From Verrucomicrobiota bacterium (GTDB lineage: Bacteria; Verrucomicrobiota; Verrucomicrobiia; Opitutales; Opitutaceae), in contig CANIWJ010000010.1 of NCBI GenBank assembly GCA_947471035.1, positions 1-52,736 of the forward strand: a DNA stretch of 52,736 nucleotides, in the 5' to 3' direction. Of this stretch, positions 1-52,736 are shown one piece after another. Every line of letters begins with the position of its first letter. Position 1 is the stretch's first letter. The translations under genes and the position numbers were made by a program. A model generated the notes under the pieces. The model saw only the letters and a program-made list of their open reading frames with translations. It searched no databases and was not told the origin of the DNA.

Positions 1-2706
1 CGTTGAGATCGTAGATGGGCGGGAGGGCGTTGAAGGGGCCTTTGGTGAGGGCGCCTTCGGAGCCGGCGCCGGTGGTGGAGGGGGATTTGCCGGTGAGGCT
101 GGCGATGAGGTCCATGAAGGCCTCGGGCACTTCCTGGTAGTGGATGGGGTTGAACACGCAGAGGGCGCGGACGCCTTTTTCGGGCGGGTTGAGGCGGCGG
201 CCCATGAGCACGGCGCCGACCGGGTAGGTGAGGGGCTGGCTGGCGGGGATACGGCGGTAGAGGCGGGTGGCGATGCGGGCGAGGGCGGTGGCGCGGGGGT
301 CGAGCAGGTCGGGACGAACTTGGAGGTAGCGGGGGTTTTTGGTGGGTTTGCCGTCCACGATACGGGGGTGGGAGGGCAGCACGATGAAGGCGGCCTTGGG
401 GGCGGCGACGAAGTCGCGGATGAGTTTCTTGATCGGGTCGGTGTAGGCGTCGAAGCCGAGGGTGTCGTCGAGGAGTTCGGTGGCTTCGGCGTGGGAGATG
501 GCGGAGTAGTTGGAGAAGAAGGTGCCGCCGGAGGCGAAGTCGCGTTCGGCGTGTTTATCGTAGCCGCGGATGACGGCATCGTCGGGGCGCTGGAAGAGGC
601 GGGTTTCGCAGTTGTGGATGATTTTGACCGAGGTGCCTTCGGCGGTGTCGGGCGAGAGGCCTTGGACGGCGGAGGTGGGGGCGACGGAGGAGGCGGTGAT
701 GTCGTCCTCGGCTTGGATCTTGATGGCAGGAAGGAAGTCGCTGCGCAGGGAGAAGGTGCGCCAGGCGCCGTCGGTGGCGTAGCCGACGCGGAGGAGCTGG
801 GTGGTGGCGCGGGCACCGTGATACTTTAGTTCGTTGCCGGGGCGGCCGTTGATGGCATCAACCGAGAAATGGCGGCGCCAGTCTTGGCCGTCCCAGGGTT
901 TATGGACGCGTTTGACGAGGAGAACGAGGTCGCGGATGTAGCGGGGGGTGGAGAGAAGCCAGGTGTTGTATTCGTCGGTGTAGTCGGGGCTGCGGGAGAG
1001 GAGTTTAACGACGGAGCCGAGGGAGCGCTGGGGGGAGAGGATGGGGCGGCCCTGGCCGGGTTTTTTGTTGAGGGCGTCGTCGCGGTATCGGTTGGCGTAG
1101 TCGCGTTTGAGGATGGCATCGACGAGGTCGAGGTCTTTGACGTGATCGGCGATGAAGACGGGGCCGGTGAAGATGGCGTCGGCGATGGATTTGGAAATTT
1201 CGGATTTACCGCCGCCGGAGACGGTGCAGGGCTTGTGGCAGAGGAGGCCTTCGGCGGTGGTGCCGCGGAGGCGCCAGCGGGCGGCGGTGTCGGGGCGGAC
1301 CATTTCGACTTTGTAGCCGGAGGGGAGGACGTAGGTGATGCCGGGGAGGAGTTTGAGGGTATGGGTGGGTTTCTCGACCGGGCCCCAGGCGATGCGTTGG
1401 GAGCGGAGGTCGAAGCGGGCGTCGTCGGGCAGGTAGTAGATGTTGGCGTATTCGAGGTCGCGGGCCCAGCCGCCGGGCTGGGGTTCGGCGCGGTTGCCGA
1501 GGAGGGTGAGCGCGTCCTGGAAGGCGTGGGGGAGGGCAGGAAGGACGTTGGCGAGTTGGAACTCTTCGCCGAGGTCGTAGCTGGGGAAGGCGAGGGCGCC
1601 GCCGGCGTGTTCTTCCTCGGAGATGCCGAGGAGGTTAGCGGAGAAGGAGATTTGGGTTTTAACCTCTTTCTTGCAGTAGCCGAAGTAGTTGTCGGAAATG
1701 ACGGTGACGACGACGCCGGAGGCGTCGCGGGCGGTGATTTTGAAGGCGACGCCGTCGTTGTAGGCCTCTTCGGGGGATTTCCAGCACATGCCGTCGCGGC
1801 GCTGGCGGGGGGTGGCGTCGGCGTAGGCGGGCAGGCCGAGTTCTTTTTTGGTAACGCCGTTGAGGTGGGGGGCGAGGATGATGCAGCCGGTGTGGCCGGT
1901 CCATGATTCGGGGTCGAGGGCGGCGTCGTTGACGGGGAGGGAGGGGTCGCCGGCGTTGCCGAAGATGCTTTCGACGAAGTCGAGGTTGCAGACGAGGGAG
2001 CCGGGCATGAAGAAGCGGGTCTCCATGCGGCGGGCGGGGGTGAAGCCGGGGACGGCGGGCACTACGACGGGGCGGAGGTAGAGCGAGACGAAGGTGCAGG
2101 CGGGCTTGGGCTCGGCGCCGGTGAAGGGGAGGGCGAGGAGGTCGGGGGTGGGGTGGAGGGCACGGGCGAGGAGGGCGGCGAAGACGGTGGCGGGGACGGC
2201 TTTTTTGTCGTCGGGGATGGGCAGTCCACCTTCGGCGACGTGGAAGATGCCTTGGGTGGTGCGGCGATCGGACTTGGGGTTATGCAGCACGCCGTTGTGG
2301 AGGCGGGTGGAGGTGAGGATGGCGCTCTTGTGCTCGTCGGCGGTGGGCGGCAGGGAGAGGGCGCGGGCGAGGCCGGGGCGGTCGAGGACGAGGGTGGCGG
2401 TGGGCAGGTGGGGGACGTGGCCGTGCTCTTCGAGGGCGGAGTAGAGAAAGTTCTGGATGCGTTGATCGACCGGGCAGAGGTGCTTGGAGAGGATGCGGTC
2501 TTTTTCGCGGCCGAGGGTGACGAGGTGATCGACGAGGCGGGAAAAGGATGCGGGGTCGTTGGCGTCTTCGGCGACGGAGGCGGGCAGGCTGACGGTGGGC
2601 TGGCCGAGTTCGCGGAGCTTGAGGTTCAAGTAGGCGAGGAGGCGCGGATCGCGGGAATCCGGCAGGGTCGGGAGCAGGGCGGCGGCGTAGTTAACTTCGT
2701 CGTGCA
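1..2706 (-). CDS. Very large conserved protein, N-terminal 902 codons (partial); possible PPi-type PEP carboxykinase relative
   Basis: An uninterrupted reading frame starts at ATG 2706 (MHDEVNYAAALLPTLPD) and is still open at base 1, so the C-terminus lies outside the window. The protein is soluble, without signal peptide or membrane segments. Strongly patterned stretches include NPKSDRRTTQGIFHVAEGGL (around residue 150), WTGHTGCIILAPHL (about 270), a glycine-rich phosphate-loop-like CTVSGGGKSEISKS (about 495-510), HNCETRLFQRPDDAV (about 700) and LTGKSPSTTGAGSEGALTKG near the window edge. The two GK-S loops suggest nucleotide or phosphate binding. From memory the size and glycine-rich loops recall the 1100-residue-class pyrophosphate-dependent PEP carboxykinases, but I cannot confirm this and no function should be transferred. 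It stands alone, upstream of a repeat-filled gap. I am confident that it is a real gene and unsure of the product. Confidence 0.72.
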
Positions 2707-2915
2707 TGGTATGAAAGACAGGCGGGCGGTGGTGTGGTGAGTGTTGAGCGACGCTCGCAGTCGTCGATCAGTTAGGAGGCCGGTTTGCCGTGCGGCAAGT
2801 CAGGGCGGACGGAGGGCGCACAAAACCCAAAAAATGAGCAGGAGGGGGGCGCGGTAGCGGGGAAGCTAGTAGGGCTAGTAAGCCGGATAGGCGCTTAGCA
2901 GCGGGGGGGGCGGGC

Positions 2916-2938
2916 AAAGTAACCTATTGGGTTACTTT
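2916..2938. repeat. Palindromic repeat, copy 1
   Basis: Arms AAAGTAACC and GGTTACTTT flank the 5-base loop TATTG. Other copies are at 9277-9299, inside a coding region, and at 43157-43179. Confidence 0.85.
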
Positions 2939-2989
2939 ATGGTTGAGTGGCTGTGAGAGGGTGGGGTGGGGGCAGGGAGCTGGGGAAAT

Positions 2990-3030
2990 CACCAATGACT
3001 AATGACCGATGACGAATGACCGATGACGGG
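2990..3030. repeat. Heptamer repeat array (AATGACG type)
   Basis: Degenerate tandem copies of a 7-base unit (AATGACC, AATGACT, GATGACG and similar). This is one of about eight such arrays in the window; the others are near 5197, 5252, 7443, 9738, 10350, 28705 and 43206. Confidence 0.8.
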
Positions 3031-3085
3031 CGGGGTAGGGCGGAGAGGGTTGCGTCGGGCGAGGGCTGGGGTTGGGGTGGGAGGT

Positions 3086-3568
3086 ATGGAAGCGTCCACT
3101 CAGTTGCTGCCGGTGATTCAGTTGGCGATCACGCCGGTGATATTGATTACCGGGTTGGGGTCTTTGTTGCTGACGATGACCAATCGCATGGGGCGGGTGG
3201 TGGACCGGACACGCACTTTGGCCGGACAGGCGCGGGGGGCGGGGTCCAACGCGGCGGAGCGCGGGCACCTGGAGGCGCAGTTGCGCATCATGTATCAGCG
3301 GGCGGGGCTGGTGCGGCAGGCGGTGAATTTCGCCACACTCAGCATGGTGTGTTCGGCGTTGTTGGTGGTGACGATATTCGTCGATGTCGTGACCGCGACC
3401 GGGCTGGCGGCGGTGATCACCGGGCTGTTTGCACTGGGCATGGGGTGCCTGTTGATCGCGCTGGGGTATTTTTTGCGCGACATCCACATGTCGTTGTCGG
3501 CGCTGCGGCTAGAGGTGGAGCGGGCGCTGGGGGACGCGGGGGGGACAGGGGAGGGAAAACGGGATTAA
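3086..3568 (+). CDS. DUF2721 family membrane protein
   Basis: A 160-residue integral membrane protein. I chose ATG 3086 (MEASTQLLPVIQLAITPV) because the upstream in-frame stretch is low-complexity and repeat-derived. Three hydrophobic helices are visible: about residues 8-29 (LLPVIQLAITPVILITGLGSL), 85-108 (FATLSMVCSALLVVTIFVDVV) and 115-140 (LAAVITGLFALGMGCLLIALG). The conserved TMTNRMGRVVDRTR basic motif after helix 1 and the LRDIHMS motif after helix 3 are typical of DUF2721. The role of the family is unknown. The gene stands alone, divergent from the large conserved gene to its left, and ends before a possible terminator hairpin at 3577-3598. Confidence 0.82.
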   Translation: MEASTQLLPVIQLAITPVILITGLGSLLLTMTNRMGRVVDRTRTLAGQARGAGSNAAERGHLEAQLRIMYQRAGLVRQAVNFATLSMVCSALLVVTIFVDVVTATGLAAVITGLFALGMGCLLIALGYFLRDIHMSLSALRLEVERALGDAGGTGEGKRD

Positions 3569-3576
3569 CCGCTAAT

Positions 3577-3598
3577 GCGGCGGCTCAATGAGCGCCGC
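3577..3598 (+). terminator. Putative terminator hairpin after the DUF2721 gene
   Basis: GCGGCGGCTC and GAGCGCCGC pair with one bulged base around an AAT loop. Only two T residues follow, so an intrinsic terminator is plausible but not strong. Confidence 0.4.
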
Positions 3599-3671
3599 TT
3601 GGGGACGGTGGTTGAGCTTCGCGCAACAGGGGTGGGCGAAGGTTCGGCCAATGACCTCGCCTAGCGGAGGT

Positions 3672-4253
3672 TTAGGGAAATAGCGGCTCGGGGGTCCAGC
3701 CGTCGGGGGTGCGGGTGTAGCGGACCCGCTCGTGGAGGCGGTAGGGTTTTTCTTCCCAGAGTTCGATCCAGTCGGGGAGGATGCGGAAACCGCTCCAATG
3801 CGGGGGGCGGGGGACGTTGCCGGTGGCGTGGCGGAGCGAGAGCTGGGCGACGCGTTGCGGAATGGTGAGCGAGCTGGGCAGGGGGCGGGATTGGTCGGAG
3901 GCCCAGGCTCCGATGCGGCTGAGGAAGGCGCGGGAGGCGAAGTAGGTGTCGGCCTCGGCGTCGGTGACCGGGGTGACCGGGCCATGAACGCGGACCTGGC
4001 GGCCGGGCGGGTTCCAATAAAAGCAGAGCTCGGCGCGGGGGTGGGCGCGGAGGGCTTCGCCCTTTTGGCTTTGGAGATTGGTGTAGAAGACGAAACCGTC
4101 GGCGTCGGCGTGTTTGAGCAGGACCATGCGCACTCCGGGAGCGCCGTTGGCGTCCACGGTGGCGAGCGCCATGGAGGTGGGCTCGGGGAGTTTGCGGGCC
4201 TTGGCATCTTCGAGCCAGGTGTGGAAGCGGGCGAGGGGATCGACGTCGGACAT
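3672..4253 (-). CDS. pdxH: Pyridoxamine 5'-phosphate oxidase
   Basis: A 193-residue cytosolic flavoprotein that oxidises pyridoxamine- or pyridoxine-5'-phosphate to pyridoxal phosphate using FMN and O2. Family hallmarks run the full length: [13 protein letters not shown] at the N-terminus; [25 protein letters not shown], the FMN-binding beta strands; [13 protein letters not shown]; the [12 protein letters not shown] segment; [12 protein letters not shown]; and the C-terminal [19 protein letters not shown]-like region that holds the PLP-contacting RLHxR motif. The length is slightly under the E. coli enzyme, as usual. It starts at ATG 4253 and is divergent from a small hypothetical gene. It appears monocistronic. 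Confidence 0.95.
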
Positions 4254-4366
4254 GGTGATGAAGCCGACTATAAAGCAGGTAACGTGCGAGCGCTGGGCAT
4301 TCGTTGGCGGAGGATGCGCTTGTTTACGGTGGCGAAGGGCGGGTGCGGCGTTTACGAACCGGGCGC

Positions 4367-4717
4367 ATGGGAATGAAAATCAAAGCAAATGATGACCGCA
4401 TCGCGGCGGTGGCCGTGGCGGTGTTGTTGATCAGCCGGGCGCGGCTGGCGCGGGGCGAAGCGGGCGGGCTGGTGGCGGAGGCTTTGGCGCGGTATCGGGG
4501 GGATCCGGAAGCTTACAAGGCGGAGTTTGCGCAACGCACTCTGGCGGCAGCGTGTGTGACCGAGGAGCTGACGCACGAGGGGCGGAGGGCGCTTTATCTG
4601 CGGCTGCTGGCGGCGGTGGAGGCGCTGTTGGCCAAGATAACGCGGAATCGCACGCAGTTCAGCAGCGTGACGGAGCTGGATAACTATTTCGCGTTTAACC
4701 TGAAGAGTTTTGATTAA
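4367..4717 (+). CDS. Small hypothetical helical protein
   Basis: The start is ATG 4367 or 4373 ([21 protein letters not shown]), giving about 115 residues. The sequence looks all-helical and soluble: a hydrophobic first helix, then [36 protein letters not shown], and a leucine-rich [19 protein letters not shown] helix that could form a coiled coil. No family is recognised. Its 3' end overlaps the convergent nitrate reductase gene by 23 bases. Codon use matches its neighbours and the sequence is not repeat-derived, so it is probably a real gene. Confidence 0.6.
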
Positions 4718-7031
4718 GGTCGGTGGCGGCGGATATTTGCACGGCGCAGGCTTTGTAGCTGGGCTGGCGGCTGTGCGGGTCGAAGGCAGGATAGGTAAGT
4801 CGGTTGACCGCTTCGAAGTGCATGGGCGCGAAGAGCTGGCCGGGCTGGACAGTGGCGGTAAGAACGGCGGTGGCGCGGGCTTCGCCGCGGCGAGAGCGAA
4901 TGGTTACGGGGGAGGCGTCGGCAATGCCGAGACGCGCGGCGTCGGCGGGGTGGATCTCCACGATGAGGGAGCGCGGGGCGAGCTTGCGGAGGACGTCGCT
5001 TTTGTCGGTGCGGGTGCCGGTGTGCCACTGTGCGGAGGTGCCGCGGCCGGTATTGAGCAGGAACGGGTAGTCGGCGCAGGGCGGCTCGGGCATGGGGCGA
5101 GGGGCATCGAAGAGGATGACCGCGCGGCCGTCGGCGGTGAAGAATTTGCCGTCGGCGAAAAGGCGGCGTTCCCGCGACGACGAAGAGTCGTCGCGTAATG
5201 ACGAATGACGAATGTCTAATGACGAATGGGCGGAGGGGGCCGTAGGCGTGGCATTGGGCATTAGACATTGGTCATTCGTCATTCCCGGCACCGCCGGGTA
5301 GGGCCACTGGATGCCGCCCTGTTCGGCGAGGTGGGCGTGGTCGCGTATGCCGGTGATGTCGCAGGGCTGGCCGGCGGAGAGCTTTTTGAGGATTTGGAAA
5401 ACCGCTTCGGGCGAGGTCCAGGCGCGGAAAAGATCGGCGCAACCCCAGGCGCGGGCGAGGAGTTGGAAGATGGCGAAATCGCTCAGGGCCTGGCCGGGGG
5501 GACGGGCGACTTTGGCGATGCGACCGAGGCGGCGTTCGCTGTTGATAAAGAAGCCGGTTTTCTCGCCCCAACCGGCGGCGGGCAGTACGAGGTCGGCCAG
5601 GCGAGCGGTATCGGTGGTCGAATACATGTCTTGGACGACGAGGAATTCGAGTTTGTGGCGCACGCGGGCGAAGCGGCTGGAGTCGATCCAGGAGTGGGCA
5701 GGGTTGGTGGCGACGACCCAGAGGCCCTTGATCGCGCCGGATTCGATGCCGTCGATGATCTGATCGTAGGCCCAAGAGTTTTCGGTGGGGATGCGTTCGG
5801 CGGGAATTTCGAGCAGGCGGGCAACGTGTTCGCGGTGGGCGGGGTTTTTGAAATCGCGACCGCCGAGCAGGGAGGTGGCGTTGGCGAAGAGGCGCGAGCC
5901 CATGGCGTTGCACTGGCCGGTGATGGAGTTGGCGCCGGTGCCGGGGCGGCCGATGTTGCCGGAGATAAGGGCAAGGTTGATCAGGGCCTGGGCGGTGCGG
6001 GTGGATTCGTGGCCCTGGTTGACGCCCATGGTCCACCAAAATGAGGCGGCCTTGGCGTTGGCGATGAGGCGGGCGAGGCGGCGGATCTCGTCGGCGGGGA
6101 TGCCGCATTCGGGGGCGGCGCGTTCGGGGAAGTATGCGACGAGGAAGGTGGCGAACTCGTCGAAGCCGGTGGTGTGGTTCTCGATGAAAGGGCGGTTGAT
6201 GCGACCCTCGGCGAGCAGAACGTGGGCGATGGCGTAGAGCAGCCAGAGATCGGATTTGGGGCGCAGGGAAACGTGGTCGGTGGCGGCGGCGGCGGTCTCG
6301 GTGCGGCGGGGGTCTAGCACGATGATGCGCGGCGAGTTTTTGTTCATCATCACGCGTTGCCACATGATGGGGTGGGCAATGGCGGGATTGGAGCCGACGA
6401 AAACGAGGCAGTCGGAGTGCTCGAAGTCGGCGTAGGTGTAGGGCGGGGCGTCGAAGCCGAAGGATTGTTTATAGGCGGTGGCGGCGGTGGCCATGCACTG
6501 GCGGGTATTGCTGTCGAGGTGCAGGGCGCCCATGCCGAACTTAAAAAACGCACCGAGGAAGGCCATCTCCTCGGTGGGAATCTGACCGGTGGAAAGGCAG
6601 GCGACGGAGTGCGGGCCGTGGGCGGCCTGAATGGCTTTGAAGCGTGCGGCGAAGGTGGCGGCGGCGGTGGGCCAAGCCAGAGGAGAAAACGCTCCGGTGT
6701 CTGGGTCGCGCAGCAGAGGCGTGGTCGCGCGATCTGGCGCGGCGAGGGGCGTGAGGGCTTCCCAGCCCTTGGGGCAGGCCATGCCGAGGTTTACGGGGTA
6801 GGCGGGATCGGCAGCGAGATTGAGGGCTTGGCCTTCGTCGTTCAGGTGGACTTGGAGGGAGCAACCGGTGGCGCAAAAGCCGCAGACGGAGGCGACGGTG
6901 GAAGCGGGGGCGAGGCGGGCGGGGACTTGGGGCAGACCAAGGCCGTGGGAGGAAGGGGCGCGGACGAGCTCGGATGTCATTGGCCCGGTGCGGGCGTGCA
7001 GGGCAAGCAAGGTCGGGTCGAGAGAGCGCAT
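4695..7031 (-). CDS. nasA: Assimilatory nitrate reductase catalytic subunit (Mo-bis-MGD, 4Fe-4S)
   Basis: A molybdopterin oxidoreductase that reduces nitrate to nitrite. From ATG 7031 it is 778 residues; ATG 6980 is an alternative start. An N-terminal [4Fe-4S] motif is formed by Cys50, Cys53, Cys57 and Cys86 ([11 protein letters not shown] and GMACPKGW). MGD-binding landmarks follow: [54 protein letters not shown] and the C-terminal [16 protein letters not shown]. It has no twin-arginine signal, so it is cytosolic, and it lacks the extra C-terminal [2Fe-2S] domain of some NasA proteins. About 40 residues of repeat-derived sequence sit in frame between WPYPAVPG and RRLFADGKF. It is the last gene of the nirA-to-nasA run, 4 bases after the DmsBC-type gene. 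Confidence 0.93.
5173..5286. repeat. Composite hairpin and inverted heptamer arrays inside nasA
   Basis: A 9-bp perfect hairpin (CGCGACGAC, loop GAAGA, GTCGTCGCG; 5173-5195) directly abuts an AATGACG-type array (about 5197-5229). After a spacer comes a second array in reverse orientation (about 5252-5284). The two arrays form a long inverted repeat. The whole insert is a multiple of three and keeps nasA open. Confidence 0.85.
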
Positions 7032-7035
7032 CGGG

Positions 7036-8583
7036 CTAGGCGGGTTGCCCCGGCATTTTGGGGGCGTCCACGGCGCGGAAATAGAGGACGCGCTCCAGCA
7101 GCTCTCCGGCCGCGAAGAGGAGAAAACCAAACCAAGGTTGCTGGAGCGCGAAAAGGATGAGGGCGGCGAAACCCAGGACGAGGCGTGCGCGGGAGGTTTT
7201 GCGCAACGGGCCGGCATGGAGGCGGGCGGAGATGGGAGAGGAGCGCAGGAGATGGTTTTCGGCGAAGAGCTTGAGGCCGAGCACGAGCGCGGCAGCGGGG
7301 GTGAAGAGGAAGGCTAGGGTGGCGACCAGCACAATGCCGCCCATACGAGTGAAGGTGTTGGCTGGACGCCAAAAGTGGCGGCGGGTGTCGATGTAGATCA
7401 TGCCGCTGCTGACGACGCCGAGCGTTGTTAGGCCGAGCGCGGAATGACCAATGACGAATGACGAATGACGAATGAGTTCGGAGAGGGAGGCGGGGAGCGG
7501 AATGGAAGAGACGTAGGGCAAGGCGGCGGCGAGGGCGACGAAGGGGGCGGCGGTGCCGAGCAGGACGGCTTCGCGGCTGAGCCAGGAGCGGCGCAGGCCG
7601 AGGAAAATACGCCAGGCGCGGAGAGGTTGGCCGAGGTGGGCGACGCTGGCGGCCAAGGCGACGAAGAAAAGCGTGGCGGCCGCAGGAGCGAGGAGCGGGG
7701 AGCGAGGCGCAGAGAATGTGTCGGCGAGCAGCAGGCCGAGGGCGAGCTGGGTGCCGGTGAGCAGGATGACGAGCGCGAGGTGGGCGTGCTGGGGACGGAG
7801 CGTATCGGAATCGGCCGGGCGGAGTGTGGCGGGCAACAGATTCTTGGATACGTAGCGGGTGGTGGGCTGCGTGTACGCGGGGTCGGCGGGCAGGCGGATA
7901 ACGGCGTCGTAAGGGTCGGGTGCGGCGGGGGTGACGTGGACGATTTTGATCGCCTGGGTGGGGCAGGCTTGGGCGCAGGCGGGGGCTTCGCCGGCGGCGA
8001 GGCGGCCGTGGCAGAGGTCGCATTTGCGCACGATACCGAGGCGGGCGTTATACTTGGGGACGTCGTAGGGGCATTTCAGGACACAGTAGCTGCACCCGAT
8101 GCATTGGTCGTCGAGGTGGCGGACGATGCCGGTGACGGGGTCTTTTTCGTAGGCGAGGACGGGGCAGCCGTTCAGGCAGGCGGGGTCGGCGCAGTGGTGG
8201 CAGGCGGTGGTGACGGTTTGGGCAAAGGGCTGCGGGGCTGGCGGGCTGTAAGGTTGAAGCGGGGCGGCGAGGGCGGAGAGGCCGTAAACGAGGCCGACGT
8301 CGCGCCAGGTTTCTTCATCGTCGAGACCGTTGAGCGAGTGGCAGCCGGAGACGCAGGCCTTGCAGCCGGAGCAGGCGTCGAGATCGACCTCGAAGGCGTA
8401 TTGCTGGCCGGGCGCGGGCGCGGTGAGCGGGATGAGTTCACGGAAACGCTCGGCGCGCCAAGCGGAGGGCTGGAGGGAGTGAGCGGTGGCGGCGCGGGTG
8501 ACGGGAGTTTGGAGCTGCTGCTGCCCGGCCAAGAGCTCGGCGAGGAAAGGCTCAAGGTTAGAGTCAGCGGGCTGCGGGTTCAT
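7036..8583 (-). CDS. Fused DmsB-DmsC-like iron-sulfur / membrane-anchor subunit
   Basis: A 515-residue electron-transfer partner for the nitrate reductase. Residues about 65-260 form a DmsB/NrfC-type ferredoxin domain with four cysteine groups: [37 protein letters not shown], and the CDLC plus CAQACP pair. Residues about 285-515 form a DmsC-like polytopic membrane domain of roughly six to eight helices with the [23 protein letters not shown] signature and a final [10 protein letters not shown] motif. In the DMSO reductase family DmsC oxidises menaquinol and DmsB relays electrons to the molybdenum subunit, so a quinol-linked assimilatory nitrate reductase is inferred. A heptamer repeat is translated in frame as [11 protein letters not shown] between two membrane helices. 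The gene lies between the CysJ-like gene and nasA. Confidence 0.87.
7443..7477. repeat. Heptamer array inside the DmsBC-type gene
   Basis: Four tandem AATGACS-type units lie in the coding region between predicted membrane helices. The reading frame is preserved. Confidence 0.85.
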
Positions 8584-8612
8584 TAGGGGGATAGGACTTA
8601 CGGGCCAGGTGC

Positions 8613-10343
8613 TCAGTAAACGTCGCGCTGGTAGCGTTTTGCGGTGCGGAGGGCTTGCACGTAGGCGGCGGCCTCGGCGGGGGTGCGCGAGCCGGCGGTT
8701 TCGATCACCTGGTGCAGGGCGGCGTCCACGTCCTTGGCCATGCGGGTGGCGTCGCCGCAGACGTAGAAATAAGCGCCTTGTTCGAGCCAGGCGAAGAGCT
8801 CGGCGGCGGCGGCGAGCATGCGGTGTTGCACGTAGATCTTTTCCGCCTGGTCGCGGGAAAAGGCGAGGTCGAGACGGGTGAGCACGCCGGAACGTTGGAG
8901 GGCTTCGAGTTCTTCGCGGTAGAGGAAGTCGGTGGCGGCTTTTTGGTCGCCGAAGAAAAGCCAGTTTTTACCGGGAGCTTGGGTGGTGGCGCGTTCTTCG
9001 AGGAAGGCGCGGAAGGGGGCGATGCCGGTCCCGGGGCCGACCATGATCATGGGCGCGGCGGGATCGGCGGGCGGGCGGAAGGCTTTGTTGGCGTGGATGA
9101 AAACTTGGGCGGTGCCGTGGGCGAGGGCGCGTTCGGCGAGGAAGGTGGAGCAAACCCCTTTGCGGGTGCGTCCGGCATGTTCGTAACGAACGGCACCCAC
9201 GGTGAGGTGAACGTGTCCCGGGTGGGCTTTGGGCGATGAGGAAATGGAATAAAGACGCGGCTGCAGCTTACGCAGCAAAGTAACCCAATAGGTTACTGGA
9301 TGCTTGGGGAGCGGGACGGATTGGAGGGCGTCGAGGACGTCGAGGGGCGGTGAGTTGGGAGCGGGGGGCGGGGAGGCGGAAGGAGTGACGGATAGGCCGA
9401 GGGCTTCGAGGAGAGGGGCGGGTGGTTTGCCTAGGTCGTAGTGTTCGGTTAGGGCGCGGCGGAGGGGGAGTTCGCCGGCCGGAGTGGGGATCGCTTCTTC
9501 GCCATCGGCCCCAAGGGCGGTGAGCACGGCGGCGACGAGCGCGGGGTCGTTGCGCGGAATAACGCCAAGGGCGTCGCCCGCTTCGTAGGTTAGCGCGGAC
9601 CCGGCGGCGGTGAGGTCGAACTCGATGTGGTTAACTTCCTTGGCGGAACCGGGGGCGTTGAGCGGGCGGACGGAAACCACCGGAGCCGCGTAGGGGTTGG
9701 ACTTGGAATACGAAGGCGCCGTGGGCGGCTCCGGTGGCAATGACGAATGCCCAATGACCAAGGACGAATGGGTGGAGCCAAAGGCAGCGAGGGAGGCGTG
9801 GAGCCACGACTCGAAGGGGGCGTCGTAATCGACGTCGCAGTCGGCGCGGGGGTGGATGCGGGTGGCACCGTGTTTTTCGAGGGCAGCGTCGAAGTCCTTT
9901 CCGGCCTGGCAAAAGAGGGTGTAGTTGGTGTCGCCGAGCGCGCAGACGCTGTAGCGCAGGCCGGTCAGGGCGTGGGGGCCTTCGCGGAGGGCGGTGTGGA
10001 GGGGCTTGGCCGCGTCGGGTGGCTCGCCGTCGCCGTAGGTGCTGGTGATGAGGAGCACGTTTTTCTCGGCGGCGAGGCGGGTGGCATCGGTCTGGCCGAG
10101 GTCGAGGATGGCGGGCGCGAAGCCGCGTTGGCCGGCGACCTTGGCTGCTTTTTTAGCCAGACTTTCGGCGGTGCCGGTCTGGGTTCCGTAGAGGATGGTG
10201 AGGGGGACTAGCGCGGGAGCGGCGGAGGCTACGGACGGGATGGCGGTGCGGTTAAAGATGCCTGCGAAGAAACCGTTGAGCCAGGCGCGTTGCTCGGGGG
10301 TGAAGGGGGCGGACTCGGGAAGCTGAGGAATGGCGGCGGACAT
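8613..10343 (-). CDS. CysJ-like NADPH flavoprotein reductase, probable electron donor to NirA
   Basis: A 576-residue diflavin reductase with the architecture of the sulfite reductase alpha subunit. A short N-terminal motif (FTPEQRAWLNGFFAGIF) is followed by a flavodoxin domain (LYGTQTGTAESLAKKAA near 50, TSTYGDGEPPD, CALGDTNY). The FAD domain carries RLYSISSS and GVCSTFL, and the NADPH domain GPGTGIAPFRAFLEER and YVCGDATRMAKDV. It ends in the diagnostic RYQRDVY. Its place directly downstream of nirA suggests it feeds NADPH electrons to siroheme nitrite reduction; a role in sulfite reduction cannot be excluded. Two repeat-derived insertions are in frame: a heptamer array after the flavodoxin domain (THSSLVIGHSS) and a palindrome read as HPVTYWVTLLRK just before RLYSISSS. 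It starts at ATG 10343. Confidence 0.9.
   Translation of the reverse strand: MSAAIPQLPESAPFTPEQRAWLNGFFAGIFNRTAIPSVASAAPALVPLTILYGTQTGTAESLAKKAAKVAGQRGFAPAILDLGQTDATRLAAEKNVLLITSTYGDGEPPDAAKPLHTALREGPHALTGLRYSVCALGDTNYTLFCQAGKDFDAALEKHGATRIHPRADCDVDYDAPFESWLHASLAAFGSTHSSLVIGHSSLPPEPPTAPSYSKSNPYAAPVVSVRPLNAPGSAKEVNHIEFDLTAAGSALTYEAGDALGVIPRNDPALVAAVLTALGADGEEAIPTPAGELPLRRALTEHYDLGKPPAPLLEALGLSVTPSASPPPAPNSPPLDVLDALQSVPLPKHPVTYWVTLLRKLQPRLYSISSSPKAHPGHVHLTVGAVRYEHAGRTRKGVCSTFLAERALAHGTAQVFIHANKAFRPPADPAAPMIMVGPGTGIAPFRAFLEERATTQAPGKNWLFFGDQKAATDFLYREELEALQRSGVLTRLDLAFSRDQAEKIYVQHRMLAAAAELFAWLEQGAYFYVCGDATRMAKDVDAALHQVIETAGSRTPAEAAAYVQALRTAKRYQRDVY
9277..9299. repeat. Palindromic repeat, copy 2, inside the CysJ-like gene
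   Basis: Arms AAAGTAACC and GGTTACT flank a 5-base loop, in the opposite orientation to copies 1 and 3. It is translated in frame immediately before the FAD-binding RLYSISSS motif. Confidence 0.85.
9738..9770. repeat. Heptamer array inside the CysJ-like gene
   Basis: AATGACG/AATGCCC/AATGACC units lie in the linker between the flavodoxin and FAD domains and are translated without breaking the frame. Confidence 0.8.
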
Positions 10344-10349
10344 GGGTGA

Positions 10350-10397
10350 AAATGACGAATGACGAATGACGAATGACGAATGACCAAGGACAGATGG
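10350..10397. repeat. Heptamer array between the CysJ-like gene and nirA
   Basis: At least five AATGACG units follow one another, then AATGACC. The array occupies most of the 67-base gap between the two genes. Confidence 0.85.
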
Positions 10398-10410
10398 TGG
10401 GTTTGGCGGT

Positions 10411-12192
10411 TTAGGAGAGGAACTCTTGGAGTTGTTTTACTTCATGGCGTCGGGTCCATTCGACGAAGGTTTCGCCGGACTGGCGGAGGGTTTGCCAGGT
10501 GCTGAGGACGCGAACGACTACGGAGGTGAGTTCGTCGGCGCGCACGCCTTTGAAGACTTCGCGGGCGATGCCTTGTTCGTGGTCCATGCCGCCGCCGAGA
10601 ACCATGTGGTAGCCGGGCGATCCGTCGGCGAGTTTGGTGGAGATGAAGCCGAGGTCGCCGCAGTAGTGCTGGGCGCAGGTGTGGGCGCAGCCGGTGACGT
10701 GGATGTTGACCGGTTGGTCGATAGTCACGCGGGCGGGCAGTTCGCGGATGAGGGCGAGGGCGTGGGCCTTGGTGTCGGCGGAGGCGTATTTGCAGCCCCA
10801 GCTGCCGGTGCAGGCGATGATGCCGCCGGTGGCCAGGCCCGCCTCGTGGTAGAGGCCCATGGACACGACCGCGCGTTTGACGGTTTCGAGGAAGGCGTCG
10901 GGCAGGTGGGGGATGAGCACGTTTTGGTAAACGGTGAACCGGAGTTCGCCTTTGCCGTAGTTCTGGGCGAGGTCGGCGAGGCGGTGCATCTGGCGCGGGG
11001 TGAGGCGGCCGACGGGGCAGCCGACGCCGAGGGAGTTGAGGTGGGGCTGCGCCTGGCGTCGGGCACCGAGCCAGGCGTGTTTTTCAACCGGGCGGCGGGG
11101 CTCGCAGGCTGAGAGGGGAATGCGGCGAAGGGGGAAGGAGAGGCGCTTGGCGACTTCGGCGAGGAACCAGTCGGTGCCCTTGGCATCGAGGATGTATTTG
11201 AGGCGGGCTTTTTTGCGATTTGTGCGGTCGCCGTGGTCGGAGAAGGCGCGGAGAACGGCGGCGGAGAAGGGCACGACTTCGTCGGGGGCGAGGAGGAGGC
11301 CGGTGTCGCGGGCGAAGTCTTTGTGGCCGGAGATGCCGCCGAGGAGGACACGGAAGTAGGTGCCGGGCGCACAGGCAGGAATGCCTGTGTCACTTCGGGC
11401 GGTGACGCGCACGGCTTGGAAGCCGAGGTCGTTGGTATCGACGGCGGTGGTGAGGGAGCCGCCGTTGTCGAACGCGATGTTGAACTTGCGGGGCAGGTCG
11501 TAGAGATCGCGGTGGTTGAAAACGTAGTGGCTGAGGGCGAGGGCGTAGGGGCGGACGTCGAGGACTTCGTCGGGAGCGAAGCCGCTGTCGGGGGAGGCGG
11601 TGATGTTGCGCAGGTTGTCCGCGCCGGATCCGCGGGCGGAGAGGCCGAGCTCGGCGAGGCGCATGAGGACGGTGACGGCGTCCTTGGGCCGGATCTCGCG
11701 GAGCTGGAGGTTGCCGCGGGTGGTGACGTGGGCGTAGCCGCCGCAGAGCTCGGTGGCGAGGTCGGCCAGGCCGTGGAGCTGGTGGCTGGTGATGCTGCAG
11801 CCGGGGAGGCGCAGGCGGAGCATATAGCTATCCTGATTGGGGGCGACGTGGAAGAGGCCGTGCCAGCGGAAACGAAAGTTGTGCTCGGCGTCGGGGGCGC
11901 GGTCGGTGGCGGCGTGGGTGAGGAGGCGTTCCCAGTTGTCGTCGAGCGGGAGGGTGGCGTGTTTCCATTTTTCCTGCTGGCAGAGGTCCTCGATGGGCAC
12001 GCCGTGGAAACCGGCCAGTGCGGCGGGTGTGGCCAAGGTGGGGGCGGGCGCGGGAGTCGCCGCCAGGCCGGTCCCGGTGGTGAGGGCACCGGCCATGAAG
12101 CCTTGCAGGTATTCCTTTTGGGCAGAGGTAAACGCGCCTTCGGGGAAAGGCGAAGAAGCGGACGGGGAGAGAGGGGGGAGGACGGCGCTCAC
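10411..12192 (-). CDS. nirA: NirA-type assimilatory nitrite reductase (siroheme, 4Fe-4S)
   Basis: A 593-residue cytosolic hemoprotein catalysing the six-electron reduction of nitrite to ammonium. It shows the duplicated nitrite/sulfite reductase fold: a first half with FRFRWHGLFHVAPNQDSYMLR and GYAHVTTRGNLQLREI, and a second half with the four siroheme/cluster cysteines in CTGSWGCKYASADTK and TGCAHTCAQHYCGDLG (about residues 455-510). The N-terminus carries FTSAQKEYLQGFMAGAL, very like the N-terminal motif of the neighbouring flavoprotein. An in-frame palindromic insert gives TGIPACAP before YFRVLLGG. I prefer nitrite over sulfite reductase because nitrate reductase and nitrate transport genes surround it and its closest look is NirA. 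It starts at ATG 12192 and leads the nirA-cysJ-dmsBC-nasA run. Confidence 0.92.
   Translation of the reverse strand: MSAVLPPLSPSASSPFPEGAFTSAQKEYLQGFMAGALTTGTGLAATPAPAPTLATPAALAGFHGVPIEDLCQQEKWKHATLPLDDNWERLLTHAATDRAPDAEHNFRFRWHGLFHVAPNQDSYMLRLRLPGCSITSHQLHGLADLATELCGGYAHVTTRGNLQLREIRPKDAVTVLMRLAELGLSARGSGADNLRNITASPDSGFAPDEVLDVRPYALALSHYVFNHRDLYDLPRKFNIAFDNGGSLTTAVDTNDLGFQAVRVTARSDTGIPACAPGTYFRVLLGGISGHKDFARDTGLLLAPDEVVPFSAAVLRAFSDHGDRTNRKKARLKYILDAKGTDWFLAEVAKRLSFPLRRIPLSACEPRRPVEKHAWLGARRQAQPHLNSLGVGCPVGRLTPRQMHRLADLAQNYGKGELRFTVYQNVLIPHLPDAFLETVKRAVVSMGLYHEAGLATGGIIACTGSWGCKYASADTKAHALALIRELPARVTIDQPVNIHVTGCAHTCAQHYCGDLGFISTKLADGSPGYHMVLGGGMDHEQGIAREVFKGVRADELTSVVVRVLSTWQTLRQSGETFVEWTRRHEVKQLQEFLS
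11371..11388. repeat. Palindrome inside nirA
   Basis: ACAGGCA, a GGAA loop and TGCCTGT. The segment is translated as part of an extra loop (SDTGIPACAPG) just before the conserved YFRVLLGG strand. Confidence 0.75.
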
Positions 12193-12352
12193 GATGATTT
12201 AGCTTTAGCACCGCAGGTGCCAGTAGGCAGCTGGCGACCTATTTATAGGGTGAATTAAATTAGAGTTATTCATTAAAGAATTAAATCTAAGCGGAGCCGG
12301 AGGTCGGGTCGGGCGAACTCCGGCGGAACAGGCGGCAGGACAGCGGCTGAGA
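12193..12352 (-). promoter_or_regulatory. Upstream region of the nirA operon
   Basis: This AT-rich gap reads on the minus strand as a TATAAA-like -10 (about 12241-12246) preceded by TTAATGAATAA (12266-12276). A nearly identical half-site lies in the lysR/nasS-like intergenic region. Between the -10 and the start codon lies TGGCACCTGCGGTGCT (12207-12222), similar in position and sequence to motifs before nrtA and the nasS-like gene. It could be a sigma-54-type -24/-12 element or a leader hairpin. All assignments are by eye. Confidence 0.45.
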
Positions 12353-12796
12353 CTACCAGGTTTTATAGCCGAGGAATTTGCCGTTCATGGTAATTTTCAC
12401 CCGGTCGCCCTTGGGGTCGGGCACCTTTTCGATGTCCATGGTGAAGTCGATGGCGCTCATGATGCCGGGACCGAACTTTTCCTCGATCAAGGCCTTCAGG
12501 GTGCCGCCGTAAACATAGATGATTTCCTGGAAGCGATACTGGAGGGGTTCTTTAGAAACGGTGGAGGCGGCTTCTCCCTTGTTGGCGTATTCGGTGAGGG
12601 AGGTGGCGATTTCGGGGCCGAGGCCGAGGGCGGCGGCTACTTTGACGGCGGCTTCGGGGGGGAGGGTGTTTTCGCCCAGGCAGGCGGATGTGGTGTACAC
12701 TTCGGAGAGGCCGGCGGCGGTGGCGATGGCGGCCCAGGTGAGGCTTCGGGCTTTTTTGGCTTCGAGGATGATTTCGGTGAGGGTGGATTTTTTCAT
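12353..12796 (-). CDS. cynS: Cyanate hydratase (cyanase)
   Basis: A 147-residue enzyme converting cyanate plus bicarbonate to carbon dioxide and ammonia (through carbamate). The N-terminal half is the helical, degenerate DNA-binding-like domain (KARSLTWAAIATAAGLSEVYTTSACLG). The C-terminal half is the decamer-forming catalytic domain: Arg88 and Glu91 in YRFQEIIYVYGGTLKALIEEKFG and Ser114 in GIMSAIDF keep the spacing of the E. coli Arg96/Glu99/Ser122 triad. It sits between the porin gene and nirA, downstream of a strong terminator, so it probably has its own promoter. It widens this locus from nitrate to cyanate use, and the NrtABCD transporter could carry either anion. Confidence 0.95.
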   Translation of the reverse strand: MKKSTLTEIILEAKKARSLTWAAIATAAGLSEVYTTSACLGENTLPPEAAVKVAAALGLGPEIATSLTEYANKGEAASTVSKEPLQYRFQEIIYVYGGTLKALIEEKFGPGIMSAIDFTMDIEKVPDPKGDRVKITMNGKFLGYKTW

Positions 12797-12858
12797 GGTT
12801 TGGGGAGAGTGGGGGATGGGTGAGGCGGGGATGAAAGGTGTGTGGCGGGCATGAAAAA

Positions 12859-12881
12859 GCCCCCGGCGCGGGCCGGGGGCT
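12859..12881 (-). terminator. Intrinsic terminator of the porin gene
   Basis: On the minus strand, AGCCCCCGGC and GCCGGGGGCT arms surround a 3-base loop and are followed by TTTTTC. The stem is strong and GC-rich, 13 bases after the stop codon. Confidence 0.9.
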
Positions 12882-12893
12882 GAAGCGTAAGCC

Positions 12894-14483
12894 TTAGAGG
12901 CTGACGGTGACTTGGAAGTAGGCGTAGGAGGAGTCCTTGGAGCCGCCGACGTCGTTGGCGAGGGTCTCTTTGATGTAGTCGCCGCGGAAGTAGTGGCTGA
13001 GGCCGAGTTCGAGCTGGGTGGAGGGGATCGGATTCCAGCTGATTACGAAGTCGGTTTCCTGGCCGAGCTCGTTGCTACCGGAGCGGGTGAGGGCGTCGGC
13101 GTAGGCGCCGCCGTTGCGGGCCACACCGGCCACGTTATACCAGTAGTCGTTGTTGGTATCGAGAAACTGGAAGTGGTGTTCGAGGGAGAAGCTGATGTTG
13201 GTGCGGGGCTTGGCCTGGAAGACGAGGCGGATGTCGTGCAGGTTTTGCAGGCTGTTCAGGTCCATGAACCCGTAGTGGAGGTGGGTGGTGGCGAAGAGGT
13301 TTTGGAAGGTGCCGCTCTTGCCGTCTGCGATGTTTTCATCGCCCGAGGCATAGCTGTAAACGAATCCGGCGCGGGGTTGCCAGGCGAGGTCGGTCCAGGT
13401 GTAGCCAGCGCCGAGGATGGCGGCGTAGGCATCTTGGTCGAGCAGCTTGGCGGTGCGCACGGCGGTGGAGGCGGCGGCGGGGGCGGTGGTGGCGCGTTCG
13501 CCGAATTGGTGTATGAGCTCGGCGCTGTAATCCCACGCACCGGTGGCACCGGGTTTGGATTTGATGCGAAGGCCGACGGTCGAGAGATCCTGGACGGCGG
13601 GGTTGCGGAAAGGCAGTGGGACACCGGAGTAGGGGGTGGTGCCGCGCAGATCTACGGTGGCGCTGGAGCGTTCGACGTTACGATTCAGGTAGTAGGCTTC
13701 CACGACGTTTTTCTGGGTGAATTCACCCAGGTTGGGGAAATTCAGATACACGCCGCTGAAGAGGTCGTCCTGCGGGTGGGATTGGTTAAAGTTTTGGTTG
13801 TCGTTGTAAACCAGGCCGCCGGCGAAGACGTCGGCGCCGACATAGCGGTTTTGGTAGCGGGCTTTGACGGCGTCGAAGGTGCGGGCGTTGTTGTTCCAGC
13901 GGAGGTGACCGACGAGGCGTTGATCGCCGTAAACGAGTTCCTGGCGGCCGACTTTGAGGGAGAGGGGAAATTCCTTGTGGTTGCCGAAGGTGGCGAAGGC
14001 TTGGTGGATGTTGAGGTCGCGGTCGTTTTCGGCGAGGTCGTTGCCGCGGTAGGTTTTGCCGTTGGCGGCGCGATCGGCGGCGACGCGGAGGTCGCCGCGT
14101 TCGTCATCGACGGAAGCGCTGGAGCGGGCTTCGACGAGGAAAGAATACCATTTTTCGGTGTAGCCGACGCGGGGCATGACGCGGGTGAGGAAGTAGCTGT
14201 TGTCGTTGTCGATCGGGATGCCGTTGGCGACGCCGCCGGCGCGGAAGTCGGCGTTTGACCCGGAGTAGGTGAAGCCGGCGTTATCCTTAACCTCGGCGCG
14301 GCCACGAACGTTAACGCCGACGTCCCACTGGGACATGTAAACGTCGTTTTTGCGCAGGGCTTCGTTGATGTAGCCGGGGAAGGGGCGGGAAGGAGCGGAC
14401 GGCACGTATTGGGCCGGGAGGCTGTGGCAGAGAGCGACGAGGCCGATGATGAGCGCGGCGAGCGAACGACGATGGTTTTTCAT
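12894..14483 (-). CDS. Alginate-export-family outer-membrane porin
   Basis: A 529-residue outer-membrane beta-barrel. The start MKNHRRSLAALIIGLVALCHSLPAQ is a clear signal peptide with likely cleavage after LPA. The mature chain has the alternating aromatic pattern of a large barrel, with YFLTRVMPRVGYTEKWYSFLVEARSS, SLKVGRQELVYGDQRLVGHLRWNN and FDAVKARYQNRYVGADVFAGG. That pattern is typical of the AlgE/alginate_exp family. It ends in SYAYFQVTVSL, a barrel-assembly C-terminus. Its place between nrtD and cynS, among anion-uptake genes, suggests an outer-membrane channel for nitrate, nitrite or cyanate rather than alginate export. That role is inferred from context only. A strong terminator follows. 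Confidence 0.85.
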   Translation of the reverse strand: MKNHRRSLAALIIGLVALCHSLPAQYVPSAPSRPFPGYINEALRKNDVYMSQWDVGVNVRGRAEVKDNAGFTYSGSNADFRAGGVANGIPIDNDNSYFLTRVMPRVGYTEKWYSFLVEARSSASVDDERGDLRVAADRAANGKTYRGNDLAENDRDLNIHQAFATFGNHKEFPLSLKVGRQELVYGDQRLVGHLRWNNNARTFDAVKARYQNRYVGADVFAGGLVYNDNQNFNQSHPQDDLFSGVYLNFPNLGEFTQKNVVEAYYLNRNVERSSATVDLRGTTPYSGVPLPFRNPAVQDLSTVGLRIKSKPGATGAWDYSAELIHQFGERATTAPAAASTAVRTAKLLDQDAYAAILGAGYTWTDLAWQPRAGFVYSYASGDENIADGKSGTFQNLFATTHLHYGFMDLNSLQNLHDIRLVFQAKPRTNISFSLEHHFQFLDTNNDYWYNVAGVARNGGAYADALTRSGSNELGQETDFVISWNPIPSTQLELGLSHYFRGDYIKETLANDVGGSKDSSYAYFQVTVSL

Positions 14484-14598
14484 GGTGGGAATGGTGGGTT
14501 TGGTTGGTTGGCGGAGCGGAAAAGGAAGTGGGCGGGCAAGGCGGTAGCCGGGTTGCCCGTTGAAATACGGGGCAAAATTAGCTGGGCGCGGGTGTGGG

Positions 14599-15462
14599 TT
14601 ACACGCCGCTCAGGGTGTTGATGAAGCGTTTGATGCCAGTGGCCGGCGTGGGGGTGGTGGCGGGTGTGGTGGAGGGAGCGGGGCGGTGGTGGGAGCGTTC
14701 GTTGAGGAAGTGAATGAGGTATTCGCGCAGGCGGTAGTATTCGGGATTTTCGAGCAGCTCGCGGCGGTTGCGCGGGCGGGGGAAAGGGATTTCGAGGATG
14801 TCGCCGACGGTGGCCTCGGGGCCGTCGGTCATCATGACGACGCGATCAGCGAGGTAGAGGGCTTCGTCCACGTCGTGAGTGACCATGAGCGCGGTCTTTT
14901 GGTCGCGTTGCCAGAGGTCGAGGAGGACGTCCTGAAGCTCCATTTTGGTGAGGTTGTCGAGCATGCCAAAGGGCTCGTCGAGGAGGAGCATTTTGGGGCT
15001 GAGGGCAAAGGCGCGGGCGATGCCGCAGCGCTGACGCATGCCTTGGGAGAGTTCGGCGGGGCGTTTGTGCATGGCGTCGGCGAGGCCGACGAGGGAGAGG
15101 TAGTATTCGGCGATCTGGCGGCGTTCGAGTCGGCTGGCGGTGTAGTATACTTGATCGACGCCGAGCATGACGTTTTCGAAGGCGGTATACCAGGGGAGCA
15201 GGCAGGGGGCTTGGAAAACGACTCCCCGATCGGGGCCGGCGGAGGTCACCTCTTTGCCGGTGAGCACGATGCCGCCCTGGGAGACGTCCTCAAGGCCGGC
15301 GACCATGGAGAGCACGGTGGATTTGCCGCAGCCGGAGTGGCCGATGAGGGCGATGAACTCGCCTTTGCGGAACTTGAGGTTGAAATCCTTCACCACGGTG
15401 AGCGGACCCTTCGGCGTGGGGAAGGTTTTGTGGAGCTGGGAGAGTTCGAGGAAATGGCTCAT
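14599..15462 (-). CDS. nrtD: Nitrate ABC transporter ATP-binding protein NrtD-like
   Basis: A 287-residue ABC ATPase that energises the NrtB permease. Walker A is GHSGCGKST, the Q-loop [18 protein letters not shown], the signature [19 protein letters not shown], Walker [16 protein letters not shown] and the switch His in [16 protein letters not shown]. These follow the NrtD/SsuB/TauB pattern. A 35-residue proline/threonine-rich tail ([17 protein letters not shown]) after the ATPase core is not standard. It is the last of four nrt genes on the minus strand and starts 34 bases after nrtC. Confidence 0.9.
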
Positions 15463-15496
15463 GGGAGCAGGGAGCGAGGAGTCAGATGACTTTGGC

Positions 15497-16387
15497 TTAG
15501 AGGGATACGACGGTTTCGCGTTTTTCCTCGGAGAGACGGCGGGGCGGGCGGTTGACGCGAGGGTGGTCTAGATCCTCGGGCAGTATGTCGGGCAGTATGA
15601 GTTTCCTGGAGACGTGGGTTCGACGGGCGGCGGAGTAGCCGAGGAGTTGTTCGGTTATTTGGGCGCGCAGGCGTTTGAATTCCGGTTCGTGGTTGAGGGC
15701 GATGCGGTCGCGCGGGCGAGGGAGATCTACGGTGATGGGGGCGGCGAGGGTGGCACCGGGGCCGAGGGTAAGGGGGATGACGCGGTCGGCGAGGAGGAGG
15801 GCTTCGTCCACCGAATTGGTGATGAGGACGACGGTCTTTTTGTCGGCCTGCCAGATTTGGGAGATCTCGTCCTGGAGGTTGGCGCGGGTAAGGGCGTCGA
15901 GGGCGGAGAGCGGTTCGTCGAGGAGGAGAATGCGCGGGTTGATGGCGAGGGTGCGGGCGACGGAGACGCGCTGGCGCATACCGCCGGAGAGCTGGCGCGG
16001 GAGGCGGTCCTTGGCGTGGGATAGCTTCACCATGGCGATGTGTTTATCGACCTTGGCGGCGCGTTCCTCGGTGGGGAGGGCGGGGAAAACGGCATCGACA
16101 GCGAGGGCGATGTTTTCGCCTACGGTGAGCCAGGGGAGGAGGGAGTAGTTTTGGAAAACGAGGCCGCGGTCGGGGCCGGGTCCGGTGATCGGTTTGCCTT
16201 CCAGAATGATCGCGCCGGAGTCGGGCTGGGTGAGCCCGGCGATTAGGGACATGAGAGTGGTCTTGCCCTGGCCGGAGTAGCCTACGATGGCGACGAACTC
16301 TCCCTCGATAAGGGAGAGGTTGACGTCCTTGAGAACAGCCTGACCACCGAAGGACTTGGAGACGTTTTTGAGTTCTAGAAAGGACAT
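15497..16387 (-). CDS. nrtC: Nitrate ABC transporter ATP-binding protein NrtC-like (no fused binding domain)
   Basis: A 296-residue ABC ATPase paralogous to its downstream neighbour. Walker A is GYSGQGKTT, followed by [17 protein letters not shown], the signature [19 protein letters not shown], Walker [16 protein letters not shown] and a switch segment [18 protein letters not shown], where the usual switch His is replaced by Asn. Cyanobacterial NrtC proteins carry a fused solute-binding-like regulatory domain. This one stops after a basic tail of about 45 residues ([18 protein letters not shown]), so that control is absent. The Asn in place of the switch His suggests a weakened ATPase half, with NrtD as the competent partner. 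It lies 12 bases after nrtB. Confidence 0.88.
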
Positions 16388-16399
16388 GGCGGCCGGGGC

Positions 16400-17191
16400 T
16401 CAGGCGGTTTTGAAGCGGGCTTCGACCACGCTCATGAGGCGGTCGAGGATGTAGCCGACGATGCCGATGGTGAGGATGCCCACGATGATGTTGCCGTAGT
16501 TGGCATTCATATACGCGTCCTGGATGAACTGGCCGATGCCGACCTTGCCGGTGAGCATTTCCACGGCGACGATGACCAGCCAGGCAATGCCGAGGGAGAG
16601 GCGGAAACCGGTGAACATGTAGGGCAGGGTGGCGGGCACCATGATCTTGAAGAGCATCTTGGTCCTGGACAGGCGGAGCACGCGGCCGACGTTGAGATAA
16701 TCTTGGGGTATGGCGCGCACGCCGACGGCGGTGTTGAGCACGGTGGGCCACATGGCGCAGACGGCGATGGTGAAGAGAGCGCCGTATTCGAGGGCTTTGC
16801 CGCCGGTGCCGAGGAAGAGCACCATGCCGAGGGGGAACCAGGCGAGAGGGGAGACGGGGCGGAGAACCTGCACGATGGGATCGAAGGTGCGGGTGAAGTT
16901 TTTGCTCAAACCGAGGCAGAAGCCAATGGGGGCGCCAATGAGCAGGGCGATGAAGTAGCCCTTGGCCACGAGGAAGAGGGATTTGCTAGTGAGGCTGAGC
17001 AGACCCTGGTCTTGTTCGCCGCGGTAGGCGAAGGGTTCGATAATGTAGAGGCGAGCACCCTGCCAGGTGCTGGAGGGAGTCGGGAGATCGGGCGCGAAAC
17101 GGTTGAGTGTGATCCAGAGCAGGAAAAAGAGTCCTACGCCGACGAGCGCGAGCGCGGTGCTGAGAACAGCGTTTTGGAATTTAGGATTCAT
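16400..17191 (-). CDS. nrtB: Nitrate/cyanate ABC transporter permease
   Basis: A 263-residue inner-membrane permease of the SsuC/TauC/NrtB type. An N-terminal helix (VLSTALALVGVGLFFLLWITL) is followed by about five further membrane segments. The EAA loop that contacts the ATPases is recognisable around VLRLSRTKMLFKIMVPATLPYMFTGFRLSLGIAW. The conserved PVSPLAWFPLGMVLFLGTG segment in the middle matches nitrate, cyanate and sulfonate permeases. Substrate is assigned from the operon: NrtA-like binding protein upstream, two ATPases downstream, nitrate reduction genes beyond. Confidence 0.92.
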   Translation of the reverse strand: MNPKFQNAVLSTALALVGVGLFFLLWITLNRFAPDLPTPSSTWQGARLYIIEPFAYRGEQDQGLLSLTSKSLFLVAKGYFIALLIGAPIGFCLGLSKNFTRTFDPIVQVLRPVSPLAWFPLGMVLFLGTGGKALEYGALFTIAVCAMWPTVLNTAVGVRAIPQDYLNVGRVLRLSRTKMLFKIMVPATLPYMFTGFRLSLGIAWLVIVAVEMLTGKVGIGQFIQDAYMNANYGNIIVGILTIGIVGYILDRLMSVVEARFKTA

Positions 17192-17244
17192 GGCGGGTGT
17201 AGTGCGGTTCGGGCGCGGGCGGGGCTATGACGAAGGGCCGGATT

Positions 17245-17279
17245 CGCGCCGCCTTTGCCCAGATAGGGAAGGCGGCGCG
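17245..17279 (-). promoter_or_regulatory. Hairpin between nrtA and nrtB
   Basis: CGCGCCGCCTT and AAGGCGGCGCG are perfect 11-bp arms around a 13-base loop. There is no U-tract on the minus strand. It is better read as an mRNA-stabilising or attenuating stem that would let the binding protein be made in excess over the permease and ATPases. Confidence 0.6.
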
Positions 17280-17292
17280 TTTGGCGGAAGGA

Positions 17293-18597
17293 TCAGTTCT
17301 TAATGCTGTGGACGGCGAAGCTGGAGGCGTAGGCCTCGAGGTCGCCTTTGGGGTTGAAGGTGACGCCGTCGAAGAGGGTTTCGGGATCTTGGTTCTTGCC
17401 ACCGTGGGTGTAGCCGAGTTCGCGCATGGCCTCTTCGTAGAGGTCGGCGCGGAGGACCTTGGCACAAATGCCGGCGTAGTCGGGCGCGCCTTTCACGAGG
17501 CCCCAGCGGCGATATTGGGCCAGGGTCCAGAGAGCGTATTTCTCCTGCGGGTAGTTGCAGTTGCGCTTGGAGAAATGCATCGGGAACTCGTCCTTGACCT
17601 TGCGGCCGTCTCCGTAGTCGAGATCGCCGAGCAAGCGGGGCAGGATAACGTCCTTGGCAACAGAGACGTAGTTGGGGCGTCCGATGATTTCGGCCATTTC
17701 GGGGCGGTTGGCCATGTCATCGAGCCAAAGCGAGGCCTCGTGGAGGGCCTTAAGCACGGCTTTGACGGTTTTGGGGTTCTTGGTGGCGAACTCTTCGGTG
17801 AAGGCGCAGACCTTTTCGGGGTGGTCTTTCCAGATATCCTGAGTGGTTGTGGCGGTGTAGCCGATGCCGTCGGCGATGGCTCGGGCACCCCACGGTTCGC
17901 CGACGCAGTAGCCGTCCATTTTGCCGATCTTCATGTTGGCGACCATCTGTGGGGGTGGGATGGTGATAAGGTTGATGTCTTTATCGGGATTGATTCCGCC
18001 TGCTCCGAGGAAGTAGCGGGTCCACATGGCGTGGGTGCCGGGCGGGAAGGTCATGGCGAAGGTGAGCGGCTCGCCGAGGGATTTGGCGGAATCCACGAGG
18101 GGCTTGAGCGCTTTGGGATCGGAAGCGACCTTGCCCTTGAAGCTATTGGTCAGGGTAATGGCCTGGCCGTTCCGGTTGACGATCCAGGGGATGATCATCG
18201 GCTTCTTGGGAGAACCGGCCAGTCCCATGGTGGAGGCGAGGGGCATGCCGAAGAGCATGTGGGTAGCCTGAGTCTCTCCGGTGGAGAGCATGTCGCGAAT
18301 CGAGGCCCAGTTGGCACCTTTCTTCAAGGTGGCCTTGATACCGTATTTGGCGAAGAAGCCTTTTTCGTGGGCGATGACGAAGGGGGCGCAATCGGTAAGG
18401 GCGATGAACCCGATGGAAATGTTGGGTTGCTCGGGGGTGTCGGCTCCGCCGGTCACCGAGGGGGCTCCCTGGGCGATGGCGCGGCTGGAAAGACCGGTGC
18501 CGAGCAGGGCGGCGGCACCGAGCCCAGTGGCGGCGCGGGTGAGGAAGGAGCGGCGATTAAGGCCGCGGGTGGTGTGGGTGGAGGCAGCTTGGTTCAT
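17293..18597 (-). CDS. nrtA: Nitrate/cyanate-binding protein of the NrtA family (Tat-exported)
   Basis: A 434-residue periplasmic solute-binding protein. The N-terminus carries a twin-arginine signal, NRRSFLTRAATGLGAAALLG (Arg15-Arg16), with probable cleavage after AIA. Family motifs in the mature protein include SIGFIALTDCAPFVIAHEKGFFAKYGI, GMPLASTMGL, ITLTNSFKG, TFPPGTHAMWTRYFLGAGGINPDKD and MDGYCVGEPWGARAIADG, which line the anion pocket in NrtA/CmpA proteins. The WALWTLAQYRRWG-like C-terminal segment is also typical. It is the first gene of nrtABCD, 260 bases downstream of the nasS-like gene. Specificity between nitrate, nitrite and cyanate cannot be read from sequence. Confidence 0.93.
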   Translation of the reverse strand: MNQAASTHTTRGLNRRSFLTRAATGLGAAALLGTGLSSRAIAQGAPSVTGGADTPEQPNISIGFIALTDCAPFVIAHEKGFFAKYGIKATLKKGANWASIRDMLSTGETQATHMLFGMPLASTMGLAGSPKKPMIIPWIVNRNGQAITLTNSFKGKVASDPKALKPLVDSAKSLGEPLTFAMTFPPGTHAMWTRYFLGAGGINPDKDINLITIPPPQMVANMKIGKMDGYCVGEPWGARAIADGIGYTATTTQDIWKDHPEKVCAFTEEFATKNPKTVKAVLKALHEASLWLDDMANRPEMAEIIGRPNYVSVAKDVILPRLLGDLDYGDGRKVKDEFPMHFSKRNCNYPQEKYALWTLAQYRRWGLVKGAPDYAGICAKVLRADLYEEAMRELGYTHGGKNQDPETLFDGVTFNPKGDLEAYASSFAVHSIKN

Positions 18598-18857
18598 TGT
18601 CAGGAGGAAGGGTGGGTGCGGATGGAGAAAAGATTGGTGAGCGATTTTTTGATCTGGTGGTTCTTTTTGAGCACCTCGCTACATAAGCGCTGGACGTGCC
18701 AGCTCCGTGATTTCCAATGATAAAGGCCGGTCAAAGAATCTATTAAAATGATGAGAAACTTTGATGGATTGCTTAGGTATGGATTTTGGATTCGTGGATA
18801 AAAAAAGACCCGCCGTATGGGGCGGGTCTGGCGGGGAGGCGGGAACTTGGGTAGAGT
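18598..18857 (-). promoter_or_regulatory. Upstream region of nrtABCD
   Basis: The region carries a TGGCACG-N4-GCGCT motif (minus strand, 18686-18701) that keeps the GG/GC spacing of sigma-54 promoters and overlaps a GCTGG-CACGT-CCAGC hairpin. An upstream inverted pair TCAAAG (18731-18736) and CTTTGA (18759-18764) could bind a regulator. A TATCAT-like -10 lies near 18716-18721. None is proven. Confidence 0.4.
18799..18829 (-). terminator. Intrinsic terminator of the nasS-like gene
   Basis: On the minus strand, AGACCCGCC and GGCGGGTCT arms surround a 6-base loop and are followed directly by a run of about seven T residues. It is a classic rho-independent terminator and separates the nasS-like gene from nrtA. 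Confidence 0.9.
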
Positions 18858-19940
18858 TTAAGCCGGGACGGAGTGGCGGGCGCGGGCTTGCGAGAAGAGA
18901 TCGGAGCGGAAGGTGCGGCGGGCGAGGTCGGAGGGGATGGCGAGTCCTTTGGGCAGGATGCCGTGGCGGGCGAAGCCGTCGATGATCCATTGGGCGCGCA
19001 GGGGGGTGGGTACGTTGGCTTCGGACTGGGAAAAGCGGATGTAGTGGGTGGCGGGGAGGGCGTCGCGGCCCATGCCGGGATCGATGGGGCCGAGCAGGGC
19101 GGGGGAGAGCAGGCGGGCGGGCACGTCGAGGTATTCAGGGCGGGCGAGGAGGCGGACGAGTTCGGGCCGGAAGGCGTGGTCGTCGCAGAGGATGGCGGCT
19201 TCCTGGAGGGCGCCGACGAGGGCGAGGTGTTCCTCGGCGCGCTGGGTGGCGAAATCTTCGCGCACGAGCAGGATTTTCTCGGGGTGGCCGGGGGCGAGGT
19301 CGGCGGAGGTGGCGGCGATCCAGCCGGTTTTTTCTCGAACGGCCTGGGTGTTGTAGGGTTCGCCCACGCAGTAGCCGTCGATGGTGCCGGCGGCGAGGTT
19401 GCGGTGGAGTTGGGCGGGGGGGACGACGACGATGCGGACGTCTTTTTCGGGGTTGATCTGGCCGCCGCGCAGCCAGTCGCGCAGGAGGATCTGCTGGGCG
19501 GAGTGGGCGAAAACGACCCCGAGCACGAGGGTGCGTTCGTGACGGGTGCGCTGGATTTCGTCGCGGAGGGTGGTGGCGTCGCGCACTCCGTTTTTCCAAA
19601 GGGCGGCGGAGAGGGTGATGGCGTTGCCGTGGGCGTTGAGTACGTAGGCGGAGAGGCAGGGGGTGGCCAGGCAACCCAGGCCCAGGGTGGCGGCGGCGGC
19701 CATGGGGGCGACGGCGTGGGAGGCGTCGAGTTCGCGGTAGATGATCTTATCGCGCACGGTAGCCCAGCCTACTTCGCGGCTTAGTTGTACATCCAGACCG
19801 CGGCGGCGGAAGAAGCCCTGGGCGTCGGCAACCAAGATGGGGGCGGCGTCGGTGAGCGGTATAAAACCGAGGCGGATTCTACCGGACACAGAGACGGGTG
19901 CGGAGGCTTTGGCGGCGCGGGTGTCAGGGGACGTGGACAT
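18858..19940 (-). CDS. NasS-like cytosolic nitrate sensor (NrtA paralogue without signal peptide)
   Basis: A 360-residue member of the NrtA/CmpA/NasS family, with RLGFIPLTDAAPILVADAQGFFRRRGLDV, VVPPAQLHRNLAAGTIDGYCVGEPYN and HPEKILLVREDFA. Unlike NrtA it has neither a Tat nor a Sec signal: the N-terminus is MSTSPDTRAAKASAPVSVSG and leads straight into the first strand. In Azotobacter, Paracoccus and rhizobia, cytosolic proteins of this form (NasS) sense nitrate/nitrite and release NasT, an ANTAR RNA-binding antiterminator. No ANTAR protein is in this window, so the output partner is unknown. A divergent LysR gene shares its promoter region, and a strong terminator follows. A lost-signal transporter component is the alternative. 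Confidence 0.8.
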   Translation of the reverse strand: MSTSPDTRAAKASAPVSVSGRIRLGFIPLTDAAPILVADAQGFFRRRGLDVQLSREVGWATVRDKIIYRELDASHAVAPMAAAATLGLGCLATPCLSAYVLNAHGNAITLSAALWKNGVRDATTLRDEIQRTRHERTLVLGVVFAHSAQQILLRDWLRGGQINPEKDVRIVVVPPAQLHRNLAAGTIDGYCVGEPYNTQAVREKTGWIAATSADLAPGHPEKILLVREDFATQRAEEHLALVGALQEAAILCDDHAFRPELVRLLARPEYLDVPARLLSPALLGPIDPGMGRDALPATHYIRFSQSEANVPTPLRAQWIIDGFARHGILPKGLAIPSDLARRTFRSDLFSQARARHSVPA

Positions 19941-20044
19941 AAAAAGCAGGAAGCGAATGCCGTGCCAGCGGCGTGGTCCAAAAAATGCTGCTCACGTATT
20001 TTATAATATGAATGATAAATCTTCATTCATTAATCTGCTTAAAA
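19941..20044. promoter_or_regulatory. Divergent nasS-like / lysR promoter with operator palindrome
   Basis: A TATAAT -10 on the plus strand (20002-20007) overlaps a TATAAA-like -10 on the minus strand, so both genes probably start from here. Just downstream, ATGAATGA (20008-20015) and TCATTCAT (20023-20030) form a perfect inverted repeat with 7-base spacing, a likely autoregulatory site for the LysR protein. A TGGCACGGCATTCGCT motif (minus strand, 19952-19967) precedes the nasS-like start. Confidence 0.6.
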
Positions 20045-20953
20045 ATGACCACTACGATCGATAGCCGCCAGATGCTCGCGTTTGCCACTTTGGCGCGTTG
20101 CGGGAGTTTTACCCAGACGGCGAAGGACCTGCACCTGACGCAGTCGGCGATCAGTCACACCATAAAGTCGCTGGAGCAGGATGTGGGCGTGCCCTTATTT
20201 GAGCGGGTGGGTAAAAAGGTGTTTCTCACCCAGGCGGGTGAGCAATTAAGGCCGACGGCGGAACGGATCTTACGCGATATGCATGATGCGCGCACGGCGT
20301 TGCTGGAGCTGGGGCAGTGGGGGCGGGGACGCTTGCGGGTGGGGGCGAGCGTGACGACGTGCCAGCACATTTTGCCCACGGTGCTGCGCGAATTTCGCCA
20401 GAGTTTTCCCGATTGCGCGCTGCGGATCGAGCCGGGTGACGGACCGCAGATGGTGGAATTGCTGCGCAGCAACCGGGTGGACATCGCGCTGATGTTGGAG
20501 CCGGTGCGGGATGAGGGCATGGAGTTCCGGCGCTTGTTTTCAGATGAGTTGCGCATCTTGGTCTCGCCGATGCATGCGTGGGCGCGGGCAGGGCGGGTGG
20601 CGGCGGAGGCGCTGGCGACGGAGACTCTCATCGTTTACAACAAGGGAAGTTTTACCGACGAGCTTCTCACGGAGCATTTGCGCGCCGCCGACATCCGATT
20701 GGGCAATACCATGGAGCTGGGCAGCATGGAGGCGATCAAGGAGTTGGCCAAAGTGGGGGTCGGCGCAGGCGTGCTCGCTCCGTGGATTGCGCGTCGCGAA
20801 CTGGCTGAAGGCTCGCTGGTGGCGTTGCCCTTACCTGGGGGGAAGCTGCGCCGCACCTGGGGTGTGGCGCATTTACGGGGGCGCAGTTTGTCACTGGCGG
20901 AGGAGACGTTTGCGGGCCTGTGCGAGGCGGTGGCGCAAACCTTGGAGCAGTAG
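20045..20953 (+). CDS. LysR-family transcriptional regulator
   Basis: A 302-residue regulator starting at ATG 20045 (MTTTIDSRQMLAFATLARCGSFT); an upstream in-frame ATG lies inside the operator palindrome and is unlikely. The N-terminal winged helix-turn-helix is textbook LysR: SFTQTAKDLHLTQSAISHTIKSLEQDVGVPLFERVGKKVFLTQAGEQL (residues about 18-66). The remainder is a periplasmic-binding-like effector domain, with LRVGASVTTCQHILPTVLREFRQSFPDCALRIEPGD and the NRVDIALMLEPV segment. It is divergent from the nasS-like gene and is probably the local regulator of the nitrate genes, by analogy with Cbl/NAC-like and NtcB-type regulators. Its effector is unknown. Confidence 0.92.
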   Translation: MTTTIDSRQMLAFATLARCGSFTQTAKDLHLTQSAISHTIKSLEQDVGVPLFERVGKKVFLTQAGEQLRPTAERILRDMHDARTALLELGQWGRGRLRVGASVTTCQHILPTVLREFRQSFPDCALRIEPGDGPQMVELLRSNRVDIALMLEPVRDEGMEFRRLFSDELRILVSPMHAWARAGRVAAEALATETLIVYNKGSFTDELLTEHLRAADIRLGNTMELGSMEAIKELAKVGVGAGVLAPWIARRELAEGSLVALPLPGGKLRRTWGVAHLRGRSLSLAEETFAGLCEAVAQTLEQ

Positions 20954-21016
20954 CAACCGCGCTTTTCACGCAGAGTTGCCACGTTCACCGGGCTGTGTTG
21001 ATCGACTTCGGTCGCG

Positions 21017-21472
21017 TTATTCGGCGCGGGCTTTGTAGTAGGATGCTTGAAGGTGGTCCCACGAGGAGACCACGTTTTGTTTGGCGCTGTCCCAAGTGTC
21101 GGCGGTCGCCGTGCCGAGGGCCGCAAGTTTTTCCTTATAGTCGGTCTCGGAGTCCTTGAGTTCGGCCATGGCCGACTTGCGACTGGCACTCGCCTTGGCC
21201 TCGGAGTAGTTCGCGCGCAGTTCGCTCATTTGGGCGTCCCACTTCGAGCTTATCACTTTGCCATTGGCGCGGAAGTCATCGCGTTTTTCGAAAGTAAACG
21301 ACTTCACGTTGTCCCAACCGTGGCTCATCGCCTCTTTGGTGTCGGTCACGATGACGCCCGCTTTGGCGCCGGCATCTGAGCGATCGTTTTTATTGCAGCC
21401 GGAGAGGCCGAAAGAGATCAAGCAGGCCGCGAGTGCGGTAAGGCTGAGGGTGAAGGCAATGGTGGTATTCAT
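21017..21472 (-). CDS. Predicted lipoprotein, alpha-helical
   Basis: A 151-residue exported lipoprotein. The signal peptide MNTTIAFTLSLTALAACLISFGLSGC ends in a lipobox (LSGC, Cys26). The mature part is charged and almost entirely helical, with spaced Trp residues in SHGWDNVKSFTFEKRDDFRANG, SSKWDAQMSELRANYSEA and ADTWDSAKQNVVSSWDHLQ. That repeating Trp-rich helical design suggests amphipathic surface helices or a coiled coil, but no function is recognised. It is convergent with the lysR gene and divergent from the VOC gene. Confidence 0.75.
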   Translation of the reverse strand: MNTTIAFTLSLTALAACLISFGLSGCNKNDRSDAGAKAGVIVTDTKEAMSHGWDNVKSFTFEKRDDFRANGKVISSKWDAQMSELRANYSEAKASASRKSAMAELKDSETDYKEKLAALGTATADTWDSAKQNVVSSWDHLQASYYKARAE

Positions 21473-21754
21473 AAGAACAGTGACGGGTTTGGTTTCGGCG
21501 ACCAGGCGGGTCGGCGATCAAGGTCGGCGATTTTGCCAGACTGCGCACGGCCCTGCCATGAGGTGTTTGCCTACCGAGCCGATCTACTCAGATCTTGGTA
21601 ATGGGTGCGGTTTTACCGAGGTAGGCAGTTCTTTGGCTGGGGGATGGTGTGCCGCATTCGTGACTGTCGGCGAAGTCGGCGTCGGCAGGCCGACGATGCC
21701 CCTATCCATTCTTCGCGATTTTGCGTTAACACCGTCTTCGGCTTAAGTGAACCC
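21473..21754. other. Intergenic region with an inverted TGCCTACC repeat
   Basis: Between two divergent genes, TGCCTACC (21568-21575) and GGTAGGCA (21620-21627) are inverted around 44 bases. The right arm and its flank (aggtaggcagtt) recur at about 29642-29653. I see no gene and no confident promoter. Confidence 0.4.
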
Positions 21755-22249
21755 ATGTCCACGCTCCATCCTGCCGTCCGTATCGGCCATGTGCATCTGA
21801 AAGTCGCCGACCTCGATCGCGCGCTCGCCTTTTACTGCGGCGTGCTCGGCTTCCAACTTAAACAACGTTCCGGCACGCAGGCCGCGTTTATCTCGGCGGG
21901 TGATTACCATCACCATATTGGTCTTAACACTTGGGAGAGTCTCGGAGGCTCTCCGCCCGCGCCCGGCACGACCGGCCTATACCACACCGCCATACTTTAT
22001 CCCGACCGTGCCACGCTGGCCGACGCGCTGCACCGCCTGTTCTCCGCCGGCATCGCAATCGACGGCGGGGCCGACCATGGCGTGAGCGAGGCGATCTATC
22101 TGCGCGACCCGGACAGCAACGGAGTCGAACTCTACCGCGACCGTCCCGAGGCCGATTGGCCACGCACTCTGGCCGGAGAATTAGCCATGTTCACCCGCCC
22201 GCTCGACCTCGAAGCCCTGCTAGCCGAGCGCGCTTCGATCAGGCTGTGA
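21755..22249 (+). CDS. VOC-family (glyoxalase / extradiol dioxygenase-like) metalloprotein
   Basis: A 164-residue vicinal-oxygen-chelate protein starting at ATG 21755 (MSTLHPAVRIGHVHLKVADLDRAL). Two beta-alpha-beta-beta-beta modules are visible. The first has GHVHLKVADLDRALAFYCGVLGF, with a metal-ligand His. The second has GLYHTAILYPDRATLADALHRL, ADHGVSEAIYLRDPDSNGVELYRDRP, whose DPDSNGVELY holds the usual metal-ligand Glu. The overall form resembles the CatE-type half of bacterial catechol dioxygenases and related proteins. The substrate cannot be predicted. It uses C-ending codons and is monocistronic. Confidence 0.85.
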   Translation: MSTLHPAVRIGHVHLKVADLDRALAFYCGVLGFQLKQRSGTQAAFISAGDYHHHIGLNTWESLGGSPPAPGTTGLYHTAILYPDRATLADALHRLFSAGIAIDGGADHGVSEAIYLRDPDSNGVELYRDRPEADWPRTLAGELAMFTRPLDLEALLAERASIRL

Positions 22250-22318
22250 AACCGCGTCGGGCCGCCCCGTATCCTGCCTTCACCAGACACGCCCTTAGGC
22301 CCCGGTAACACGCATGCG

Positions 22319-22807
22319 TTATGTGGAGGTAGGCTGACTGCTGCGCTTGGGGGCGGCGGTGCGTGGCTTCGAGCGGGTGACGGCTCTGGTGTTCGGCGAC
22401 TTGCTCTGACAGCCGCCGGTAAGTTTAGCGGTGCCGCAAAACTGGCATAGGCCGCAAAAGGCTCCGAGTTCCGCGTTGGCGATGCTACGCCAAGCGGCGC
22501 ATGCGGGCTCAAGCACGGTCGGTGCGTGGGCCGTCAGCACGTTCATAAGGGCGTTTTCGCCGGTCAGGTAATAAGCGCGAAAGGGGTTGCGACCGCAGCC
22601 GCAGCGGGGCGGCCAGTCCACCGGGGTGGCGGGAGTTTTTAGCCCAAGGTGAATTGCAAGGTCGTCGAGCGTGCGCGTCATGAGGTATTCCAAGCTCGCG
22701 GGTAGGGCGAGAGCGCTGACCACGGGGGCGGCGCGTAACTGGAGCGTCCACTCGGCAAGGAGTTCGGCTCGCCGACGGGACAGGGTGGTGACGGCTTTAC
22801 GCTCCAT
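22319..22807 (-). CDS. Small cysteine-containing protein, unknown function
   Basis: From ATG 22807 (MERKAVTTLSRRRAELLAEW) it is 162 residues; ATG 22912 would add 35. The sequence has a helical N-terminal half (ASLEYLMTRTLDDLAIHLG), then a CGCGRNPFRAYYLTGENALMNVL motif, and later FCGLCQFCG. Together these five cysteines could bind a metal. I recall similar small proteins with CGRNP and FCxLCQ motifs in verrucomicrobial genomes, but not their role. It is divergent from moaA and shares its upstream region, so a link to the molybdenum-cofactor cluster is possible. The tail after the cysteines is basic and low in complexity. Confidence 0.6.
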   Translation of the reverse strand: MERKAVTTLSRRRAELLAEWTLQLRAAPVVSALALPASLEYLMTRTLDDLAIHLGLKTPATPVDWPPRCGCGRNPFRAYYLTGENALMNVLTAHAPTVLEPACAAWRSIANAELGAFCGLCQFCGTAKLTGGCQSKSPNTRAVTRSKPRTAAPKRSSQPTST

Positions 22808-22994
22808 AAATACACAATCTAGTTTAAACAAAGTAGGGTGGCTCCGCACGAATTGGTTAGGATTATTCAGAAATTGCTGAACCGTATTAGAGCGGTTTAT
22901 CGCCGGATTCATCGTTGGCATGAGCAGGTTCGTAACAGGGGTGCGTGATTGCCCGTGATTTTTCGCATTGGCTGCGCAAGGTAGCCGGGACGCC

Positions 22995-23966
22995 ATGCTT
23001 GATCCCTTCGGACGTACGATTGATTACCTGCGGATTTCGGTCACCGACCGGTGCAACGAGCGTTGCCTTTATTGCATGCCCGAGGGTTACAAGGGCTGGG
23101 CGCAACGCCCCGATCACCTCACTGCGGCCGAACTGGTGCGCACAGCCGCCGCTGCCTCCGGCCTCGGTTTTCGCAAGTTTCGACTCACTGGAGGGGAACC
23201 CTTGCTGCGCTCGGATTTCGTTTCCATCGCGGCCGGTATCGCCGCGCTGCCGACCACCACCTCGCTCGGACTGTCCACCAATGGCACACGTCTGGCCCCC
23301 GTCGCGCGCGAACTCTGCGCGGCGGGCATCACGGCGATTAACCTGAGCCTGGATGCGCTCGATGCGGACATTTACCACCGCGTCACCGGTGGACGTTTGG
23401 CCGATGCCCTGGCCGGTCTCGAAGCCGCCCTCGCGGCCGATTTCGAGGTGGTGAAGCTGAACGTCGTACTCATGCGCGGCGTCAACGAGGACCAGCTCGT
23501 GCCGCTGGTGCGTTTCGCCGCCGCGCACCGCATGCCGGTGCGGTTTATCGAGCTGATGCCGCTCACGCGCACCGATGTGTTGAGCCCGGCCAACTTTCTC
23601 TCCTGCGCCGATGCCCGCGTCCGCATTGAAGCCGAGCTTGGCCCGCTGGAGACGCTGCCCGACTATCGCGCAGGTCACGGGCCCGCCCGCTACGCCCGCG
23701 CGGCCAACGGCGCGACGATCGGCTTTATTGGTGCGCTCACCACGACCGATTTCTGCGAGACCTGTAATAAGCTCCGTCTGACCGCCGACGGAAAACTGCG
23801 CCCCTGCCTCGGTCGCCACGGCGAGATCGACCTGCTCGCTCCGCTGCGGGGCGGCGAGGCCGACCTCACCGCGCTGTTGACCGAAGCCATCGCCAACAAG
23901 CCCGCCGACCACACCTTTCAAGCCGATTATCAGCCGGACCGTCCCATGACCGCTATCGGCGGTTAA
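22995..23966 (+). CDS. moaA: GTP 3',8-cyclase MoaA (molybdenum cofactor step 1)
   Basis: A 323-residue radical-SAM enzyme converting GTP to 3',8-cyclo-GTP with MoaC's help. It starts at ATG 22995 (MLDPFGRTIDYLRISVTDRC). The SAM cluster motif is Cys20-x3-Cys24-x2-Cys27 (CNERCLYC), followed by KFRLTGGEPLLR. The second, substrate-binding [4Fe-4S] cluster is FCETCNKLRL plus LRPCLG near residue 250. The C-terminal IGG is the conserved GG tail needed for activity. It leads the plus-strand moaA-moaD-moaE-moeA-(TA)-moaC-mog-MOSC-mobA series. This block uses C-ending codons, unlike the G-ending coding-strand pattern of mog and mobA. Confidence 0.97.
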   Translation: MLDPFGRTIDYLRISVTDRCNERCLYCMPEGYKGWAQRPDHLTAAELVRTAAAASGLGFRKFRLTGGEPLLRSDFVSIAAGIAALPTTTSLGLSTNGTRLAPVARELCAAGITAINLSLDALDADIYHRVTGGRLADALAGLEAALAADFEVVKLNVVLMRGVNEDQLVPLVRFAAAHRMPVRFIELMPLTRTDVLSPANFLSCADARVRIEAELGPLETLPDYRAGHGPARYARAANGATIGFIGALTTTDFCETCNKLRLTADGKLRPCLGRHGEIDLLAPLRGGEADLTALLTEAIANKPADHTFQADYQPDRPMTAIGG

Positions 23967-23990
23967 ACCTGAAAAACGCCCGCGATCGCC

Positions 23991-24230
23991 ATGACTGTTA
24001 TCTACTTTGCCCAAGCTCGCCGCCTCGCCGGCATCGCTTCCGAACCGCTCGCGCTGCCGCCTCCGGTGACGGCGGAGGCGCTGTGGCAGGAGCTGCTCGC
24101 GCGCCATCCCGCGCTCGCGCCGCTGCGCCCGGTCACCCGCCTGGCGCGCAACGGCGTATTCGCCGAGGCGGATACGCTTTTTGCGCTGGGCGACGAGATC
24201 GCGCTTATCCCGCCGGTTTCCGGCGGCTAA
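23991..24230 (+). CDS. moaD: Molybdopterin synthase sulfur carrier subunit
   Basis: A 79-residue ubiquitin-fold sulfur carrier ending in the required diglycine (PPVSGG). MTVIYFAQARRLAG forms the first beta hairpin, and LARNGVFAEADTLFALGDEIALIPPVSGG the final strands. The C-terminal Gly is adenylated by MoeB and thiocarboxylated; the activating enzyme here is probably the MoeB-rhodanese fusion at 41985-43073. It starts 24 bases after moaA. Confidence 0.95.
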   Translation: MTVIYFAQARRLAGIASEPLALPPPVTAEALWQELLARHPALAPLRPVTRLARNGVFAEADTLFALGDEIALIPPVSGG

Positions 24231-24266
24231 GTTAACCGCACCTTGGTTATTAGCACCCTGTTTCAC

Positions 24267-24647
24267 GTGCATATCGAAATTGTTATCAACGACACCGTGA
24301 TCGTCGCCCCTGCCGTACCGTCGGATCCTAGGGTGGGGGCGGTCGCCGAGTTTACGGGCACGGTGCGCGGAGACGAAGGCGGGCGACCTATCGCCGCGTT
24401 GGTTTACGAAGCCTATCAACCTATGGCCGAGACGGTGATGCGCCGTCTGCTGACCGAGCTGGCGAAGGAGCATCCTTGTCTGGCCGTGCGGGTGCAGCAT
24501 CGCGTTGGCGTGGTGGGGGTGGGCGAAGCCGCCATTCATATCGCGGTGCAGGCTCGCCATCGTGCCGAGGCATTTACACTGCTCGCCGCCTTTATGGACC
24601 GGCTTAAACAGGACGTTCCTATCTGGAAAATCGACACCGTCGCATGA
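24267..24647 (+). CDS. moaE: Molybdopterin synthase catalytic subunit
   Basis: The large subunit that inserts two dithiolene sulfurs into cyclic pyranopterin using MoaD thiocarboxylate. Motifs are GAVAEFTGTVRGDEGG, ALVYEAYQPMAE, the active-site region VRVQHRVGVVGVGEAAIHIAVQARHR and the final KQDVPIWKIDTV, whose Lys residues are catalytic in MoaE. I prefer the GTG start at 24267 because its first residues (HIEIVIND) match the family's N-terminus; a TTG at 24243 is the alternative. Its stop overlaps the moeA start codon (ATGA). Confidence 0.93.
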   Translation: MHIEIVINDTVIVAPAVPSDPRVGAVAEFTGTVRGDEGGRPIAALVYEAYQPMAETVMRRLLTELAKEHPCLAVRVQHRVGVVGVGEAAIHIAVQARHRAEAFTLLAAFMDRLKQDVPIWKIDTVA

Positions 24648-25813
24648 TCACGGTAACCGAACTTTGGAGTCGTCTCGACGCGCTGGCCTTGCCCTTGCCG
24701 CAGGAACGCGTGCCGCTCTCCGCCGCCCTCGGTCGCATCTTGGCCGAGCCCATCCTTGCCTCCGAGGATCAGCCCGCCTTCGACCGATCCGCCATCGACG
24801 GCTACTTGGTTAATGCCGACCAAGCCGCCGGTCTTGTTACGCTGCTTGGCGCGGTGTCTCCCGGTTCGCCGTCACCTGCCATCGCCCCCGCGCTCGGCAC
24901 TGCTTGGCGCATCCTCACCGGCAGCGCCCTGCCCGCCACCGCCGCCGCACTGGTGATGCAGGAAGATACCCGTGCGGTCACCCGTCCCGACCAACGCGAA
25001 CTTCTGCAAGCGCCCTCGACCCGGCACATCCGGCGCCGTGCTTCTCAAGCCCGTGCGGGGGATCGCGTGCTCACGCCCGGCCAGGTGCTCGGTCCCGGCG
25101 CGCTCGCCCTGCTGGCTTCGCTCGGGGTCGCCCAGGTGCGGGTGTCGCGTCGCCCGCGCGTCGCGCACCTCGTCACTGGTGGTGAACTCGTCGCTCCCGA
25201 GCAGGTGCCCGCGCCCGGCCAGATTCGTGATAGCAATTCCACGCTCATCGCCGCGTTGCTCGCTGAAGCTGGGGCCGAGCTTTGCTGGTACCGTCGCGTG
25301 GGCGATGGCCGCGCCGCCGCCGCCGAGGCCCTGGCCGAGGCACTCGCGTCTCCGTCCGACGTGATTCTGGTCAGCGGCGGGGCCAGCGTGGGCGACCATG
25401 ACCATACCGGCGCGCTCCTCGCCGAGTGCGGCTTTACCATTCACTGCGATAAAGTCGCCAGCCGTCCCGGAAAACCCTTCATCGCCGCCGCTCGCGAGGG
25501 TCGGCTCGCCTTTGGCCTGCCCGGCAACCCGCTGTCGCACTTCGTGTGTTATCACCTGTTCGTGAAACGGGTGCTCGCCCGCCTCGTTGGTGCCGCGCCG
25601 ATCCCGCTCCACCGCCTCACGCTCGCTCCGGGCGCAGCGCTCACCTCCAACCCTCGCGAAACCTGGTGGCCTGCGGTTGCCACTCCGGCCGGTTACGCCC
25701 CCTTGCCTTGGGCTGATTCCTCCGACCTTACCGTGCTCGCCCGCGCCTCCGCCCTCCTGCGTGTCCAGGCCGATGCTCCGCCCGACTACACCGCCGAGGG
25801 CCTGCTGGTTTAG
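24644..25813 (+). CDS. moeA: Molybdopterin molybdenumtransferase MoeA
   Basis: A 389-residue enzyme that inserts molybdate into adenylated molybdopterin. The N-terminal part carries PAFDRSAIDGYLV and the ILTGSALPATAAALVMQEDT motif. The MoCF-binding domain has RDSNSTLIAALLAEAG, VILVSGGASVGDHDHT and RPGKPFIAAAREGRLAFGLPGNPLS, the signature of MoeA/gephyrin E domains. A beta-barrel C-terminal domain follows. It is translationally coupled to moaE. The next gene pair is a toxin-antitoxin module that separates moeA from moaC. Confidence 0.95.
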   Translation: MITVTELWSRLDALALPLPQERVPLSAALGRILAEPILASEDQPAFDRSAIDGYLVNADQAAGLVTLLGAVSPGSPSPAIAPALGTAWRILTGSALPATAAALVMQEDTRAVTRPDQRELLQAPSTRHIRRRASQARAGDRVLTPGQVLGPGALALLASLGVAQVRVSRRPRVAHLVTGGELVAPEQVPAPGQIRDSNSTLIAALLAEAGAELCWYRRVGDGRAAAAEALAEALASPSDVILVSGGASVGDHDHTGALLAECGFTIHCDKVASRPGKPFIAAAREGRLAFGLPGNPLSHFVCYHLFVKRVLARLVGAAPIPLHRLTLAPGAALTSNPRETWWPAVATPAGYAPLPWADSSDLTVLARASALLRVQADAPPDYTAEGLLV

Positions 25814-25861
25814 ATTCCCGAAGCGCTTGCCAGGGATTCCAAAAACCACTTATTAAGAAGC

Positions 25862-26083
25862 ATGAAAACGACCGTTGATATTCCAGAAAGGGAGCTCAAG
25901 GACCTCATGCGTTTGACCAAGGCCGCGACCAAAAAGGAAGCCATCGTCACTGCCGTTGCGGATTTCAACCGCCGTAAAAAAATGGCCGAGCTCACTAAAT
26001 ACCTCGGGCAGAGCAAAGGAGACGGCATGATGAGCTTGGAAGAACTTATGGATCTGCGCGCTCGCGGCACCCACACCTTTTGA
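25862..26083 (+). CDS. VapB-like antitoxin (DUF2191 type)
   Basis: A 73-residue antitoxin. The N-terminus MKTTVDIPERELKDLMRLTKAATKKEAIVTAVADFNRR is a ribbon-helix-helix-like DNA-binding domain of the VapB/DUF2191 group. The C-terminal tail (MSLEELMDLRARGTHTF) should wrap the toxin. It starts 48 bases after moeA and ends 2 bases before the toxin ATG. The pair is inserted in the moeA-moaC interval of the cofactor operon without disrupting either gene. Confidence 0.87.
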   Translation: MKTTVDIPERELKDLMRLTKAATKKEAIVTAVADFNRRKKMAELTKYLGQSKGDGMMSLEELMDLRARGTHTF

Positions 26084-26085
26084 GC

Positions 26086-26454
26086 ATGCGACTGGTCGAT
26101 ACCTCGCTTTTCATCGAGGCCCTGCGCGAACAGGGCCAGGCAGCCAACCGGGCCAGATTCCACGATCTACTAATCGGCGGTGAAGTTTGCTGGTGCCCGA
26201 TGGTCCGGGTTGAGCTTTGGCACGGCGCGCGCGGCACGCTTGAAAAAAGAATGATCAACGACTTCGAGCAGACCCTGCCCGAGCTCGAAATTACGCCCGA
26301 AGTCTGGGAGCTCGCCTGCGAACTCGGACGCCGAGCCCGGGCCAAGGGGCTTACCGTGCCCAACCCCGACCTGCTCATCGCCGCCGTCGCCCGCCACCAC
26401 AAGGTGCCTGTCGAAGCTGCCGACGCGCATTTCGCTGAACTCGCCAAGCTCTGA
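26086..26454 (+). CDS. VapC-like PIN-domain toxin
   Basis: A 122-residue PIN-domain ribonuclease starting at ATG 26086 ([17 protein letters not shown]). The metal-binding acidic residues are in the expected places: Asp5 in LVDTS, Glu in [10 protein letters not shown], and Asp in the [13 protein letters not shown] motif. By family, VapC cleaves RNA such as initiator tRNA or rRNA when free of its antitoxin. It is cotranscribed with the upstream antitoxin and ends 7 bases before moaC, so it is likely transcribed with the cofactor genes as well. Confidence 0.9.
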
Positions 26455-26461
26455 TCCGCCC

Positions 26462-26935
26462 ATGCCCCGACATTCCCTGAAGGCTCCACCCTCTGCATTC
26501 TCCCATCTCGATGCCGCCGGCGCCGCCACCATGGTGGATGTTGGCGCGAAAACCCCGCAGCTGCGTCGCGCCGTCGCCAGCGGTGAGCTTCGCTGCCAAG
26601 CGGCCACGATCCGCCTCTTGAAAAAACAGGCGCTGCCCAAGGGCGACGTGCTGGTCTGCGCCCGCCTGGCGGGCATTATGGCGGCCAAGCGCACCAGCGA
26701 GCTCATTCCGCTGTGCCACCCACTCGCCTTGGAAAAAGTCACGGTCGATTTTTTGGTGAAAACGGATCGCGTGCTCATCACCGCCGAGGCCCGGCTGACC
26801 GGTAAAACCGGGGTCGAAATGGAAGCCTTGACCGCTGTCAGTGTGGCCGCACTGACGCTTTACGACATGATGAAAGCGGTGGATAAAACCATGGTCATCG
26901 GCGAGGTCCGGGTGGAGTTAAAGGAGAAGGCATGA
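26462..26935 (+). CDS. moaC: Cyclic pyranopterin monophosphate synthase
   Basis: A 157-residue enzyme that converts 3',8-cyclo-GTP to cyclic pyranopterin monophosphate. Characteristic blocks are [64 protein letters not shown] (with active-site His), and [36 protein letters not shown] with the catalytic Lys and Asp. It overlaps the following mog gene by 4 bases and follows the vapC toxin by 7 bases. Confidence 0.97.
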
Positions 26936-27405
26936 AACTCGCGCGCGTCACCCTGAGCGACCGTGCTTCGGCGGGAGCTTACCCCGACCTGAGTGGTCCC
27001 GAGATCGAGCGCGTGCTGCGCGAAACCTTGGGGGCAGAGCACACGTTTCTGGCCCGCCTCGTGCCGGATGAGCGCACCTTGATCGCGGCGACGCTGCGCG
27101 AGCTATGCGATCAGGAGGCTTGCGAGTTGGTGGTGACGACGGGCGGGACGGGCCCGGCGGAGCGCGACGTGACGCCGGAGGCGACGCGCGATGTGCTGGA
27201 GCGCGAGTTACCCGGCTTTGGCGAGGCGATGCGGGCGGTGAGTTTTGCCAAGGTGCCGACCGCGATTCTCTCAAGGGCGACGGCGGGCACGCGGGGGCGG
27301 ACCTTGATTGTCAATTTGCCGGGCAATCCGCGCGCGATTGGCGAGTGTTTACCGCCGCTGGTGCCCGCCATCCGGGAGTGCCTGAAACACCTTCGGGGGG
27401 AGTAA
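26932..27405 (+). CDS. mog: Molybdopterin adenylyltransferase
   Basis: A 157-residue MogA/MoaB-type protein that adenylates molybdopterin before molybdenum insertion. It shows the MoCF-binding fold: [44 protein letters not shown], the [24 protein letters not shown] segment and [17 protein letters not shown]. Its start overlaps the moaC stop. Codon choice switches here from C-ending (moaA-moaC) to G-ending, suggesting that the cluster was assembled from pieces. Confidence 0.94.
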
Positions 27406-27411
27406 ACGCAC

Positions 27412-28071
27412 ATGCTCCGGATCGAACACCTTTATCTGTCACCGGGACACAACTACTTCGGGCATCATGGCCAGGCGGCGGGCGAGCACCCGATGTTGGC
27501 AGTGGCCGAAGTGGAGTGCGTGGCGGGGCGGGGGCTGCGCGGGGACCGGTTTTTCGACTACAAGCCGGGTTACAAAGGGCAGATCACGTTTTTCAGCGGC
27601 GAACTTTACGACGAACTGTGCGCGATGTTTTTGCCCCTCGCGGGGGCGCATTCCGCGCCGTCGGCGTTTCGGCGCAACGTGATCACGCGCGGGGTGGATT
27701 TGAACGCGCTGATCGGGCAGGAATTTGAGGTACAGGGGGTGCGGTTTATCGGCTGTGCGGAGTGCAGTCCGTGTCACTGGATGGACCAGGCCTTCGCGCC
27801 TGGGGCGGAGGTGGCGCTGAAAGGTCGGGGAGGGCTGCGGGCGAAGATTTTGAGCGATGGAAAGCTGCGCGTCGATGTCGTGCCGACTGAGCCGGATCCA
27901 TGCAGTCGAAGGCGAGTAGCGAGGCGAGATTTCGAGCGCATTTCAGAGGTGAACGACCAAGGAATACTCGGAGAGTATTTTGCCGGGAGTGAGCCACTGA
28001 AAGGTGCCGACAGATCCCCTCGATGCGACCCGCTCGACTGCATGGTTCCGGCTAAGAGTGTTAACCGCTAA
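27412..28071 (+). CDS. MOSC-domain protein with element-derived C-terminus
   Basis: A 219-residue protein whose first 159 or so residues are a MOSC (molybdenum cofactor sulfurase C-terminal-like) domain, with RGLRGDRFFDYKPGYKGQITFF, RRNVITRGVDLNALIG and the GCAECSPCHWMDQAFAPGAEVALKGRGGLRAKIL motif with conserved Cys. MOSC proteins bind or handle sulfur-molybdenum cofactor, and this gene sits among cofactor genes. From base 27890 the coding sequence is supplied by a 164-base element with terminal inverted repeats, so the last 60 residues (about 160-219) look foreign: DPCSRRRVARRDFERISE to the end. The natural family C-terminus would fall near LRVDVV. Confidence 0.88.
   Translation: MLRIEHLYLSPGHNYFGHHGQAAGEHPMLAVAEVECVAGRGLRGDRFFDYKPGYKGQITFFSGELYDELCAMFLPLAGAHSAPSAFRRNVITRGVDLNALIGQEFEVQGVRFIGCAECSPCHWMDQAFAPGAEVALKGRGGLRAKILSDGKLRVDVVPTEPDPCSRRRVARRDFERISEVNDQGILGEYFAGSEPLKGADRSPRCDPLDCMVPAKSVNR
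27890..28053. repeat. 164-bp element with near-perfect 20-bp terminal inverted repeats
   Basis: The left end AGCCGGATCCATGCAGTCGA (27890-27909) and the reverse complement of the right end (28034-28053) differ at one of 20 positions. The inside has no gene of its own. It looks like a miniature inverted-repeat element or a long structured RNA hairpin. No clear target duplication is seen at the ends. Confidence 0.8.
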
Positions 28072-28091
28072 AGTTCGCTAAAGGGCGCTAA
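28055..28091. repeat. Short decamer repeats (CGCTAAA type)
   Basis: Three imperfect copies (ccgctaaagt, tcgctaaagg, gcgctaaatc) lie directly after the inverted-repeat element and span the MOSC stop codon. Confidence 0.6.
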
Positions 28092-28101
28092 ATCAAACCC
28101 G

Positions 28102-28716
28102 GTGATAGATAACGGTAATGGCACGGTGGTTTTAGGGTTTAGTGCGGTGTTGCTGGCGGGCGGGCGCTCCACGCGGATGGGGAGGGACAAGGCCCGGCTG
28201 GCGCATCCGTGCTCGGGTTTGGCGATGGTGGTGCATCAAGTGGCGACCCTGCGGGCGGCGGGGTGCGCGGAGTGTTTTTTGGCGGTGCGGGCGGGGACGG
28301 ATTATCCGGAGGTGGGCGCGGAGGTGGAGCGGCTTTTTGACGATGGCTCGGGCGGGCCGCTGGGGGCGATTGCGGCGGGTTTGGCGCGGGCGCGGGAGGC
28401 GCGGGTGATGGTGCTGGCGGTCGATATGCCGGGGGTGACGGCGGAGTGGGTGCGCGGCCTGGTGGCGCGGGCGACCCCGGAGCGCGGGGTGGTGGTGCGC
28501 GATGCGGCGGGGTATGAGCCTTTATGCGCGGTGTATCCGAAGCTGGCGGCAGGGCGGTATGCGGAGGCTGTGGCGGCGGGGCGGCTGAGTTTGCAGGTGC
28601 TGGTGGCAGCGGGAGTGGCGGAAGGCTGGTTGATGGAGGTGAGTGCGCCGGAGGATGCGGCGGTGCTGGCCAACTGGAACGCGCCGGGGGATGTGGGGGG
28701 GACGAATTACGAATGA
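28102..28716 (+). CDS. mobA: Molybdenum cofactor guanylyltransferase
   Basis: A 204-residue nucleotidyltransferase that attaches GMP to molybdopterin to form the MGD cofactor required by the nasA product. The nucleotide-binding signature LLAGGRSTRMGRDKARL lies near residue 18. The GPLGAIAAGLARAREARVMVLAVDMPGV block holds the metal-binding Asp, followed by GYEPLCAVYPK. The start is GTG 28102; a later in-frame GTG just before VVLGFSAVLL is equally possible. The last codons (VGGTNYE) fall in a heptamer repeat array, so the C-terminus has been remodelled by the repeat. Confidence 0.9.
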   Translation: MIDNGNGTVVLGFSAVLLAGGRSTRMGRDKARLAHPCSGLAMVVHQVATLRAAGCAECFLAVRAGTDYPEVGAEVERLFDDGSGGPLGAIAAGLARAREARVMVLAVDMPGVTAEWVRGLVARATPERGVVVRDAAGYEPLCAVYPKLAAGRYAEAVAAGRLSLQVLVAAGVAEGWLMEVSAPEDAAVLANWNAPGDVGGTNYE

Positions 28717-28745
28717 CCAATGACCAATGACGAATGACGGATGGG
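28705..28745. repeat. Heptamer array overlapping the 3' end of mobA
   Basis: Six degenerate units of the AATGACC/AATGACG type begin within the last codons of mobA and run into the gap. Confidence 0.8.
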
Positions 28746-29003
28746 CGTGGCCGGTTCGGGGTGCTTCGCGGGTAAGGGGCGAACTTATCATTCCCTCACG
28801 AGCGAAAAGGAGGCGGAGCACATTTTAGCGGATGTGATTCAGTTGGGGTGAATCTGGGAATGCTGGAGCATAATTTAACGCTCGGCCCTGACGAAAGAGC
28901 CCGACAGCACGATTCTGCTTCAGCGCTGGTAATGGAGATGCAACAGGCGGGAGAGCGCGTGCGCAGAGTTGCCAGCGGCCGAGAAATCCGCACCGTTCCA
29001 CGC
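28717..29003. other. Gap between mobA and the DUF433 gene
   Basis: Apart from the heptamer repeat at its left end I see no conserved gene. An open frame upstream of the DUF433 start codon could extend that protein, but its sequence is not family-like. A promoter for the toxin-antitoxin pair should lie here. Confidence 0.4.
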
Positions 29004-29237
29004 ATGAGCGATCTTCTTTCCCGAATCACCGTTGAGCCCGGCAAGTGTGGCGGACGTCCCTGCATCCGTGGTTATCGGATGCGGGTGAAGGATGTTTTGG
29101 AACTGCTCGCCCACGGCGCTAGCTGGGAGGAGATCTTGACCGATTATCCTTTTCTTGAGGCCGACGACCTACGCGCCTGCCTGGAGTTTGCCGCCGCGCA
29201 AAACGATCACGTTTTGCTTCACGCCGCCGCTTCGTGA
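29004..29237 (+). CDS. DUF433 antitoxin-like protein
   Basis: A 77-residue DUF433 protein starting at ATG 29004. SRITVEPGKCGGRPCIRGYRMRVKDVLELLAHGASWEEILTDYPFLEADDLRACLEFAA is the whole-family signature: a small beta strand plus winged-helix domain. DUF433 proteins commonly pair with DUF5615 PIN-like proteins as type II antitoxins. The stop codon overlaps the start of the next gene. Confidence 0.88.
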   Translation: MSDLLSRITVEPGKCGGRPCIRGYRMRVKDVLELLAHGASWEEILTDYPFLEADDLRACLEFAAAQNDHVLLHAAAS

Positions 29238-29566
29238 CGCGCTTCCTCATCGACAACCAGTTGCCCTCCGCGCTCGCGCGTTGGTTGCACGCTAGAGGCC
29301 ACGAAGCCGAGCACGTGCTCGCCCTGGGCATGGGCCAGACCGCCGACACGCTGATCTGGCAGCACGCCGCGCGCACCGGCGCAGTCATCGTTACCAAGGA
29401 CGAAGACTTTGCCCAATTGACCATCCTGCGCCCCGAAGGCGTGCGCGTCGTCTGGTTGCGTGTCGGCAACTGTCGCACCGTCGTTTTGCTCGCCACCTTC
29501 GAGCGACTTTGGCCCGAGATCGTCCGCCAACTCGACGCCGGCGCGGGCTTGATCGAGGTCTATTGA
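29234..29566 (+). CDS. DUF5615 PIN-like toxin
   Basis: A 110-residue PIN-like nuclease starting at GTG 29234, overlapping the antitoxin stop by 4 bases. RFLIDNQLPSALARWLHARGHEAEHVLALGM has the N-terminal metal-binding Asp. VTKDEDFAQL holds the second acidic cluster, and VVWLRVGNCRT is the DUF5615 hallmark. By family it is the toxin of a VapBC-like module. Confidence 0.88.
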   Translation: MTRFLIDNQLPSALARWLHARGHEAEHVLALGMGQTADTLIWQHAARTGAVIVTKDEDFAQLTILRPEGVRVVWLRVGNCRTVVLLATFERLWPEIVRQLDAGAGLIEVY

Positions 29567-29895
29567 CTAGGCTTATCCGGCAAAACTCTTCTTCCCCAGC
29601 TACGTTAAGGCATTCCACTGGCGGCATGGTAACGTGCCGTCAGGTAGGCAGTTTTGAGCGGCTATGGTAAGAACCTTGCCCGCCGTCGTCGCGGGTTTAC
29701 CCAGTTCGGTGTTTCCTGTAACCGGCTCAACCCCACAACTTTTTTAGCCTGAGGCGTGGCCTATGCCGCCGGGTGTATCGCTGGGGCCCATTGAGGACTT
29801 TGCGAAAACCCAGAAACTCACAAAACACGGCCAGTCCCCCTCGGCTCGGTCACTTATGAAAAATTTCGGACACCGTTGGCTCGACCGGCTCCAAA
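29567..29895. other. Gap of 329 bases, no gene seen
   Basis: This lies between the convergent DUF5615 gene and the AT-rich metallophosphoesterase gene. It contains an aggtaggcagttt segment also found near 21620 and marks the sharp fall in GC content that begins near 29900. I see no RNA gene, attachment site or terminator that I can support. Confidence 0.4.
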
Positions 29896-32800
29896 TCACC
29901 CAAATGTTTTTTTAAAAAATATTTTATTTAAATTTGGCACCTTGCCGTCTATTATTTGCTTAGCTACTTTTTCCACGAGTGTTTGATTAGGATGCTTAGA
30001 TCCCGTATCATGCTTTGCTAAGGCCATTGCAGATAAGCGCCTTGATTGTTGGCGGTGCCTTTCTGAATTATAACCATATTTGCAGTCGTTGATTAATAAG
30101 CTGAAGACTCTATTTAGGTAGAATGAATTTTTGTTTTCTCTTACTATAAATTGTTCAATCTCACCTTCCCATCCTGAGGGTTTTTGCTTAACTATAACAT
30201 AAAGAGCTAGAAGTTCGCCGAGGGTTCCCTTATTTTCCCTTACATAATTCAGAAGAAGTGGTCCCATTTTTTTAGAAAAAATATCCTCCTGATACCAATT
30301 TGCCACATTAGAGGCCACAGCATTCATCAGTGCGTGCCACCTCTTTTCGACTGTATCCAAATGATCAAAGGTGTGGTCCAGCATGAAGTTTATTCCCTCG
30401 AAGTGCGCCTCTTTAGAATTAGCGAGTGCAGGGGATAACGTGATTAATAATTGAGCGACTTTACACCAGCAATTTATGACTTCATTTAAGAGCCCAATTT
30501 TAGATGGAGCTGTGACATAATCGCTATTTCTTAATGTTCGAGCAGCCCCCTTAACCGCAGACATCATTTGCGTGAGCGACGATTCAGTAATGAACTTTGC
30601 TAGATCCTGATTATAAGGTTTATTTCTACTATATGTGGAGTCGGCTACGGCATCTCTTACCACAGCTGGCACTGCCGCCATAGATTCATCTTCAGTCACT
30701 TCACGCTTTAGGCTAGCGAGGGCATTTTCGGATGGATGCCAACTAAATGATGTGAGAGGATTGAAAGTATCTGGAATTCCTGTTCTGGCTACGAATTCAG
30801 CTGCCATAGTTTTTAGATCTTTGATCAAGATATCTACGGCATCTTGGCACCGTCTAGTTATGCCTGCATAAAATTCCAGTATTTCCGGATATGCCGAATA
30901 TCTATTATGTGAAAGCATGAATTGACGAAAGTCGGGATCGTGATGCATGCGATGCGCTGCAAAATAGTATAACCAGTAATTAAATCTGAACTCAAATTCA
31001 TTTCCTTTCTGTATAATAATGTTCTCTGTATGAAGGAATGCGAAAAGAATATGAATTTCTAGATCTATATGGTTTTCTAGGCAGTTGCTATCGAGCTTAT
31101 TAAACTCTTGTTTTGTGAATGTCTTGCGGTTTCCCCTTATTAATTTTTCGCAGAAACAACCCAGCACGAATTCACAATCCTTTAGATCTGGTCGACTGGC
31201 GTATGAGGGGATTGCATCAAATTGAAAAAATAGCAGGTTGAGCACCCTGCTGATCATCTCGGTTCGATTTACGGGGCTATCGTCAAATGCCTGTTCGTAA
31301 AGGCGCAAAAGCAGAAGGCAGTTAAGCGGGCTTCTGTGTGTGTTTAAGCTATCTAAATCAGAAATTATTTTCTTCGTGACGCGGTCACTATCGAGATGAT
31401 TAGCGTTGATGGTATATTGTTCGACTAATAAGCGCACTTTACTCCTGTCTAGTGCCCAAAGATAAACGACATCTAATCCTTCAGTGGGGTCTTTTTCAGA
31501 CTTTTCAATATAATCGGAAACTTGTGCGCAGTCATCTACTCCACATAATGCTATTAATAAAGCAGATGGATATGCATCTTTCAGTAGTGCGAGTGTTTTT
31601 TTTCCTATTTTATCTGTCATCCAGTTATCCAGAATGAACCCATGAATAAACTCTGCGTTGATTTTTAATTCGGCGCAGCGTTTTTCTACCGCCAATGCTA
31701 TCTCCTTCGGACCCCGCATTGGCTCTTCACAATCTAGGCGCAATAGGATCTTATTTCCATTGCAGCTCTCGAAATGATTTAATGCTAAATAGTAACCTAA
31801 GCTAGATAAGCCGAACTCGGAAGGAGCTCTAATGATACATGATTTTGGCGAGGAGGCGAGTTGGCTCGCGGTAAGTTCAGGCGGGGTAGTTGCTTTGAAC
31901 TCAGATTCAGGTGTTTTAGATAAATCACGCTCTATCCAGAATCCTGCCTTATTGGAATAGCATTTGATAGAGTTATCAAATTCACGCCGAAGTATTGTAA
32001 GAGTAGTTAAATCTACTTGGGCATGGCTTTGACTGGGATGAATATGCCGCTCTTTCGGCAATGTATCGTATACGCGCTTTCCAGCATCATTTCCCGCTAG
32101 GAGCGTTCCAAGGACGAACTGATTATTGCGGGCAAACTGGCGATATTCTATTTCGACTTTACCCGTTGCCGTATCGAGTCGAGTAATGGAGTAGCCCAAC
32201 TGTTCGCTTTTTTTGGTGAATAACGCGGGCGCCGTTAGACAAATGCAGTTTCCTCCGTCTTTTATATATTGTACTGATTGGCCCTCGTGGATATGTCCGA
32301 AATAAGCAAGTTTGAAGGAATCGTTTATTATTTTATCAAGTTCTATTTTGGCCCAAGGTGCTAGCCAGTCTATTGGGTGGTGCATCACTAGGATTCTTAT
32401 TTTGGAAGTGTTATTAAGTAGCCACCTATGGATACTTCTTGTGTCAATCATCAGGCGCCCAAAGTCGCTAATTACATTGCCTTGTTTATCTTTGATCCCT
32501 CCGAACGAGCAAATAGTTGTATTTAAACTATAGATCGATAGATCCGGAGATAGGGCCCATCCTTGGCCCGAGATGGTTTCTTGGCTCAGGCAGTTACTCG
32601 TGAATCTTTCTTCAAATCTGATATAGTTTTCGAATTTTTTTCAAAATTAAGCTGGGCTCTGATTTCCGATAGGCTATCGTTGAACACATCCTCCTCATTC
32701 ATTTCACTTAGGATGCCTCTTTGCATCACGGCTATTTTCTTAATCACCTCTTGTGATATATCGTGATTGCCGGGTGTGCAGTATCTTTTACCTTTGGGAA

Positions 32801-33020
32801 TTTCTAATTCTGTTAGATATTTGTCGAATTTTGATTCGATTGCATCGAATGCCTGCTGGGACGACCCAGAGTATACAAAATCGCCGGAGAAAATAACATA
32901 GGGATTCTCTAGGTTATTAAGTGTAAGATCCTTATTTAGCCGATCACAAATAAGATCATATGCTTCCTGTTTTTCTTCAATATAGTGGAGATCTGATAGA
33001 TGAACGAATGTGTATTTCAT
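29896..33020 (-). pseudogene. Metallophosphoesterase-STAND-like protein, interrupted by a frameshift (possible defence gene)
   Basis: One gene of about 1040 codons read in two frames: residues 1-144 from ATG 33020 to a stop at 32586, and the rest ending at 29896 (its first ATG is 32451, but homologous-looking sequence continues upstream to the frameshift). The N-terminal calcineurin-like phosphoesterase is complete across both parts: LSDLHY, FSGDFVYSG, GNHD, then MHHPIDWL and FGHIHEG. A degenerate P-loop-like segment (RAPSEFGLSSLGYYLAL, about residue 400) and a long helical region follow, recalling STAND NTPases with missing Walker residues. The frame changes at an A7 run that fits a -1 slippery sequence. 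The gene is strikingly AT-rich compared with the window, indicating transfer. Its neighbours are a restriction endonuclease fragment and toxin-antitoxin genes. Confidence 0.72.
32635..32641 (-). other. A7 run where the reading frame changes (-1 slippery sequence A_AAA_AAT)
   Basis: In the first frame the codons are TTT GAA AAA AAT TCG. Re-reading one A joins this frame to KFENYIRFEERF and on without a stop to the end of the gene. The heptamer fits the X_XXY_YYZ pattern of -1 frameshift sites. A one-base deletion or a sequencing error would look the same. Confidence 0.7.
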
Positions 33021-33126
33021 GCTTAATGAGTTAAAGTGAGCTTACTAATTCAGATCGCTCCGCACAATTGTGTCCGGCCGAGTAGTTTTATATAGTTTAA
33101 GGCAGACCGGGTCGCGCCGGATTTTG

Positions 33127-33630
33127 TTAGTTTTGTAGCATCGTGTCCGGATAAGGGCCGCGGAAGCGTTCGCCGTTGAAGTGGATGAGGTGGTCGGGGG
33201 CTTCGGCGATCCAGACTTCGGATTCCCACGAAATTTGGCCGAGGAAGGCTTGCATGGCTTTACGGGTTTCGAAGGCGGTTACGAAAACCAGCCCGGCGGT
33301 GGAGCCTTTGAATAATTGTTTAAGCCCGGAACGGCGTTTGTCGTCCACCGGACCGGCGCTGGTGACGGCTTCGATAAGGATCAGCCAGTTGCGTTTCACA
33401 TCGTGGATGACGACGTCGGGCATCTTGGCGGCGGCGTTCAGTTGAATGCCGAGGTCGGCGAACCGGGCTTCGTTAAAGTGAGTCGGCTGCTCGTGTGTAT
33501 AGTGAGCATAAAGGCATACGGAGCCCGGAAACCAATGAGAGGCCAATTTCGTAAGCACCGCTTCGATAAGGTCTGGGTCCGCTGTGGAATTGCTGTTGGG
33601 TGTCATCGCGAAGGCAGGTTGATCGGTCAT
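33127..33630 (-). CDS. BsuBI/PstI-family restriction endonuclease, C-terminal domain only
   Basis: A 167-residue protein matching the catalytic C-terminal domain of BsuBI/PstI-type endonucleases: LGIQLNAAAKMPDVVIHDVKRNWLILIEAVTSAGPVDDKRR carries the PD-(D/E)xK-like core (D in MPDVV, E in LIEAVTS), followed by GLVFVTAFETRKAMQAFLGQISWESEVWIAEAPDHLIHFNGERF. Full-length enzymes are about twice as long and have an N-terminal DNA-binding domain, which is absent. No matching methyltransferase is in the window, so this is either a remnant or a stand-alone nuclease domain. It lies on the same strand between MazEF and the metallophosphoesterase gene. Confidence 0.85.
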   Translation of the reverse strand: MTDQPAFAMTPNSNSTADPDLIEAVLTKLASHWFPGSVCLYAHYTHEQPTHFNEARFADLGIQLNAAAKMPDVVIHDVKRNWLILIEAVTSAGPVDDKRRSGLKQLFKGSTAGLVFVTAFETRKAMQAFLGQISWESEVWIAEAPDHLIHFNGERFRGPYPDTMLQN

Positions 33631-33669
33631 GATTAGCGGAATTTATGCAGTCCGGTCGGTGGGAGCAGA

Positions 33670-33987
33670 CTACGAGAGGGCGAGCCAGCGCTTTACCGCA
33701 TCCTCGATCTGGGCGAGGGTCGGGCCGTCGATCACGCCTAGGCGGCGCACCAAGTGCGCGGCGGGCACGGTCGCGATGCCTTGGGCGTCGAAGCCGCCCG
33801 CATCAAACCCGCGCGCGGTGTGCGGCACCTCGAAACGTGTGCCGCGCAACGCAGTCGTGCGGGGAACAAAGGTGACGACGGCGCGCTCAATCTCGTCGTA
33901 AGGCACGCTCAAAAGCAGGGCTGGCCGGGTTTTGGCAACCATGCCGAGGTCAACCAACCAGATTTCACCGCGCTGGAAACGGCTCAC
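33670..33987 (-). CDS. MazF/PemK-family endoribonuclease toxin
   Basis: A 105-residue toxin of the MazF/PemK/CcdB fold. The N-terminus FQRGEIWLVDLGMVAKTRPALLLS has the strand-loop signature, with the catalytic Arg in KTRPALL. VVTFVPRTTALRGTRFEV and IATVPAAHLVRRLGVIDG are the next conserved strands. By family it cleaves single-stranded mRNA at short sequences. Its ATG overlaps the antitoxin stop codon by 4 bases, giving translational coupling. Confidence 0.9.
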   Translation of the reverse strand: MSRFQRGEIWLVDLGMVAKTRPALLLSVPYDEIERAVVTFVPRTTALRGTRFEVPHTARGFDAGGFDAQGIATVPAAHLVRRLGVIDGPTLAQIEDAVKRWLALS

Positions 33988-34139
33988 GCGCTTTTCCCCT
34001 CTTCCTCTTCGTAGGCAAGGAAGGTGGCTTCGGCCGCGTTTAAGAGCGCCTGGCGCTGCTCATACCAGACCGCAAAGGCTCGCGACTCCTGAGGGCTTAG
34101 TTTTTCCACGGCAGATTCGATTTCGATAACGGTGCTCAT
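33984..34139 (-). CDS. Short antitoxin paired with MazF
   Basis: A 51-residue acidic protein from ATG 34139 (MSTVIEIESAVEKLSPQESRAFAVWYEQRQ), with a helical, glutamate-rich C-terminus (NAAEATFLAYEEEEG). No DNA-binding domain is obvious in so short a chain. It is assigned as antitoxin because it precedes and overlaps a MazF gene, the usual order. A longer frame upstream starts inside a basic, non-conserved stretch and is not preferred. Confidence 0.75.
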   Translation of the reverse strand: MSTVIEIESAVEKLSPQESRAFAVWYEQRQALLNAAEATFLAYEEEEGKSA

Positions 34140-34208
34140 GGTTCGGATGGTGCGAATTCTCTGACGGCAGGCAACTCTGCACCGGTTTGTTTGGCGGGTG
34201 GGGACGGA

Positions 34209-34270
34209 GCGCGTGGGGCGTTCGGGCACTGGGCACGCTACGGCGGGGTGCGGCGACCCCGCCCTACATT
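34209..34270. repeat. Dispersed hairpin repeat (GGCGGGGT/ACCCCGCC), copy 1
   Basis: The segment gggcgttcgggcactggg followed by the GGCGGGGT / ACCCCGCC hairpin recurs, slightly diverged, at 41930-41985. Both copies lie just beyond the 3' end of a minus-strand gene, so they may also work as terminator-like stems. Confidence 0.75.
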
Positions 34271-34281
34271 GGCAGGCGCGG

Positions 34282-37200
34282 TCAGGGGGTGGTGACGCGG
34301 AGGCGGAGGAAACGGCGGGGCGGGCTGGCGGTGGAGAGGTCCACGATGTCGGCGACTGTGATGTAGCCGGGGGTGTTGGCGGCTCCGGTGGATTGCCAGA
34401 TTTCCACCCAGTCGGCGGGGCTCAGGCTGGAGCCGGATTCTACCCGGTAGGTGAGCGTCGGGTCGGCTATCCGCGCAAAGGTGAGGGTGAGGCGGTCTTC
34501 GACGAGTTGCGAGGTGAGCAGGCCGGTGTCGCGCGCGAGCGGCGAGGTGCCGAGGGCGTATTCGAGCAGGTTGGGGTAGCCGTCGCCGTCGGGGTCGGTG
34601 AGGTCGGCGGCGTTGCCGCTGGCGGCGGTGGTGGCGAAATTCGCCTGCCGCCAGGATTGGAGCGGGGTGAGGAAGCTGATGTTGTCGAAGGTGGCGGTCA
34701 CCGTGCTGTTGCCGGTGCGGGGGGCGGCGACGAAGCCTACCGATAGCGTGGAGCCGCTGAGGAGGTTGGTCCGGGCGGTGCCGAGCTGGGTCCAGCTGGT
34801 GCCGGTTTCCGAATAGTAACAGGTGAACACATCGCCTTGCCGCACTAGGCGGATCCACTCGGGGATGCCGCGACTGGTGGAGCTGGCGGTGAAGAAATTC
34901 ACGTTGGTGGTCGAGCCGCCGGTGGCGGTTTTGTGTTGGGCCCAGACCGCGCCGCTGTTGGTGCGCATGAGGTAGATACCGCTGTAGCGGGAGCCGGCGG
35001 CGGTGGTCTCGCGGAAGACGAGTCCGGCTTTGGCGGAGGTATCGGTCGAGGTCAGGGAGGCGAGGCGGGCGGTGAAGGTGCCGTCGCCACTCCACGGTTG
35101 GGAAACGTAGGTAAAGGAGTCGCCGCTGCCGGTCCACATGTCGGCGTTGGTGCCTCCGGTGGATGCGCCGCCGGTGCCGGTGATGGTAAAGCTGGTGGCG
35201 GAGTTGACCGTGGTGGTGCCGGCCGCGACTCCGGTGTAGGGGTTGATCTGGCGGAGGGTCCACGGCGCGGGGAGTGAGGGCGCGGTGACAGTGAGGGTGA
35301 AGGTGGCAGTGCTGGTGTTGCCGGCGGCGTCCTGTGCGGTGACGGTCACGAGGGTGTTGCCCACCGGGAAAAAGGAGCCGGAGGCGGGCGTGGCGGTGGC
35401 GGTGCAGTTGCCGGAGACGGCGTCCACCGCGCTAATATCGAAATCCACGTAGGCTCCGGAGGCGGTGGCACCCGGGACGGTCTGGTTGCCTGGCGTTGTG
35501 ATGATGGGGCCGGTGGTGTCGGCCACGACGGAGGGTGTCCAGAGCTTCAGCTCGGCGAGCTGCAGGCTGGTGGCGTCGCCGTTGTTGGCGGTGACGACGA
35601 GGCGGTGGAAGGAGTAGGCGGAGTTGTTAACAAAGCCGAAGTCGAAGGTCTGGCCGCGGGCGGAGAAGGTGATGCCGGTGCGGGTGTCGAGGACGATCCA
35701 GGTGGTGCCGTCGGGGGAGCCCTCGAAGCGCCAGTCGCGCGGGTCGCGGGCGGGGGTGTCGGCCGCGCTGGTGACGGAGTAGCGGGTCAGACGGGCCGGG
35801 GTGTTGCCGGCGAATTGATAGGTGAGCGTGCCGGTGGGGTTGCCGCTGGCGGTTTGCCAGGCGGTGGCGGGGTCGCCGTCGAAGGCGTTGGCGGCGGGGG
35901 TGGCGGTGCTGGTGGCGGAGGCGGCGCCGCTGGAGGGGGCGGTGGCGAGCGGGTAGGTGGTGGTGGAGTTGGTCTGCTCGGCCCAGTGTTCGCCGGCGGA
36001 GTTGAGGGCGTGGAAGCGGTAGTAGTAGCGCGTGCCGGGAGTGAGGTTGGCCGGGGTGTAGGCAACGTGGCCGGAGCCGGGCTGGCCGAGGAGGGTGACG
36101 TTTTGCCAGGCGGCGGGGTCGGTGCCGCCGTCGCCGGTGCCCCAATACACGCGGACGGTGGCGTTGGCGTCGAACTGCGGGTAGGCGAGGGTGCCGGCGA
36201 AGGTGGCGGTGTTGGCTCCGACCGAGAGGGCGGCGTTGGTGACGATGAAGGGCGTCCAGACGCGGGCGGCGGCGGGGCGGAGCTCGTCGTTGTAGAGGCC
36301 GGACATTTCCAGGGGGACGGGCACGAAGCCGGGCAGGTCGCGGTAGGCCGGGGCGTCGGGGCGGAGGCGCAGGTCGTCGTTGGCGAAGTCGATGAAGCCG
36401 GGGTCGCTGGTGTAGTGGAGGTTGGGGCCGGACTGGAGGGTGGCGGCGGGGACGGTGGCGACGCTGGCGGTGTTGGTCGTGGCGTTGATCGTGATCTGGC
36501 GCCAGTTGATGGGGGAGGCGGAGTCGAGGGCGTGGTAGGACAGGTTGTTCTGGATGGTACCGCCGGGGGTGGAGTGGAAGTAGAAGCTGTCGCGGCAGTT
36601 GACCGAGATGTTGTTGTAGGCGCGCAGGGCCATGGAGACGCCGGGCACGTTGCCGCCGTTGGCGGTATTGGTGGTGGTCCAGATGCCGAAGCCGCGCTGG
36701 GCGGTGGACGGCGTCTTGAGGTTCATGACGTTGCCGTAGATCGGGGTGCGGACGTGGTCGAAGTCGTTGTAAACGCCTTCGCCGAGCGGGCTGGAGTAGA
36801 GGTGGTTGTAGCGGATGACGGTGCCGGAATCGATGTTGGGGCCGAAGCGGTAGATGGCGCCGAGGTCGTTGGAGATGCGGGTGAAGTCGGAGACCTCGTT
36901 GTATTCGATGATGTTGTTGTAGCCGGACCAGAGGATGCCGGCGTGGGGGGAGGTGCGGATGTCGTTGTGGGCGGCGCGCATGCCGTAGGTGGGCGTGCCC
37001 CAGGAGCCGAGCGGGCCGCCGTAGCCGATGTCCACCGCAGCCTGATAAACGCGCACGACCTCGCTGAAGGAGCGGAAGCGGTTGTTGACCGCGAAGTGAT
37101 CCGATGGGGCGGAGATCGAAGCGGTGGCGGAGCCGCGGAGCATGACGCCGCCGGAGGCGAGTTTCTCGAAGTCGGAGGAGACGACGCCGTGGCCGTTGCC

Positions 37201-40200
37201 GCCGTTGATATCCACCGCCATGTTGCCGGACTGGGAGAAGGCGCAGCCGAGGAGGAGCACGCGGGAGCCGTTGAGGACCTGGACGTTGACGCCGAGATGG
37301 CGGCGGAAAGTCAGGCCTTGGAGGCGGACGTCGCTGGCGCCGCTGAACTGGATCAGCGGGGTGCCGACGTCGGCGAGCTCGATCTCCGCATCGGCGGGGG
37401 AGCCGGCGCGGTCCATGAGGAAGTAGAGTTTCTTGCGGTTAAAATCGATGCACCACTCGCCGGGTTGGTCGAGTTCTTCGAGGAGGTTGACCACCCACCA
37501 GGGTTCTTTCTTGGAGCCGGCGGGGCGGTTGTATTTGTCGCCGATGCCGTTGGAGATGAGGGCGGCGGTGGCGGGGTTGGTGGCGGCGGTGATGAAGCCG
37601 ATGGTTTGTTTGGCGGGGTCGATGAGTTTTACCTTCGCGTGGTTGATTTGCCAAGGTACGCGCCAGTAGCCGCCGAGCCAGACGCCGCCGGAGGCGAGGG
37701 CGGTTTGCCAGCGGGTGACGTGGGCGGCGTCGGCCGCGCTGTATTGGAATGCGCCGCCGACGGCGGAGGTGGAGCCGTCGCCGAGGGTGTAGGTGCCGGC
37801 GCCGTTGAGGTAGCCGGTGGCGGCAGTGCCGGGCGCGGCGTAATCGGCGCCGGGGGCGACCCCGTTCATGGCGAGATTGGGGGTCTTGGTGTCGTCGGTG
37901 AGATTGAGGTTGGGGTAGCGGGAAATACGCATGCGTTCGCCCTGGTAAAAGACTTCGAGCAGGCCGCCGTTTTGCGCGGTGCGGAGGGCGTTGAAAATGA
38001 GCCACTCGTTGAAGAGATCGGGGAAGGCGGCGGCGCGGGCGTTGCCGGTGACGTCGGTTTCCCAGATGCGGGTGACATCCACGCCGGGGGCGGCGCGGCC
38101 CTGTTCGGAGACGGCGAGCGGGGTCCATTGCGAGGCGGCGAGCACGCGCGTGCTGGTCAGGATGGGCGTCTCGCCGGGGTACGCGGCATAGACGATGGGG
38201 GCGGACTCGGTGCCGGAATCCTGAGCGGCGAGCGCGAACGTCGTGGTGCGGCGATGGATACCGCCGCGCAGGTAAACCGTCACGCCGCCCAAGCGTTGGG
38301 TAGAGTTGAGCAGGCGGAGGGTGTCGCGGGCTTTTTCCAAGGTGGCGAAGGGCGCGGCGAAGGTGCCGGCGGCGGTGTCGGAGCCAGTCGGCGAGACGTA
38401 GTAGGCGAGCGCGCTGGCGGGCTGGGGGATGCGCACGCGGACGTTCCAGTGGCGCGTGACGGTGCTGGCATCGGCGTAGGTTTCGATGACGCGCAGCCAG
38501 TGCGTGCCGACGGCCTTGTTGACCGGCGAATAGGTGAAGGCGGCGCTGGTGCCGACGGCGTCGCCGTCGAGAATCCATTGGTAGGAGGCGGCTCCGGGGA
38601 AGGCGTTGAAGGTTTGGGTGGCACCGGAGTCGAGCAGGACGGTGACGGTCGAGGGCGGGGTGGTGACGCGAACGGAAAAGGTTCTGGTGACCGAGCCGAC
38701 GGCGTTGCGAAGGGTGACGGAGTAGGTGGCGGCGTCGGCAGCCTGGAAGTTGAGCAAGGTGAGCGTGCTGGAAACGGTGCCGTCGATGAGGGTGCCGTCC
38801 TTATACCATTCGTAGGTGACGGGGGAGAGGCTGCTGGCGGTGACGCCGAGGAGGACGGCGTCGCCCGCGCCGATGGCGGCGGGCGAAGTAGCGGAGGCGA
38901 CGGCGGGGGCGACGACCGGCAGGTAGTTGCTCAAAGTGACGCTGGTGGCGGACTGGGTGACGAGGAAGGTATGCAGGCCGTCGGCGGAAACGATGCGTGT
39001 GCCGGAGGCGGCGTTGGTGAAGGCACCGGAGATCGTGCCCGAGGCGGAGAGCAGGGTGAAGGTGGCGGTGGCGGCCCCGGTATAGCCGGAAAGGAGGTTG
39101 ACCACCAAGTTGCCGCCGAGGGTGACGGAGCCGGAGACGGATAGGGTATCGTAGCAGCCGGAGGCGTGTTGGAAGGCGGTGGCGGCGGTGGGTCCGCCGA
39201 GGTCGATGGCGAGAGCGGAGCCGGAGAGCGTGGTGTAGTTGCCGGTGATCGCGGTTTTCCCGGCGGTGCCCACGCCGCCGGGGGCGAGGGTGCCGCCACG
39301 ATTCACGAGCGTGCCGAGTTGGTCTGAGGTGGCGGTCTGGCCGGATGTGGTGGTGGCGGTCGGCGAGTGGCCGAGGTTGGTGGCGATGAAGGTGCCGGGG
39401 GCGAGGGTGCCGCCGAGGAAGTTGAAGTTGCTCACGCCACCGGTGGAAACGACGCCCTGAATGTTGCCCGCGACGAGGAGGGTGCCGCCGGTGAGGGTGT
39501 AGGCGGTTTGGTTGGCGGCGAGGGAGGAGCCGATGGAGAGGTGGGTGTAGGTGTTGGCGTTGGTCGCGCCGGTGAAAACGTGCGATCCGGGGGTAATGCC
39601 GACGCGCACGGTGCCGCCGCTTTGGTTGAGCAGAACGGAGGTGTTGGCGATGCCGCCGAGGGAGAGCGCGGCGGAGGCGATGCCTGAGCCGTTGGGGAAA
39701 TTACCTGTGCCATTGGCGACATCGAGGGTGCCGCCGGAGACGTTGAAGTTAACGGTGCCGGTGGGAGTGCCTGCACCGTGGGCACCGAGACCGAGGTGGC
39801 CGGAGTTGGCGATGGCGTTGCCGCCGCCGGTGACGAGGAGGGTGCCGCCGGAGAGGTTGATGATGGTGCCGGTGGCACCGTTGAACTGGCCGAGGTAACG
39901 GGCTCCGCCGGTGGCGAGGGTGCCGCCGCTGAGGTTGAGCGTGCCGGTGAAGGCGGAGGTGTTGTTGGAGCCGAGATCGTTGGTGCGCCACTCGCCGGAG
40001 CGGACTTCGAGCACGCCGGTATCGCTGATGCGGATGCCCGCGCTGGCGGCGTTGGAGACGGTGTTGACCGATGTAGTGGAGTTAAGCGCGGAGCCGAGAA
40101 CGAGGCGGCGGTTCACCTGAAGGGCAGCGGCGCTTGCGATTGTGTGGTAGAGCTCGACGTTGTTGCCCGGGGCGGGGTCGAGGATCAGGTCGCCGGAGCC

Positions 40201-40671
40201 GGAGCCGCCGATGATGAGCTGACCGGCGAGCGGCGTGGCGGAGGTGCCGGCACGGAGAGAACCGGTGAGGCGCAGGGTGCCGCCGGTGCCGACTTGGAAG
40301 GTCTGGGTGGCGGTGAGGGCGAGCGCGGCTGAGACGGTGTTGGTTCCGGAGGACTGGGCGGCGGCGGAGAGTCCGGAGGCACCGAGCGTGAGGGTGTTGG
40401 CCGGGGAGGCGGCGGAGAGGGTCCAGCCGCCGGTCGTGGTGGAAAAGACGAGGCCGGTGACGGAGCGATTGGCGGCGAGTCGGGGCTGGTTGGCGGTGGG
40501 TGTGCCGGTGAAGGTGGCGACGTCGGTAAGTAGATCGTCGGCGGGGAGGGCGTTCCAATTGGAGGCGTTGGCGAATGCAGTATCGGCCGCGCCGGACCAG
40601 GTGGACACGGCGGCGCGGGCGCAGGGCGTGGCGAGCACGCAGGCCAAAGCAAAGGCGACGAAACGGGGCAT
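34282..40671 (-). CDS. Giant secreted mosaic protein (beta-strand repeats, Ig, beta-helix, F5/8C, HYR domains)
   Basis: A 2129-residue exported protein. The signal peptide MPRFVAFALACVLATPCARA is followed by about 560 residues of autotransporter-associated beta-strand repeats (TGTLNLSGGTLATGG style). An Ig-like domain comes next (YEWYKDGTLIDG, about 590-680). Then a right-handed parallel beta-helix (about 755-1465; YYVSPTGSDTAAGTFAAPFATL, NNIIEYNEVSDF), fibronectin-like strands, an F5/8 type C lectin-like domain (about 1580-1715; ANAFDGDPATAWQTASG) and a HYR-like domain (DTTGPIITTPGNQTV) follow. A laminin-G-like module (about 1810-1985) and a calcium-binding-type tail (DPDGDGYPNLLEYALG, about 2037) complete the chain. 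The beta-helix resembles polysaccharide lyases or hydrolases, so a role in polysaccharide binding or breakdown at the cell surface is inferred. It has its own upstream region. Confidence 0.88.
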   Translation of the reverse strand: MPRFVAFALACVLATPCARAAVSTWSGAADTAFANASNWNALPADDLLTDVATFTGTPTANQPRLAANRSVTGLVFSTTTGGWTLSAASPANTLTLGASGLSAAAQSSGTNTVSAALALTATQTFQVGTGGTLRLTGSLRAGTSATPLAGQLIIGGSGSGDLILDPAPGNNVELYHTIASAAALQVNRRLVLGSALNSTTSVNTVSNAASAGIRISDTGVLEVRSGEWRTNDLGSNNTSAFTGTLNLSGGTLATGGARYLGQFNGATGTIINLSGGTLLVTGGGNAIANSGHLGLGAHGAGTPTGTVNFNVSGGTLDVANGTGNFPNGSGIASAALSLGGIANTSVLLNQSGGTVRVGITPGSHVFTGATNANTYTHLSIGSSLAANQTAYTLTGGTLLVAGNIQGVVSTGGVSNFNFLGGTLAPGTFIATNLGHSPTATTTSGQTATSDQLGTLVNRGGTLAPGGVGTAGKTAITGNYTTLSGSALAIDLGGPTAATAFQHASGCYDTLSVSGSVTLGGNLVVNLLSGYTGAATATFTLLSASGTISGAFTNAASGTRIVSADGLHTFLVTQSATSVTLSNYLPVVAPAVASATSPAAIGAGDAVLLGVTASSLSPVTYEWYKDGTLIDGTVSSTLTLLNFQAADAATYSVTLRNAVGSVTRTFSVRVTTPPSTVTVLLDSGATQTFNAFPGAASYQWILDGDAVGTSAAFTYSPVNKAVGTHWLRVIETYADASTVTRHWNVRVRIPQPASALAYYVSPTGSDTAAGTFAAPFATLEKARDTLRLLNSTQRLGGVTVYLRGGIHRRTTTFALAAQDSGTESAPIVYAAYPGETPILTSTRVLAASQWTPLAVSEQGRAAPGVDVTRIWETDVTGNARAAAFPDLFNEWLIFNALRTAQNGGLLEVFYQGERMRISRYPNLNLTDDTKTPNLAMNGVAPGADYAAPGTAATGYLNGAGTYTLGDGSTSAVGGAFQYSAADAAHVTRWQTALASGGVWLGGYWRVPWQINHAKVKLIDPAKQTIGFITAATNPATAALISNGIGDKYNRPAGSKKEPWWVVNLLEELDQPGEWCIDFNRKKLYFLMDRAGSPADAEIELADVGTPLIQFSGASDVRLQGLTFRRHLGVNVQVLNGSRVLLLGCAFSQSGNMAVDINGGNGHGVVSSDFEKLASGGVMLRGSATASISAPSDHFAVNNRFRSFSEVVRVYQAAVDIGYGGPLGSWGTPTYGMRAAHNDIRTSPHAGILWSGYNNIIEYNEVSDFTRISNDLGAIYRFGPNIDSGTVIRYNHLYSSPLGEGVYNDFDHVRTPIYGNVMNLKTPSTAQRGFGIWTTTNTANGGNVPGVSMALRAYNNISVNCRDSFYFHSTPGGTIQNNLSYHALDSASPINWRQITINATTNTASVATVPAATLQSGPNLHYTSDPGFIDFANDDLRLRPDAPAYRDLPGFVPVPLEMSGLYNDELRPAAARVWTPFIVTNAALSVGANTATFAGTLAYPQFDANATVRVYWGTGDGGTDPAAWQNVTLLGQPGSGHVAYTPANLTPGTRYYYRFHALNSAGEHWAEQTNSTTTYPLATAPSSGAASATSTATPAANAFDGDPATAWQTASGNPTGTLTYQFAGNTPARLTRYSVTSAADTPARDPRDWRFEGSPDGTTWIVLDTRTGITFSARGQTFDFGFVNNSAYSFHRLVVTANNGDATSLQLAELKLWTPSVVADTTGPIITTPGNQTVPGATASGAYVDFDISAVDAVSGNCTATATPASGSFFPVGNTLVTVTAQDAAGNTSTATFTLTVTAPSLPAPWTLRQINPYTGVAAGTTTVNSATSFTITGTGGASTGGTNADMWTGSGDSFTYVSQPWSGDGTFTARLASLTSTDTSAKAGLVFRETTAAGSRYSGIYLMRTNSGAVWAQHKTATGGSTTNVNFFTASSTSRGIPEWIRLVRQGDVFTCYYSETGTSWTQLGTARTNLLSGSTLSVGFVAAPRTGNSTVTATFDNISFLTPLQSWRQANFATTAASGNAADLTDPDGDGYPNLLEYALGTSPLARDTGLLTSQLVEDRLTLTFARIADPTLTYRVESGSSLSPADWVEIWQSTGAANTPGYITVADIVDLSTASPPRRFLRLRVTTP

Positions 40672-40770
40672 GGGGTGGGGTATGCAGACGGCTGACTGGC
40701 GGGGGAGGCCGACTGCATTGAGGTAAGAACGGAATGTATGCCTTCCTGTTTATTCCGGAAAAAAGACCAA

Positions 40771-40784
40771 TTTTTTGCAAAAAA
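40771..40784. promoter_or_regulatory. Palindrome upstream of the giant secreted gene
   Basis: TTTTTTGCAAAAAA is a perfect 14-bp palindrome about 100 bases before the start codon, in an otherwise GC-rich region. It could be an operator or part of a promoter. Confidence 0.4.
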
Positions 40785-40883
40785 CACCGGTCGCCTCGGT
40801 GTAGGGCGTGTCTGGGTTTAAGCGGTGAAAATCTTATCTATGTAAGCCTCGGGCCGGTTTTGGCTTACCGGGGTGCGGGAAGG

Positions 40884-41642
40884 TCAGGATCGCTTGCGCC
40901 GCCGCCACAGCGAGTAGGCGCCACAGGCCCCGGCGAGGACCGTGGCGTAGGCGGCCGGTTCGGGGACCGGGGCCAGGTGGAGAACGAGGTCGTTGCCGGC
41001 CTGATAGAGCGAGGCCCGCGAGGCGAAGTCGCCCGTCACCGAGAACAGGTCGGCAGAGAAACCTGTGATGCCTACGGACACATTCAGGAATGTCCAATCG
41101 TAGGCGGCCTGTGGGTCATAGCCTGCGGGCGTGCCTGCGACGCTTCCTGCGTAGCTATGAATATCGAGCACGAATGAGCCCACGCTATACCCCGTGAAGT
41201 CCACGGTTGAACTAGACCAGTTCGTCCACCCCGTGCCCATGCCAGCGTTTACGTCGCTGATGCCGAATGCCCAGGCCGTAAGTTGAGGGAGTGGCGGCAA
41301 CCCGAACGACCACGTAGCCACGAGCGGTAGGGTGGAGCCGTCTGGCACGTTGTAGTCGGAGAGGGTTCTTCCGTCGAGAAGCAGTTGATTGCCGTAGTAG
41401 AGATATTGCCGTTCCGGGGGCGTGCCCAGCCTGTCTTGTACGAATTGCTTAACGTAATCGATCGAGTCGGACATCTCGACCGTAAAGGGACCGATCTGGC
41501 GCCCGTCTGGCTGGCGGATGAAAATCTGCGCGGCCATCGACTCCGGCACGGTTGCCCATAACATTAGGGCCGCCGCCAGGCAGAAGCCGTATGGCGACCT
41601 CGGGCGAGCGTTACTGACAGGAAACTCGATTATCAGGGGCAT
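40884..41642 (-). CDS. Exported ubiquitin-like PEP-CTERM protein
   Basis: A 252-residue exported protein with three parts. Residues 1-37 are a signal peptide (hydrophobic CLAAALMLWATVPESMA). Residues 39-110 are a ubiquitin-like domain: QIFIRQPDGRQIGPFTVE, DYVKQFVQDRLGTPPERQ, then LDGRTLSDYNVPDGSTLPLV, aligning without gaps across ubiquitin's central region and keeping the DGRTLSDYN loop exactly. Ubiquitin Lys48 and Lys63 positions are not Lys, Ile44 is Tyr, and there is no exposed diglycine because the chain continues. Residues about 115-225 are a beta-rich domain (STVDFTGYSVGSFVLDIHSYAG). The end VPEPAAYATVLAGACGAYSLWRRRKRS is a PEP-CTERM sorting signal, processed by an exosortase. The function is unknown. 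Its upstream region carries a perfect 14-bp palindrome. Confidence 0.9.
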   Translation of the reverse strand: MPLIIEFPVSNARPRSPYGFCLAAALMLWATVPESMAAQIFIRQPDGRQIGPFTVEMSDSIDYVKQFVQDRLGTPPERQYLYYGNQLLLDGRTLSDYNVPDGSTLPLVATWSFGLPPLPQLTAWAFGISDVNAGMGTGWTNWSSSTVDFTGYSVGSFVLDIHSYAGSVAGTPAGYDPQAAYDWTFLNVSVGITGFSADLFSVTGDFASRASLYQAGNDLVLHLAPVPEPAAYATVLAGACGAYSLWRRRKRS

Positions 41643-41721
41643 CGGAATCGGAAGTGGCTTCAGGGTGGGGTGACGGTTGAAAACGGAATCTCACCTCTGC
41701 TTTGATCAGGCAGTGTTTGTT

Positions 41722-41735
41722 GTATAACGTTATAC
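41722..41735 (-). promoter_or_regulatory. Perfect palindrome upstream of the ubiquitin-like gene
   Basis: GTATAACGTTATAC is its own reverse complement and lies 80 bases before the start codon. It overlaps a TATAAC/TATACT-like -10 and is a good candidate operator. Confidence 0.5.
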
Positions 41736-41792
41736 TAAAACTGCGAAAGCAGGACATGAGCAGGACATGGTTTAACACAAAGGCGCAAGGGC

Positions 41793-41848
41793 GCAGAGAA
41801 GCAGAGAAGCAGAGAAGCAGAGAAGCAGAGAAGCAGAGAAGCAGAGAA
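41793..41848. repeat. Tandem 8-bp repeat, seven perfect copies
   Basis: GCAGAGAA is repeated seven times without a mismatch, preceded by acacaaaggcgcaaggg. It is a simple-sequence array that may vary in copy number. Confidence 0.95.
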
Positions 41849-41929
41849 GAGTAGCCTACGCGGCTTGGCGATTTTGCGTTAAGACAAGTTCGGTTTGTTG
41901 TGAGGGTTTTGGATGAGACGGCGTGCGTT

Positions 41930-41985
41930 GGGCGTTCGGGCACTGGGAAGGTTACGGCGGTGTGCGCGACCCCGCCCTGCATGGT
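41930..41985. repeat. Dispersed hairpin repeat, copy 2
   Basis: It begins with the same gggcgttcgggcactggg as the copy at 34209 and continues into a GGCGG...CCGCC hairpin, immediately after the 3' end of the MoeB-rhodanese gene. Confidence 0.75.
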
Positions 41986-43073
41986 TAGGGTTTGCTATGG
42001 GTGGTGTAGCCGCCTTGGAGGCTTTGGGCTTGGGGCCAGCCTTGGGTGCGGAGTTGGCGGACGGCGCGCAGGCTGCGGCCGCCCAGCGCACAGTAGACGA
42101 CGAGGCGGCCGGTGCGGGGGATTTCGGACGGGGCGCGGGCGGCGAGCTCGGCCAGGGGGATTAGGTGCGCACCGGGCAGGGTGCCGGCGGCGGTCTCGGC
42201 GGGCTCGCGTACGTCGAGCAGGAAGTCGGCCCCGGACGGGGTGTTGGTTTCTTCGTCGGGTTGGGCGGGCGCGGAGGCGACGGCGGTGCAGGTGGGCGCG
42301 GCGTAGCGGGCGGGGTCGAGGTGGGTAATCGTGGGGGCGGGGCCGCAGAGGGGACAGGCTAGGTCGGGGGCGAAGCGCAGGGTTCGGGTGGTGGCGGCGA
42401 GGGCATCGTATTGCCAGAGGCGGCCAAGGAGGGGTTCGCCGATTCGGGCGAGGAGTTTGAGGGTTTCGAGGGCTTGCAGGGTGCCGACCTGGCCGCAGAG
42501 CGCGCCGATCACGCCCGCTTCGCCGCAACTAGGCACCAGGCCGGGGGCGGGAGCTTCGGGGTGGAGGCAGCGGTAACAGGGGCTACCGAGGTGGGGGGCG
42601 AAGACGGTGACCTGGCCCTCCCATTGGTAAACGCTGCCGTGGACGAGGGGCACGCGGGCAAGAACGGCGGCATCGTGGGCGAGGTAGCGGGTGGCAAAGT
42701 TGTCGGCGCAATCGACCACGACATCGTAGGCGGCGACGAGGGCGGCGGCGTTTTCCGGGGTAAGGCCTTCGGGGTGTGGGATCAGGTGCACCTCGGGGTT
42801 GAGGGCGGAGAGGCGGGCGGTGGCGCTGGCGAGTTTGGGCGTGGCGGCGGTGGCGGCGGGGGTGTCGTGCAGGATCTGGCGTTGCAGGTTGTGGAGGGCT
42901 ACGGTGTCGAAATCGGCGAGGCCCAGGGTGCCGACGCCGGCGGCGGCGAGGTAGAGGGCAACCGGGCTGCCAAGTCCGCCGAGGCCGATGATGAGCACGC
43001 GTCCGGCGGCGAGGCGGGCCTGGCCTGCGGGGCCGAGCTCGGGCAGGCAGATTTGGCGGGAGTAACGGGACAC
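41985..43073 (-). CDS. moeB: MoeB-rhodanese fusion (sulfur-carrier E1-like enzyme)
   Basis: A 362-residue E1-like adenylyltransferase. The N-terminal ThiF/MoeB domain has RYSRQICLPELGPAGQARL, the ATP loop IIGLGGLGSPVALYLAAAG, DFDTVALHNLQRQIL, the VVDCADNFATRYL motif, two zinc-binding CxxC pairs (CYRC and CPLC) and a Cys in PSCGEAGVIG at the position of the MOCS3 active-site Cys. Residues about 275-362 are a rhodanese domain (LLDVREPAETAAGTLPGAHLIPL) with an active-site loop CALGGRS. Such MoeBR/MoeZ/MOCS3 proteins adenylate and sulfurate diglycine carriers. The likely client is MoaD at 23991-24230; this is the only such enzyme in the window. It is separate from the moa cluster and next to the exported ubiquitin-like gene. 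Confidence 0.9.
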   Translation of the reverse strand: MSRYSRQICLPELGPAGQARLAAGRVLIIGLGGLGSPVALYLAAAGVGTLGLADFDTVALHNLQRQILHDTPAATAATPKLASATARLSALNPEVHLIPHPEGLTPENAAALVAAYDVVVDCADNFATRYLAHDAAVLARVPLVHGSVYQWEGQVTVFAPHLGSPCYRCLHPEAPAPGLVPSCGEAGVIGALCGQVGTLQALETLKLLARIGEPLLGRLWQYDALAATTRTLRFAPDLACPLCGPAPTITHLDPARYAAPTCTAVASAPAQPDEETNTPSGADFLLDVREPAETAAGTLPGAHLIPLAELAARAPSEIPRTGRLVVYCALGGRSLRAVRQLRTQGWPQAQSLQGGYTTHSKP

Positions 43074-43251
43074 GGGTTGGAGCGCTGTGAAGCTAGTAGG
43101 GCTCTTAAGCTAGTAGGGCTAGTAAGCTGGTAGAGCTGGTAAAGCGAAGGTGGGGCAAAGTAACCTATTAGGTTACTTTATGGTTGGGTGGTCTGGGGGG
43201 AGGAGGAATGACCAATGAACAAGGGCGAAGGGGGGCGTTTGGGGCTGGGGC
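43074..43251. other. Repeat-filled gap between livF and moeB
   Basis: agctagtagggct-type blocks (43091-43140), palindrome copy 3 and a short heptamer array (43206-43220) fill this gap, the same trio as at 2864-3030. Confidence 0.65.
43157..43179. repeat. Palindromic repeat, copy 3
   Basis: Arms AAAGTAACC and GGTTACTTT around TATTA, followed by the same atggttg flank as copy 1. Confidence 0.85.
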
Positions 43252-43959
43252 TTAGCCGCCGAGGTAGGCGGTTTTCAGGCGGGGGTCTTCGCGGAGTTGG
43301 GCGCTGGGGCCGGACATGGCGATCTGGCCGGTTTCGAGCACGTAGGCGTGGGTGGAGATTTCGAGGGCGAGGTGGGCGTTTTGCTCGACCAGCAGGATGG
43401 TGAGGCCCTGTTCGCGGTTAATGGCAACGATCTGCTCGAAGATGGTGGTGATGAGGCGGGGGGCTATGCCGAGGGAAGGTTCGTCGAGCATCAAAAAGCG
43501 GGGGCGGCCCATGAGGGCGCGGCCGATGGCGAGCATTTGTTGTTCGCCGCCGGAGAGGGTGCCGGCGCTTTGGGCGAGGCGTTCTTTGAGGCGGGGGAAG
43601 AGGGTGAGGACGGTGTCGAGGGTGCGGGCGTTGGCGGCGCGGTCGTTTTGCAGGTAGGCGCCGAGGTCGAGGTTTTCGGCGACGGTGAGGTTGGAGAAAA
43701 CGAGGCGGCCCTCGGGCACGTGGCAGAGGCCGCGGGCGACGATCTGGTGGGGGGCGAGGCGGGTGATGTCTTCGCCATCGAAGAGGATGCGGCCGGCGGC
43801 GGGGCGGACGAGGCCGGAGATGGTCTGGAGGGTGGTGGTTTTGCCCGCGCCGTTGCCGCCGATGAGGGTGACGATGGCACCGCGTGGAATCTCAAAGGAG
43901 ATGCCGGTCACGGCCTTGATGGGGCCGTAGGCGACGGAGAGATCGGTGACGGTGAGCAT
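43252..43959 (-). CDS. livF: Branched-chain amino-acid ABC transporter ATPase LivF
   Basis: A 235-residue ABC ATPase of the LivF type. Walker A is IGGNGAGKTTTLQTISGL, the signature LSGGEQQMLAIGRALMGRP and Walker B FLMLDEPSLGIAPRL. The switch segment ILLVEQNAHLALEISTHAYVLETGQ, with Glu-Gln-Asn in place of the common His, is characteristic of LivF. It is last in the livKHMGF series, 19 bases after livG. By family it works with LivG to power uptake of leucine, isoleucine and valine, although related systems take urea or other amides. Confidence 0.92.
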   Translation of the reverse strand: MLTVTDLSVAYGPIKAVTGISFEIPRGAIVTLIGGNGAGKTTTLQTISGLVRPAAGRILFDGEDITRLAPHQIVARGLCHVPEGRLVFSNLTVAENLDLGAYLQNDRAANARTLDTVLTLFPRLKERLAQSAGTLSGGEQQMLAIGRALMGRPRFLMLDEPSLGIAPRLITTIFEQIVAINREQGLTILLVEQNAHLALEISTHAYVLETGQIAMSGPSAQLREDPRLKTAYLGG

Positions 43960-43978
43960 GCGGAGGAGGGCGGTTCGC

Positions 43979-44770
43979 TCAGTGGTGGCCGAATTTGGCG
44001 GTGTGGTCTTCGCCGAGGTAGGCTTCGATGACCTTGGGGTCTTTTTGGATTTCGGCGGGCGGGCCTTCGGCGATTTTTACCCCGTAATCCAAAACGGTGA
44101 TCCGTTCGCAGACTCCCATGACCACGCGCATGGAATGTTCGACCAAGAGGATGGTGAGTTGGAAGCGTTGGTGGATCTCGCGGATGAGGCGGATGAGCTC
44201 GACCTTTTCGGAGGGGTTCATGCCGGCGGCGGGTTCGTCGAGCAGGAGCAGGCGGGGGCGGGTGGCGAGGGCGCGCACGATTTCGAGGCGGCGTTGCTCT
44301 CCGTAGGGCAGGGAGGTGGCGGGGGTGTCGCGGAAGCGGTCGAGGTTGAATAGCGCCAGCAGTTCGTCGGCCCGGGCGGCGAGGGCGGCTTCGTCGGCGC
44401 GGAAGGCGGGGCCGCGCACCAGGGTTTGGAGCGGGGAGGTGGCGCGGTGGAGGTTGCCGGCGACGCGGACGTTGTCGAAGACGGTGAGGCCGCCGAAGAG
44501 GCGGATGTTTTGAAAGGTGCGGGCGATGCCGAGGGCGGTGATCTGGTCGGGGCGCAGGCCGGCGAGGTCGCGGCCGGCGAAGGCGAGGTGGCCGGAGGTG
44601 GGGGCGTAAACGCCGGTGATGAGGTTGAAGAGGGTGGTCTTGCCCGCGCCGTTGGGGCCGATGAGGCCGTGCAGGCCGCCGGGGGCGAGGGCGAGGTCCA
44701 CGGCGTTGACGGCGGTGAGGCCGCCGAAGCGGATGGTGGCCTGGTCGAGCTGGAGCAGGGGGGCGGACAT
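43979..44770 (-). CDS. livG: Branched-chain amino-acid ABC transporter ATPase LivG
   Basis: A 263-residue ABC ATPase. It has Walker A IGPNGAGKTTLFNLITGV, the LivG-typical GLRPDQITALGIARTFQNIRLFGGLTVFDNV, a signature of the form LPYGEQRRLEIVRALATRP, Walker B LLLLDEPAAGMNPSE and the switch His in LLVEHSMRVVMGVCERITVLD. Its start shares bases with the livM stop, so translation is coupled. Confidence 0.93.
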   Translation of the reverse strand: MSAPLLQLDQATIRFGGLTAVNAVDLALAPGGLHGLIGPNGAGKTTLFNLITGVYAPTSGHLAFAGRDLAGLRPDQITALGIARTFQNIRLFGGLTVFDNVRVAGNLHRATSPLQTLVRGPAFRADEAALAARADELLALFNLDRFRDTPATSLPYGEQRRLEIVRALATRPRLLLLDEPAAGMNPSEKVELIRLIREIHQRFQLTILLVEHSMRVVMGVCERITVLDYGVKIAEGPPAEIQKDPKVIEAYLGEDHTAKFGHH

Positions 44771-45708
44771 CAGAGGCGGGCGCGGCCGAGGCGGAAGTTG
44801 AGCAGGCCCTGGGGGCGGAGCAGCATGAGGCCGATGAGCAGGACGGCGTAGAGGATCATGCGATACTCGGCCACGGGGCGGAGGAACTCGGGCAGAAGGG
44901 TGAGCAGGACGGCGGCGAGGATGACGCCGAGGGTGTTGCCCATGCCGCCGAGCAGGACCATGGCGACGAGCTCGAAGGAGCGGAAGAAATCGAAGCCGCG
45001 CGGGTCGATAGCGAGTTTGAGGTGGGCGAAGAGGCCGCCGGCGAGGCCGGCGAAAAAGGCGGCGAGGGTGAAGGCGACGACTTTGTAGCGGGTGGGGTCG
45101 AGGCCGATGGAGGAGGCGGCGATCTCGTTGTCGCGCACGGCGAGGAAACCGCGTCCGTAGGTGGAGTTGACCAGGCAGGTGATGGTGAAAACGGTGACGG
45201 CGACGGTGCCGTAGGTCCAGGCGATGGTGGTGAGAGGCGGCATGCCGTTGAGGCCGATGGCTCCGCCGAGAGCCGGGGTGTTTTGAAAAACGACGCGGAT
45301 GATCTCGCCGAAGCCGAGGGTGATGAGGGCGAGGTAGTCGCCCTTGAGGCGCAGGGAAGGCAGGCCGATGAGGAAACCCGCGAGGGCGGCGGAGAGGCCG
45401 CCGGTGAGCAGGGCGAAAAAGAACAGGGTGTGTTGGGCGAGGACGGGGTGGGCGGTGGCGGCGAGGGCGGGGCTGAAGCGCAGGGTGCAGGCGGAGGAGA
45501 GGTAAGCGCCGACGGCCATGAAGCCGGCGTGGCCGAGGGAGAACTGGCCGGTGTGGCCGTTTACGAGGTTGAGCGAGACGACGAGGATGACGGCCACGCC
45601 GACGTTCATCGCGACGTCGAGGTAGTAGGCGTTGAGCGCGCCGCCGAAGAGAGTGACGGCGATGGCGACGAGGACGGTAGCGAGGAGGGCGGCGTGCTGG
45701 CGGGGCAT
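44770..45708 (-). CDS. livM: Branched-chain amino-acid ABC transporter permease LivM
   Basis: A 312-residue inner-membrane permease with about nine hydrophobic segments. The family core is LNLVNGHTGQFSLGHAGFMAVGAYLSS, then PSLRLKGDYLALITLGFGEIIRVVFQN, which is the LivM motif. GRGFLAVRDNEIAASSIGLDPTRYKVVAFTLAAFFAGLAGGLFAH follows, containing the loop that contacts the ATPases. The gene sits between livH and livG with a 1-base overlap at its 3' end. Confidence 0.93.
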   Translation of the reverse strand: MPRQHAALLATVLVAIAVTLFGGALNAYYLDVAMNVGVAVILVVSLNLVNGHTGQFSLGHAGFMAVGAYLSSACTLRFSPALAATAHPVLAQHTLFFFALLTGGLSAALAGFLIGLPSLRLKGDYLALITLGFGEIIRVVFQNTPALGGAIGLNGMPPLTTIAWTYGTVAVTVFTITCLVNSTYGRGFLAVRDNEIAASSIGLDPTRYKVVAFTLAAFFAGLAGGLFAHLKLAIDPRGFDFFRSFELVAMVLLGGMGNTLGVILAAVLLTLLPEFLRPVAEYRMILYAVLLIGLMLLRPQGLLNFRLGRARL

Positions 45709-45727
45709 GGCGGGGCGGGCGGGCGGG

Positions 45728-46618
45728 TCAGACTTTTTCGACGGTGAAGCGTCCGAGCAGGCCGGCGGGGCGGAAGAGCATGATCACGATGAGCAGGCCG
45801 AAGGCGATGGCGTCCTTGTAGGTGGAGTAAGCGCTGCCGCCGACGAAGGTCTCGGCGGTGCCGAGTATGAGCGCGCCGAGGGCCGCGCCGGGCAGACTGC
45901 CGATGCCGCCGAGGATGGCGGCGACGAAGGCCTTGAGGCCGGGCATGACGCCCATGAAGGGGTCGATGGACGGGTAGTTGAGCGCGTAGAGCACGCCGCC
46001 TGCGCCGGCCAGGGCGGAGCCGAGGGCGAAGGTGAAGGCGATGACGGTGTTGAGGTTGATGCCGACGAGCTGGGCGGCGCGGGGGTTGAGGGAGACGGCG
46101 CGCATGGCCGCGCCGAGGCGGGTGCGGTAGATGATCCATTGCAGCGCGCCGAGCAGGGCTAGGGCGACGGCGATGACGACGAGCTGGTTGCTGGAGACGG
46201 TGAGCGGGCCGAGCTGGAACCGGGTGACGGGGAAGACGGCGGGGAAGCTGCGGGGGTTGGCCCCGGCGGTGAGCTGCACGCCGTATTCGAGCAGCAGGGA
46301 CACGCCGATGGCGGTGATGAGGACGTTGAGGACGGGGGCGCGGCGCAGGGGGCGGTAGGCGAGGCGCTCGATGAGCACGCCGAGCAGGGCGCAAACGACC
46401 ATGGCGGCGAAGAGCACGGCGAGGCCGCCGACGAGGGTGCCGGAGGGCACGTGTTTGGCGACGTAGGAGCCGGTGAACGCGCCGATCATAAAGACGTCGG
46501 CGTGGGCGAAGTTAATGAAGCGCAGCACCCCGTAAACCATGGTGTAGCCGAGGGCGAGGAGGGCGTAGATCGCGCCGAGGGAGAGGGCGTTGATCAACTG
46601 CTGGAGAAACTCGCTCAC
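45728..46618 (-). CDS. livH: Branched-chain amino-acid ABC transporter permease LivH
   Basis: A 296-residue permease with about eight membrane segments. The N-terminus LQQLINALSLGAIYALLALGYTMVYGVLRFINFAHADVFMIGAF is the LivH hallmark. The cytoplasmic loop AVSLNPRAAQLVGINLNTVIAFTFALGSALAGAGGVLYA and the LKAFVAAILGGIGSLPGAALGALILG segment complete the match. It pairs with LivM to form the translocation channel and lies 19 bases upstream of livM. Confidence 0.93.
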   Translation of the reverse strand: MSEFLQQLINALSLGAIYALLALGYTMVYGVLRFINFAHADVFMIGAFTGSYVAKHVPSGTLVGGLAVLFAAMVVCALLGVLIERLAYRPLRRAPVLNVLITAIGVSLLLEYGVQLTAGANPRSFPAVFPVTRFQLGPLTVSSNQLVVIAVALALLGALQWIIYRTRLGAAMRAVSLNPRAAQLVGINLNTVIAFTFALGSALAGAGGVLYALNYPSIDPFMGVMPGLKAFVAAILGGIGSLPGAALGALILGTAETFVGGSAYSTYKDAIAFGLLIVIMLFRPAGLLGRFTVEKV

Positions 46619-46675
46619 GGGGCGGTGCGGGGGGCGGCGGCGATGCGTTAGGAGACGGGCGGAGGGGGCGGAGGT

Positions 46676-47818
46676 TTAGGGAGAGACGTTTTGGACGTAG
46701 GTGAATTTGCCGCCCTTGATGGTGAGGATGGCGGCGGGTTTGCTGGCGTTGCGGTCGGCATCCATGTCGATGCGGCCGGTCACGCCTTCAAAGCCTTTGG
46801 TGGCGGCGAGGGCGTCGCGGATTTTGGCGGGCTCGGCGGAGCCGGCGCGGCGGATGGCGTCGGCGAGCATGTTGGCGGCGTCGTAGCCGAGGGCGGCCAT
46901 GCCGTCGGGGGTGCGGCCGCCGAAGCGGGCCTGGTATTTTTTCACGAAGGCCTGGACCTTGGGGTCGGGGGATTCGGCGGAGTAGTGGGCGGAGTAGTAG
47001 CAGCCGTCGATGGCGGCGCCGCCGATCTGGACGAGTTCGGGGGCTTCCCAGCCGTCGCCGCCGATGAGGGGGGCGGTGATGCCGAGTTCGCGGGCTTGTT
47101 TGGCGACGAGGGCGGCCTCGGTGTAATAGCAGGGGAGAAAGATGACGTCGGGGTTGGAGGCTTTGATGGCGGTGAGTTGGGCCTTAAAGTCTTTATCGCC
47201 CTCGGCGAATTTTTGGTCGGATACGATGGTGCCGCCGGCTTTGGGGAACTGGACGCGGAAGACGTCGGCCAGGCCGGTGCTGTAGGCGGAGGAGATGGAG
47301 GTGAGGATGGCGGCGCGGTGGGCCTTGAGCTGGTCGCGGGCGAAGGTGGCGAGGACGGCACCTTGGAAGGGGTCGATGAAGCAGGCGCGGAAGATCTGGT
47401 CGCCGGTGGCGGTGACGGCGGGGTTGGTGCCGGAGGGGCTGATCATGGGGATCTTGAAGGCCTGGGCGACGCCCGCGCCTTCGAGGGAGCGGCTGGAGGT
47501 CATCTCGCCGATGAGGGCGACGACGCGGTCGCGGGTGATGAGTTTTTTGACTACGGTGGAGGCTTCACCGGGCTTGGACTGGGTGTCTTCGACCACGAGT
47601 TCGATTTGTTTACCGAGGAGGCCGCCGGCGGCGTTGATTTCCTCGATGGCGAGGCGGGTGGCCTTGGTGGAGGAATCGCCGAAGGTGCCGTCCTTGCCGG
47701 TGATGGCACCGTAGTTGCCGATTTTGATGGTGGCGGCGGTGGGGGAGTCCTGGCGGTTGCAGGCGGAGAGGAGGCCAAGGATGCTGGTTGCGAGAAGGAG
47801 GCGGAGAAAGGCGCGCAT
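46676..47818 (-). CDS. livK: Branched-chain amino-acid-binding lipoprotein LivK/LivJ-like
   Basis: A 380-residue periplasmic binding protein. From ATG 47818 the signal MRAFLRLLLATSILGLLSAC ends in a lipobox, so it is probably a lipoprotein. The mature protein matches Peripla_BP_6: IKIGNYGAITGKDGTFGDSSTKATRLAIEEINAAGGLLGKQIELVVEDTQSKPGEA, VVALIGEMTSSRSLEGAG, MISPSGTNPAVT and a type I two-lobe pattern to the end. A TTG at 47830 is a possible earlier start but less likely. It leads the liv operon, with the divergent promoter region upstream. Confidence 0.92.
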   Translation of the reverse strand: MRAFLRLLLATSILGLLSACNRQDSPTAATIKIGNYGAITGKDGTFGDSSTKATRLAIEEINAAGGLLGKQIELVVEDTQSKPGEASTVVKKLITRDRVVALIGEMTSSRSLEGAGVAQAFKIPMISPSGTNPAVTATGDQIFRACFIDPFQGAVLATFARDQLKAHRAAILTSISSAYSTGLADVFRVQFPKAGGTIVSDQKFAEGDKDFKAQLTAIKASNPDVIFLPCYYTEAALVAKQARELGITAPLIGGDGWEAPELVQIGGAAIDGCYYSAHYSAESPDPKVQAFVKKYQARFGGRTPDGMAALGYDAANMLADAIRRAGSAEPAKIRDALAATKGFEGVTGRIDMDADRNASKPAAILTIKGGKFTYVQNVSP

Positions 47819-48188
47819 GGGTTTGGTCAAGAGATTAGGGGGAAATTCAGAGCACGAAACGGGCCCGGAGTTGGGCTTTCAATGACTGAGTGCTTAATCC
47901 GGTTATGGAGTAGGGGGTGTTTAAGTAGGCTTACCATGTTGACTAGATCTTTAGATGACACGCATGGCGGGGTGGGGCAGGGCTATACGGGCCGCAAATA
48001 ATCCGTAAAATATTAGAAATATTTCCGAAAATAATGGAAAAATACGTTTCGGTAAGCTATCAACAGAGTCCCTTACCCGCAACCAGACCCCCTTAGACAC
48101 GTTTACCCCCAATGACGTAGGCCCAGGCAATTTACCCCTGTCTGATGTGCTGCTCGTTCGGTGGTTTCGTGACATATCCTTACCTCGC
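47819..48188. promoter_or_regulatory. Divergent upstream region of livK and the right-hand giant gene
   Basis: These 370 bases include an AT-rich patch with a palindrome, AAATATT (48008-48014), AGA, AATATTT (48018-48024), and further A/T runs to about 48060. It probably carries promoters for both flanking genes. No gene is seen. Confidence 0.45.
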
Positions 48189-51100
48189 ATGCGCTTACCC
48201 TGCTTACTCCGCCGTGGCGGATATTGTTTGCGGACTCTTTCCGCACTGTTCGTGTGCTTCATGGCCGTGGGCGTTCCGCTCTCGCTCCTGGCCCAAATTC
48301 CCCAGTTTCCCGTTCCGGTCACCATCAACCCCGACCAGTCCATCACCTACAACCCCACCTCTAAGGGCGACCGCATCCCCGACTTCTCCACCGTCGGCTA
48401 CAACTACGGCAACTCCCCCCTCCCCGACGAACCCGGCGGCTATCAGGTCCCCGTCCTCGTCACCCTCGAACCCGGCACCGGCGACCAGACCGACCGCATC
48501 CAGGCCGCCATCGACTTCATATCCGCCAAGCCGCTCGTAAACGGCTTCCGCGGCGCCCTCCTGCTCAAGGCCGGTCTCTGGGAAATCCACTCCGCCAACC
48601 GCATCGCCATTCGCGCTTCCGGTGTCGTGCTCAAGGGCGAGGGCGACAATCCGCTCACCGGCACCCGCCTCTACGCCCGGGGCACCACCAACGAAAACGA
48701 CTCCGGCAACACCCGCAATTCCCGCCTCATCGCCTTCGCCGGCAACGGCAATACCGTCAACACCACCGCCCGCACCTTGGTCGACGCCGTCTACGTTCCC
48801 GGTGGCGTCAACGTCATCCCCATAACCGGCCACGCCTTCACCGTCGGCCAGCGCATCCAGGTCCGCCTGCCCGGCACCGTCGCCTGGCAAAAAGCCAGTT
48901 TCTACAACACCGCCGCCACCGCCGATACCGATGCGGCCGTAACTTTTAACCGCATCATCACCGCCGTCACCGCCAACTCCATCACCCTCGACGCGCCCAT
49001 CACCTCTCCTCTCGATCCCTTCTACGCCAACGCCTACATCGTCCCCGTCACCGCCTTTAATAACATCACCAATGTCGGCGTATCCAATATCTACTTCGAA
49101 AGCGTCGAGTCAGGCGACACCGACGAAAACCACGTCTGGAACGCGCTCGATTTTACCAACGTCGAGGACGGCTTCGTGCACAACTGCACCGCCCGCTACT
49201 TCGCCTACTCCATCGCCTACGTAAACACCTCCACCCGCAAGATCACCATCAACCGCTCCCAGTGCTACGACGGCATCTCCATCATTAAAGGCGGCCGCCG
49301 CTATCACTTCGTTTTGACCGGCGAGATGGGCCTCGTTTCCAACGCCCTCAGCCGCTACGGCCGACACTCGTTTATCATCAACTGGCCCGCCGCCCCCGGC
49401 CCCAACGCCTTCGTCGACAGCACCTCGTTTCAATCCTACAACGAGTCCGGCTCCCATGCCGACTGGAACAACGGCGGCCTTTGGGACAACGTCTCCGAAC
49501 TGGCCCCCTCCGGTGTCGGCCTTCAGGTGAAGCTCGAACGGCCCTCCGCCTACTGCGTCGCGTGGAACGTTGTCACGCCTAACATCACCTTCGAGAACAT
49601 GCCGCTCTCGCCCAACTGGTCCTTCGGTACCACCACGCCCTCCGGAGGCACCCCAACTTGGCGCAACTCCACCGGCCAATCCGCCTCCCTGCTCGGCAAG
49701 GCCGAGGTCTGGTCCAACGGCACCAAAATGTCCGTTCGTTCCCTCTACGAAAAACAGGTCGAAACCCGCCTCGCCGCCGCCGGCAGCGCCTATCGCTACC
49801 AGGCCAACCCGCCCACCCGCATCGCCTTTCCGCCCGTCATCCGCACCCCCTCCCAGCTCGTCGCCCTCTCCGGCTCCGCCTTCTCCTACCAGCTGCCCGT
49901 ATCCAACATCGTCGCCGCCACGTCTTCGCCCAATTATCAAGTCACCGGTCTGCCCGTCGGCCTCACCCGCAACGCCACCACCGGCCTCATCTCAGGCACC
50001 CTGCCCACCGTGTCAGTTGAAACCAACTACACCCTCAGTGTCTCAGCCCGCAACGTGGACGGCACCACGACCAAGGCCATGACCCTCACCGTTCGGCCCG
50101 CCGGTTCACCCAAGATTCCCCTCACCCTTTCGGTCGGGGTGGACATGGACCGCACCACTCCGCTTCTCATCGGCGGCACGAACAGCGCGACCGCTATTCC
50201 CGTTCCCATGGTCCCGGCCTCCCGCTTGCTCGCGCCCATGATCGTGCGGAAGTCCTACACCTCCGATATCAACGGCGCCGCCTACACCACCGCCGACGTC
50301 CCCGTGCCCGTCCGCGGCGCACTCTCCCTCGAAGGCCTCACCTCGCCGCTCACGATCACCTACAACGGCTCCACCACCCTGCCCACCGCGCCCGGTTACT
50401 ACGACGTCGTCGCCACCTTGGACGACCCCATCTATTCCGCCACCGCCACCGGTCGCCTGCTCATCACCAACGCCGCCGCCGTCACCGTCACCCTCGGCAA
50501 CACTACCGCCCCCACCGCCGTTTCCCCCGTCACCGCCACTTCCCCCCAGCCCTCGATCACCCCGGTCATCACCTACGACGGCTCGACTACCTTCCCCGAC
50601 GCCACCGGTCACTACGCCGCCGAGGCCATCGTGGCCGATTCGGATTATTTCGGCTCCCGCCTCACCCTCATCGGCATCCCGCCCAAGATCACCCAGCAAC
50701 CGGTCTCCCTGACCGTTAACCCGGGCACGTCCGCCACTTTCTCCGTCACCGCTACCGGCACCCCCAACACCTACCAATGGCGTAAAGACACCGTCGCCAT
50801 CCCCGGTGCCACCATGGCCAGTTACACCATCCCTTCCGTCCAGCTCGCGGACGAGGCTTCCTACGACGTGGTGATCACCCACCCCGCCGGCGTCACCACC
50901 TCGGCCGTCGCCACCTTGACCGTCCTGCGACAGCCCCAGATCACCCAGCAGCCCGCGACCCAAAATGTCGGTCTGAACGCATCCGCCACCCTCACCGTCA
51001 CCGCCACCGGCGGCTCCCTCACCTACCAATGGCGCAAGTCCGGCGCGCCCATCTCCGAGGCCACCGCTGCCACCTACACGCTACCCTCCGTCCAGGTCGC

Positions 51101-52736
51101 CGACTCCGGTGCCTACGACGTGGTAATCACCAACCCCCTCGGCAACATCACCTCTTCCGCCGCCATCCTCACCGTCGTCTCCCCGCCCCAGATCACCGTT
51201 CAACCAGCCTCGCTCACCATTAACCAGGGCACCTCGGCCACCTTCTCCGTCGCCGCCACCGGCCTGGGCAACACCTTCCAATGGCGCAAAACCGGCGCAG
51301 CCATCCCCGGCGCCACCGGCGCCAGCTTCACCGTGTTCCCCGCCTTTTCCTCGGACGCCGGCTCTTACGACGTGGTCGTCACCAACATCGCAGGCACCAC
51401 CACTGCCACCGCCGCCACCCTCACGGTTATCGTAGCCCCGCAAATCACCCAGCAACCCGCCGCGCAAACCCTCCCCCAGGGATCTTCGCTGACCTTCACC
51501 ATCGCCGCCACCGGCCTTTCCAACACCTACCAATGGCGCAAGGCCGGCGCACCCATCCCCGGTGCCACCGCCACCAGCTACAGCATCGGCTCGTTACAGT
51601 CCGGCGACGCCGGATCCTACGACGTGCTCGTGACCAATCCCGCCGGCGGCGTGGTCTCATCCCCGGCCACCCTCATCGTCATCGCCCCGCCGCAAATCAC
51701 CCAGCCACCGGCCTCGCGCACCGCCGGTCTGGGCCTCCCCGTGACCTTCTCCGTCACCGCCACCGGCCTCTCCAACACCTACCAATGGCGCAAAGCCGGA
51801 ACGCCCATTTCCGGGGCCACCGCCACCAGCTACACCCTGACCTCCGTCCAAGCCGGTGATGCCGCATCCTACGATGTCGTCGTCACCAACCCCGCCGGCA
51901 GCGCCACCTCCGCCCCGGCCACCCTCACCCTCGCGAGTTCAGGCGTGCTGCAAAAAGCCAACAACACCACCGCGCTCGACCAGTCCGGCAGCTGGACCGG
52001 CTCCGTCGTGCCCGGCCCCTACGACACCTCGTTGTGGACCGGCGCTTACACCAACGGCACCGTCGCCATCGGCGCGGGCCTCTCCGTAGGCCGTATCCAA
52101 CACTCCGCCACCACCGCCATCACCCTGAACGCCGGCACCGGCCCGCTCACCCTCGCGGACGGCGGCATCGAAATCACTTCCACCGCCACGCAAAATCTCA
52201 CCGTCAACGCCCCCGTCGTGCTCGCCGCCGACCAGACTTGGACGGTCGCCAACGGCCGCACCCTCACCGTCACCGGCGCGCTCGGCCAAACCAACGGCAC
52301 GCGTTTCCTCTCCCTGGCCGGTCCCGGCACCACCACCCTGAGCGGCATTAACACCCTGACCGGCGGCCTGATCATCGCGCCTCCCGACGGCGGCCTGCCC
52401 ACCTACAAATTCGGCGGCAACAACCCGTCATCCATCGCCCGCCTCACCGGCGGAGCCTTTCCCGCGCCGATAACCGCCAACGGCCGTCTCGACATCACCG
52501 CGCCCATCACCTCGCTCGGCACCATCTCCGGCACCGGTGCCACCGGTCTCATCTGGAACAGCTCCACCACGTCGCAAAATCTCACCTTCGCGGGCGGCAG
52601 CAGTTTTTCCATGTTCCAGGTCGGAGCCGACAACGCCCGCGCCGTGCTCCGCCAGTCCGGCACCGGCGGCGTCACCTTCTCGTTCTTCGGCTACAACACC
52701 GCCGCCCCCAACTCCGCCCACACCTTCGACGGCGGC
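48189..52736 (+). CDS. Giant secreted beta-helix / Ig-repeat surface protein (partial, N-terminal 1516 residues)
   Basis: The frame starts at ATG 48189 and remains open to the window edge. The signal peptide MRLPCLLRRGGYCLRTLSA plus a hydrophobic core ends near LLA-QIP. Residues about 60-540 resemble a pectate-lyase-like right-handed beta-helix (LEPGTGDQTDRIQAAIDFI, ASGVVLKGEGDNPLTGT, NNISVNC-like ladders). About 545-640 is a cadherin/He_PIG-like domain (YQVTGLPVGLTRNATTGLISG), and about 645-830 holds MBG-like strands. Five Ig-like repeats of about 83 residues follow (832-1247), each with PQITQQPAS, TYQWRKxGxxIPGAT and SYDVVVTNPAG. The remainder begins a beta-strand-repeat stretch (GTFLSLAGPGTTTLSG-like). 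A surface polysaccharide-binding or adhesive role is inferred. It differs in domain order from the giant protein at 34282. Confidence 0.88.
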   Translation, partial: MRLPCLLRRGGYCLRTLSALFVCFMAVGVPLSLLAQIPQFPVPVTINPDQSITYNPTSKGDRIPDFSTVGYNYGNSPLPDEPGGYQVPVLVTLEPGTGDQTDRIQAAIDFISAKPLVNGFRGALLLKAGLWEIHSANRIAIRASGVVLKGEGDNPLTGTRLYARGTTNENDSGNTRNSRLIAFAGNGNTVNTTARTLVDAVYVPGGVNVIPITGHAFTVGQRIQVRLPGTVAWQKASFYNTAATADTDAAVTFNRIITAVTANSITLDAPITSPLDPFYANAYIVPVTAFNNITNVGVSNIYFESVESGDTDENHVWNALDFTNVEDGFVHNCTARYFAYSIAYVNTSTRKITINRSQCYDGISIIKGGRRYHFVLTGEMGLVSNALSRYGRHSFIINWPAAPGPNAFVDSTSFQSYNESGSHADWNNGGLWDNVSELAPSGVGLQVKLERPSAYCVAWNVVTPNITFENMPLSPNWSFGTTTPSGGTPTWRNSTGQSASLLGKAEVWSNGTKMSVRSLYEKQVETRLAAAGSAYRYQANPPTRIAFPPVIRTPSQLVALSGSAFSYQLPVSNIVAATSSPNYQVTGLPVGLTRNATTGLISGTLPTVSVETNYTLSVSARNVDGTTTKAMTLTVRPAGSPKIPLTLSVGVDMDRTTPLLIGGTNSATAIPVPMVPASRLLAPMIVRKSYTSDINGAAYTTADVPVPVRGALSLEGLTSPLTITYNGSTTLPTAPGYYDVVATLDDPIYSATATGRLLITNAAAVTVTLGNTTAPTAVSPVTATSPQPSITPVITYDGSTTFPDATGHYAAEAIVADSDYFGSRLTLIGIPPKITQQPVSLTVNPGTSATFSVTATGTPNTYQWRKDTVAIPGATMASYTIPSVQLADEASYDVVITHPAGVTTSAVATLTVLRQPQITQQPATQNVGLNASATLTVTATGGSLTYQWRKSGAPISEATAATYTLPSVQVADSGAYDVVITNPLGNITSSAAILTVVSPPQITVQPASLTINQGTSATFSVAATGLGNTFQWRKTGAAIPGATGASFTVFPAFSSDAGSYDVVVTNIAGTTTATAATLTVIVAPQITQQPAAQTLPQGSSLTFTIAATGLSNTYQWRKAGAPIPGATATSYSIGSLQSGDAGSYDVLVTNPAGGVVSSPATLIVIAPPQITQPPASRTAGLGLPVTFSVTATGLSNTYQWRKAGTPISGATATSYTLTSVQAGDAASYDVVVTNPAGSATSAPATLTLASSGVLQKANNTTALDQSGSWTGSVVPGPYDTSLWTGAYTNGTVAIGAGLSVGRIQHSATTAITLNAGTGPLTLADGGIEITSTATQNLTVNAPVVLAADQTWTVANGRTLTVTGALGQTNGTRFLSLAGPGTTTLSGINTLTGGLIIAPPDGGLPTYKFGGNNPSSIARLTGGAFPAPITANGRLDITAPITSLGTISGTGATGLIWNSSTTSQNLTFAGGSSFSMFQVGADNARAVLRQSGTGGVTFSFFGYNTAAPNSAHTFDGG
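50683..51930 (+). repeat. Five tandem Ig-like domain repeats
   Basis: Units of about 250 bases start near 50683, 50936, 51184, 51436 and 51688. Each encodes the same Ig-like pattern (ITQQPA, TYQWRK, SYDVV, NPAG). Near-identical stretches such as TGLSNTYQWRKAG in units 4 and 5 point to recent internal duplication. Confidence 0.85.

Follow-up and report, generated by a model that had tools for sequence, protein, structure and literature searches.

The carriers MoaD and ThiS and the archaeal SAMP carriers are cytosolic beta-grasp proteins with a Gly-Gly end and little sequence likeness to ubiquitin. BfUbb of Bacteroides fragilis is the sole studied precedent that we found for an exported bacterial ubiquitin, and PMC3352274 introduces it as unique, ubiquitin having until then been known only from eukaryotes. 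According to PMC5705921, BfUbb is secreted, starts at ubiquitin Met1 and lacks the terminal Gly; 250 ng is enough to inhibit sibling strains, whereas bovine ubiquitin is inactive. Activity is retained in a synthetic 76-aa version that lacks the terminal glycine, and the authors thought an immunity gene unnecessary. According to Patrick et al. (PMC3352274) BfUbb inhibits ubiquitination in HeLa extract in vitro and becomes covalently linked to human E1 when conditions are non-reducing. A first-pass annotation of the DNA described here had not come across a described role for such a protein; for one secreted bacterial ubiquitin, BfUbb, a role is published (PMC5705921).

We analysed a 52,736-nt stretch of DNA (the window) that encodes a 252-aa protein with a ubiquitin domain (Table 1). 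The draft genome comprises 232 contigs, contamination being estimated at 6.58%; moeB and the neighbouring genes of the window contig match the same genus. The coordinates given for the gene in the first-pass annotation are right, the strand being minus (41642 to 40884), and the peptides that it quoted, including DGRTLSDYN, are present. The window protein and BfUbb are alike in having a signal peptide, a mature start at ubiquitin position 1, a eukaryote-like ubiquitin without a diglycine end and a presence in only some genomes. They differ in that BfUbb is a free protein of 76 aa, 63% identical to human ubiquitin according to its authors and ending in Cys, whereas the window protein is identical at 34/72 positions, carries about 140 further residues with a PEP-CTERM end and is thus not a free mature protein of ~76 residues. 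With MoaD, ThiS and the SAMPs it has the beta-grasp in common, but the Gly-Gly end and the cytosolic location are theirs only, and it does not combine a Gly-Gly end with a dedicated E1 partner as they do.

Table 1 Features of the ubiquitin locus and its surroundings (window positions)
Feature	Position	Strand	Remarks
252-aa gene: signal peptide, ubiquitin domain, tail, PEP-CTERM	40884..41642	-	ORF, Pfam/NCBIfam
Signal peptide, residues 1-37, cleavage after SMA	41532..41642	-	by eye; model helix 17-29
Ubiquitin domain, residues 38-110	41313..41531	-	PF00240, PDB matches, fold
Tail module, residues 111-224	40971..41312	-	C-terminal module shared with large PEP-CTERM proteins of relatives
PEP-CTERM sorting signal (VPEP, hydrophobic helix, RRRKR), residues 225-251	40890..40970	-	TIGR02595; PF07589 just under
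Terminator-like hairpin 3' of ubiquitin gene	40784..40802	-	weak
Perfect 8-bp tandem repeat GCAGAGAA, 7.1 copies	41793..41849	.	151-207 bp upstream of ubiquitin start codon
MoeB/ThiF-like adenylyltransferase with rhodanese domain	41985..43073	-	adjacent upstream of ubiquitin gene
Large protein, 2129 aa	34282..40671	-	HYR, F5/8 type C over cut-off; weaker Ig, beta-helix
Direct repeat, left copy, 55 bp	34211..34265	+	89% identical to right copy
Direct repeat, right copy	41925..41978	+	89% identical to left copy
PADLOC PDC-S60 candidate defence protein	29896-32451		within hotspot
BsuBI/PstI-type restriction enzyme, C-terminal half only	33127-33630		within hotspot

Residues 40-108 match PF00240 in Pfam at 46.1 bits (cut-off 25.4, E 4.1e-12); the same profile had no match in the 14 control genomes, in the family, order and phylum scans alike. 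A PDB sequence search with the window protein returned 328 distinct sequences at E 0.01, and the first 60 of these are ubiquitins, ubiquitin fusions or engineered ubiquitin variants, to judge from their names or from where they align. The AlphaFold model gives residues 41-110 block mean pLDDT values >90 and folds them into the beta-grasp of the ubiquitin family, the best structural match being ubiquitin itself (Z 15.9, 0.8 A over 74 residues, 46% identity; model built from an alignment made of ubiquitin sequences). The BfUbb structure 8hm1 stands at rank 43 of the Foldseek matches. As the alignment consists of ubiquitins, the fold evidence agrees and overlaps with the sequence match and is not independent of it. 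The profile search and the structure prediction that the first-pass annotation had proposed as checks both return a ubiquitin domain, the second with this overlap.

Relative to human ubiquitin, the known interaction face is altered by L8P, R42Y, I44Y, K48Q, Q49L and H68P, so that most of the Ile44 patch is lost, and V70 is kept; at the hydrophobic core 14/14 positions are still hydrophobic and 10 are unchanged. One of the seven lysines of ubiquitin is left (K27), and the domain runs on as LVATWSFG with no C-terminal Gly-Gly, either free or exposed by cleavage. With no diglycine end and 6/7 lysines lost, the protein is not a conjugatable tag and cannot be joined to other proteins; the first-pass annotation had thought this probable from the changes at Lys48, Lys63 and Ile44 and the lack of a diglycine, all of which we see. 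Since L8, I44 and H68 are replaced, the domain should not bind ordinary ubiquitin receptors.

A hydrophobic leader and an S-M-A/A cleavage site were recognised by eye, and by eye and alignment the cleavage falls at ubiquitin position 1 (SMA then AQIF), as in BfUbb. The C-terminus carries the PEP-CTERM signal of exosortase substrates by TIGR02595 (18.0 bits, cut-off 16), with PF07589 at 19.1 bits, 1.6 short of the 20.7 that it requires. Four exosortase (PF09721) matches over cut-off are present in the genome. From these signals we infer that the protein would be exported by Sec and sorted by an exosortase. The PF00240 match, the fold, the leader and TIGR02595 together bear out the original description of a ubiquitin-like domain on an exported PEP-CTERM protein. 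In the flanking DNA a promoter scan found nothing, and the hairpin after the gene is weak evidence of a terminator, since the stretch has 2 such sites against 1.6 expected by chance. The length of the 8-bp tandem repeat upstream of the gene could vary, which makes it a possible expression switch; a probe for this repeat found it at 0/171 other loci, a further three loci containing the window's own stretch.

A whole-protein search of 57 genomes (the window's own and relatives) gave matches in 20, and 34 of the 41 listed matches are to the tail alone. The tail, modelled with pLDDT mostly <60, has its homologues in large PEP-CTERM proteins, as their C-terminal module; these have no ubiquitin in the matched part. 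When part of each protein was scanned for 10 of the 34 tail-only matches, PATR repeats were present in eight at E 0.001 (five over the curated cut-off) and PEP-CTERM in nine. Ubiquitin thus occupies the place of other passenger sequence, often PATR repeats: the large proteins of the relatives share the homologous C-terminal module and PEP-CTERM with the window protein but have a big passenger where it has ubiquitin.

The layout of signal peptide, ubiquitin, tail and C-terminal sorting signal was recognised by eye in five other genomes (G012, G013, G097, G361 and G217). Four of these (G012, G013, G097 and G361, leader and PEP motif by eye) answer the search for homologues of the same layout that had been suggested at the outset, and their tails match the window tail: within a set of six, phmmer with the window tail as query gave E 6e-15 to 9e-11, but a query with the G097 tail did not report the window protein. 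The G217 tail has no likeness to those of the other same-layout proteins. Identity to human ubiquitin is 88% in G361, 78% in G217 and 57% in G097. Window and G361 share 45% in ubiquitin and 31% in the tail, window and G012 38% and 35%, and G012 and G013 65% and 60%. We read the proteins from G361 to the window as a graded series from near-canonical to derived ubiquitin, a reading to which the ubiquitin-domain tree adds no support. Because this series includes a near-canonical ubiquitin on a homologous tail, the window ubiquitin is probably best read as derived from a eukaryote-like ubiquitin that bacteria already secreted.

Exported ubiquitins are scattered well beyond these relatives. In overlapping genome samples PF00240 was found in 8/252 genomes of the bacterial family (7 over cut-off), 12/372 of the order (10 over cut-off) and 14/387 of the phylum (all 14 over cut-off). 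A profile scan in which each of 84,980 species was represented by a single genome yielded 479 candidate ubiquitin loci, and we studied the best 80 of these, ranked by likeness to a near-canonical query, a choice that makes the family conservation figures below lean high. Among the 80 we counted 67 as encoding a signal peptide followed by a near-canonical ubiquitin, 82-99% identical to human. The leader passed a rough script rule in 56 and was recognised by eye, as a hydrophobic stretch preceding ubiquitin, in 11 (L061, L066, L068, L074, L075, L080, L081, L093, L104, L112 and L117). The other 13 were dropped before the pair counts, the leader not being seen or the locus looking eukaryotic (L064, L065, L070, L077, L079, L090, L094, L102, L109, L127, L129, L131 and L132). 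Leaders in the 67 end at or near ubiquitin Met1, and a simple -3/-1 signal-peptidase rule fits 66/67. By record title the best 80 include the isolates Verrucomicrobia bacterium IMCC26134 (complete genome), Paracidovorax valerianellae, Pseudohaliea rubra, Cohnella phaseoli, Ruminococcus albus 8, Rhodoferax lacus, Rhodopirellula maiorica, Dyella and Saccharibacillus sacchari, and the Ruminococcus albus 7 plasmid pRUMAL01 encodes one annotated as 'ubiquitin family protein'. As several carriers are isolates and belong to several phyla, bin contamination alone cannot explain exported ubiquitins. With a canonical ubiquitin query, 0/50,697 phage records had a match; three of 72,556 plasmid records matched ubiquitin.

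The tails of these proteins are diverse. A domain census of 72 of the 80 (65 of the 67 plus seven dropped loci), counted over the top 25 of 63 and the top 25 of 35 families, found autotransporter barrels in 17, SLH in four, dockerin in two, a T9SS tail in one and IPTL-CTERM in three by Pfam and four by NCBIfam, along with Ig-like and other repeats; one of the 72 also matched ubiquitin hydrolase (UCH). There is no tail in 2/67, and RGG is kept in four (L089, L123, L125 and L126). L123 (Dyella sp. OK004) is tailless, a leader followed by a 76-residue ubiquitin whose last residues are RLRGG; no other protein in the set comes closer to a secreted eukaryotic ubiquitin. In L047 (G053) a leader and ubiquitin are fused to what looks by eye like FGE-sulfatase-like sequence, with broken ubiquitin copies following. 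Like the window protein, the proteins of other bacteria have the leader directly before Met1 and variable C-terminal modules; unlike it they are near-canonical, use other anchor types and in some cases lie beside SET or SET-like genes. Exported ubiquitin thus appears to be a recurrent, scattered and barely studied bacterial architecture, of which the window protein is a derived member. The first-pass annotation had offered transfer from a eukaryote or an ancient secreted family as origins; a widespread secreted family does exist, and the ubiquitin-domain tree (86 rows, 72 columns; 58/83 inner branches open) does not distinguish one origin from several. Reviews from the Aravind group may discuss bacterial ubiquitins. 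We found no description of the wider exported family in the open-access literature, and a term search of a 2024 review of ubiquitin evolution (PMC11354881) gave no hit for Bacteroides, secreted, signal peptide or Verrucomicrobi.

In the wider family ubiquitin is far more constrained than what it is attached to. In all 57 pairs with homologous tails, which are non-independent and lean to canonical ubiquitins, the ubiquitins resemble each other more closely than the tails do (median 92% vs 33%), with non-synonymous differences per site of 0.01-0.11 and synonymous differences from 0.02 to saturation. Repeated uptake from eukaryotes could partly mimic such conservation. The eukaryotic interaction surface is almost unchanged, with L8 in 67/67, I44 in 65/67, H68 in 66/67 and V70 in 59/67. 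In the window's clade, unlike in the wider family, conservation is only slightly higher in ubiquitin than in the tail, too weak a contrast to demonstrate a specific binding function of the head. Judged from these comparisons, the ubiquitin surface of the window lineage seems to have been released from constraint with the fold kept.

Clustering of 314 flanking ORFs from the 67 loci and the R. albus plasmid identified two neighbour families. One is a MYND-SET protein related to SMYD3 (PF00856 E 1.5e-9; PDB SMYD3 E 5e-22), encoded downstream of a ubiquitin with leader at L082, L096, L105, L054 (IMCC26134, evidently the same as G010 and also L040) and in G775 (L163, L166); in L054 and G775 it follows a tandem pair of ubiquitin genes. 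This gene occurs in one of the 252 family genomes and two of the 387 phylum genomes (G010 and G775), each of which has it next to ubiquitin. By a rough estimate, with the rate taken from the window's genus only, the chance of a SET gene in a 6-kb stretch is 0.0013 per locus and that of at least two independent cases in 67 is 0.004. The second family, of ~330 aa, lies beside ubiquitin in 7/67 loci with changing orientation and tails (L066, L075, L081, L101, L104, L110 and L117). Its model matches SETD3, LSMT and SETD6 with a best E of 2.3e-5 and probability 1.00 at TM 0.41-0.49 and rmsd >11 A, and it carries an NHS motif that we take to be a SET motif; the three of its seven members that were tried had no Pfam match at E 0.01, and its profile had none among PDB sequences at E 1. 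It resembles SET proteins by predicted fold only. At the same seven loci the reading frame stays open upstream of the leader and encodes a loosely common peptide pattern (such as G-I-x-F-T-S), which suggests an extended N-terminal region.

At the window ubiquitin gene there is no SET-type neighbour, and its genome (G000) has no SMYD-like gene, its single SET match lying on a different contig (C13); the A4 profile found no match within the window. No immunity-like neighbour recurred across the family: a Pfam scan of 103 of the 113 nearest flanking ORFs (all but 10 SET-cluster members) showed them to be mostly unrelated, as judged on the commonest 25 of 158 families.

The window gene lies next to moeB, in a 7.7-kb segment that is flanked by the two direct-repeat copies and holds two genes, the ubiquitin gene and that of the 2129-aa protein. 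We compared the moeB site in three relatives, two of which are informative and both lack the segment, the third (G003) ending inside moeB. In G004 a single repeat copy stands directly before a moeB whose product is 91% identical to the window's (one TAA inside the match), the segment is absent and there is no PF00240 match in the genome. In G010 ~0.2 kb separates the alignment of moeB from that of the conserved upstream gene, and the closest MoeB is ~1.9 Mb from its ubiquitin genes. Gain of the segment in the window lineage is the simpler reading, loss being the alternative. The region from 28.7 to 42 kb appears to be a variable hotspot, given the segment variation, the PDC-S60 candidate and the partial restriction enzyme: the stretch before moeB (28700-42000) exceeds 13 kb in the window and is ~5 kb in G004 and ~0.2 kb in G010. 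The 2129-aa gene was considered as a fixed partner of ubiquitin and rejected, as among 11 ubiquitin-like loci (three seen over only 3.2 kb) it had only partial matches, in G010 and in G033, whose PF00240 match is under cut-off.

Several roles can be weighed against these data. The position of an E1-like MoeB immediately upstream on the same strand would suggest a carrier or modifier working with it, an idea to which we give practically no credence. MoeB is a chance neighbour, since relatives keep it without a ubiquitin gene: a MoeB-like match at E 1e-40 is present in 13/15 genomes of the genus (46-100% identity), with G004 and G010 as described. This synteny and the missing Gly-Gly rule MoeB out as a partner, and the protein carries export signals. 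Mimicry of ubiquitin towards eukaryotes that meet the cell surface, for example grazing protists, is quite improbable for this protein, in which L8, I44 and H68 are replaced, although the wider sampled family keeps the eukaryotic interaction surface and BfUbb acts on HeLa-extract ubiquitination and complexes with human E1 (PMC3352274). The domain may also be a decaying or neutral remnant, its ubiquitin, under selection in its ancestors, having become no more than a passive cap for the PEP-CTERM tail. We hold this to be unlikely: ubiquitin and tail differ little in speed in the window lineage, and the broken copies of G053 belong to the same order, but the frame is open over 252 codons, the core is kept at 14/14 positions and the export and sorting signals are intact.

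A contact-dependent antibacterial factor, a surface-tethered counterpart of BfUbb, has a modest chance of being right. BfUbb is active without the terminal glycine whereas bovine ubiquitin is inactive (PMC5705921), so small surface changes matter; the distribution across the overlapping family, order and phylum samples is patchy, and the gene sits in a variable segment near PDC-S60 and the partial restriction enzyme. Against this, no immunity gene was recognised beside the ubiquitin gene, PADLOC had no match for the window protein, and the domain is tethered and has only 34/72 residues in common with human ubiquitin. The reading that we favour, and think probable, is that of an exported, exosortase-sorted envelope protein with a degenerate ubiquitin head on a surface stalk, serving, by analogy with BfUbb, in recognition or competition. 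A eukaryote-like ubiquitin would have gained a signal peptide in bacteria and, in the window's order, would have replaced the passenger of large PEP-CTERM proteins by fusion to their C-terminal module, its surface then diverging in the window lineage while the core was kept. With Sec export and exosortase sorting the protein would end up in the envelope, its free N-terminus bearing the ubiquitin fold, which most likely acts as a compact binding head on the stalk, used to recognise or compete with neighbouring cells.

Exported ubiquitin has been known as one studied homologue; here it recurs on diverse surface anchors in isolates of several phyla, and in two lineages it lies beside an SMYD-like methyltransferase or a SET-like neighbour. 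As a speculative extension, to be held loosely, there may be a general bacterial surface-ubiquitin system that displays near-canonical ubiquitin on interchangeable anchors, with lysine methylation before export by a dedicated adjacent SET enzyme in some lineages and a part in cell-to-cell antagonism or recognition, the window member having been freed to bind something new. If so, the SET enzyme would be SMYD-like in Verrucomicrobia and LSMT/SETD3-like in Betaproteobacteria and others. The recurrence of exported ubiquitin raises the question of what keeps ubiquitin almost unchanged outside bacterial cells, and the window protein would be the contrasting case, in which that constraint appears to have gone and only the fold has been kept.
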